The translations under genes and the position numbers were made by a program. DNA of 33,336 bases from a virus, in the IMG/VR virus record IMGVR_UViG_3300035698_014598, positions 1 through 33,336 of that record; one strand, given 5' to 3'. Below are positions 1 to 33,336 of this stretch, piece by piece; within the stretch, counting starts at the first letter, position 1; each line of letters starts with the position of its first letter. The notes under the pieces are model-generated. The model was not told where the DNA came from. It made no database searches and worked only from the letters and a program-made list of their open reading frames with translations.

Positions 1-226
1 AAATAATTGTTTCTTCTGCAAGTGTTTGGTTTCCACAATTGTTAATTTCATATCTTTTTAAAAGTTTTCCTACTTTTTCATCAGATTTGGAATTAATTAT
101 ATCGTAACCAAATCCCAATTCATCTGGTGAAACTTTATAATTTTCATTTGTAAATTCTCTTGTTACATTTATAATGTTGTGTTCTACTTCATTAATTTCT
201 TCAATTGTGTCAATTTTAATTAACAT
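1..226 (-). CDS. Hypothetical protein, 3' end outside window
   Basis: The first 75 codons of a gene that runs off the left edge; no stop codon is seen. The ATG is preceded by GAGGTGA at a good distance, and that box overlaps the stop codon of the gene upstream, so the start is well supported. The visible part is a mixed charged sequence (MLIKIDTIEEINEVEHNI...) without a recognisable motif. It is the last gene of the leftward series in this window. Function unknown. Confidence 0.75.
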   Translation of the reverse strand, partial: MLIKIDTIEEINEVEHNIINVTREFTNENYKVSPDELGFGYDIINSKSDEKVGKLLKRYEINNCGNQTLAEETII

Positions 227-234
227 TTTTCTTT

Positions 235-489
235 TCACCTCATTTTCTCTATTTCAATTGCTTCACGATATTTTCTTTTAATAGTGTTGATTGCATCGAA
301 TACACAATCAATCTCTTCATTTGCAGGCGGTGTCATTTTGTCTTTGTGATAATCGCTACCAGAACAATTCAAACAATTCTGATCACATTCTAAAATAATT
401 GCGTTGTAATAATTTTCAAGTTCATCAAGATGCACACCGAGTTCTTTGAAATTCGGCTCGTTTATATGAAGTTCATCAACGTGTTTCAT
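235..489 (-). CDS. Small Cys-motif acidic protein
   Basis: 84 residues from the ATG at 489, chosen over an in-frame ATG at 525 because GGAGAGGAAAGG lies just before it. It carries C-x3-C-x2-C at residues 35-42 (CDQNCLNC) plus one later Cys. This spacing equals the radical-SAM cluster motif, but the protein is far too short for that fold, so a small metal site is more likely. The C-terminal third is a charged helix. The start overlaps the end of the gene upstream by 14 nt. Function unknown. Confidence 0.75.
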   Translation of the reverse strand: MKHVDELHINEPNFKELGVHLDELENYYNAIILECDQNCLNCSGSDYHKDKMTPPANEEIDCVFDAINTIKRKYREAIEIEKMR

Positions 490-745
490 TTTTCCTTTCC
501 TCTCCTCTCTCTTTACAACTTTCATACCATTCTTCTAAGAATTCGTTGTTATACATATCTGTTACCGAAATTGAGCTATCTATTGTTTTACCGACTCGAA
601 CTGCTCCACTTTTTCCCAAATATCTGTAACCATCTTTTCTTGCATGACTCATTCTGATATATTTTGAGCTGCTGTAATGTTCGTCAACTTTCCATTCAAG
701 CGCTTCAAAATATAAGATGAGAAGGTCTTTTCTTTTTAGTTTCAT
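476..745 (-). CDS. Hypothetical basic-N-terminus protein
   Basis: 89 residues if started at the ATG at 745, which gives an ATGA overlap with the stop of the upstream gene; an ATG at 757 is possible. The N-terminus is Lys/Arg-rich (MKLKRKDLLILYFEALEW) and the centre is rich in Gly, Tyr and Arg. The C-terminus is a very charged run (ERGEERKNETR) over the region where the next gene's binding site sits. No family recognised. Confidence 0.7.
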   Translation of the reverse strand: MKLKRKDLLILYFEALEWKVDEHYSSSKYIRMSHARKDGYRYLGKSGAVRVGKTIDSSISVTDMYNNEFLEEWYESCKERGEERKNETR

Positions 746-1026
746 ACTTGTTCCCATATATCATAATCTCTGTTGTAATATTCAATCGAAGTGCAGCCCG
801 AACTTCCTCTCCCGAAATCATCAAGCGGTTCAAAATATTTATGTTCCCATCCTTTATCACACAACAATCTGCCATAATAGTAAAGGTAATCATCACCATC
901 AAGGAGTTTGAAAGCTATGTGTGGATAAGAGTTCCAAACTATCTCATCATAATCTTCTGATAAGATGGTAAATTTGGGTTCTTTATCATTGAGAAAATTA
1001 AATACATTAAAGTCAATTTTGAACAT
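742..1026 (-). CDS. Hypothetical Asp/Tyr-rich protein
   Basis: 94 residues, acidic and rich in Tyr, Phe, Trp and Asp (for example DGDDYLYYYGRLL and YYNRDYDIWEQV). This composition is typical of the small soluble proteins in this window. There are two Cys but no CxxC. It starts 8 nt after the stop of the upstream gene and is coupled by an ATGA overlap to the gene below. Function unknown. Confidence 0.75.
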   Translation of the reverse strand: MFKIDFNVFNFLNDKEPKFTILSEDYDEIVWNSYPHIAFKLLDGDDYLYYYGRLLCDKGWEHKYFEPLDDFGRGSSGCTSIEYYNRDYDIWEQV

Positions 1027-1033
1027 GTTTTAG

Positions 1034-1630
1034 TTAGTCCTCTGTTCTTTCACCGTTATTTTTTTGTGAATTTTCTAGATATCTTTTCCATGTGTATTCA
1101 CCGTCTTCTTCTTTATCATCTTCTTCTCCACTGTCTTCATCTTCTTCTTCATTTACAAGTTCTTCAATATAATTTGCAATGATATTAATCATCACATTGA
1201 TTCTGTAGTATTGTCCAATTTGTAGTTTTATAAAGATATCAGTTTCATTTGGGTCGATCCATCCATTTTCAATTGCTTCGTTAATATTAAAAAGTCGATT
1301 TGTGTTATCACGATACCATCCAAGTTGGTTGTAGGTTGAATCATCTGTTTCTGAGTCGGCAATTTCATAACCAATATCGTGTGCATCATCCCATGTTGTT
1401 ATATCCCAACTTGTCAGATGCTCAAGAATATTAATGATTGTTCTGTAAGACCAGCCGTTTGGAATCTCTTCATCGTGACATTCATAAATCATGTTGCGCA
1501 GATTTTCATCATCTTGAAATTCTCGTTTTACTCTGTAATATTTACCTTTGCAGTCATCTTCATCTACATAATCTCTTGTTGCTTCTTCAAATTTGTTAAG
1601 CACATCTTTTACTGCTTCGTTAAAGCTCAT
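1034..1630 (-). CDS. LPNDW-type phage-like protein, copy 1
   Basis: 198 residues, clear paralogue of the gene at 12446-12958. Shared blocks are the N-terminus (M-[SN]-FNEAVK), YYRVK-x-EF, the CHD[ED]E[LI]PN-x-W motif followed by an I-x-x-IL-E helix, a GWY segment, a GQY-x-RI segment, and an acidic tail. The PNDW-like motif followed by helices resembles a family I associate with phages and plasmids, of unknown function. This copy has a longer C-terminus: an acidic stretch of about 25 residues, then a basic helix. The SD is AAGTGA 9 nt before the ATG. Confidence 0.85.
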   Translation of the reverse strand: MSFNEAVKDVLNKFEEATRDYVDEDDCKGKYYRVKREFQDDENLRNMIYECHDEEIPNGWSYRTIINILEHLTSWDITTWDDAHDIGYEIADSETDDSTYNQLGWYRDNTNRLFNINEAIENGWIDPNETDIFIKLQIGQYYRINVMINIIANYIEELVNEEEDEDSGEEDDKEEDGEYTWKRYLENSQKNNGERTED

Positions 1631-1643
1631 AATTTATTTCACT

Positions 1644-2234
1644 TCATACTTTGTCTAATAGTTCTTGTAGCTCATCGTTTATAGTGTTTTCGCTATATTT
1701 CACAATTACATAATCATATTTTGCACAATTGACCATGTCCTGAACAATTTCATCAAGAGTCATTTCTTCGTAATTAGATGGTAAATCTTCTTCTCCATTA
1801 TAATACCATTCCCAAAAATCCCATATGCCCATATTCTCCACACATGATAAGTTGTCAATAAGATCATAAACACGTTCATCTAATTCCCAAGTTGCGCGAT
1901 CATTAAACTGTCCGATGTAGCTGCTTCCATTCCACTTTTCGCACCAATGGTTTAATAGTTGTTCAAGCATTTCTTTTATATTAGAATTCTCCCATTCATC
2001 CTGAAATCTTATCACATTAATATCACCGGGAAGATTATAATATGATTCAAAACCGAGATGACTTCTCATTGAATAAGTGCCATCTTTATATTTTGTTATA
2101 ATATCGGCGGTTGCATTTTCCCAATCAACAACAAGATAAATCAGAGCCTGTTGATAATTGTTGTATGGATCTTGTTCAACAACATCCATTTCATTCTCAT
2201 ATTTAGATATAAGTTTTAACTTTTTCATTGTCAT
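1644..2234 (-). CDS. Hypothetical acidic protein
   Basis: 196 residues from the ATG at 2234, chosen because TGAGGAG lies 10 nt upstream; an ATG at 2252 overlapping the upstream stop lacks an SD. It is Trp- and Tyr-rich and acidic, with motifs such as WDFWEWYYNGEEDLPSNYEE. Two Cys flank no obvious metal site. It follows a pair of overlapping small genes. Family not recognised. Confidence 0.8.
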   Translation of the reverse strand: MTMKKLKLISKYENEMDVVEQDPYNNYQQALIYLVVDWENATADIITKYKDGTYSMRSHLGFESYYNLPGDINVIRFQDEWENSNIKEMLEQLLNHWCEKWNGSSYIGQFNDRATWELDERVYDLIDNLSCVENMGIWDFWEWYYNGEEDLPSNYEEMTLDEIVQDMVNCAKYDYVIVKYSENTINDELQELLDKV

Positions 2235-2248
2235 AATTTGTCTTCTCC

Positions 2249-2440
2249 TCATTCAAAATAATAAATGCACCAATAATCTGTTCCCATGTGGCTTGTAAAT
2301 AGTGTGCCAGCTTTCATCATATCAAGAATTTCAACCACATTTTTCCAATGGTCTTCAATGAAATCAATCACTCTATCTAATGTTGTTTCTTCTGTTACTC
2401 CATCACTAAATGCTCTGTAGTATTTGTATCCTATCATCAA
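2249..2440 (-). CDS. Hypothetical 63-aa protein
   Basis: A short gene coupled by a 4-nt ATGA overlap to the gene upstream. It starts MMIGYKYYRAFSDG, followed by a predicted helix (VIDFIEDHWKNVVEIL) and an aromatic end (WCIYYFE). Nothing is recognisable beyond its soluble, acidic character. Confidence 0.7.
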   Translation of the reverse strand: MMIGYKYYRAFSDGVTEETTLDRVIDFIEDHWKNVVEILDMMKAGTLFTSHMGTDYWCIYYFE

Positions 2441-2784
2441 AACCTCTCAAATTCCTGCTTCATTAACCAATTAGCGAATTCATACCACATTGGAACATCT
2501 ATATCCCCACCAAGATATGTTTTATGATGATCTTCGCGCTCATTTTCTGGTTTTTCGTTGTATAACTTCTCAGAATGTTCGTAGTGTTCAATCGCATTTA
2601 CAACTCTACTTTCGATAATACTTTTTGTGCCTTCATCAAGATTATTCCAATGTGTTTTAATAATATTTACGATAGTATGTGGTAGATATGTCATCCTTCC
2701 AATAGAATGATCAAGCGCCGATGTTAATACAAGTTTGGCTTCTTCTTGATTTAAAATAATTTGTGGTTGTTCATCTGGCATCAT
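2437..2784 (-). CDS. Phage-like GRMTY protein
   Basis: 115 residues. The pattern S-A-L-x4-GRMTYLP, then a helix ending THWNNL, then a long helix (IIESRVVNAIE) and a closing D[VI]PMWYEFANWL resembles a small protein family common in phage genomes, which I know from the GR-x-TY and HWDEL motifs. The function of that family is unknown to me, so this is family resemblance only. It contains HYEH and DHH clusters but no clear metal site. It overlaps the next gene by 4 nt. Confidence 0.75.
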   Translation of the reverse strand: MMPDEQPQIILNQEEAKLVLTSALDHSIGRMTYLPHTIVNIIKTHWNNLDEGTKSIIESRVVNAIEHYEHSEKLYNEKPENEREDHHKTYLGGDIDVPMWYEFANWLMKQEFERF

Positions 2785-2787
2785 TAT

Positions 2788-2901
2788 CTAATCCTCATCA
2801 TATTCATCAAGAATGTCATCATCATCATAATATCCACATATATCACTGATGTTATCTACAATCTCTTCACGTCTGTTTTCTGATAATAAAAATCGTCCCA
2901 T
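2788..2901 (-). CDS. Very small acidic protein (37 aa)
   Basis: An ATG at 2901 opens 37 codons ending TAG at 2788, filling the gap between two genes. It starts MGRFLLSENRREEIVDNI and ends in a Tyr/Asp-rich acidic tail (GYYDDDDILDEYDED). GTGAGTGA precedes the start. The ENRRE segment also occurs near the start of the 53-aa gene at 5260-5421, which supports both being real. Confidence 0.6.
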   Translation of the reverse strand: MGRFLLSENRREEIVDNISDICGYYDDDDILDEYDED

Positions 2902-2906
2902 GTTAT

Positions 2907-3245
2907 TCACTCACTGTTTTCGTTTGCATAGTATTCGTTAATTTCGTCAAGCGATTCTACAGTGAAATCACAATTGCCAACAAGACAATCGTTATCAATA
3001 TCCATAGCCCAAATTGGATATAATTCTAATCCTTCAGGAATAGTGTATGATGGTAGGTTACATATATCAACTCCAAACGTAGTCAAACAATAGTCACAAT
3101 AATATTCTCCACATAGGATATTAATGTTATTGTTTAGTTCATTTAATAGATCGCGCAATTTACCCACATTTTGTTTGTTCCAGTGCGTAATATCATATGC
3201 GAGTTCGTTACAAGAAATTTCCAGTTGATCTTTTTTTGATGTCAT
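2907..3245 (-). CDS. Small Cys-containing phage-like protein
   Basis: 112 residues. An N-terminal helical half is followed by CGEYYCDYC near residue 45, an isolated Cys, then YPIWAMDIDNDCLVGNCDF. The YP[IV]WA-x-D-x-[DE]-x-x-LVG stretch resembles a conserved segment of small phage proteins of unknown function. The four to five Cys could bind a metal. The acidic C-terminus is typical of the neighbourhood. Confidence 0.75.
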   Translation of the reverse strand: MTSKKDQLEISCNELAYDITHWNKQNVGKLRDLLNELNNNINILCGEYYCDYCLTTFGVDICNLPSYTIPEGLELYPIWAMDIDNDCLVGNCDFTVESLDEINEYYANENSE

Positions 3246-3252
3246 TTAATGT

Positions 3253-3558
3253 TTACCTGCTTTTGTATTTTGAGAATGCTTTGTCTTTTCCGTGGATGTC
3301 AAAGATATATTTGAGTTGTAACATTTCAGAATTGATAACATCATACACTTCAGATTCTATAAGATATTTTAAGATTTTGTTTAAAATAAACATAACTTGT
3401 ACGTCATTTAATGATAGGACAAAATCTATGAATTCTGTGTTTTCGTCTTGTATCTCACTTAAAATTTCATAACCAGAAATGTAAGCTGTTTGTTCAGTGG
3501 ATAATTCAATAAATACGTTTGTTAGTTTCTCTCTTCTTAGTTCTTCATTTGTTTGCAT
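3253..3558 (-). CDS. Tandem paralogue family A, copy 3
   Basis: 101 residues, the most diverged of three adjacent related genes (with 3561-3869 and 3862-4152). The shared frame is a short N-terminal helix, an ELST/FSN[IV]-like turn, a hydrophobic segment with GYEIL or G-x-D[IL]L, then an acidic helix and a helical C-terminal half. This copy has lost the acidic tail of the others and ends in a basic run (GKDKAFSKYKSR). The junction with the upstream gene is TAA-n-n-ATG. Function unknown. Confidence 0.75.
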   Translation of the reverse strand: MQTNEELRREKLTNVFIELSTEQTAYISGYEILSEIQDENTEFIDFVLSLNDVQVMFILNKILKYLIESEVYDVINSEMLQLKYIFDIHGKDKAFSKYKSR

Positions 3559-3560
3559 AA

Positions 3561-3869
3561 TTAACAGCCTCTTACATATTCTTTTTTATAGAAGTCAATA
3601 TCATCATCCATCATTACAATTGTATGTTCAATTTCTTTTTGCACTCGTTCACATTCAAATAGTGCTCTTAAGATTTCATTTTGCATTACTGATTCTATTT
3701 CATCATCTGTCATTGATAATATTAATTTATCAATATCCCATCCACGTCTCTCTGCTAACGACCATAACAAATCATCTCCGGTAATACACATTGTTCTCGT
3801 TACAGATATGTTACTAAATCTTTTCACAATTTCTTTGTCGAATTTATTTACTAAATATGAATCAAGCAT
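3561..3869 (-). CDS. Tandem paralogue family A, copy 2
   Basis: 102 residues. With the next gene upstream it shares F[DG]-[KN]-E-[IT]-V-x-RFSNI, then the hydrophobic G-[DT]-D-[LI]-L-x-x-LA[EK]R, then M-x-DDEI-x5-QN and M-[DE]-DDID near the end. It overlaps its upstream neighbour by 8 nt. All-helical from its pattern; no enzymatic motif. Confidence 0.8.
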   Translation of the reverse strand: MLDSYLVNKFDKEIVKRFSNISVTRTMCITGDDLLWSLAERRGWDIDKLILSMTDDEIESVMQNEILRALFECERVQKEIEHTIVMMDDDIDFYKKEYVRGC

Positions 3870-4152
3870 AATTATTCACCTTATCAATGTCATCTTCCAT
3901 CTGATCAATTGTTAATTCTATCTCTGGAATTATCTGTTCTTCAAAGAATGCACATAGAATGTTTTGTAACAAGTTTTTGATTTCATCATCACCCATTAAT
4001 ATAATTGATTCTGTAACTTTTCCATGTCCTCTTTTTGCGAGACATACTAATATATCCGTACCATTTAAATAAAGAGTATCATTTGCAGTTATGTTACTGA
4101 ATCTCCCGACAGTTTCATTGCCAAATTCTTTACTCAATTCTTTATGAAACAT
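3862..4152 (-). CDS. Tandem paralogue family A, copy 1
   Basis: 96 residues, the first transcribed of three consecutive paralogues. It carries GRFSNITANDTLYLNGTDI and MGDDEIKNLLQN, both conserved in copy 2. The likely fold is helical and the charge acidic. Local tandem duplication explains the trio. The start follows AAGGATGATTAAATT, the GATGAT box being a diverged form of the GTGAT ribosome site. Confidence 0.8.
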   Translation of the reverse strand: MFHKELSKEFGNETVGRFSNITANDTLYLNGTDILVCLAKRGHGKVTESIILMGDDEIKNLLQNILCAFFEEQIIPEIELTIDQMEDDIDKVNNYA

Positions 4153-4155
4153 AAT

Positions 4156-4377
4156 TTAATCATCATCCTTTTCTTCTTCAAAAATTTCATCTCCACATTC
4201 ATCAATTTTCGTGATTATATATATTTCTGTTTGAAGATCCTCAACAACTCCTTGATCTAATAGTTCATCGAGATTTTCATTACTCACAAATTCTTCTACT
4301 TCATCTTCATTTTCCAAATCACTATACTTTTTTGTGATAAAAAATGATACCTTTGTACAAACTTCACAATCTGTCAT
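4156..4377 (-). CDS. Tandem paralogue family B, copy 2
   Basis: 73 residues from the ATG at 4377 (MTDCEVCTKV); the longer in-frame version with a GGRKRGRRRR start lies over the acidic tail of the gene upstream and is out of character. It is paralogous to 4380-4595: M-x-DC, a beta-strand pair ending KEY/KKY, N-E-[DE]-E, an EL-[DE]-ELL helix, and an acidic tail. Very acidic (EIFEEEKDDD). The junction to the upstream gene is TAATTATG. Confidence 0.75.
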   Translation of the reverse strand: MTDCEVCTKVSFFITKKYSDLENEDEVEEFVSNENLDELLDQGVVEDLQTEIYIITKIDECGDEIFEEEKDDD

Positions 4378-4379
4378 AA

Positions 4380-4595
4380 TTAATCGTCTTCTCCTTCCTC
4401 TTTTTCTTCCTCCCATGTTTTTGTTACAAGAACTTCAGTTACTTCTACGTTAAAATTTTTAACTGTTTCCTGATACAATAGTTCTTCGAGTTCTTCACGG
4501 CTCATAATCATATCTGCTTCTTCTTCGTTTTCTACACCATTATACTCTTTTTCTAAGGTGAAAGTTACTTCTGCAACTGCTCTACAGTCCATCAT
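4380..4595 (-). CDS. Tandem paralogue family B, copy 1
   Basis: 71 residues, strongly acidic (ends EEEKEEGEDD). The strand-helix-strand pattern (VAEVTFTLEKEY, EELEELLYQETVKNF, VEVTEVLVTKTW) is like small DpnD/PcfM-type folds, although similarity to the array at 6846-7627 is not strong enough to join the families. It starts 2 nt after the upstream TAA (TAATTATG). Function unknown; the charge would suit a nucleic-acid mimic. Confidence 0.75.
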   Translation of the reverse strand: MMDCRAVAEVTFTLEKEYNGVENEEEADMIMSREELEELLYQETVKNFNVEVTEVLVTKTWEEEKEEGEDD

Positions 4596-4597
4596 AA

Positions 4598-4867
4598 TTA
4601 ATTGTCTTCCTCATTAGTTGCATCAAGAATCTTTTTGATTTCAATATATTTTCTTTCCACATCATCAACTTTATAAAGTAGTTCTTTTAAATAACATGAT
4701 TTTTCATAATCATTGTAGAATATGCACTCTTCATCATGGCAATTATTTTCACAATCTTCAATTACATTTTCAAGAAACCATATGTAATCAGATACTGTAT
4801 TTTCTCTAAAGTTTTCAAACAATTCTATAAATTCGTGTTTTTCATTTTCATTAAATTTTTCGTCCAT
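4598..4867 (-). CDS. Cys-cluster acidic protein
   Basis: 89 residues. Acidic helix, then C-x3-C-x4-C-x8-C in CENNCHDEECIFYND...SC, then a charged helix. ECIF also occurs in the gene at 8569, and ragged four-Cys clusters of this type recur across the window, so a structural metal or Fe-S site is plausible but unproven. GGAGATGAT precedes the ATG. Confidence 0.75.
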   Translation of the reverse strand: MDEKFNENEKHEFIELFENFRENTVSDYIWFLENVIEDCENNCHDEECIFYNDYEKSCYLKELLYKVDDVERKYIEIKKILDATNEEDN

Positions 4868-4886
4868 TTTTAATCATCTCCATTAT

Positions 4887-5249
4887 TCACATTTCAAATC
4901 CACACTTGAGACATTTGTAACCATCGAAGCACCATTCGTTACGTTCAACATACCCAAATACATTCTTCTCTTCAAGTTCTTCTCCACAATTTTCACAGAA
5001 TAATTTACCTCTATATTTTCCAGAACAATCCATGTTTATTAAAGTTTTTCCATTTGAAACTCTGTAATCTCTGAAATTGATTTTGTGTTTTCCATATTCA
5101 ATAGACCAGATTCCACCATTAATAAATACTTTCTCTCCTTTCTCAAAAACTTCGTCAACAATATCATCTATACGTTGTCCACAATCCATGCAATAATCAA
5201 GGTCGTTATTTTTAACTTGTTTTTTTGTAAGTTTTATAAGCTTTTCCAT
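4887..5249 (-). CDS. Zinc-ribbon protein, family C copy 1
   Basis: 120 residues from the ATG at 5249; an upstream TTG would add six residues and is unlikely. CxxC pairs lie at residues 20-23 (CMDC), 85-88 (CENC) and 113-116 (CLKC). Between the first two is a conserved block, IVDE-x-F-x-KG, then GKHKINF. The same layout occurs 18 kb away in 22920-23261. The three CxxC pairs suggest one or two zinc sites, hence nucleic-acid or protein binding. Catalytic residues are not evident. Confidence 0.8.
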   Translation of the reverse strand: MEKLIKLTKKQVKNNDLDYCMDCGQRIDDIVDEVFEKGEKVFINGGIWSIEYGKHKINFRDYRVSNGKTLINMDCSGKYRGKLFCENCGEELEEKNVFGYVERNEWCFDGYKCLKCGFEM

Positions 5250-5259
5250 TTCGATCACA

Positions 5260-5421
5260 TCATTCAAGATAACTTATTTCTTCTGCTATTTCTGCAAGCT
5301 CATCAGATATCATGATTTGACAGTCTATTAATTTTTCTTCGGGAAGATTTAATTTAAATAAATTGTCGAATTCTTTAAGTAACATTTCTCGTCTGTTTTC
5401 AAGGGTGTTGAGTTTTGACAT
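5260..5421 (-). CDS. Small helical protein (53 aa)
   Basis: An ATG at 5421 with GTGAT 5 nt upstream (CGTGATTAAAATG) opens 53 codons ending TGA at 5260-5262. Sequence begins MSKLNTLENRREMLLKEF and is a charged, helix-prone protein ending ELAEIAEEISYLE. ENRRE is shared with the 37-aa gene at 2788-2901. Likely a coiled-coil or helical hairpin. Confidence 0.65.
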   Translation of the reverse strand: MSKLNTLENRREMLLKEFDNLFKLNLPEEKLIDCQIMISDELAEIAEEISYLE

Positions 5422-5445
5422 TTTAATCACGTTTAATAATTTATT

Positions 5446-5736
5446 TTATCTGGTATCAAAAATGAGATTTTTATCAACTACTTTTAAGAATGCACAGAGA
5501 TCAGCTTTACAACTGATATCCACTGCACCATTACGAATCATTTCAACTGTTTTAACAAAATCATCAAAGTTATCTTCACATTGTTTAACCCAACCTTTCA
5601 TTTTACATGTTTTACAAGGTGAGTCAAAATCATTGATGTGTGGTTCAAGAAATTTTTGAATTTCACCAGATTCGCGGTGTATTTCTGTTTCGAGAGAGAA
5701 GATATGACCACCGGGACATATCCATTTAATTACCAT
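5446..5736 (-). CDS. Cys-rich small protein
   Basis: 96 residues from the ATG at 5736, chosen for AAAGGAG 9 nt upstream. The N-terminus MVIKWICPGGHIF and the later PCKTCK (CxxC) with two further Cys are compatible with a zinc-binding module of the type C-P-x-GH...C-x2-C. The C-terminal half is helical. It directly follows a two-CxxC zinc ribbon gene with only 2 nt between stop and start, so the two are co-translated. Confidence 0.75.
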   Translation of the reverse strand: MVIKWICPGGHIFSLETEIHRESGEIQKFLEPHINDFDSPCKTCKMKGWVKQCEDNFDDFVKTVEMIRNGAVDISCKADLCAFLKVVDKNLIFDTR

Positions 5737-5738
5737 TT

Positions 5739-5924
5739 TTATTCTCCTTTGCATTCATAGATAGGATGATTCTCTTCTTTTCTCTCATCAATTAAACTGG
5801 TTCCACATTTTCTACAATAGCCACCATTCGGTTTTGTTCCAAGATTCATGTTTCTACTATCCCAACAAATGATTCCACATTTGGGACAGATTAATACTGT
5901 ATATTTATCTTTCATAATTTTCAT
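5739..5924 (-). CDS. Zinc ribbon protein (61 aa)
   Basis: Two CxxC knuckles, CPKCG (residues 13-16) and CRKCG (37-40), separated by 20 residues, make a classic zinc ribbon covering nearly the whole protein. No other domain. The ATG at 5924 or the one at 5915 may start it; neither has a good SD. This is the first gene after a 178-nt non-coding stretch, so it is probably the first cistron of a transcript. Likely nucleic-acid binding, or an adaptor for a host polymerase (inference). Confidence 0.75.
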   Translation of the reverse strand: MKIMKDKYTVLICPKCGIICWDSRNMNLGTKPNGGYCRKCGTSLIDERKEENHPIYECKGE

Positions 5925-6102
5925 ATTAAACTTTAAAGTTTTCCACCATCAATACACATCGCCATATATCACCGTCACACAACTTTGCAACACGCTCCCT
6001 TGTGTTTATACATTGATGCGCACGATGCTTGTAGGGGGGCTGTGTGTTAACATTTAAAAAATAGTTGTGTTGTTGTGTTTAATTTCATATCCATTTTCTT
6101 CT
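5925..6102. other. Non-coding leader/promoter region
   Basis: 178 nt without a convincing gene. On the minus strand it has a TATA-like TGTATAAA (about 6005-6012) and, below it, two tiny ATG frames of 12 and 10 codons, the second behind CGGTGATAT. There is a G6 run (C6 on the coding strand) at about 6034-6039 and a GC-richer core with TGCGCA. Probably the promoter and leader for the leftward genes from 5924; the tiny frames might be leader peptides, which I cannot confirm. Confidence 0.4.
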
Positions 6103-6234
6103 TTATTTGATTACACCATTACCTTGCATTATCTGTTTTAACATTTCTTTTCTGACATTTTCTGTTATCACATTTCTTTCTGATCCGATTGTGTGTATGA
6201 TGTCATTTTGTTTATCGTTAATTTTCATCTTCAT
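6103..6234 (-). CDS. Small basic helical protein (43 aa)
   Basis: An ATG at 6234 (or 6228) opens 43 codons ending TAA at 6103. Sequence MKMKINDKQNDIIHTIGSER... is soluble and helix-prone, and basic, unlike most neighbours. The ribosome site is weak. It sits between the 172-aa gene at 6285 and the non-coding region. Plausible but only supported by composition and by filling the gap. Confidence 0.45.
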   Translation of the reverse strand: MKMKINDKQNDIIHTIGSERNVITENVRKEMLKQIMQGNGVIK

Positions 6235-6284
6235 CTTCGAGCATAATATTCACACTCTATAATTATTCTCAATATTATTTAAAA

Positions 6285-6803
6285 TTATTTATTTTTAAGT
6301 CTAATAGCTTCAGCACTTCGTATAGCATCGCCGTGTTCTCTCATTAGATCTTCATCATTTACTGAAAGATATGATGAATATTTGTTTCTAATACCTGTTT
6401 CTGTTTCAACAACTAAACAATCGCCATCTGTTTCCATGATGTCGTCTTTACAATCTTTAGATTTAATAATAAACAATCCTTTTTTATCAATAACAAATAC
6501 ATAGTCAGGATTAAAAGCCACCGAGAGGGGATAACTTGGGATTTCCATGACATTCAAATCGACTTCATCTTCGTGAATTCCAAGCAGCCGTCCATATTTC
6601 TTGTTGTAATCTTTTCTGAGTTTAACCAATTCATTAAACTGTCTGCATACAATATTTGCGTCTTGTTTGTCCCACCCTCTGATTAATTTAGTAAGCATCT
6701 GTCCACGTTTTACAATGACATCTTCTGCTGATGTTTTGTTGTACGTGATGTTCTCGACGTTCTTTACGATGTTGCTGTGATCTGTTTTTACATTTAGTTT
6801 CAT
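6285..6803 (-). CDS. Hypothetical 172-aa protein
   Basis: A well-supported start (CGAGGAAAACAAA-ATG). The N-terminal half is basic and helical (VKRGQMLTKLIRGWDK, NELVKLRKDYNKKYG); the C-terminal half looks like a small beta-rich domain (YVFVIDKKGLFIIKSKD). It lacks the acidic tail seen in most neighbours and has no recognisable catalytic motif. It stands slightly apart, with 42 nt upstream and about 50 nt downstream. Family not recognised. Confidence 0.75.
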   Translation of the reverse strand: MKLNVKTDHSNIVKNVENITYNKTSAEDVIVKRGQMLTKLIRGWDKQDANIVCRQFNELVKLRKDYNKKYGRLLGIHEDEVDLNVMEIPSYPLSVAFNPDYVFVIDKKGLFIIKSKDCKDDIMETDGDCLVVETETGIRNKYSSYLSVNDEDLMREHGDAIRSAEAIRLKNK

Positions 6804-6845
6804 TTTGTTTTCCTCGATAGTAGTTTATTCTTATGTGTATTAAAG

Positions 6846-7058
6846 TTATTTGTTTGTAGGTTCTTCGTTTGTGATTTCTTCAATTTCACTATACTTTATA
6901 TTAACCACGCCGGTATATTCTTTGGGGGTGGCATCGATGATTTTATTGTGTATAATATCACGGATTTTTTCTGCTCCCTCTGCGTTATCTGCTTTGAATT
7001 TTATCTCTCCATCAAAAGAGACTTCACATTTTGTTTTGTATGTTTTCATTTTAGTCAT
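6846..7058 (-). CDS. DpnD/PcfM-like small protein, array copy 4
   Basis: 70 residues from the ATG at 7058 (MTKMKTYKTKCEVSF), with AAAGGTAAACAAG as ribosome site; the start overlaps the upstream stop by 8 nt exactly as in the next copy. Pattern: strand Y-K-x-K-x-x-V-x-F-x-GE, strand KADN, then a helix, and IEEI. This strand-strand-helix-strand pattern with (I/F)-x-A-x-[NS] then a helix is that of DpnD/PcfM-type proteins of phages and plasmids. The role of that family is poorly defined. Confidence 0.7.
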   Translation of the reverse strand: MTKMKTYKTKCEVSFDGEIKFKADNAEGAEKIRDIIHNKIIDATPKEYTGVVNIKYSEIEEITNEEPTNK

Positions 7059-7242
7059 CTTGTTTACCTTTAACTTCTTCAATTTCGTCAATCCAAGAGT
7101 CTTCACAATATATATCAGTTGGTTCTTCTTCAATTAGTTTTTCCCACTTTTTTCTTGCTTCGTCCTCATTTTTTGCATTTAAATCTACATCTCCTTCAAA
7201 AACCATTTTATATTTGATTCTATATGTTTTCATTTTAGTCAT
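7051..7242 (-). CDS. DpnD/PcfM-like small protein, array copy 3
   Basis: 63 residues from the ATG at 7242. Nearly the same start as copy 4 (MTKMKTYRIKYKMVFEGD) and nearly the same end as copy 2 (SWIDEIEEVKGKQDD). SD AAAGAGGGACAAG. The junction sequence AAGATGACTAAAATG is repeated identically at 7058 and 7242, which shows that the gene boundary was duplicated along with the gene. Confidence 0.75.
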   Translation of the reverse strand: MTKMKTYRIKYKMVFEGDVDLNAKNEDEARKKWEKLIEEEPTDIYCEDSWIDEIEEVKGKQDD

Positions 7243-7432
7243 CTTGTCCCTCTTTAACTTCTTCAATTTCGTCAATGTAAGAATCTACACATTGTTCAGT
7301 TTCATCATTGTAAGCCGGGTCATCATTCCAGTCTCTAATTGCATCTTCTTTTGATTCAGCTTCGATTGTAACGTTACCTTCGTGCACAATGTGGTAGAAT
7401 ATTTTATACTCTTTTAATTCAATTTTAGACAT
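7235..7432 (-). CDS. DpnD/PcfM-like small protein, array copy 2
   Basis: 65 residues: strand EYKIFYHIVHEGNVTIEAES, helix KEDAIRDWND, end SYIDEIEEVKEGQDD. The G-x-V-x-[IV]-E-A-x-S-x-E-[ED]-A core is the best match in the array to the DpnD/PcfM-like pattern. Starts 7 nt after the upstream stop behind GTGATTAAAG. Confidence 0.75.
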   Translation of the reverse strand: MSKIELKEYKIFYHIVHEGNVTIEAESKEDAIRDWNDDPAYNDETEQCVDSYIDEIEEVKEGQDD

Positions 7433-7438
7433 CTTTAA

Positions 7439-7627
7439 TCACAACTTTTTAATTTTTATTTCTTTTGTTTTCAATTTATATTTTATCTCACACGCTCCAT
7501 TTTTATATGCAGTTGGGGATTTTAAGAAAATACGTTCTGCTTCATCCTCACTTTTAGCTTCTATAAAAGTTTTTCCTTCTGTTACACACTCCCAGCATAA
7601 TTTGAATAATTTAATTTTGTTTGTCAT
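7439..7627 (-). CDS. DpnD/PcfM-like small protein, array copy 1
   Basis: 62 residues, first transcribed of the four. Keeps the core EGKTFIEAKSEDEAERIF but has a basic end (YKLKTKEIKIKKL) instead of the acidic IDEIEEV end, and two to three Cys. The start is preceded by GTGTGATTAAAA. Divergence of this copy suggests it is the oldest of the array or has a different partner. Confidence 0.7.
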   Translation of the reverse strand: MTNKIKLFKLCWECVTEGKTFIEAKSEDEAERIFLKSPTAYKNGACEIKYKLKTKEIKIKKL

Positions 7628-7641
7628 TTTTAATCACACTC

Positions 7642-8019
7642 TTAAAATTCATATCCGAACGATTCAATGTATTCCATTTCGTTTATACAACACTGACTTT
7701 TATTATCTTTATCTAAAGGTTCACCACAATAAGAGCACAGGTAATGATTTGGATCTATTGGTTTTTGGCAAACTTCACAGAACATAAGAGATCCTTCGAG
7801 AAAGAAATCTAAAACATCTAATCGTTCAAGATCGTAATCATCATAATCTTTTATTTCAGATTTTAAACATTCGAGACATATAACACTGCCATCATCGAAC
7901 ATTGCATAACAATTTCCGTTGTAAAAAATTCTTCCATTGATGTCGTTATCTTTTTCCCACTGTTCAAAATTTGATTTAAGAGCTTGTTTATCTTCATCTG
8001 TTAATACAATATGCATCAT
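7642..8019 (-). CDS. Three-knuckle zinc protein
   Basis: 125 residues (start 8019, or ATG 8016). CxxC pairs at residues 48-51 (CLEC), 81-84 (CEVC) and 95-98 (CSYC), and CC at 110-111, enough for two zinc sites; the last ones form a ribbon-like CEVCQKPI...CSYCGEPL. The linkers are acidic. The ribosome site GGAGGTGAT is the full archaeal consensus and spans the end of the upstream gene. Likely a small nucleic-acid- or protein-binding adaptor; no enzyme domain. Confidence 0.8.
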   Translation of the reverse strand: MMHIVLTDEDKQALKSNFEQWEKDNDINGRIFYNGNCYAMFDDGSVICLECLKSEIKDYDDYDLERLDVLDFFLEGSLMFCEVCQKPIDPNHYLCSYCGEPLDKDNKSQCCINEMEYIESFGYEF

Positions 8020-8541
8020 TTAATTAATCACCTCCGAACTATATTCTTCAACAAATTTGGCAATCGTATAGAGTATTTCTTTTACCGCTTTTAGATAACC
8101 ATCGTCGAGGATTGTGATAATACTTTTTGGATAATTATTTCGTATATAACCATCTAAAGCATCATCTGCATACCAAATTCTACATTTATCTTTTGAAAAC
8201 ATGCCTTTTGAATACCATTTGAAGATATTGAGTTGTTCTTCGTAAAAAACATCCTTTAAGCACTCATCAATATAATAAATGTCTTCTACATACTCTGGAT
8301 TAATTTCAATGATCATATTGAGAAGCTTAACGGTTATCTCTGCATCCCAATCATCCCAATCATAATTATCATGTATCCGTGTTAATAATTCTACAACATC
8401 TTCTTTTATATATCCATCACCTAAATATTCACACCCACCGATTTCTAATGCGATTTCATGTGTATATTCTTTTGCACTCCACCCATTAAATCCAAATTCA
8501 AATTCGTTTCTTAGATATTTTACCAATTCCATATGATTCAT
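8020..8541 (-). CDS. Hypothetical acidic protein
   Basis: 173 residues, acidic and aromatic (NYDWDDWDAEITVKLL, EDIYYIDECLKDVFYEEQ). Begins MNHMELVKYLRNEFEFGFNGWS, followed by a helical middle and C-terminus. Two or three scattered Cys, no cluster. Its last codons encode the GGAGGTGAT ribosome site of the next gene, so the two are tightly coupled. Family not recognised. Confidence 0.75.
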   Translation of the reverse strand: MNHMELVKYLRNEFEFGFNGWSAKEYTHEIALEIGGCEYLGDGYIKEDVVELLTRIHDNYDWDDWDAEITVKLLNMIIEINPEYVEDIYYIDECLKDVFYEEQLNIFKWYSKGMFSKDKCRIWYADDALDGYIRNNYPKSIITILDDGYLKAVKEILYTIAKFVEEYSSEVIN

Positions 8542-8568
8542 TTTAATTTACCACCGTTAATATTCTCA

Positions 8569-8877
8569 TTATACTAACACGAGTCTTAATTCTTCATTGG
8601 TTAATTCTTCGCAGCAAAAGTCAGAGATTTCATTCTTGGCTCGCATTGTTTCTAATATACAAATTTTACCTGTATCTCGTTCAAAGATACACTCACCGTC
8701 TTCTGCGTAGTATGGACATATATGTTCCTTTGCATTAATTAAATCGATCACCTCATTATTAAGAAGCTCACTAACAGCTTCATAAACTTCTGGTAAATCA
8801 ATAATTTCAGATACTTTCATATCACGAATCAGTTCAAAGAGTTCAGCATCAAATTCTTCTTGTGTAATTTTCGTCAT
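8569..8877 (-). CDS. Four-Cys module protein, copy 2
   Basis: 102 residues. An N-terminal acidic helical half is joined to a Cys module C54-x8-C63-x9-C73-x15-C89 ending CEELTNEELRL. The next gene upstream has the same module (C60, C69, C78, C94, then CETLTTEESRL) behind a zinc ribbon, so the module is a movable unit. The widely spaced four-Cys arrangement could hold zinc or an Fe-S cluster. ATGA overlap with the upstream gene. Confidence 0.8.
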   Translation of the reverse strand: MTKITQEEFDAELFELIRDMKVSEIIDLPEVYEAVSELLNNEVIDLINAKEHICPYYAEDGECIFERDTGKICILETMRAKNEISDFCCEELTNEELRLVLV

Positions 8878-9212
8878 TTAGTTATCTCCAAATTTTTAAT
8901 AAGTCTCGATTCTTCAGTCGTAAGAGTTTCACATCCCCAATAATCAACAAGATAATCACCAACGGGACTTTTTATTGGACATGGCGTGTTTAAATTTTTC
9001 AGTTTACAGTTTTTGGCAGCAATAAAATGGGGGCAAACAATGCGCTCCCAATAGAAATCTTTTTCATTGTCTATATATATTTTATAGTCTGATGTATATC
9101 TATTTGGAATGTGGTTTTTACATCTGTCACACCACCATTTAATGCCACCTTTATAAACATAATGTCGAATAAAACCCTTCTCATTACAAAAGGGACATTC
9201 TTTATCTTTCAT
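8874..9212 (-). CDS. Zinc ribbon plus four-Cys module protein
   Basis: 112 residues. N-terminal zinc ribbon, CPFC (residues 6-9) and CDRC (28-31), then the four-Cys module C60-x8-C69-x8-C78-x15-C94 with ETLTTEESRLI. Eight Cys in all, two probable metal sites. The shared module with 8569-8877 indicates duplication and domain shuffling. Family not recognised. Confidence 0.8.
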   Translation of the reverse strand: MKDKECPFCNEKGFIRHYVYKGGIKWWCDRCKNHIPNRYTSDYKIYIDNEKDFYWERIVCPHFIAAKNCKLKNLNTPCPIKSPVGDYLVDYWGCETLTTEESRLIKNLEITK

Positions 9213-9215
9213 AAT

Positions 9216-9572
9216 TCATCGGTGGCTCATATACAATTCTCTTTCGCTGCAACTTTCGATAACTTTGTCGCAAAAGGTTTTCATATCTTCGTTTCTTCCA
9301 TCAAAATATCTGTCACCATTACATTCATTAACGTGTTTAATTAATTTAATTACAATACCTCTAAAGAAAGACTCTTGTAATGTTCTATGCGCTCCTTTCC
9401 AAATTGGTATAAAATCTTTTTCAAAATCAGTGCCGGAGATGTTGTTTATATAATCAAACAGATCTTTAAAAAGCTCTTGATTTAAAGCTGACATGCTTTG
9501 GTTGTATGTTGACCAGTCTCCTGTCTCATGATATTTTGTAGCAAGCTCATATTTTTTATCTCTGTAGTTCAT
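9216..9572 (-). CDS. Hypothetical helical protein
   Basis: 118 residues, mostly helical by pattern (MNYRDKKYELATKYHETGDW, LFKDLFDYINNI, FFRGIVIKLIKHVNE). Closer to neutral charge than its neighbours. Two Cys near the C-terminus. ATGA overlap with the upstream gene. No motif recognised. Confidence 0.75.
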   Translation of the reverse strand: MNYRDKKYELATKYHETGDWSTYNQSMSALNQELFKDLFDYINNISGTDFEKDFIPIWKGAHRTLQESFFRGIVIKLIKHVNECNGDRYFDGRNEDMKTFCDKVIESCSERELYMSHR

Positions 9573-9850
9573 GGATGTGCCTCCTCATAATTTTTAATTT
9601 CATCTGGAATCATATCGTCATCATCAAGAGATTCGTAAATGAAATCTCCAATTGATGCATTATCACTTATTAAACATGATATATTATCAGCGATTCTTTG
9701 CATATTAGCATCTGTTAATTTATTAACAACTTTTTTAAGGAATTCTGTGTCTTCAATTTCAAAACGATCTCCAAGAACTTCCATGATAGTTTCTCTGTCA
9801 ATTGCTACACATGAGAAAATTTTGTAGAGTGGGTTATCTTGCATTTTCAT
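9569..9850 (-). CDS. Paralogue family D, copy 2
   Basis: 93 residues. Related to 10072-10350: a Cys near residue 14, then LTD-x-[NDM]-M-x-[RK]-IA-[DE]-[NE]-[IL]-S-x-LI, a short gap, IGD-[FL]-I-x-E, and a C-terminal D-x-IK-N-x-E. Acidic, helical; the two copies are separated by one unrelated gene. Function unknown. Confidence 0.75.
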   Translation of the reverse strand: MKMQDNPLYKIFSCVAIDRETIMEVLGDRFEIEDTEFLKKVVNKLTDANMQRIADNISCLISDNASIGDFIYESLDDDDMIPDEIKNYEEAHP

Positions 9851-9856
9851 TTATTG

Positions 9857-10075
9857 TTACCTATTTTTAACAAACTCTTTAATCATATGATAACGAAGAA
9901 TACCTGAGATCGTATCATACAAACCAAGTAATTCAATCATATTTTCTGGTTGTGTAGAATCATATAATTCTTTTAGCCACCCGTCATATTTGAAAAATTC
10001 TGCTACGTCATTTCCAAGCATGTCATAAACATCATTACTTAAGAATCCATCTTCGGTTATTACACCATCTTTCAT
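9857..10075 (-). CDS. Hypothetical 72-aa acidic protein
   Basis: Lies between the two copies of family D. Sequence MKDGVITEDGFLSNDVYDML then helices (GWLKELYDSTQPENMIELL). No Cys, no motif. ATGA overlap with the gene upstream. Confidence 0.7.
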   Translation of the reverse strand: MKDGVITEDGFLSNDVYDMLGNDVAEFFKYDGWLKELYDSTQPENMIELLGLYDTISGILRYHMIKEFVKNR

Positions 10076-10350
10076 TTCTCAATCACATTTTTAATGTTAT
10101 CAAGTGCTGTATCTGTATATCCAATTAATTCAGCAATCAAATCGCCAATCTCAAATGTATTATCTATAAGATTGGATAATTCTTCTGCTATCTTTTCCAT
10201 GTCTTCATCAGTAAGTGCGCTAATATATGGCAAAAGAATTTCTTCACCACAGTCATAAAATTTTGTTAATGATGCTAACAAATCTCCACGACAAATGCTG
10301 CACGCTGTTACAACAATGGGGAATTTTTGGGAGCTTAAATTAGTTTCCAT
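10072..10350 (-). CDS. Paralogue family D, copy 1
   Basis: 92 residues. N-terminus with CSIC (a CxxC not kept in copy 2), followed by the conserved ALTDEDMEKIAEELSNLI and IGDLIAELIG helices. Its start overlaps the upstream stop by one base (TAATG). Probably a small helical dimer; function unknown. Confidence 0.75.
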   Translation of the reverse strand: METNLSSQKFPIVVTACSICRGDLLASLTKFYDCGEEILLPYISALTDEDMEKIAEELSNLIDNTFEIGDLIAELIGYTDTALDNIKNVIEK

Positions 10351-11069
10351 TATAGATTCTCTGAATAATGATAGTTATCTTTAACGATTACACCATCAGT
10401 ATAACCATTCTTTTCTGCAAGTCTGTTCATGTAAGCAAAGAATTCACTCACTTTTTCATGATTGTAATAGTATCTGAGTTCATCCTGTGTTGTTTCATAT
10501 TGTTCTTCATCAACGCGCTTTATAAGAATTTCAAGTCGTTCGTGGTGTTCAATATCAGAACGCCCAAATGCATCTTCAATATCACCATTCCAGAGAGCGT
10601 TCGCAAAGTGTCCCATATTTCCAATGATTCTTCTGTAACCTACCCAATCTGGTTGTGATCTTTCTTTCTTAAAACCGAAGGCACTTTTATCATATAGAAC
10701 TTTGTGTATAATGTGATCTTCTTTGCATACTGAAAATTCTTTTATATAATCCATGAAAAGTTTTGATGGATAATCTCGTAGTGCATTTCCATTGAGTTTA
10801 TTATTTCTTTCATCATTACATAGTTTTTCATGTGCTTCATAACCATTTTTAAAATATTTGTAAAGAATTGCTGTCATCGTTTTATCAAGTTCAAGTGTTT
10901 CTTCATAATCAAGAACATTGATATTGATAACTTCATTAAGCATTTCAACATTTGGTATGGTATAGTCTGAATTTTTTTCAAGTTCTTTCATATCTTCAAA
11001 GAATAAATCATTCATATAATTATTTTCTGAAACATCAGCAAATTGTTTAAGTTCTTCAAGTCTTGTCAT
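10350..11069 (-). CDS. Hypothetical 239-aa protein
   Basis: One of the larger left-arm proteins, helical, with long charged segments. Notable features are the segment SQPDWVGYRRIIGNMGHFANALWNG cut by GHFANAL, a DIEHHERLEIL segment and repeated Tyr/His near the C-terminus (ELRYYYNHEK). The His-rich part might bind a metal but forms no known motif. The start follows GTGAATTAAAATG. Family not recognised. Confidence 0.8.
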   Translation of the reverse strand: MTRLEELKQFADVSENNYMNDLFFEDMKELEKNSDYTIPNVEMLNEVININVLDYEETLELDKTMTAILYKYFKNGYEAHEKLCNDERNNKLNGNALRDYPSKLFMDYIKEFSVCKEDHIIHKVLYDKSAFGFKKERSQPDWVGYRRIIGNMGHFANALWNGDIEDAFGRSDIEHHERLEILIKRVDEEQYETTQDELRYYYNHEKVSEFFAYMNRLAEKNGYTDGVIVKDNYHYSENL

Positions 11070-11070
11070 T

Positions 11071-11259
11071 TTAATTCACATCCTCTTTTTTTACAAGTTG
11101 TGCTTTCGTTTTTCCATCCTCATTAAAAATTTGTAGTTTGAGACCATCTTCTTTACATCGTCTCATAATGTCGTCAATCGCGGTGTCTTCAAGCTTATCT
11201 TTGTTTTTGATTTCAATAATTTTAACTGGTGATTCTGCATATATGTTATTTTTTGACAT
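11071..11259 (-). CDS. Hypothetical 62-aa basic protein
   Basis: Starts behind a strong AAGGAG. A strand (VKIIEIKNK), a helix (DIMRRCKEDGLKL), then two strands (IFNEDGKTKAQLVKK): a beta-alpha-beta-beta small domain of nearly neutral charge. The 45-nt spacer upstream is long for this region, so it may begin a transcript. No family assigned. Confidence 0.7.
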   Translation of the reverse strand: MSKNNIYAESPVKIIEIKNKDKLEDTAIDDIMRRCKEDGLKLQIFNEDGKTKAQLVKKEDVN

Positions 11260-11304
11260 AATTATTTCTCCTTTTTTATAATTGTTTAATGGTGTTATCT
11301 TTGT

Positions 11305-11637
11305 TCATTTTCTTAAATACCCACCATCTTCTATTAAACTTTCTTCGATTAGATATGATTTGCAACATTCATTACCATTGTTTCTTAATTTATCAATAAA
11401 ATCTTCTTCTCCACATTCTGTACACATATAAATTTTTTCAAGTTTATCACCGTTCATCATCCATATATCTCCCCATGTATTTGAAATAAACACATCTCCT
11501 GTATGGTTATTAAAATAAATTTTTGGTTCAGATTTTATACTAATTATTTCATCTTTCATGTGAGACAATAATATTACAGCCATTTTAATTTCACGGTGTC
11601 CAAAGTCTCTCCAATCTGTTATTAAGAATTTATTCAT
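11305..11637 (-). CDS. WMMNGD zinc-module protein, copy 2
   Basis: 110 residues. N-terminal domain with FG-[HN]-x-EI-x-MA, a strand GDVFISN, and W-x-MMNGD-[KN]-LEK-x-Y, then one zinc-like module C72-x2-C75-[GEE]...CC91-92 followed by K-S-YLIEESLI. Paralogous to 11654-12142, which has two such modules. Metal binding is probable, catalytic function not evident. Confidence 0.8.
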   Translation of the reverse strand: MNKFLITDWRDFGHREIKMAVILLSHMKDEIISIKSEPKIYFNNHTGDVFISNTWGDIWMMNGDKLEKIYMCTECGEEDFIDKLRNNGNECCKSYLIEESLIEDGGYLRK

Positions 11638-11653
11638 TTAAATCACTTCTTTA

Positions 11654-12142
11654 TTATCGTCCTCTAAAATTAGTTGGTGGGGTATAACTGGCTTTTTCTT
11701 TTTCGCTCTCTTCATCTTCTTCTTCATCATCAATTAAATTGTTTTCTATAAGATATTCTTTACAACAATCTTTTCCATCTTCTAAAAGCTCATCTATTGT
11801 ACCTTCTTTTCTACATTCGGGGCAGATATAAACATCATCAGCTATTTCACCACATTGTTTGAGATAATCAATGCAACACTCTTTACCATATTCTTTTAAA
11901 TCTTCTGCAAAACCTTCTTCTCCACACTCTCCACAAGAATAAAATTTTTCTAAATTATCTCCATTCATCATCCACACGTTACAATTTTCATCTGAAAGAA
12001 AAACACAACCACTGTATGTATTGAGACATATGCTGAGATTTCCCCATGCATTTGCTTCAAATATATGATCAAGTAGTTCTTTAGCCATTTCAATTTCGCA
12101 GTTTCCAAATTTGCTTAAATCTAATGTTACAATTTCATTCAT
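11654..12142 (-). CDS. WMMNGD protein with duplicated zinc module
   Basis: 162 residues. Same N-terminal domain as 11305-11637 (FGNCEIEMA, WMMNGDNLEKFY), then two consecutive copies of a 35-40 residue module: C70-x2-C73 ... C89-C90-x-x-YL and C107-x2-C110 ... C126-C127-x-x-YL, each ending in a short hydrophobic/acidic stretch. An acidic linker and an RGR tail follow. The internal repeat shows how the family grows by module duplication. Confidence 0.8.
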   Translation of the reverse strand: MNEIVTLDLSKFGNCEIEMAKELLDHIFEANAWGNLSICLNTYSGCVFLSDENCNVWMMNGDNLEKFYSCGECGEEGFAEDLKEYGKECCIDYLKQCGEIADDVYICPECRKEGTIDELLEDGKDCCKEYLIENNLIDDEEEDEESEKEKASYTPPTNFRGR

Positions 12143-12446
12143 TTAAATCACCTTCAATCTTTATATATTCATTTTTAATTTGAGATTTTTTACGTTCAAT
12201 AATTTGATTTTTTTCATTTAATCCAACATAGTAGTCGGGTTCAATAAAATAATGTTGATATATATCATTTTTAAAATGAACTCTAATGCCATGAACATTG
12301 TGGTTACATTTGTTTACATAAGTTAATTTTATATCTTCTTTTTCACCAGTTAAAAATTTTACAATCGCTTCGTAACATTCATATGTTCCATCAAAACGTA
12401 TCACTTTAATGAATTCTCCACGAAAATGTTTTACCTTATACATCAT
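12135..12446 (-). CDS. YKV-HF protein, family E copy 2
   Basis: 103 residues, paralogue of 12961-13269. Shared: M-x-YKV-[KE]-HF, VK-x-[IM]-RFDGT-[YH]-[EK]-CY-[EK]-AIV-x-FLT, a central beta-rich part, Y-x-GL/GF-[DN], and Y-x-KIEG at the end. Strand-rich and more basic than most neighbours. The two copies flank the 12446 gene, giving an E-LPNDW-E order. Function unknown. Confidence 0.8.
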   Translation of the reverse strand: MMYKVKHFRGEFIKVIRFDGTYECYEAIVKFLTGEKEDIKLTYVNKCNHNVHGIRVHFKNDIYQHYFIEPDYYVGLNEKNQIIERKKSQIKNEYIKIEGDLNE

Positions 12447-12958
12447 TATACTTCTTCTTCATCTTCTTCTTCATCATCATCACTTTCTTCTACAAGTTCT
12501 CCAATATAATTTGTGATAACATGAACCATCATACTGATTCTGTTGTATTGTCCGGCTGATAACATCGCATCTACATCAAATTTCTCAGTGTCAAATAATC
12601 CTTTACTGTATGTTTCTTCAATATTATATTTTCTGTTTGGACGATCACTATACCATCCGAATAATTTAGATGTGAAACAATCTACTTCTTCTTCAGCAAT
12701 TTCGTGATCGTAACCATAGTCATACATTATATATTTTTCTTCAATATCAAAACCCGTCATCTGTTCAAGGATGCCAACGATTGTTTCATAAGTCCAATCA
12801 TTTGGAAGTTCATCATCGTGACACTTAAAGATCATGTTAGTTAGATCATCATCACTAAACTCGTCTTTAACTCTATAATATTTATCCTGATCTTCGTTAT
12901 CTCTCGTAGCACATTCAAATTTGTCAAGTGTTAGTTTTACAGCTTCATTAAAGTTCAT
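12446..12958 (-). CDS. LPNDW-type phage-like protein, copy 2
   Basis: 170 residues. Contains the diagnostic CHDDELPNDWTYETI followed by GILEQMTG, then GWYSDRPNRKYNIEE, AGQYNRISMMVHVI, and an acidic tail ending EEDEEEV. The best representative in the window of what I take to be a phage/plasmid family of unknown function built around a [HD]D-x-LP-x-DW motif and repeated helices. One-base overlap (ATAATG) with the next gene. Confidence 0.85.
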   Translation of the reverse strand: MNFNEAVKLTLDKFECATRDNEDQDKYYRVKDEFSDDDLTNMIFKCHDDELPNDWTYETIVGILEQMTGFDIEEKYIMYDYGYDHEIAEEEVDCFTSKLFGWYSDRPNRKYNIEETYSKGLFDTEKFDVDAMLSAGQYNRISMMVHVITNYIGELVEESDDDEEEDEEEV

Positions 12959-12960
12959 AA

Positions 12961-13269
12961 TTAATTTTCTCCTTCAATCTTTGTGTAGTGTTTTTCAACC
13001 TGTTTCTCATCACGCAGTATAACTTTTTGATTACTATCGAAACCAATGTAATCTCCAACACGTACATCATAAGGTTTTCTATAACCACCATCTATAACAG
13101 TAATATTTATTATACAATACTTCAAATTATAATCATCTGTATAAGATATGTGGATAGTTTGATTTTTATGTGTTAAAAACATTACAATTGCTTTATAACA
13201 TTTGTGTGTTCCATCAAATCTCATTAATTTTACTGGATTGCTATGAAAATGCTCTACTTTATATATCAT
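12961..13269 (-). CDS. YKV-HF protein, family E copy 1
   Basis: 102 residues; see copy 2 at 12135. Contains VKLMRFDGTHKCYKAIVMFLT and the ending HYTKIEGEN. Diverged in the central strands, identical in layout. ATGA overlap with the upstream gene and TAATTATG to the downstream one. Confidence 0.8.
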   Translation of the reverse strand: MIYKVEHFHSNPVKLMRFDGTHKCYKAIVMFLTHKNQTIHISYTDDYNLKYCIINITVIDGGYRKPYDVRVGDYIGFDSNQKVILRDEKQVEKHYTKIEGEN

Positions 13270-13637
13270 TGTACTTTTTCCTCGTCATTAATAGTCCCAT
13301 CCTCATAAACTCCGGGATAGTGAGCAAACGCACCGCCATTTTCTACACTATTGAAGATGTGAACATACGTTTTTCCATCAATAGAATCATGGCAGATTTT
13401 GTGTAAATAATCAAGTGTGGCATCTTTACTGTTTTCAAATCCAAGTATAGGGTATAAAAATTTACACGCTTTTTTAAGATCCCAAAACCACAGTGATGTA
13501 ATAACATATTTCTTATCATTCACAAAAAAGAAATCGCCGGGATAACCAATAGCTTCATTTTCAATGATTGCTATTTTTTCGTCTTTTGATATTTGTTCTT
13601 GCTCAACATGTAGTAAAGCAACTGATATTTCTCTCAT
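13266..13637 (-). CDS. ASCH-like domain protein
   Basis: 123 residues. The order G-[YD]-PGDFFFV-[ND]-x-K-x-YVITSLWFWDLK, then a helical segment with LGFEN, then a helix (DATLDYLHKI) and a closing strand YVHIF is the pattern of small ASCH-type (PUA-like) domains in phages, where GD-x-F/V, IT-x-V, EGFES and VY-x-H-x-F recur. ASCH domains bind or act on nucleic acid or modified bases. The assignment rests on pattern only, since the residues that define catalytic ASCH amidohydrolases cannot be checked here. The acidic C-terminal tail is atypical. Confidence 0.5.
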   Translation of the reverse strand: MREISVALLHVEQEQISKDEKIAIIENEAIGYPGDFFFVNDKKYVITSLWFWDLKKACKFLYPILGFENSKDATLDYLHKICHDSIDGKTYVHIFNSVENGGAFAHYPGVYEDGTINDEEKVQ

Positions 13638-13638
13638 T

Positions 13639-13806
13639 TCAAACTCCCGTCTTCTGCTTTAAAACTTTGCATAAATAAATAGATTTATCATAATCAAGAC
13701 CCCGTTGCTCATCATATGCTTCATTTGCCTCCTTTTCCGTATCATATTCATTAATCCATGGATAGTATGCTTCATCTGAACAGACCAGATATTTCACCCT
13801 TGTCAT
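13639..13806 (-). CDS. Small Tyr-rich protein (55 aa)
   Basis: An ATG at 13806 behind GAGGAAAAAG opens 55 codons ending TGA one base before the next ATG. Starts MTRVKYLVCSDEAYYPW and continues with acidic helical sequence (EYDTEKEANEAYDEQRG). Two Cys. Good ribosome site and tight coupling make it likely real. Confidence 0.7.
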   Translation of the reverse strand: MTRVKYLVCSDEAYYPWINEYDTEKEANEAYDEQRGLDYDKSIYLCKVLKQKTGV

Positions 13807-13818
13807 ATTTCTTTTTCC

Positions 13819-14193
13819 TCACTTATTTTTATCAGCTAACAAATATGCAACAAAGAATGTAAAGCATATTCCTAATACAAAACCAATTGCATAATCAACA
13901 ATCTTACGATCTTCCAGATTATATTTTGTATCAATGAAAAACATCCCAGTATATTCATTGTAATCAAACTTAATATAATCATCGTCATAGATATTATAAC
14001 GAACATTACTTATAATATGTTCGTTATAACCATTATCATATCCATCCTCATACCCATTAATATACGCCGAATTGTGATAGTTATAACGGATATTATCAAA
14101 GTTGTATGTATAACCTCCTGCTGCAACCGGGATAATCAAGAGTTGCATAACAATTAATAGTAAAAATATTTTAGTCAGAGTTTTCTTTTTCAT
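13819..14193 (-). CDS. Signal-anchored GY-repeat membrane protein
   Basis: 124 residues from the ATG at 14193, chosen for GGTGAGAAAG upstream and because it starts a signal peptide (MKKKTLTKIFLLLIVMQLL... ending VAA near residue 25). The mature part is Tyr/Asn/Gly-rich with spaced NGYEDGYDNGY repeats, then a Tyr/Asp-rich region and one C-terminal membrane helix (IGFVLGICFTFFVAYLL) with a short basic tail. Topology: outside repeat domain, C-terminal anchor. It is the only membrane protein of the left module. Candidate for cell-envelope alteration, superinfection exclusion or lysis; not resolvable. Confidence 0.75.
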   Translation of the reverse strand: MKKKTLTKIFLLLIVMQLLIIPVAAGGYTYNFDNIRYNYHNSAYINGYEDGYDNGYNEHIISNVRYNIYDDDYIKFDYNEYTGMFFIDTKYNLEDRKIVDYAIGFVLGICFTFFVAYLLADKNK

Positions 14194-14215
14194 AATCTTT
14201 CTCACCAATTCCTTT

Positions 14216-14398
14216 TCAACAAAATACTGGTTCAACCTCGAATTCTTTTCCACAAAACTGACATTCAACCAAACCATCAGCGTCAAATTCAAGATGTCTT
14301 TCACAATCGCAGTAAGGACAATACCAAACTGCACAATCTTCAAACATCGATTCGTCTTCATCCAGTTTTCCAAATAATATATCTAAATTTTCTTTCAT
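14216..14398 (-). CDS. Zinc ribbon protein (60 aa)
   Basis: An acidic N-terminal helix followed by CPYC (residues 27-30) and CQFC (46-49), a zinc ribbon with an acidic surface, ending EVEPVFC. The frame that overlaps it on the same strand is not its rival, because the membrane protein downstream starts after this gene's stop. AAAGGAG lies 12 nt before the ATG. Confidence 0.75.
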   Translation of the reverse strand: MKENLDILFGKLDEDESMFEDCAVWYCPYCDCERHLEFDADGLVECQFCGKEFEVEPVFC

Positions 14399-14400
14399 AG

Positions 14401-15435
14401 TTAGTGTTCTCCTTTACTTTCAACATAATTAGAAAATGCATCTAATACATATCCCGGTTCAGCCCAATTATAAGTATCTATTTCTGATACTTTGTTTATG
14501 AAAATTAGTGCAAGCTTTTTATAAAGTTCGTATGCTAATTTAAATCTATCAGCAAAGTAACCATATGATTCTGGAATATATTTCAATTCAGCGCCATACA
14601 TATCTTCAAATGACATATTTTTGAGTTCAATGTATTCATAAGGAAGAGCAGTTGTAATAAAGTAGTCAATATTAAATAAATTTCTGTAATAATATTGATG
14701 TGGAATTGTAAACATTTTATTTACCAATTCCCACTCTTTATTTACATCATATAACCACCATGCAATGTACCGTGAAACCGAATCAAAATAATTGTTGTCT
14801 TCCAGATAAGGCATTAAAAGTTCATCGAAGAAATCATCATCAGTAAAATCATTTGGATAATATGTATCATTTACTATTTCAATAATATCTCCTATGTCAT
14901 AACCGGGATTTGTTTTTAAATCTGAGTTGATAATTAATATTTCGTGATGATGATACCCACAACTTTCATCCAGTGTTATAAGCATATCTGCATTTTTGTA
15001 GCATTCTATTGTAATTTGATCGTAGGAATAATCAACTCCATGTTTACTTAATCTTTCAAGCAAATCACTATATTTAATGGGTGGGTAGTCATATTCAAGA
15101 CCTCTACTACAAGAGTATCTATCATCGTTGTAATTAATGAATAGATGACTGTCCTCTCCAAAATTTTCTTCTAATAGATCGTTAAATTCATAATCATCTA
15201 AACGGTTCGTTTCAATCATTAATCGATCATAATATTCTTCACTGACAAGCTCCCACCCTTTTTCATCGTGCCTTAAGAATTCTTCAATGTCTTCTTCACT
15301 TGTGTTATGATCAATGATATTTCCGTTTTTATCTTCTGCTGTTATTCCCCAATCTTCATCTGCACACTCTTTAATTTGATATATGAGTTCTGCGATAACA
15401 TTTTCTTCATCGAATTTGTAAACAACTTTTCTCAT
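14401..15435 (-). CDS. Large acidic hypothetical protein
   Basis: 344 residues, the longest gene of the left module. Very acidic and Tyr-rich throughout. An N-terminal region with EEDIEEFLRHDEKGWELV, a middle with GYHHHEILI and GYDIGDIIEIVNDTYYP, and a helical C-terminal third. The triple His is the only suggestive local feature. Strong acidity and size would suit a DNA mimic or a protein-complex inhibitor, but no known family is recognised. Confidence 0.8.
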   Translation of the reverse strand: MRKVVYKFDEENVIAELIYQIKECADEDWGITAEDKNGNIIDHNTSEEDIEEFLRHDEKGWELVSEEYYDRLMIETNRLDDYEFNDLLEENFGEDSHLFINYNDDRYSCSRGLEYDYPPIKYSDLLERLSKHGVDYSYDQITIECYKNADMLITLDESCGYHHHEILIINSDLKTNPGYDIGDIIEIVNDTYYPNDFTDDDFFDELLMPYLEDNNYFDSVSRYIAWWLYDVNKEWELVNKMFTIPHQYYYRNLFNIDYFITTALPYEYIELKNMSFEDMYGAELKYIPESYGYFADRFKLAYELYKKLALIFINKVSEIDTYNWAEPGYVLDAFSNYVESKGEH

Positions 15436-15441
15436 AATTAA

Positions 15442-15639
15442 TTACCACTTTTCATGCTTGCGATAAACATGTCTATTTAAATTCATTACATCAATCAGTT
15501 TTTGTTCCATTGCATCTTGTTCTTTGGATAAATGGTTTGCTTTGGTCATAGAATTACAAGCAATCAACTCATCAATTCTATTTTCAAAAATAATACTATC
15601 TTGTGCTTCTTTATCAGAAACTCTAATTTTTTTAACCAT
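15442..15639 (-). CDS. Small helical protein (65 aa)
   Basis: A charged, helix-forming protein (VSDKEAQDSIIFENRIDEL; KEQDAMEQKLIDVM) ending in a basic HVYRKHEKW. Start behind GGTGGTAAG. Coiled-coil potential is moderate. No family. Confidence 0.7.
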   Translation of the reverse strand: MVKKIRVSDKEAQDSIIFENRIDELIACNSMTKANHLSKEQDAMEQKLIDVMNLNRHVYRKHEKW

Positions 15640-15645
15640 CTTTTC

Positions 15646-16185
15646 TTACCACCCAACTTCAAATAAATCATAATCTAAATCTTTATCAACGCCATATTTT
15701 TCATACACAATTTCTCTAAGTTTTGGCATTGCATTTAAAAACTTTTCAAATCTTTCTTTAGTAATTGCCTTTTCACCGCACATTTCATCAATATCATAGA
15801 AGATATCGAACTCTTCATTGTTTAGACCCACACGAATATCTTTTAATGTCTTCGCGCATACATATTTAACATCCTTAAAGTGTACTGGGATGACACTTAT
15901 TGGAACGTTAACTTTTTCTTTTGTTGTTAGATGTTCATATTCAATTAATTCATCATAACCATACACCCAATCATAATTGTTTATATCAAGACCGATGTTT
16001 TTAAAAGCTTTGGCATAATCATACAGAGCTTCTTTTTTAGTATGGTATTCTACATTTCCAAAGCTGTTTTGATATTTAAGTATGTGATTATCAAAGATTC
16101 TAAATTTTCTTTTGTTATCTTCAGATTCGAGTTTGGCATGTTCTTCTTTAGAAATAATTTTGTAGAAATAAATGTTCATTCCCAT
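15646..16185 (-). CDS. MG-x-[ND]IY-type phage-like protein
   Basis: 179 residues. The start MGMNIYFYKIISKEE resembles a group of phage proteins beginning MG[LM][DN][IM]Y-x-Y-K that are otherwise of unknown function. The middle has conserved-looking aromatic segments (NNYDWVYGYDELIEYEHL) and the C-terminus is helical. GAGTGATTAATT-ATG is the start cassette. Family resemblance moderate. Confidence 0.75.
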   Translation of the reverse strand: MGMNIYFYKIISKEEHAKLESEDNKRKFRIFDNHILKYQNSFGNVEYHTKKEALYDYAKAFKNIGLDINNYDWVYGYDELIEYEHLTTKEKVNVPISVIPVHFKDVKYVCAKTLKDIRVGLNNEEFDIFYDIDEMCGEKAITKERFEKFLNAMPKLREIVYEKYGVDKDLDYDLFEVGW

Positions 16186-16195
16186 AATTAATCAC

Positions 16196-16492
16196 TCATG
16201 TTTTATCATAATATTTTTCAAAGATGGCGTCAGGTCTTTCTTGGTTTTCACAATAATCTAAAAATAAAATATATTTTTGTCCACCAGTGGTTTCAATTAT
16301 CAATTCTTCAAAAATTACACTGTCATTTTCTGTAATATCATAAGGACTTATATCTATGATTTTTGCTCCGAGAAATTCTTTTATTCTATTTTCATAAGCG
16401 ATTTCTTTATCTGTTTTAATATTTTTGGCGAGTTCATATCTTTCTTTAGTTAATTTTGCAATCTCTTTATTGAGTTTATCAAGTTTTGTCAT
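16196..16492 (-). CDS. Coiled-coil N-terminus protein
   Basis: 98 residues. Residues 1-35 are a clear amphipathic coiled coil (LDKLNKEIAKLTKERYELA), followed by a small beta domain (KYILFLDYCENQE). Start overlaps the upstream stop by one base (TAATG). Probably a small oligomeric protein. Function unknown. Confidence 0.75.
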   Translation of the reverse strand: MTKLDKLNKEIAKLTKERYELAKNIKTDKEIAYENRIKEFLGAKIIDISPYDITENDSVIFEELIIETTGGQKYILFLDYCENQERPDAIFEKYYDKT

Positions 16493-16656
16493 TATTTATC
16501 ATCTCCGTCTTTGCTTCTTTTCCCATTCTTTGCTTTAAAATTTGTACATCTCATAGTTGATTTAACTTCCATATCAAATATTTTACATTTACCAAGTTCA
16601 TCATTGGTTTCATAAGGTTTGTAAAAATGACAGACAGAACAGATGTTTTCGTTCAT
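16492..16656 (-). CDS. Four-Cys small protein (54 aa)
   Basis: An ATG at 16656 with GAGGGATTGAAAG upstream opens 54 codons. C6-x2-C9-x14-C24-x12-C37 in the arrangement C-x2-C-x2-Y...G-x-C-x-I...V...RCTNFKAK, a pattern common among tiny phage and bacterial proteins, followed by a basic then acidic tail. Likely one zinc or Fe-S site. It follows directly on the RNA ligase gene, whose last bases contain its ribosome site, so they are co-translated. Confidence 0.7.
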   Translation of the reverse strand: MNENICSVCHFYKPYETNDELGKCKIFDMEVKSTMRCTNFKAKNGKRSKDGDDK

Positions 16657-16662
16657 TCTCTT

Positions 16663-17559
16663 TCAATCCCTCAATTCTTCTAAATATCTTTCATGCAAAT
16701 CTTGTGGTCGCCTTCGGTTGTGTTTTTTACATTCTTCGCTCACATATTTCCCGATAAGTGGCATTGCAAGTTTTTGATTTTTAAAGTCTTTGTTTCCAAG
16801 TTCTTCTTTTGCTTGGTGAATTGATGAGTTAATATCAGATTCGTCAAGTTCTTCTAAATTAGAACCTACTCGCTCACTTTTTGGTTTTCCGAGTTTGTGT
16901 TTTGGAATGACAGGTTTAATTTTAAAGTAAATTCTTTTATTATCATCTGGTAATCTACCTTCTCTTGGTTTTCCATCAAAGAGTGTTAGTTCGGAACATA
17001 CTTTAGCTACAACGCCTTCAATATTTTTATCTAAACAACATTGCTTTATTTTTTCAATGTCGATTTTTAATTCGTCAAGCGTACTAAAAGTTCCACCGTG
17101 AATAGTTTTGGCTGAATTGATGTCATAATTACGTGCAATTTCGTGCATCTCCATTGACATACAGAACATTTTGTGTTTACAATCCCATACATCGAACATA
17201 ACGAATGAATTTTCAGTATGTTTTGTTGTTTTACCGGGACTCTTACCTTTAATCATAAGTTCCCCAAACAAAATAATTTCACCACCGTTATAAAAGTGTT
17301 TGCAATCTTTTAATAAACGCAAAATGTTATCATAATAATCGAGTCCTTTTACGTAATTATATATCTGTTCACTTGCAGGAGAATCGCGTTTTGTTCTGAT
17401 AAGTATTTCATCGTTTTCATCAATCGCAATACCAATATTTGATCCATCGTGTTTTTCTTGAAATGAAATGTGCTGTCCAATTAAAACTTCTGGAGCGATT
17501 AGATTCTCAAAATAATCAACGGATGGATATTTAATTTCGTCAAAGTCTTTTTGTTTCAT
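16663..17559 (-). CDS. ATP-dependent RNA ligase-type nucleotidyltransferase
   Basis: 298 residues. Adenylyltransferase motifs in order: I, EKHDGSN at 35-41, with K36 the likely AMP-carrying lysine; LFGEL at 97-101; III, FVMFDVWD at 119-126; IV, EGVVAK at 181-186; V, FKIKP at 212-216. About 80 C-terminal residues follow, helical and basic, ending in a charged tail. The size and the absence of an OB-fold-length extension favour the T4 Rnl2/RNA_ligase group over DNA ligases. The reaction would be ATP-dependent sealing of 3'-OH/5'-phosphate RNA ends. In phages such enzymes repair tRNAs cleaved by host anticodon nucleases. No kinase/phosphatase partner is visible here. The best-supported enzyme in the window. 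Confidence 0.9.
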   Translation of the reverse strand: MKQKDFDEIKYPSVDYFENLIAPEVLIGQHISFQEKHDGSNIGIAIDENDEILIRTKRDSPASEQIYNYVKGLDYYDNILRLLKDCKHFYNGGEIILFGELMIKGKSPGKTTKHTENSFVMFDVWDCKHKMFCMSMEMHEIARNYDINSAKTIHGGTFSTLDELKIDIEKIKQCCLDKNIEGVVAKVCSELTLFDGKPREGRLPDDNKRIYFKIKPVIPKHKLGKPKSERVGSNLEELDESDINSSIHQAKEELGNKDFKNQKLAMPLIGKYVSEECKKHNRRRPQDLHERYLEELRD

Positions 17560-17753
17560 TCTTTTTCATTTCCTTTCTTGTACCCAGCTTTATAAAATTC
17601 ATAACAAAGCGCGATGTATCCACCGAAAGTAACATCACAGTGACTGAATTTTTCATCAAACCAAATATCTTTAAAAGTTTCATCAAATAAGTTATTAAAT
17701 TCTTCACTTTCTGATGGTGTGAATTGCTTTGACATTTCTTCAATGGGTTTCAT
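17556..17753 (-). CDS. Small acidic protein (65 aa)
   Basis: Immediately upstream of the ligase gene with an ATGA overlap, so co-translated with it. Sequence MKPIEEMSKQFTPSESEEF then a helix and FGGYIALCYEFYKAGYKKG. The YEFYKAGYKKG end is like the C-terminal helix of small phage proteins. A role with the ligase is suggested by coupling only. Confidence 0.7.
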   Translation of the reverse strand: MKPIEEMSKQFTPSESEEFNNLFDETFKDIWFDEKFSHCDVTFGGYIALCYEFYKAGYKKGNEKE

Positions 17754-18067
17754 AATCCACTCTCCAACTTTTCATATTTGCGTTCTAACTTTTGTCGTAT
17801 TTTTATTTCTTTATTTTTAGAACCCATCATCCAACCAACATAACTTTCAATCCGCATTCTAATGATAGCACCTTCTGAATATGAAAAGATTATAAACAGT
17901 TTTTGTTTCATAAGACCGGCACGACGTTCTTCCCAAAATTCCGCCCATTCTCTTTCCCCTTTAGACCAACAAGAAATATCAAGTTTTTTAAATTCTTTAG
18001 ATGATAGATTTACCAAAGCATCAAAATGTTTATCGATCAGTTTGGTTTCTTTTAATTCACTTTCCAT
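17750..18067 (-). CDS. Hypothetical helical protein (105 aa)
   Basis: Starts at the ATG at 18067 behind AAAGGTG, whose bases run into the upstream stop (TAATATG); a longer frame to 18103 overlaps the gene before it. Sequence has WSKGEREWAEFWEERRAG, a strand (LFIIFSYSEGAIIRMRIESYVGW broken here) and a basic helical end. Charge near neutral to basic. Unknown family. Confidence 0.7.
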   Translation of the reverse strand: MESELKETKLIDKHFDALVNLSSKEFKKLDISCWSKGEREWAEFWEERRAGLMKQKLFIIFSYSEGAIIRMRIESYVGWMMGSKNKEIKIRQKLERKYEKLESGL

Positions 18068-18068
18068 A

Positions 18069-18326
18069 TTAAACACCTTTGAATCTGCCATACGTTCCTT
18101 CAAGACTTTCTCGTTTACCTTTTAGTCTATTATAATCGGCATCAAAAATTTCTCCAACATAACCCAATCTATCCATATAACATTGTGCATCAGACATGAA
18201 TCTTTCGGTTTTATAATTATCCATAAACGCCGATATATCATCAAGAGACCAAAGACTTTGTGCAATATCTACACTTCGTAATATTAAATCTTCTTCTTCT
18301 GTAAGTTTCCGTATAATTTCACCCAT
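18069..18326 (-). CDS. Hypothetical helical protein (85 aa)
   Basis: Start ATG at 18326 with the cassette GTGATTAAA-ATG (an upstream GTG in frame is part of the ribosome site). Sequence MGEIIRKLTEEEDLILRSVD, then a mixed helical region with Met and Tyr, ending in a basic GKRESLEGTYGRFKGV. No motif. Confidence 0.7.
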   Translation of the reverse strand: MGEIIRKLTEEEDLILRSVDIAQSLWSLDDISAFMDNYKTERFMSDAQCYMDRLGYVGEIFDADYNRLKGKRESLEGTYGRFKGV

Positions 18327-18327
18327 T

Positions 18328-18594
18328 TTAATCACATTCTATATAGTTTCCTTTATTCGCCATATTCCACTGATTTTTTACTTCAACTGCTTCTTTGATA
18401 AGAGCGTCAAGTTCTTTAATCGAAAGAATATTTTCTTTTACTTCAGAAAATAATGTAAATTTGTTATTCGCTCCACGTTTAACTTCAGCACTTATTGTTG
18501 TTTTGATAATAATTATAGTATTTCTAAAAACAATTTTCGGTGCTGGGTATGAAAAAGCTTCTTCTTTAACATCATCATCTAATTTCATTGCCAT
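18328..18594 (-). CDS. Hypothetical protein (88 aa)
   Basis: N-terminal acidic stretch then IVFRNTIIIIKTTISAEVK, a pair of strands, then NNKFTLFSEV and a C-terminal helix. Probably a small alpha/beta domain; the Ile run is too short and interrupted to be a membrane helix. Starts inside the end of the upstream gene (10-nt overlap). Confidence 0.7.
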   Translation of the reverse strand: MAMKLDDDVKEEAFSYPAPKIVFRNTIIIIKTTISAEVKRGANNKFTLFSEVKENILSIKELDALIKEAVEVKNQWNMANKGNYIECD

Positions 18595-18821
18595 TTTAAT
18601 CTACCCTCTTCATTATTTTCTATCTCTTTTAATTTTTTGTGACAAAACTCTCTAAATCCCGGTTTGCATTCATGCACTCTTGTATAATACAATTCGAGAT
18701 GTAGATTCATAATTTCACACATTGTATCAACACCTTCATGATATTCCCCTGTTGAATTGTGTTTTAAACGGAGAGATGATGTTGTAATATCGTGAAATAT
18801 CTTTTTAGTGTCGTCGTCCAT
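18585..18821 (-). CDS. NSTGE tandem family F, copy 3
   Basis: 78 residues. Shares with 18829-19056: a basic/hydrophobic strand (SSLRLKHNSTGEYHEGVD), then EI-[MI]-x-[LM]-H-[LM]-x-L, then a helix with LK-[EL]-[RE]. The NS-[TD]-GE[YF] turn is the family hallmark. Two or three Cys, not clustered. GAGGTAAATTAATC precedes the ATG. Confidence 0.75.
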   Translation of the reverse strand: MDDDTKKIFHDITTSSLRLKHNSTGEYHEGVDTMCEIMNLHLELYYTRVHECKPGFREFCHKKLKEIENNEEGRLKWQ

Positions 18822-18828
18822 GATTAAT

Positions 18829-19056
18829 TTACCTCATATTCGTTTCAAGTTCTCTCAATCTTTTTAGTGCGTATATTTCAGATTCTTCATAATTTTTTGA
18901 GCCTTTAATATGTTTTGAATCTTGTAAACTCATATGCATTCCGATTATTTCATCTACACTATCGATACCTTCAAGAAATTCTCCAGTTGAATTAACCTTT
19001 AGACGTATAATTGATGTTTTGATATTTGTTATTAAACTTTTACATTCTTTTTCCAT
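18829..19056 (-). CDS. NSTGE tandem family F, copy 2
   Basis: 75 residues: SIIRLKVNSTGEFLEGIDSVDEII, MHMSL and a helical end (EIYALKRLRELETN). Second of three adjacent members. The start junction is GGATTAATTATG, with GAGGAGG just upstream. Confidence 0.75.
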   Translation of the reverse strand: MEKECKSLITNIKTSIIRLKVNSTGEFLEGIDSVDEIIGMHMSLQDSKHIKGSKNYEESEIYALKRLRELETNMR

Positions 19057-19058
19057 AA

Positions 19059-19290
19059 TTAATCCTCCTCATTATCTTCTATTTCTTTTATTCTTTTTAT
19101 TGTCGCCTCTTTAAATCCATATCCACAATAATGGGTTGAGTCATAATATAAAGCCAAATGATAATCTAATAAATTATTTACTGTACCTACACCTTTTTTT
19201 AAATTCTCCATCCGAATTATATTTTAAATTATTTACCGATGTTCTAAAATCTAAAATAAATTTGTTAAACTTTTCTTTTTCTTCTGTCAT
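19059..19290 (-). pseudogene. NSTGE family F copy 1, frameshifted at A7
   Basis: The ATG at 19290 opens MTEEKEKFNKFILDFRTSV...YNSDGEFKK, matching the start of family F copies. After GAATTTAAAAAAAGG the frame runs into a stop; removing one A restores GVGTVNNLLDYHLAL...RIKEIEDNEED up to TAA at 19059. The run is seven A (T7 on the plus strand near 19194-19200). Intact neighbours and the preserved downstream frame mean either a recent frameshift, a sequencing slip, or programmed slippage. The full reading would give about 76 residues. Confidence 0.7.
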
Positions 19291-19598
19291 TAATCACACC
19301 TTATCAATCCGTTTTTAATGATTTTGTTGTTATAGTCTTCATCTTCTTTCGCACTTTCCAACATTCCGATATAATTTTTAAAATTGAACAGGTTTTCATC
19401 AAGCCAACACTCGAATGGTTCTCTATCAGTTTCAAGGTTTTCAGAGTCGTATTTTAAAATACATTTGCTGCAATCGTGTGTTACCCCATTATGTAATTCT
19501 ATATCAATTTCAATAAGAAGTTGATGAATTTTTTTCAGTTTTGCATGAATTGTTTTGTTGTATGTAAATCTCAGGTCTTTAAAAATTGGGTTACTCAT
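19290..19598 (-). CDS. Small Cys-containing protein (102 aa)
   Basis: N-terminal basic helical half (IFKDLRFTYNKTIHAKLKKI), then HDCSKCILKYD and ECWLDENLFNFKN. CxxC plus another Cys about 20 residues later suggests a partial metal site. Overlaps the next gene's ATG by one base (TTAATG). Confidence 0.7.
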   Translation of the reverse strand: MSNPIFKDLRFTYNKTIHAKLKKIHQLLIEIDIELHNGVTHDCSKCILKYDSENLETDREPFECWLDENLFNFKNYIGMLESAKEDEDYNNKIIKNGLIRCD

Positions 19599-19975
19599 TC
19601 TTCTTCACCACAACATTCAAGCTCATTTTCCCAACCTTCATAAAAGTCTCCCCAACTTGTCAACAAAAATTCCCCATTTCCAGTATCATAAAGAACAGTT
19701 CCGGTATATGTTTCGCCGGTGTTGACATAAAGTGCGATGATATTTTCATAATAATGATTTATCCATGCTCTTTCATCATTAAGTGTTTCGACACCGCATT
19801 CATCCATCATTTCATTTGCTTCGTTTAATACACCAATTACATGATCCACTTCAAAATATTCTGTTACATAAATTTTCATATTGAGCATTTTTGAAAGTTG
19901 TTTTGCATGTTCTGGTGTGATTTTTAAGTATTTCTCAAGATGTTCTGGTGAGAAATCTTTTGTTGGATTATACAT
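19595..19975 (-). CDS. YVNTGETY phage-like protein
   Basis: 126 residues from the ATG at 19975, chosen for GAGGAT 8 nt upstream. The segment DERAWINHYYENIIALYVNTG followed by ETYTGTVLYDTGNG and LLTSWGDFYE resembles a family of small phage/archaeal-virus proteins of unknown function with YVNTGDTY and SWGD[WF] motifs. The end ELECCGEEE adds a CC pair and acidity. The N-terminal 50 residues are helical. Confidence 0.8.
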   Translation of the reverse strand: MYNPTKDFSPEHLEKYLKITPEHAKQLSKMLNMKIYVTEYFEVDHVIGVLNEANEMMDECGVETLNDERAWINHYYENIIALYVNTGETYTGTVLYDTGNGEFLLTSWGDFYEGWENELECCGEEE

Positions 19976-20017
19976 AATATATATCCTCTTTATTTCATTT
20001 ACCTTCATTCATAACTT

Positions 20018-20569
20018 TCACTCTCCACACTCATCATCTTCATCATCGCTCAAATCATCCCGATCATTGTATTCCGTAACAACCATTTGAATAAAAATAT
20101 CGCATGGATCTCCCTCTCCTGAAGTAACATAACAATCAATTGCTTCAGCTGCATCATTGAGAGCTTCTATATAAATTTCATCTTCATAAGCTTCTCTGCT
20201 GCTTACCCCATTACAAAAAGGGCATTCGATTATTTTTTCATTAGTTTCAATCACTCCTTTCCATTTACAAAGCGGGCATTCATCCACGTTACTACAAGCG
20301 AAAGGCATGTAATATTTTCCTGAAGGATAGAGGGAAAAAACTGAACCGAGAAGAATTGAACGGACAATATCTTCATTTTCATTTTCAAATGTTTCTTCAA
20401 GTGGATCAGCGACTCTATCCTTTGCCCAATCAACAATATCTTTTGCACTCTGAATTATTGCTTCATCGTTGTGATATTCATCTGAATTCACAAGCTCTTG
20501 TATGCGTTCTTCAAGGTTGTCGATCTTTTGGATTTCTTGTGGTTGTTGTCGTGGTTCTGGTTGTGTCAT
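20018..20569 (-). CDS. Zinc-binding acidic phage-like protein
   Basis: 183 residues. N-terminal Gln/Pro-rich acidic helical region; then RSILLGSVFSLYPSGKYY; then a zinc site C92, C98-x2-C101 (CPLC), C116-x2-C119 (CPFC); then an acidic C-terminal third ending DDEDDECGE. The LGSVFSLYPSGKYY-then-Cys arrangement is seen in small phage proteins of unknown role. AAGGAG precedes the ATG. Confidence 0.8.
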   Translation of the reverse strand: MTQPEPRQQPQEIQKIDNLEERIQELVNSDEYHNDEAIIQSAKDIVDWAKDRVADPLEETFENENEDIVRSILLGSVFSLYPSGKYYMPFACSNVDECPLCKWKGVIETNEKIIECPFCNGVSSREAYEDEIYIEALNDAAEAIDCYVTSGEGDPCDIFIQMVVTEYNDRDDLSDDEDDECGE

Positions 20570-20571
20570 GA

Positions 20572-20769
20572 TTACTCCTTAAGTTTCTTTTTCATAGATG
20601 TATTTATTGCAAGTTCATCGGATAAAACTTTGAGATTGGTTATATTAATGGGTGTGCAATTTTCCTGACAGAACTCTATTTCACATATTAGACTACAGAT
20701 ATTACCGTTTAAAATACCATTTAAATAACTGATTTCGGAATTGGTTAGCGTTATTGTTTTTTCTGTCAT
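20572..20769 (-). CDS. Cys-cluster small protein (65 aa)
   Basis: Sequence MTEKTITLTNSEISYLNGIL, then four Cys in CSLICEIEFCQENC (C-x3-C-x4-C-x3-C), then a helix and a basic tail (MKKKLKE). A compact Cys cluster that may hold metal. Start cassette GTGATTAATC-ATG. Confidence 0.7.
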   Translation of the reverse strand: MTEKTITLTNSEISYLNGILNGNICSLICEIEFCQENCTPINITNLKVLSDELAINTSMKKKLKE

Positions 20770-20785
20770 GATTAATCACATCTTT

Positions 20786-21130
20786 TTAATTATGATCGAA
20801 ATATAACATATCTCTTAATTTTTCAACAAACATCTTATCAATTTCAGAGCGGTATAATGGCTCTCCGCATCTATCATTGTTGTAATTATAGAAACACCAG
20901 TCATTTTCTCTCCAGCATTCCATTGGTGAACCCCCATCTACACGATAAGGGTCTATACCAATAATGCTCATAAAATTATCTGGAGTTTTGCATAATATAT
21001 AAGCAAATCTTTCATGACCAGATTTGTCTATACCAAGTGACATGATCTCTCTGTCTCTCACATCAAACTCAATCACGTCTTCATCGTTGATAATAAGCAA
21101 GTTTACACCGTTAATGTTTAATTCTTTCAT
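20786..21130 (-). CDS. Hypothetical protein (114 aa)
   Basis: Starts at the ATG at 21130 behind AAAGGAG. Strands at the N-terminus (LNINGVNLLIINDEDVIEF), then ERFAYILCKTPDNFMSIIG, then a Cys/Trp part (CWRENDWCFYNYNNDRCG) and a helix. ATGA overlap with the upstream gene. No family known. Confidence 0.75.
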   Translation of the reverse strand: MKELNINGVNLLIINDEDVIEFDVRDREIMSLGIDKSGHERFAYILCKTPDNFMSIIGIDPYRVDGGSPMECWRENDWCFYNYNNDRCGEPLYRSEIDKMFVEKLRDMLYFDHN

Positions 21131-21342
21131 GATTTCTCCTTTTCTTTTGACTCCTCTAAATTGTAAACGGTAATTGTGTTTGAACAATTTGACGGGATTA
21201 AATAAAAACCGTTGTGTTCAAGTATCATTTTTTTAAATTCCTCAACTACTTTATCCGTCATATAAAATGGACATCTTTCATTGAGACACTTGTTATCTAC
21301 ACCTGTTAAGTATGGACAAAACATTTCACGTTTTTCTTTCAT
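21127..21342 (-). CDS. Cys-rich small protein (71 aa)
   Basis: MKEKREMFCPYLTGVDNKC followed by LNERCPFY: C-x9-C-x4-C, with a further Cys about 35 residues later. The CP[YH][LYF] start resembles the Cys modules at 8569 and 8874. Basic helical middle, very charged end (EESKEKEKS). Confidence 0.7.
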   Translation of the reverse strand: MKEKREMFCPYLTGVDNKCLNERCPFYMTDKVVEEFKKMILEHNGFYLIPSNCSNTITVYNLEESKEKEKS

Positions 21343-21344
21343 AG

Positions 21345-21860
21345 TTAGTTCTCTTTCCAGTTAGCGACAATTCCGATGAGTTTAGCGATTTCATTTGGTG
21401 ATAAGTAACTATGTTCGCAGCCTTCATCTTCAATTATTTCTTTTTTCATATTAACGTATTTCCAGATACATGAACCATCTGTATTGGTTTTATAAACGAA
21501 TACTTCAGCAGTGTGTGATATTAAAGAATTTTTATCATCTTCACAAGTGTATGGTTCGACTTTCATATAATTTGTGCAATAATGCTCTTTTCCAAATCTT
21601 ATAACTATCGTTAAACCATTTTCAAATACCATTTCAAATCCGGCAGAAAATAATTTTCCATTATATTCATTTGTCACTCCTGATATATACGGTTTTGATG
21701 TATCCAGTGGTACACGATCTTTATAATAATAACATGTAGAACTTTCTCTTATACATTCTCCTTTAATAGCGGGCATATTGATGCATGGACATTTTTTATC
21801 TCTTTTACATGTTATTGGGTTATACATCCAGCAATGTTCTATTGTTAACAAAGTTTTCAT
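21345..21860 (-). CDS. Two-domain Cys-rich phage-like protein
   Basis: 171 residues. Residues 1-50: a Cys module with seven Cys (HCWMYNPITC, KCPC, GEC, STCYYYK). The rest: a beta-rich domain with KLFSAGFEMVFENGLTIVI then RFGKEHYC and TAEVFVYK. The latter resembles a common phage family with [VL]-x-FENG-x-T[VI]-[SV]-[IV]-x-FG-x-x-xYC and S-x-TAEVA-[IV]. This family is usually found alone, so the N-terminal Cys module looks like a fusion. SD is GTGATCTAAA. Confidence 0.75.
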   Translation of the reverse strand: MKTLLTIEHCWMYNPITCKRDKKCPCINMPAIKGECIRESSTCYYYKDRVPLDTSKPYISGVTNEYNGKLFSAGFEMVFENGLTIVIRFGKEHYCTNYMKVEPYTCEDDKNSLISHTAEVFVYKTNTDGSCIWKYVNMKKEIIEDEGCEHSYLSPNEIAKLIGIVANWKEN

Positions 21861-21866
21861 TTTAGA

Positions 21867-22319
21867 TCACTTTTTTCCTATCGTTTTCAAAAACCATTTT
21901 AAATCTGTTAAGTTATCAATAAATGTGAGTGGACATTTTTGCTTATCATCACATTTTGTCGCAAATCCCCATGTCATACACTGCCCATCTTCAACATGAC
22001 AAAGATTTGGAATATTTGCTTTAACATAACCAATTAACTCTTCTGTCTTTTCAATTGCGCCTTTTTCGTCAGAGAGTGGGTTATAAGTTTTGTATTCATC
22101 CTCAATTGCAAAGACGAGTTGTGAACCTTCAATAGTTTCAAGAGCGCGCTCCCTTTCTTTATCATGGTAGCCCGAAGTTTTTTTTCTGAATTGAAGACCA
22201 CAATTTTCACATTTCCACCAGTCGGGTTTTGGATTTGTGTAGTCAGCTTTTACAAAATGTGTGCTACCACATCTTATACAGTGGAGTTTAAAATTGTCTC
22301 CATTGAGTTGCATTCTCAT
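21867..22319 (-). CDS. Zinc ribbon protein with second Cys cluster
   Basis: 150 residues. N-terminal zinc ribbon CIRC (14-17) and CENC (37-40) with WWKCENCGLQF, then a helical middle, then C107-x6-C114-x8-C123-x5-C129 and a hydrophobic helical end. The second cluster, following an N-terminal ribbon, echoes the architecture at 8874-9212. Probably two metal sites. Confidence 0.8.
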   Translation of the reverse strand: MRMQLNGDNFKLHCIRCGSTHFVKADYTNPKPDWWKCENCGLQFRKKTSGYHDKERERALETIEGSQLVFAIEDEYKTYNPLSDEKGAIEKTEELIGYVKANIPNLCHVEDGQCMTWGFATKCDDKQKCPLTFIDNLTDLKWFLKTIGKK

Positions 22320-22906
22320 GGTTCAACACCGGGTCCAAATATCGTTCCAAAATTATGTGGTTTGTTATTTACCAAACTTTTTCGCCCTGTAATTTCCCAT
22401 GTTACATGTTTAAGTTCAATGAGTTCAAATTTGAATAATTCTTCTAAAATATCCATTCTTGAACCGTCATCCATATTCAGTGCAAGATTAGTATCATCTA
22501 CTGAATATGGAGGTTCAAATAAAATATTTCCAAATTTTAATGTTTCGAGTGTAACAAAAAATTCAGAGTGGAGATCATCTGATATTTTATTTTTGATACA
22601 TAAGTTGTCGTTTTTGACATCCCAATCTTTGACCGGACGAATTTGAATTTTCATATCCGGTGAATTCCAATAGTAAAGATTTAACTTAGTAACACCGGCT
22701 TTAGCTAATTGCGATGTTATTAAATCACTCTCACAGATTACACTTAGAAATTCACGTATCAATTGTTTCAGAATAGCAATCTCTTTTTCAAGCTGCTTTA
22801 TGAGTTGTTGCTGAGTTACATCGAGTGTGTTAAAACACGATATTTCATTTTCGAGAGCTTTAATATATTTTTTTAACTGCTCGATATATTCTGCTTTATC
22901 TGTCAT
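22316..22906 (-). CDS. Coiled-coil protein (196 aa)
   Basis: The first 60 residues form a strong heptad coiled coil (YIEQLKKYIKALENEIS, QLIKQLEKEIAILKQLI). The rest is a mixed alpha/beta domain with a small number of Trp and Pro. Ends TIFGPGVEP. Probably oligomeric. ATGA junction to the downstream gene. No family recognised. Confidence 0.75.
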   Translation of the reverse strand: MTDKAEYIEQLKKYIKALENEISCFNTLDVTQQQLIKQLEKEIAILKQLIREFLSVICESDLITSQLAKAGVTKLNLYYWNSPDMKIQIRPVKDWDVKNDNLCIKNKISDDLHSEFFVTLETLKFGNILFEPPYSVDDTNLALNMDDGSRMDILEELFKFELIELKHVTWEITGRKSLVNNKPHNFGTIFGPGVEP

Positions 22907-22919
22907 AGTTCTTCACTTT

Positions 22920-23261
22920 TTAAATATCAAAGTCATATCCGCATCCATTGCAGACATAACTTCCAAACTCATCCTTTTTTTCAAATTCTGACACCATTTT
23001 ACCGCAATTGATGCAGAAAAATTCCGCTTTCCTTTGACTAAGATCATGATACAGGAATGCGTCAAAACTCCCTGTAGCTTTTGATCTACTGATGTTGATT
23101 TTATGTAATCCATCACCAATCGAACTAACGCGCCCTTTTTTGAAGACAAATTTCCCTGATTTGAAAAGTTCGTCAACAATTTCGCATTCGTTTCTTCCAC
23201 AGTCAAAACAGAATCTGCTGTATTTGACTATCTCTTCCTTTACCATTTCTATAAGTAACAT
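22920..23261 (-). CDS. Zinc-ribbon protein, family C copy 2
   Basis: 113 residues from the ATG at 23261, chosen for GAGGTATTTTAAA upstream and for agreement with its paralogue at 4887; an upstream start at 23411 would run through the previous gene. CxxC pairs at 18-21 (CFDC), 83-86 (CINC) and 104-107 (CNGC), with IVDELFKSGKFVFKKG and GLHKIN between. The two copies are 18 kb apart and clearly homologous, so they are an old duplication. Confidence 0.8.
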   Translation of the reverse strand: MLLIEMVKEEIVKYSRFCFDCGRNECEIVDELFKSGKFVFKKGRVSSIGDGLHKINISRSKATGSFDAFLYHDLSQRKAEFFCINCGKMVSEFEKKDEFGSYVCNGCGYDFDI

Positions 23262-23262
23262 T

Positions 23263-23463
23263 TTAAAATACCTCACAAATTCTCTCACAATCTGACATTG
23301 GGTAGCCACATTGCCATCTGTACACGTGAACACTTTGCTGATATTGCATTCGTGATAATTCAGCACGTACTTCTGTTTTGTTTGGATAGTATGTGCGTAG
23401 AATTTGTCCATTCAGTTCAATAGTTTCGATATAAAACTCCGGCTGTCCCATGTAATTTTTCAT
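23263..23463 (-). CDS. Hypothetical protein (66 aa)
   Basis: Starts behind GGAGGGGAT, one of the strongest ribosome sites of the left module. Sequence MKNYMGQPEFYIETIELNGQ, then a strand/helix part and a Cys-containing end (WQCGYPMSDCERICEVF), three Cys. Its stop is one base before the next ATG. Function unknown. Confidence 0.7.
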   Translation of the reverse strand: MKNYMGQPEFYIETIELNGQILRTYYPNKTEVRAELSRMQYQQSVHVYRWQCGYPMSDCERICEVF

Positions 23464-23465
23464 TA

Positions 23466-23639
23466 TTATCCCCTCCTGTCTCGGTGTTCATTTATAGCAA
23501 CACCGATTTTCCTTTTCATATTACGCGCAAATACTGCTTGTGGAATGCTATTACTAACATTCCGCAGGTTTTCTCTCATAAACTCAAGTTCACGGATTGT
23601 GAACTCAACGTTCATGAGGTCTGAACTTTTTACGTTCAT
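23466..23639 (-). CDS. Small basic protein (57 aa)
   Basis: Start placed at the ATG at 23639, which overlaps the upstream stop as TAATG, with GGAAG further upstream; an ATG at 23657 is possible. Sequence MNVKSSDLMNVEFTIRELEF then a basic helical end (FARNMKRKIGVAINEHRDRRG). Its basic charge contrasts with most neighbours and could suit nucleic-acid binding. The resemblance to short helical DNA-binding proteins is not specific. Confidence 0.6.
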   Translation of the reverse strand: MNVKSSDLMNVEFTIRELEFMRENLRNVSNSIPQAVFARNMKRKIGVAINEHRDRRG

Positions 23640-23914
23640 TAATGTTTTCGCTTCCATTCAAATGTATGAGAGTGGAACTTAACTTTGAGTTTATCAACAT
23701 TGCCACCGGCTGTGATATACTCGTAGATTTCTCCAATCTTTGTTTTGATGATTTCCTGATTCTTTCCTACGTCGATCCATTTGTTGGAATAGATTGTAGA
23801 AAAGACTTCACTGTCACTATTTCGCTCTGGATCGCTTTCTATTGTAAAATCCACGATATTTCCCCTCATGGATTCTACAAATTCTGACAGAGACTTCTTC
23901 CCGAAATTTGTCAT
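23639..23914 (-). CDS. Hypothetical protein (91 aa)
   Basis: First gene downstream of the duplicated pair. MTNFGKKSLSEFVESMRGN, then acidic, with a strand (TIESDP), and ends with LKVKFHSHTFEWKRKH. GGAGAAAACA is the ribosome site. A motif also found before the 24417 gene sits about 50 nt upstream of this start, so it probably begins a transcript with its own promoter. Confidence 0.75.
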   Translation of the reverse strand: MTNFGKKSLSEFVESMRGNIVDFTIESDPERNSDSEVFSTIYSNKWIDVGKNQEIIKTKIGEIYEYITAGGNVDKLKVKFHSHTFEWKRKH

Positions 23915-24072
23915 TGTTTTCTCCAGATTTAACGATCTCCCATCGTTCTCTCATAGCTATACGTGAAACTCTTTTTCGGATTGAACCGGACGCCTTGGAA
24001 CGAAAAAGTTTGGATATTGTATTTTAACAGGGTGGTGCATGATTTCAAGAGGTGTGGGATGGGTGGTAGTAT
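23915..24072 (-). promoter_or_regulatory. Promoter region with hairpin and shared motif
   Basis: 158 nt between genes. Contains an 8-bp inverted repeat, CTTTTTCG at 23971-23978 and CGAAAAAG at 24001-24008, with a 22-nt loop, and, on the minus strand, GGTTCAATCC followed by an A-rich tract and CACGTATAG (about 23957-23990). The same motif occurs before the gene at 24417. A weak TATA-like AAAATACAATAT lies about 24015-24026. Likely promoter and operator of the 23914 gene, possibly also the terminator of the 24073 gene. Confidence 0.45.
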
Positions 24073-24417
24073 TTATAGATTGATAACTCCTGATTTCGTG
24101 TCTTCTGCAATCTCCTTGATGATTTTCGCGTTCTTTGGCAGGATAGCTTCGGAAAGTGCTTCGACTCCCTTGCTGAAGATTTTTCCGTTCTCCATTGGAA
24201 TATGAATAATCACATGCCCCTTGAACATGCTGACACTGATTTTTTCCAGAGTCTCACCTTTTTCCAGCTCTTTCTCCAGAATGTCATAGTTCACTGGAAT
24301 CTTCTTTTCAACCGAATCTTTCCCTTCAGACACCGTGAGCTTACCATTACGCAGCATCTCAAGAACGATTTTTTCTTCTGCCGAGATCTCAAACTTTGTT
24401 GCTTTTGCTTTTGCCAT
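24073..24417 (-). CDS. Duplicated 114-aa protein, copy A
   Basis: 114 residues from the ATG at 24417 (MAKAKATKFEISAEEKIVLE), aligned with copy B; an in-frame extension upstream would lie over the promoter. Residues 1-70 are identical to copy B; nine differences all lie in residues 71-107. Lys/Glu-rich, predicted helix-strand mix with GHVI-[IV] and IPMENGKIF strands and helices near the C-terminus. Markedly GC-richer codons than its neighbours suggest high expression or separate origin. SD GAAGGAAGTGA. No family recognised; could be a DNA-binding or coat-type protein. Confidence 0.85.
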   Translation of the reverse strand: MAKAKATKFEISAEEKIVLEMLRNGKLTVSEGKDSVEKKIPVNYDILEKELEKGETLEKISVSMFKGHVIIHIPMENGKIFSKGVEALSEAILPKNAKIIKEIAEDTKSGVINL

Positions 24418-24544
24418 TGTTTTCACTTCCTTCAATAAATATTTTAACGACTTAATTTGTCGAGTTCTTACAACTATACGTGATTTCTCTTTTTGGATCG
24501 AACCAGAGCTTACGCTATAAAGCAAGAGAAAATAAAAAAAAGTT
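24418..24544 (-). promoter_or_regulatory. Terminator of copy B and promoter of copy A
   Basis: Minus-strand order: T8 (24541-24534) 3 nt after the stop of copy B, an archaeal-type terminator; a TATA box GCTTTATAG (about 24515-24523); then GGTTCGATCC, an A-rich tract and CACGTATAG (about 24472-24502) around the predicted start of RNA; a short CGAC/GTCG hairpin; and the SD. So the two copies are separate transcription units. Confidence 0.6.
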
Positions 24545-24889
24545 TCAGAGGTTGATGACCCCTGATTTCACATCTGCTGCGATCTCCTTGATGATTTTCG
24601 CGTTCTTTGCGGAGACAGCTTCTGCCAGTGCTTCAACGCCCTTTCTGAAGATTTTTCCGTTCTCCATTGGGATGCTCACAATCACATGCCCCTTGAACAT
24701 GCTGACACTAATCTTTTCCAGAGTCTCGCCTTTTTCCAGCTCTTTCTCCAGAATGTCATAGTTCACCGGAATCTTCTTTTCAACCGAATCTTTCCCTTCA
24801 GACACCGTGAGCTTACCATTACGCAGCATCTCAAGAACGATTTTTTCTTCTGCCGAGATCTCAAACTTTGTTGCTTTTGCTTTAGCCAT
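24545..24889 (-). CDS. Duplicated 114-aa protein, copy B
   Basis: 114 residues; 105 identical to copy A. DNA of the first two thirds is almost unchanged even at silent positions, so the duplication is recent or is kept uniform by gene conversion, while the C-terminal third has changed (H72S, S82R, LP93-94SA and others). Strong SD AGGAGATGA 7-8 nt before the ATG. Its own TATA box at 25020-25027 and a structured leader suggest separate control from copy A. Function unknown. Confidence 0.85.
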   Translation of the reverse strand: MAKAKATKFEISAEEKIVLEMLRNGKLTVSEGKDSVEKKIPVNYDILEKELEKGETLEKISVSMFKGHVIVSIPMENGKIFRKGVEALAEAVSAKNAKIIKEIAADVKSGVINL

Positions 24890-24904
24890 TTTCTTTCATC
24901 TCCT

Positions 24905-24998
24905 GTGCTTAACGCGCGTACATAGATAAGACTCTCGTATAAAGAATCAAGAAGAAGAGGATATCAGAACAACCAATACCAGCGACGGCGTTAAGCAC
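24905..24998 (-). promoter_or_regulatory. mRNA leader bounded by 11-bp inverted repeat
   Basis: GTGCTTAACGC at 24905-24915 and its exact complement GCGTTAAGCAC at 24988-24998, 72 nt apart. In the mRNA the first arm would lie at the 5' end (predicted start about 24999, 25 nt from the TATA box) and the second arm ends directly against AGGAGA, the ribosome site. The leader could thus close into a stem next to the SD and control translation of copy B; alternatively the arms are a protein-binding operator. Confidence 0.55.
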
Positions 24999-25017
24999 TT
25001 ACTATCTTGGCAGTTTG

Positions 25018-25029
25018 AGTATATAAAGG
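25018..25029 (-). promoter_or_regulatory. TATA promoter of copy B
   Basis: Minus-strand CCTTTATATACTC with TTTATATA at 25027-25020, matching the archaeal TATA box. The predicted RNA start near 24999 falls exactly at the inverted-repeat arm. It adjoins the first 35-bp direct repeat (from 25043), so repeat-binding proteins could influence it. Confidence 0.65.
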
Positions 25030-25042
25030 TTTTGCAAAGTAT

Positions 25043-25343
25043 TTATTAATAAATAGTAGTGGGATTAGATTTCTTTATTATTAATAAATAGTAGTGGAAT
25101 CAGATATCCTTATTATTAATAAATAGTAATGGGATTAGATTTCCTTATTATTAATAAATAGTAGTGGAAGTTGATTTCCTTATTATTAATAAATAGTAGT
25201 GGAAGTTGATTTCCTTATTATTAATAAATAGTAGTGGAATCAGATTTCTTTATTATTAATAAATAGTAGTGGAATCAGATCTCTTTATTATTAATAAATA
25301 ATAGTGGAAGTGGATTTCCTTATTATTAATAAATAGTAATGGA
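25043..25343. repeat. Nine 35-bp direct repeats (iteron-like)
   Basis: The core TTAATAAATAGTAGTGG starts at 25046 and recurs exactly every 35 nt (25081, 25116, 25151, 25186, 25221, 25256, 25291, 25326); the last copy is truncated. Each copy includes the 10-bp palindrome TTATTAATAA. The variable part after GTGG has a few versions (GATTAGATTTC, AATCAGATTTC, AAGTTGATTTC). Exact spacing, near 3.3 helical turns, and palindromes fit protein-binding iterons of a replication origin or a partition centromere. There are no spacers, so not CRISPR. Confidence 0.8.
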
Positions 25344-25500
25344 GGGGGGTATATGGTAGGGATAGGGGGTATGTATCGCTGTTAAAAATCGCACCCTGTC
25401 GTATACCGGCATAATACACCACGTAATATGGGTGTATACGGGGGTATACCCCCATACCTATACTAATATACTAATATATAACATGTAAAAAAGAGTTTGA
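25344..25500. other. GC-palindrome region beside iterons
   Basis: Non-coding. G-tracts (GGGGGG, TAGGGAT, AGGGGGTAT), then GTATACCGGCATAATAC, then the perfect 14-bp palindrome GGGGGTATACCCCC at 25440-25453 nested in GTATAC repeats, then AT-rich direct repeats ACTAATAT x2. The GC-rich palindromes contrast sharply with the AT-rich iterons. Part of the same putative origin/partition locus. At the right end a T6 run (25492-25487, minus strand) probably terminates the gene at 25501. Confidence 0.6.
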
Positions 25501-26547
25501 TTATAGTTTAATTTTTGGTATTTTGAACTTGTTTTTTGATAGTTTACTTAGTTTGAGAATAGATACCGATATTCCTGTCCCATTTCTTACTTTACTATCT
25601 TTTTTCTGTTTTGGAACTATATTCATTTTAAACGCTGAAGTGCTCAATTTGGTTTTTGGCTTAGTTTTGCGTTTTGTAGGTTTACCTTGTTTTCTAGTTG
25701 TTGTAGAACCCGTTTTCTTCTCCCACATGACATAATCGTTCCATCTGGTCTTTTTCGGGTTGTAGTATGGTTCGTCATTAACATTCTCTTTTATTGTTTC
25801 TTTATCAACTTTGTATTTATCAGTTGGTCTGCCTGCTTTATCAAAGTATACGTAATATCTGCTACTTCTTGGATAAATGTTAATTATTTTTTTAGCAGTT
25901 GCATATTTAAGGTCTTCTTGCTCTACAAGCCCCTTATCGACATATCTTTGATTTTTCGAATCGACCACTAGGTATTCCCGCACTATCCCTTTGAAACTAG
26001 CTTCCTTTCTAATTCCACGAGAGTATTTCGCCACCTTTGGTTTAGTTGAATTTGATTTCTTTCCTTTTGATGATGAATCGTCTACAACAACAGCTTCGAT
26101 TGTATTCGATTCTTTTTTATCACTTGTAGCATTCTTTTTAGCTGACTTACGTTTCCCCTTGGTTTTTGGTTCATCTACAACAACAGCTTCATATCGTTCA
26201 CTTTCATCTTCGGGTTTTTGTTCAGTTACAGTATCATCAATCAAAGTTATAATTGCAGATTTACTTGGCTTGTCATATTTGAATTCATATTTTCGCCCTT
26301 TCATATCATACACATTACTTCCAGATGTTATCATAATTGGTGGGGATGTTAGTTTCGTTCTTGATTCTCCAACCTTTTTAGCGTCTCTGATTGCTGCCGG
26401 TATTGTTTTTTGTGATAGTTGTTTAATTCCTTTGTTTGTTCTTTCCAGAGTTAACATTGGTCTGAAGTTATCTACATTGAGATCTGTTCCGTCTGCTACA
26501 CCATCACCAAAGAATAGATAATAATTTTTATATGTTTTATCCGCCAT
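25501..26547 (-). CDS. Basic protein with conserved C-terminal tail, 1
   Basis: 348 residues from the ATG at 26547 behind GAGGTGATTAAA. N-terminal 100 residues form the most ordered part (YYLFFGDGVADGTDLN, ITSGSNVYDMKGRKYEF). Then a Lys/Ser-rich linker with two copies of the segment EAVVVD[ED], an apparently folded segment (VREYLVVDSKNQRYVDKG, YYVYFDKAGRPTDKY), a basic low-complexity stretch, and the end FKIPKIKL. The tail matches those of the next two genes. Likely a structural or DNA-packing protein (inference). Confidence 0.8.
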   Translation of the reverse strand: MADKTYKNYYLFFGDGVADGTDLNVDNFRPMLTLERTNKGIKQLSQKTIPAAIRDAKKVGESRTKLTSPPIMITSGSNVYDMKGRKYEFKYDKPSKSAIITLIDDTVTEQKPEDESERYEAVVVDEPKTKGKRKSAKKNATSDKKESNTIEAVVVDDSSSKGKKSNSTKPKVAKYSRGIRKEASFKGIVREYLVVDSKNQRYVDKGLVEQEDLKYATAKKIINIYPRSSRYYVYFDKAGRPTDKYKVDKETIKENVNDEPYYNPKKTRWNDYVMWEKKTGSTTTRKQGKPTKRKTKPKTKLSTSAFKMNIVPKQKKDSKVRNGTGISVSILKLSKLSKNKFKIPKIKL

Positions 26548-26557
26548 TTTAATCACC

Positions 26558-27577
26558 TCATATTTTCATCCGTGGAAATTTTATCTTACCTATTTTTATA
26601 CCTGCAAACTTTGGAGTCGATACTTTTACAGAGTTTGTTGACATTGGATTTTTAATATTCATCTTTGTTAGTGGTTTCTTTATTTCTGCTTTTACATTAC
26701 CAAAGTTAAATCCAGTTGTTTTTATAGAACTCTTTTGAATTCTCTTTTTTGGTGCATATTGTTTTTGTTTTGTAGTAACTCTCTTTGTAGTTCGTTTCTT
26801 TCCACTCACTCTTTTTCTCATTGCTTCTTCACCTATAGCTTGTTCATTTCTTATTTTATCTATAACATCATCTTTTAATTTTTTAAACATGCCATTTGAA
26901 AAAATATACTCAGTGTTCAAATCATAATCGTCAACACCCCTTGTGAATATGAATTTTTGTTTTGTCAATTCTTTCATATTGTCATCTTTTATATTTGATG
27001 TCAGTATATCTACTTCCTGTTGTGATAGTGGTTCAAATGAAGATGCAACATTTTTAACATGCCCACCAACAAATGTATTGAAATTCTTTTCAGAGTTGTT
27101 CAAATCACTCTTCGATAATTTGCCTACATCGTCGAGTGATTTAAGTAGAGCAGATGGATTCTGTTTCGATGATTTAGCCTTCTCAGGTTTAACAAATTCT
27201 TTTGCCTTCTTTTTAGATGACTCCGATTTTGGAAAGCTTTCTCCTTCTTTTATCATGGTATCAGGTATAGTTTGTCCAGCTTTCTTAGTTCCTTTTTCAT
27301 ATAGTTGATATCTATTTTTGTTTGCACTCTTATCAATTGCAAAATCTTTTTCTTGTCTTGCAGCAGAAGCAACCCCATTTTTATCAATTAAACTATAAAC
27401 ATTTATGATAGCTTCATATGGTTCTTCTTCAACTTTTATTTCAAACTTTTTTTCCTTTCTATTTCTTCTGCTTACTTTATCTCCACTGCCTTCTGAGCTT
27501 GGTTGCGGATAAGCATCATTTTTGAAATACTTATATATATTTCTTCCCGACTCTTCATCATATTCAGGTTTCACCAT
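26558..27577 (-). CDS. Basic protein with conserved C-terminal tail, 2
   Basis: 339 residues from the ATG at 27577 behind CGGTGAT, with a TATA box at 27616-27623. N-terminus MVKPEYDEESGRNIYKYF, a basic region, EEPYEAIINVYSLIDKNG, then a Lys/Ser linker, a helical segment (LSQQEVDILTSNIKDDNM), FTRGVDDYDLNTEYIFSNG and a highly basic C-terminal 80 residues ending IKFPRMKI. Composition and tail parallel 25501-26547 and 27639-29276. Confidence 0.8.
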   Translation of the reverse strand: MVKPEYDEESGRNIYKYFKNDAYPQPSSEGSGDKVSRRNRKEKKFEIKVEEEPYEAIINVYSLIDKNGVASAARQEKDFAIDKSANKNRYQLYEKGTKKAGQTIPDTMIKEGESFPKSESSKKKAKEFVKPEKAKSSKQNPSALLKSLDDVGKLSKSDLNNSEKNFNTFVGGHVKNVASSFEPLSQQEVDILTSNIKDDNMKELTKQKFIFTRGVDDYDLNTEYIFSNGMFKKLKDDVIDKIRNEQAIGEEAMRKRVSGKKRTTKRVTTKQKQYAPKKRIQKSSIKTTGFNFGNVKAEIKKPLTKMNIKNPMSTNSVKVSTPKFAGIKIGKIKFPRMKI

Positions 27578-27615
27578 ATTTCTATCACCGTTAACACTCT
27601 TCTGTTTATTCAACT

Positions 27616-27637
27616 ATTTATAACTTTCTGAAAAAAA
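27616..27637 (-). promoter_or_regulatory. Terminator of 27639 gene and TATA box of next
   Basis: Minus strand: T7 (27637-27631) right after the stop of the 27639 gene, then TTATAAAT (27623-27616). Termination and a new start are thus packed in 22 nt. Predicted RNA start is about 27595, giving an 18-nt leader with GGTGAT. Confidence 0.6.
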
Positions 27638-27638
27638 T

Positions 27639-29276
27639 TTATATTTTGATTTTTGGTAGTTTAACAATGCTATACTGCTTTTTCTTTTTAAGTTCAACAC
27701 GTTTCTTTGTATATGGGTTTACTGTCTTTATGTTTTTAGATATATTCGCACTTGAAAACCTGTTATTCTTAGAGCATGCCATTTTCATATTTTTCCTAAA
27801 CTGAGTTGCACCTTGGATTGGATTGAACTGGTTCTCTCCATATTGCTGATTCTGTACCGGCATAGTCTGACCCATCTGCATATTATTCACGGTTGCAAAC
27901 TGCTGATTGACCTGATCCTGTTTTGGCTGAACGAGTGTGTATTTCTGTTTATTCTTTGTAACACCACGTATATTTAAATTCTCAAGTCCAATTTTTGGTT
28001 TTTCTTCCTGAACGTATTGTCCTTCTGGTGTAACATAAATCGCCCCACTTTTTTCACTACCACCAAATTTCTTAAGTGCTGGTAGTTTAAAATCTTTAAC
28101 AGATATAGTTTGTTTGTATTTTTTCCCGGCGCGTGTGGATATATCTTCAGTCTGAGAATCGAAAATACTAGCCCTTTGTTTATGGATTGGAACCATCACA
28201 CTCTTTAATGGAACGCGCCCACTCTTGACACCGACGTTTCTTGTGATATTTAAATAACCAGTTCCCATACGTCTTCCGCTTGGTGACTGTATTGTTTTTC
28301 CAAGATTTGTTGCTATGTCTTTTGATGGTGGTTTTAGTAAGCGATCTGTATTTATTCCATAACTTGTTTTAAACTTGCCTGAACCTCCTTTTCCACCAAC
28401 TGTATCTAAAACATCTATTAAATCTTTTTTGAATCCACTTCCACTTTTAGCTTTTCCTTTTGAGATTGCTGCTTGGTATTTAATTTTATTTTCTTTGCGC
28501 GCACCTTCAAGTCTGAATTTTTCTTCTCTCTTCTTTTTTATTTCATCATCATATTTAAACCGCGTCTTATCTTTTTCATTTAATTTTCTCTCTTCGGATA
28601 ATATTTCATTTGTTATACGTTCTATAGTCCACTTTGCTTGATTTGCAACAATGTTTAATTTGCTAACCTCTTCTGAACCCATTGGCGAACTCTGTATTTC
28701 TTCTCTTAGAACTTTTAATTTACTCTCTTCTTCTTTTTTTTCTTTTTTCAGACTTTCAATATTATCAATTATTTCACTTTTCGACTCTTTCATCGTTCCT
28801 ATTTCTCTATCACGCTCAGCTTCTAAGAATGCTATTTCGTTTTCTATACTTTTAATTTTATCAGAATATGCTCCCGGTGTAACAAATCCCGTGGGTAATC
28901 CACCTTCAGCAGCGTATCCATAATTTCTGCCTTCAAATCTTCCTTCGATACCACTAACTAATCCTCCACCTGCTGTTTTTGCAACATTACTTGTCTTCCC
29001 CAATACCTTCTTTCTGGCACTTGCTATCACTCCCGGTGCTTCGCTAGCATCCTTTGCCATAGCTTTTGCTCCAGATGCTATTTTTGCAATAAATTTTTCC
29101 CTGCCTCTTTGTAGCAACCCCGGTGTTTCTGTTGTCTCGCTTACGGGTGCTTCTTTAGTTTGGACGGGTTCTGCTGCAACTTCATCCGTATTTATAAACT
29201 CTATAATATTGTTTGTAGCATTTTCATCTTTCTTTCCATCTTCTCCCACATTTTTCACTTCTTCATTATCAGCCAT
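27639..29276 (-). CDS. Coiled-coil basic protein with conserved tail, 3
   Basis: 545 residues behind GGTGATATATA. Residues 1-55 acidic; 55-100 Ala/Lys-rich helical (KFIAKIASGAKAMAKDASEA); then Gly-rich; about 135-265 a long charged coiled coil (SKSEIIDNIESLKKEKKEEE); then Gly/Lys/Ser-rich basic regions, a Gln/Asn-rich segment around 430-475 (QPKQDQVNQQF, MQMGQTMPVQNQQYGENQ), and the end YSIVKLPKIKI. An internal FKLPALKKF resembles the tail. Looks like an elongated scaffold, tape-like or internal virion protein. Confidence 0.8.
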   Translation of the reverse strand: MADNEEVKNVGEDGKKDENATNNIIEFINTDEVAAEPVQTKEAPVSETTETPGLLQRGREKFIAKIASGAKAMAKDASEAPGVIASARKKVLGKTSNVAKTAGGGLVSGIEGRFEGRNYGYAAEGGLPTGFVTPGAYSDKIKSIENEIAFLEAERDREIGTMKESKSEIIDNIESLKKEKKEEESKLKVLREEIQSSPMGSEEVSKLNIVANQAKWTIERITNEILSEERKLNEKDKTRFKYDDEIKKKREEKFRLEGARKENKIKYQAAISKGKAKSGSGFKKDLIDVLDTVGGKGGSGKFKTSYGINTDRLLKPPSKDIATNLGKTIQSPSGRRMGTGYLNITRNVGVKSGRVPLKSVMVPIHKQRASIFDSQTEDISTRAGKKYKQTISVKDFKLPALKKFGGSEKSGAIYVTPEGQYVQEEKPKIGLENLNIRGVTKNKQKYTLVQPKQDQVNQQFATVNNMQMGQTMPVQNQQYGENQFNPIQGATQFRKNMKMACSKNNRFSSANISKNIKTVNPYTKKRVELKKKKQYSIVKLPKIKI

Positions 29277-29318
29277 TATATATCACCGTCATAAGGAGTA
29301 TTTTGAAACTCATAGTAT

Positions 29319-29594
29319 TTAACATTTTCCAGACCTCTTTTTATTTTTAGATTTTTTGCTCACTTTACTCTTCTTTGTTATTTTCATTTTCATATTGCCG
29401 TTCTTATCTATATCGACATCACCACGAACTCCAGTTTCATTTATATAGAATGTTCCGTCTTTTATTCCTGACTCTCTTAAAGCAGCGATTGCATCTTGTT
29501 CAAGTGATCTTTCTATTTCCTTTAAAGTAAACCCATTTATTTTAGAAGAGCGTGCGGCATCTTTTATAGATTTTTTATTAATTTTAATTGGCAT
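29319..29594 (-). CDS. Small very basic protein, probably leaderless
   Basis: 91 residues. N-terminal helical half (KSIKDAARSSKINGFTLKEIERS, split by a turn; then DAIAALRESG), short strands (TFYINETGVRGDVDI), and a Lys/Ser tail ending KRSGKC. No ribosome site; the TATA box (29618-29625) is about 27 nt from the ATG, so RNA would start at or next to the ATG. Likely binds nucleic acid through its tail. A histone fold was considered and not supported. Confidence 0.75.
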   Translation of the reverse strand: MPIKINKKSIKDAARSSKINGFTLKEIERSLEQDAIAALRESGIKDGTFYINETGVRGDVDIDKNGNMKMKITKKSKVSKKSKNKKRSGKC

Positions 29595-29617
29595 GATAAG
29601 AACAGTGTGTTGTAGGA

Positions 29618-29625
29618 TATATAAA
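29618..29625 (-). promoter_or_regulatory. TATA box of the 29594 gene
   Basis: Minus-strand TTTATATA within AAATATTTATATATCC. Spacing to the ATG of about 27 nt predicts leaderless mRNA, unlike neighbouring genes. Confidence 0.6.
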
Positions 29626-29642
29626 TATTTCTATGAAAAGAT

Positions 29643-29668
29643 GGGTTGGGTTGTGGGTTGTTGGGGGG
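29643..29668 (+). other. G-quadruplex-type G-tract cluster
   Basis: Plus-strand G-tracts GGG (29643), GGG (29648), GGG (29654) and GGGGGG (29663) separated by 2, 3 and 6 nt, just after the TAA of the 29669 gene. This meets the classical four-tract quadruplex pattern and is exceptional in so AT-rich a sequence. It lies on the template strand for leftward transcription and may help stop RNA polymerase. Confidence 0.55.
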
Positions 29669-29896
29669 TTATAAAAATTTCAGTGTAAATTCTTCTCTTT
29701 CATAAGTTCCGAGTTTTTTTCCGGTTTTAAAATCTATGACTTCTATTGATACAGTTTTGCCAGATTTCTTTTTCTTACTAACATCCAATGATTTTTTAAC
29801 ATCGGATGGGTTTTTAATACGAAGTGGTTTTAATTTACCACCATAATTTATTTTGAATATTAATTTATTCATCTTATTTTTGTTTTTTAAAGTCAT
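29669..29896 (-). CDS. Small basic beta protein (75 aa)
   Basis: MTLKNKNKMNKLIFKINYGG, then LKPLRIKNPSDVKKSLDV, a Lys-rich loop, and strands VSIEVIDFKTGKKLGTYE ending FTLKFL. A small strand-rich basic protein. SD GGCGGTGAAAT just before the ATG; 3 nt separate it from the upstream gene, with which it is probably co-transcribed. Confidence 0.75.
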   Translation of the reverse strand: MTLKNKNKMNKLIFKINYGGKLKPLRIKNPSDVKKSLDVSKKKKSGKTVSIEVIDFKTGKKLGTYEREEFTLKFL

Positions 29897-29899
29897 ATT

Positions 29900-30778
29900 T
29901 CACCGCCTACTTATAAAGATGTCTGTTAGCAATACAGCCATACAAAGTGCGAATAACACAATTCCGACTGCTTTTGCCTCTGGTGGGAATATCAATCCAA
30001 ACATACCAGCAGATAATATTCCGATTACGAGTGGTATATATATCTCTCCACTTCTGATCCACGTTATCGCCAAATAGGTAAAGTAGATCAATATAAAGAA
30101 CCAGTAATTAAATATGTTGAGGATTGGTAATAATAAACTTACGGCGAAATCATACATTGGGAAGTTGCCGGTTGTGATAGTTTGGTTTAACCAGTATTTT
30201 GTATATGTTCCATTATTCATATCATAATCGTAAGAAGCGTCAAATGTAACGGTTGGATACCAGTTCTCTACAATTAAGTTTCCTATGAAATCTACAATAG
30301 CTGCGCCGAAATCAAATATAGGATTTGTGTGCGCACCAGAATCATCATCTAATTGTGTGGCGGTTGCAGATATAGTGGCTTCTCCTTCTGCTATCCAATA
30401 TAATTCTACATAACATAATATTGAACTTAAATCACCAGCCTGAATTACATCATCTATATCCAACCCCGTGACTTTAACTGAGTTTGAACTATCATATTGA
30501 AAAGTGCTGGCTCCGTAAGATAAAAAAGCTGGTGGAAAAGTGATGTCATTTATTTTTACCACGTCTTCATTAGAACTGGTAAATATAAGTTCATATCCAG
30601 AAATTCCATCTGTAGAATCGGTTATTATGATTGGAACATTCGCTGTTCTTAATGCCACAGCTTGTTCATCATTATGTATTTCAAATGTATAATCTCCTAT
30701 AGAAATATCATAAGCAGCTAAAGCGGGAGAGACGAGAAGAAACAATAATGTGATTAACAAAAATAATTTTACTTTCAT
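29900..30778 (-). CDS. Cohesin-like membrane protein
   Basis: 292 residues. Signal peptide 1-21 (MKVKLFLLITLLFLLVSPALA). About 25-160: VPIIITDSTDGISGYELIFT, a strand with EDVVKI, LDIDDVIQAGDLSSI and a final G-E-ATISATATQLDDDSG, the order of a cohesin-type beta-sandwich as found in surface proteins of methanogens. A linker with two N-glycosylation sequons (NGT, NQT) and then about three membrane helices (WFFILIYFTYLAI; PLVIGILSAGMFGLIF; GIVLFALCMAVLLTDIF) and a basic end. So: outer domain with C-terminal anchors. Likely virion envelope or host-surface protein. SD GGTGAT. Confidence 0.8.
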   Translation of the reverse strand: MKVKLFLLITLLFLLVSPALAAYDISIGDYTFEIHNDEQAVALRTANVPIIITDSTDGISGYELIFTSSNEDVVKINDITFPPAFLSYGASTFQYDSSNSVKVTGLDIDDVIQAGDLSSILCYVELYWIAEGEATISATATQLDDDSGAHTNPIFDFGAAIVDFIGNLIVENWYPTVTFDASYDYDMNNGTYTKYWLNQTITTGNFPMYDFAVSLLLPILNIFNYWFFILIYFTYLAITWIRSGEIYIPLVIGILSAGMFGLIFPPEAKAVGIVLFALCMAVLLTDIFISRR

Positions 30779-30833
30779 TGATAATCACCACAGTTGTGTA
30801 AAATATGTTGTTTTGAACACATTATATTGAATG

Positions 30834-30860
30834 TTGTGCACAATATTGTTTTTATATAAA
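30834..30860 (-). promoter_or_regulatory. TATA promoter with overlapping palindromes
   Basis: Minus-strand TATA box TTTATATAAA (30860-30851) followed by two overlapping perfect 10-bp palindromes, ACAATATTGT (30840-30849) and TTGTGCACAA (30834-30843), between the box and the predicted RNA start (about 30830). Positioned as a repressor site for the cohesin-like gene, whose leader is about 50 nt. Confidence 0.55.
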
Positions 30861-30949
30861 TATTTTCGTAAAGCATTGTTTATCACAGTTATATAATTAA
30901 ATGATTTATAATATATAAGTCTGTCGTAGAACTAAAATATAACTTTCTT

Positions 30950-30956
30950 AAAAAAA
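30950..30956 (-). terminator. T7 terminator after 30969 gene
   Basis: Minus-strand T7 twelve nucleotides after the stop codon, without an obvious stem, as is usual for archaeal intrinsic termination. Confidence 0.5.
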
Positions 30957-30968
30957 TTTGTGTTGAGA

Positions 30969-31412
30969 TTATTCCATTGTTTTTCCCGATACACCACGAA
31001 CTACTTGAACAATGGCAACAACAAATACCATCCAGATTCCAGCTTGCACCCCATTTGCTATAACTTCTGGGAATTGTAAATCTATTAATATTCTCGCAAC
31101 TCCAGTAAATGAATCTGCTATAAAACTAAAAAATGCTTTTATTGTATCTGTTATTGTAAAAACTTCAAATAAACTTAAACCGTCTGCTGATGCATTACTA
31201 AAATTAGAAGCAGCACTTATCATTCCATAATTTGGATTTACATATGACATAGATAAATTCGCTGATTGATTTCGTAACATTATTGTAGAGTTGTTAACAT
31301 CTATAACAGCAATCTGACCGGGATAATAAGAGTCCATTACTGGTATAACTGTTAAAATTCCCAATGATATTTGGAAAGAAAGTATAAAAATAATTATTAA
31401 CCATGCTCGCAT
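30969..31412 (-). CDS. Sequon-rich small membrane protein
   Basis: 147 residues. Signal/anchor at the N-terminus (MRAWLIIIFILSFQISLGIL). Outer part about 20-90 with six N-x-S/T sequons (NNST, NQS, NLS, NFS, NAS), then an amphipathic helix (TIKAFFSFIADSFTGVARIL) and a membrane helix near the end (GIWMVFVVAIVQVV). Predicted heavily N-glycosylated surface or envelope protein. SD AGGTGA; TATA box at 31449-31457. Confidence 0.75.
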   Translation of the reverse strand: MRAWLIIIFILSFQISLGILTVIPVMDSYYPGQIAVIDVNNSTIMLRNQSANLSMSYVNPNYGMISAASNFSNASADGLSLFEVFTITDTIKAFFSFIADSFTGVARILIDLQFPEVIANGVQAGIWMVFVVAIVQVVRGVSGKTME

Positions 31413-31448
31413 ATTTTATATTCACCTAAGATAAAATTGTATGTTTAG

Positions 31449-31457
31449 TTATATAAA
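31449..31457 (-). promoter_or_regulatory. TATA box of the 31412 gene
   Basis: Minus-strand TTTATATAA, about 20-25 nt before a predicted RNA start near 31428, giving a short leader with AGGTGA. Confidence 0.6.
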
Positions 31458-31475
31458 CTTTTCTTAAAATATTTA

Positions 31476-33336
31476 TTAAGTTTTTGAGCCACGGATAAGT
31501 GACGTGACTACACCAATAAATACCGCTAACATTATAACCGAGTAATCCAGTGTTATAACATTGAAATAACGTAACATGAATGCAAGGAATCCAATGAGCA
31601 CAATACCTTTGTTACTATTCATCCATGAGAACAATCCACCAACAACCATTAAAAAGAGAACGCCAAGGATGTTTTTAAACATATCATCTTCGTAAGTCCA
31701 TCCAAATATATCTAGATTATATGCTGAAACGAATTTCTCTATTATCATATGATCTCCATTAGTTCTATAGATATCAAATACAATTTTATATGCAGATGTA
31801 TCGTATGGTGGTAAGTGATATGTATCATTTACTGACATTGTTGCAGAATATGTTTCAGTTTTAACATCCGTATCAGAATTTATATTATAAACTCTTACTG
31901 TAACATCAGCATTTTCACCATCAGTATATGTATAAACAATTGCATCATAAACTATTACTGCATCGCATGTATAATTATAACGTGCCTGACTAGTAGTTAC
32001 AGTTAAAGTTACGTATGGGTTATTTTGCGTGATATCAGAGAATATTTTTGTGTGATCATATTCTGTCGCTGTTATTTTGTAACTATAACCATCTATAATC
32101 TGGAATATGAATCTTCCGTTTGAATCTGTTGTTGTATAACTATTTAGAACCCACTCATATTCTGGGTATGTTACTTGGGACTCATAAATTTCAATAGTTT
32201 TTCCAACGCCTTTTACACCATCTATATATAATGAACCTGTTGCTGAAAAGGTATCTGCTGCAACAACATCAACAGTTGTATTAACCGTTTCATATAATCT
32301 TGTTCTGCCATCATCATAACCAACGGCGAAATAATCACCCGTTAAAGACATTTTTACCGCATTTACTACATCATATACAGTTCCCGAATAAAATAAATAC
32401 CATCCACTAGCTGCATCTTTAGAAAACACATAGTATTTTTGATCTTGTGAACCTGTAATAGTTAAAAGACCAGTAGATGCCGCTATATCAACTGAATTGA
32501 TTGCCCCACCGGAATTATATTCACCAACTGCTACACCATCTGATTTGAATATGTTTGTAGCAATTCCTCTTCCTTCAACATAATACGAAGCTGCGTTTGA
32601 TGTTGCTAATGAATATGTTGTACCGGCAGTAGTTGGTGTGGTATCGATTACAACTCCAAATCCCGTTCCTGAACCAGTGATAGGTATTTTGTTTATATCC
32701 GAACTTGTTGCTGCTATTATATAATCACCAACTGGAGGTGTTGAAAGTAATGTGACATTATCGTCAAGCGTAATTGTATCCTGAAGTGTTACATAGTGAA
32801 TTGTTGGGATTGATTCTTCTGCTGCTGCTGTTCCTGTGAATATGTATGGGACTGTTACTATGACAATTCCAGTGTTACCATTATCGCCACTATCTCCAAT
32901 TATTCCGCCAACATTGCCATGCACTGCGTTTGCGCCATCTCCACCAACTGTATAATCCGTCCCAGAATATGTAAATATTTTAATACCACCAGCACCGCCA
33001 ATACCACCAGAAACACCACCACTCCCAGCAGAACCATAGTTATCTCCAGCACCACCAGCACCGCCAATACCACCACCCCCCAGACTATAAGATAAATCCC
33101 TACCGTTTGTTCCAGCAATACCACCAGAACCACCTACAACAGTTGACGAATCAAACACTGATGAACCACCACTACTACCAGACCAAGTTGATCCACCTGC
33201 GTTATCTACTGTTCCTCCAGCACCTCCACTTCCACCATTTCCAACTGTTATGGTATAAGATGAACCAGATGTTATTGATGGAGTTGTTGTATTAATCCAG
33301 CCCGAACCACCTCCTCCACCACCACCACCGAGTACT
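31476..33336 (-). CDS. Glycine-rich membrane-anchored spike/fibre-like protein, 5' end missing
   Basis: The frame is open to the right edge (first visible residues VLGGGGGGG), so the N-terminus lies outside; a GTG at 33158 is not the true start. Visible domains: a Gly-rich region (GGAGG, GGIGG and similar, about 150 residues) like phage tail-fibre or adhesin Gly-rich domains; a beta region with repeat-like strands including MSLTGDYFAVGYDDG (WD/propeller-like); a carboxypeptidase-regulatory-like beta sandwich (TTTDSNGRFIFQIIDGYSYKI); another beta domain; three C-terminal membrane helices (ILGVLFLMVVGGLF; IVLIGFLAFML; VIMLAVFIGVVTSLI) with a basic end. Best candidate for the host-recognition spike. 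Confidence 0.8.
   Translation of the reverse strand, partial: VLGGGGGGGGSGWINTTTPSITSGSSYTITVGNGGSGGAGGTVDNAGGSTWSGSSGGSSVFDSSTVVGGSGGIAGTNGRDLSYSLGGGGIGGAGGAGDNYGSAGSGGVSGGIGGAGGIKIFTYSGTDYTVGGDGANAVHGNVGGIIGDSGDNGNTGIVIVTVPYIFTGTAAAEESIPTIHYVTLQDTITLDDNVTLLSTPPVGDYIIAATSSDINKIPITGSGTGFGVVIDTTPTTAGTTYSLATSNAASYYVEGRGIATNIFKSDGVAVGEYNSGGAINSVDIAASTGLLTITGSQDQKYYVFSKDAASGWYLFYSGTVYDVVNAVKMSLTGDYFAVGYDDGRTRLYETVNTTVDVVAADTFSATGSLYIDGVKGVGKTIEIYESQVTYPEYEWVLNSYTTTDSNGRFIFQIIDGYSYKITATEYDHTKIFSDITQNNPYVTLTVTTSQARYNYTCDAVIVYDAIVYTYTDGENADVTVRVYNINSDTDVKTETYSATMSVNDTYHLPPYDTSAYKIVFDIYRTNGDHMIIEKFVSAYNLDIFGWTYEDDMFKNILGVLFLMVVGGLFSWMNSNKGIVLIGFLAFMLRYFNVITLDYSVIMLAVFIGVVTSLIRGSKT

Follow-up and report, generated by a model that had tools for sequence, protein, structure and literature searches.

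Gene content of the window

The window analysed here is the whole 33,336-base stretch of IMG/VR record IMGVR_UViG_3300035698_014598. Both of its ends are cut, its GC content is 32%, and one strand bears nearly all of its genes, several of which are preceded by archaeal-looking TATA boxes and GGTGAT ribosome sites. Genes are named below by their lower coordinate. The order on the minus strand begins with a spike-like, Gly-rich protein with C-terminal transmembrane (TM) segments that is truncated by the contig end (31476; 31476–33335), followed by a membrane protein of 147 amino acids (30969; 30969–31412), a 292 amino acid protein with a signal-like N-terminus, an ectodomain, and a C-terminal TM module (29900; 29900–30778), and two small basic proteins of 75 amino acids (29669; 29669–29896) and 91 amino acids (29319; 29319–29594). 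Directly downstream of this membrane-protein group lie 27639 (27639–29276; 545 amino acids, tail VKLPKIKI), 26558 (26558–27577; 339 amino acids, tail IKFPRMKI), and 25501 (25501–26547; 348 amino acids, tail FKIPKIKL), also on the minus strand. The net charges of these three proteins are +33, +28, and +38, respectively, compared to −3 to −31 for the adjoining membrane genes. The remainder of the strand holds a 35-bp repeat array, a duplicated gene for a 114 amino acid protein, and about 23 kb of small, mostly acidic open reading frames (ORFs), including an RNA ligase.

The array occupies the gap after the tail cassette (25043–25343, 8.6 copies of an AT-rich tandem repeat) and is possibly an origin or partition site. 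The 114 amino acid protein is encoded at 24073–24417 and 24545–24889 in copies that are 92% identical, and the GC3 of the pair is about 0.5 compared to 0.2–0.3 elsewhere in the genome, which suggests that the gene is highly expressed or was captured recently; a search of genomes with 24545 found no relative, and its AlphaFold model was too low in quality for use. Local duplications are abundant in the window, and positions 1–23000 contain similar small acidic ORFs in many pairs or triplets (for example, 7051/7235/7439, 11305/11654, and 12446/1034). ORF 12446 has a 37% match in the marine phage fosmid AP013539.

Family libraries gave no name for any of the three tailed proteins. For 25501, no Pfam match was obtained and phrog_10657 matched only weakly (E 9e-4), and the AlphaFold model was unusable (pLDDT 36.7).

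A C-terminal tail shared by three consecutive proteins

The first-pass annotation had proposed that these three consecutive proteins carry a common C-terminal tail, and this proved correct. All three C-termini fit K-[ILF]-P-[KR]-[IM]-K-[IL]-stop exactly; they read ...NKFKIPKIKL in 25501 (codons for KIPKIKL-stop at 25501–25524), ...GKIKFPRMKI in 26558 (KFPRMKI-stop at 26558–26581), and ...YSIVKLPKIKI in 27639 (KLPKIKI-stop at 27639–27662), all on the minus strand. No other ORF of at least 50 amino acids in the window ends in this way. The sole internal match to the core among the window ORFs is FKLPALKKF in 27639 (28065–28091, minus strand, with the core Lys from 28088). This stretch had been put forward as a relic or a second binding site; it does match the loose core, and related proteins have tandem core copies, which makes a second site possible.

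The C-termini of the three proteins are lysine-rich, as a compositional artefact or coincidence would have it, but that explanation is refuted by the tests run and we give it next to no credence. Given the residue composition of the final 60 positions, a permissive form of the tail pattern had a probability of ~1e-5 per protein and ~3e-15 jointly, and in a pattern-free test of the last eight residues, none of 200,000 composition-preserving shuffles reached the observed pairwise similarity (78, with 56 for the best shuffle). The pattern is also uncommon in other Lys-rich proteins: among 1873 distinct ORFs from all fetched loci, 150 other ORFs have K/R-rich ends, and the loose core occurs in two of these, both being the corresponding protein of related proviruses described below (L233 and L235). 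The DNA pattern for K-x-P-K-I-K-x-stop gave 35 matches in 2.9 million viral contigs, four of which are true ORF ends (three distinct, unrelated proteins) and never two at one locus. These three proteins, of 247–326 amino acids and from unrelated viral contigs (L010/L014, L017, and L018), end in KIPKIKI or KLPKIKF. The shared tail is thus real, non-random, and partly conserved, and is not a product of generic lysine richness or chance.

The bodies of the three proteins had been described as different, which is evident for 27639, whose body has no visible relation to the other two, and does not fully apply to 25501 and 26558, which are weakly similar outside the tail (E 0.26–0.40; E 1.2 for the last 80 residues) and may therefore be distant paralogues. 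This similarity, together with the abundance of local duplications in the window, is what would be expected if the tails were a relic of shared ancestry, the end of a duplicated gene having been kept without any special function. We consider this improbable, since the body of 27639 is unrelated, the synonymous codons of the three tails differ, and the motif is again found at the C-terminus in L235. The codon differences also indicate that the tails do not stem from a recent DNA duplication. Furthermore, the resemblance is confined mainly to the last seven to eight residues while the adjoining sequence differs, which points to selection.

Related proviruses in archaeal genomes

Relatives of the window were sought through the C-terminal membrane module of 29900, which matches a Thermoplasmata genome (E 3e-12). 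Seed archaeal genomes were obtained with an archaeal 16S pattern, used for that purpose only, and profiles built from the module were searched against the classes and phyla around the seeds Methanosarcina, Archaeoglobales, ANME-1, and Methanoculleus. This search resulted in loci around those seeds and weak matches in Thermoproteota; a long concatenated query retrieved mainly host cohesin-like surface proteins, whereas the membrane-module profile succeeded. In total, about 20 proviral loci from Methanosarcinia (L202–L213), Archaeoglobi, Methanomicrobia, and Thermoplasmata were related to the window by this 3-TM module. The module is 34–38% identical to those of L161 (Thermoplasmata) and L215 (Archaeoglobi), and most of the relatives were recovered by profile. 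A second profile for 30969-like proteins (A3), which is partly circular as the window is one of its three seeds, matched the gene adjoining the 29900-like gene in 12 loci besides the window. The two membrane-protein genes are adjacent in most of the proviral loci.

The proviral loci contain spike-like genes, TM proteins, ATPases, some integrases, and basic low-complexity proteins, the last of which adjoin the spike and membrane-protein genes as in the window. The first-pass annotation had asked whether tailed genes cluster with capsid or membrane genes; the three lie directly downstream of the virion-type membrane genes 31476, 30969, and 29900, and this order recurs in the related proviruses. 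The basic proteins beside the module agree between the window and its relatives in gene order and charge, with sequence homology undetected. In L211, for example, the order (membrane protein, gene of ~50 amino acids, small basic, large basic) resembles that of the window; compared in this way, 29669 holds the position of the ~50 amino acid gene, and 27639 occupies the place of the large basic protein, an equivalence of place and character, since no sequence similarity between 27639 and those large proteins was detected. By eye, the relatives' large basic protein has a seeming nucleotidyltransferase-like stretch, YGS...DIDV (L161 5841–9035, L218 3757–6453, and L233 10285–12348).

Loci L233, L234, and L235 are three copies of an element within one Methanomicrobia genome, with nearly identical 29900-like and large basic genes. 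This genome (G717) was considered as the source of the closest relative and rejected, since a tree places the window near L161 and L215 instead, on a long branch with weak support. Searches of viral contigs with 8-residue patterns from five window proteins, a 3-row alignment, and the L235 protein found no close relatives, and DNA and protein searches of a phage collection gave no useful match. Based on the shared membrane pair, the gene order, and the basic proteins in these loci, the window appears to be a fragment of a virus belonging to an undescribed archaeal group, probably enveloped.

C-termini of the basic proteins in the related proviruses

Directly after the 29900-like gene, L233–L235 encode a protein of 687–701 amino acids with a net charge of +56 that ends in ...FKLKTPAFKSPFVKKTGRKKK or ...KLKTPKFKAPKFK (in longer form, ...KMPTFKLKTPAFKSPFVKKTGRKKK or ...FKPLKLKTPKFKAPKFK) and contains two to three tandem core copies (KMPTFK, KTPAFK, and KSPFVK; KTPKFK and KAPKFK). 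The closest form of the window tail (KLKTPKFKAPKFK; FKLKTPAFKSPFVKK) is that of this corresponding protein in the three proviral copies from one Methanomicrobia genome. An alignment of the end of 25501 with the end of the L235 protein outscored 999 of 1000 shuffles as well as every other stretch of that protein; the other two tails aligned more poorly (shuffle fractions of 0.08 and 0.30).

The first-pass annotation had taken loss of the tail in orthologues as grounds for refutation, and the outcome was mixed: the tail is kept in the three Methanomicrobia copies, whereas the tails of most relatives differ. In the latter, the large and small basic proteins end in other short motifs, frequently [ND]-P-hydrophobic and in some cases W-rich. 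When the last 30 residues were examined, the [ND]-P-hydrophobic motif, which was noticed first and tested afterwards, was present in 8 of 12 large basic proteins and 6 of 10 small ones (6 of 12 if two proteins of equal length and wrong identity are included), compared to 7 of 277 other genes. The large and small proteins of a genome are different proteins, as with GNPLEV and SNPLEM in L205 and GDPLKA and FNPLDF in L211. This C-terminal motif was not encountered in the window, whose tails are K-h-P-[KR]-h-K-h; by eye, NPM and NPY lie about 25–35 residues upstream of two of the tailed-protein ends.

In L215, a W/D-rich C-terminus is common to three basic proteins (reached in 12 of 20,000 shuffles). 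Three consecutive, very basic genes precede the spike in L250 (1491–6091) and end in KKNLWW, KRHWWS, and FNPWSGRME, which is suggestive of a shared tail and is not significant alone. With the window excluded, a general test of whether basic-protein ends resemble each other more within a provirus than between proviruses was matched by 98 (last 12 residues), 188 (last 18), and 131 (last 25) of 2000 permutations. The outcome is weak overall and borderline, with L215 and L250 as its basis.

Possible functions of the tail

Our best explanation, which we hold tentatively and put at a little under an even chance, is that the three are disordered proteins of the inner virion that contact DNA, and that their tails share one docking partner, as judged from the position and pattern of the tails. 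The proteins, largely disordered and lysine-rich, would reside inside an enveloped archaeal virion, with the spike and two membrane proteins encoded in the same cassette. Through their lysine-rich stretches they may contact the genome, condensing or lining it, and the tail h-K-h-P-[KR]-h-K-h would dock on a single virion component shared by all three, most likely a membrane or major coat protein that is encoded off this contig and would be bound at its inner face. Because the same motif would dock on one component, three different proteins would thereby be recruited to one site during assembly. The docking or sorting idea of the first-pass annotation is plausible in this form and partly supported by the non-random tail, the gene context, and the short motifs in relatives. 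Counting against it, the tail sequence of most relatives differs, and the basic 91 amino acid protein 29319 is tailless.

A serious rival, although we regard it as rather unlikely, is that the tail is an amphipathic basic peptide, with Lys alternating with Ile, Leu, or Phe around Pro, that binds directly to DNA or to the acidic inner membrane without a protein receptor. Direct binding is favoured by the lysine content, as half of the amphipathic motif is lysine and the tailed proteins are basic over their whole length, and by the two or three tandem copies in L233–L235, a repetition that would suit a peptide binding nucleic acid or membrane. A protein partner is favoured by the extreme C-terminal position of the tail in all three proteins, when a DNA binder could sit anywhere in the lysine-rich stretches, by the strictness of the hydrophobic positions, and by non-basic equivalents in the relatives, some of whose C-terminal motifs are acidic (SNPLEMDLPGFEL, FNPLDFDLDDFDPFR) and fit direct binding poorly.

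C-terminal processing tags exist in other viruses, and this general precedent is what speaks for the tail being recognised by a dedicated protease or in export, as had also been suggested. We consider such a role very unlikely: the ORFs scanned on the incomplete contig yielded no gene for a protease or for secretion, and signal peptides were not seen by eye in the three tailed proteins.

Extending the docking explanation to the relatives, the window could belong to a lineage of enveloped archaeal viruses, widespread and so far undescribed, whose inner virion is organised by a set of unrelated basic proteins. All of these would bear one C-terminal address peptide specific to the virus, a common coat or membrane protein would read it, and peptide and reader would change together between viruses. 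We think this unlikely, and offer the notion of a separate tail for each provirus as a possibility rather than a result because the general test was only borderline. Little is known of how enveloped archaeal viruses keep their DNA and inner proteins at the membrane, and a defined eight-residue tail on three proteins provides a direct handle for finding the partner. As the proviral group spans several classes of methanogens and thermophiles, cultured hosts could be used to address this question.

Comparison with known systems

Encapsulin cargo-loading peptides resemble the window tails in being short C-terminal peptides common to unrelated proteins, an analogy from which it had been suggested that the tailed proteins are loaded into a protein shell. 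Both tail sequence and context differ, the latter consisting of membrane proteins here, and no HK97-type or encapsulin-like shell protein was found among the shell-size ORFs of the window fragment. Besides the tailed genes, four ORFs reach 260 amino acids (the RNA ligase, the spike-like protein, a membrane protein, and an acidic protein of 344 amino acids), none of which matches a shell family. Judging from this incomplete contig, we give an encapsulin-type cargo peptide almost no weight.

The nearest described analogues are the Pleolipoviridae, archaeal enveloped viruses and proviruses that include AvPV1-like viruses of Archaeoglobi and have the gene order spike, ORF6-like, ORF7-like, NTPase (PMC10919331, PMC10599561). 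The order of the spike-like gene, 30969, and 29900 is comparable, whereas pleolipoviral genomes are 7–17 kb compared to the 33 kb of the window fragment, and the NTPase that they carry is not present on the window contig. A tblastn search of phage records with the membrane proteins of the window and its relatives found no match that would link them to Pleolipoviridae, and a sequence search of solved structures found no fusogen match, the window spike being cut by the contig end.

The proviral group (L233–L235, L161, L215, and L202–L213) differs from the window in that its basic proteins mostly have [ND]-P-hydrophobic or other ends and in lacking three consecutive K-h-P-K-h-K-h genes. It shares with the window homologues of 29900, often a homologue of 30969, a spike-like gene, and basic low-complexity neighbours, and in L233–L235 the C-terminus closely resembles that of the window proteins.
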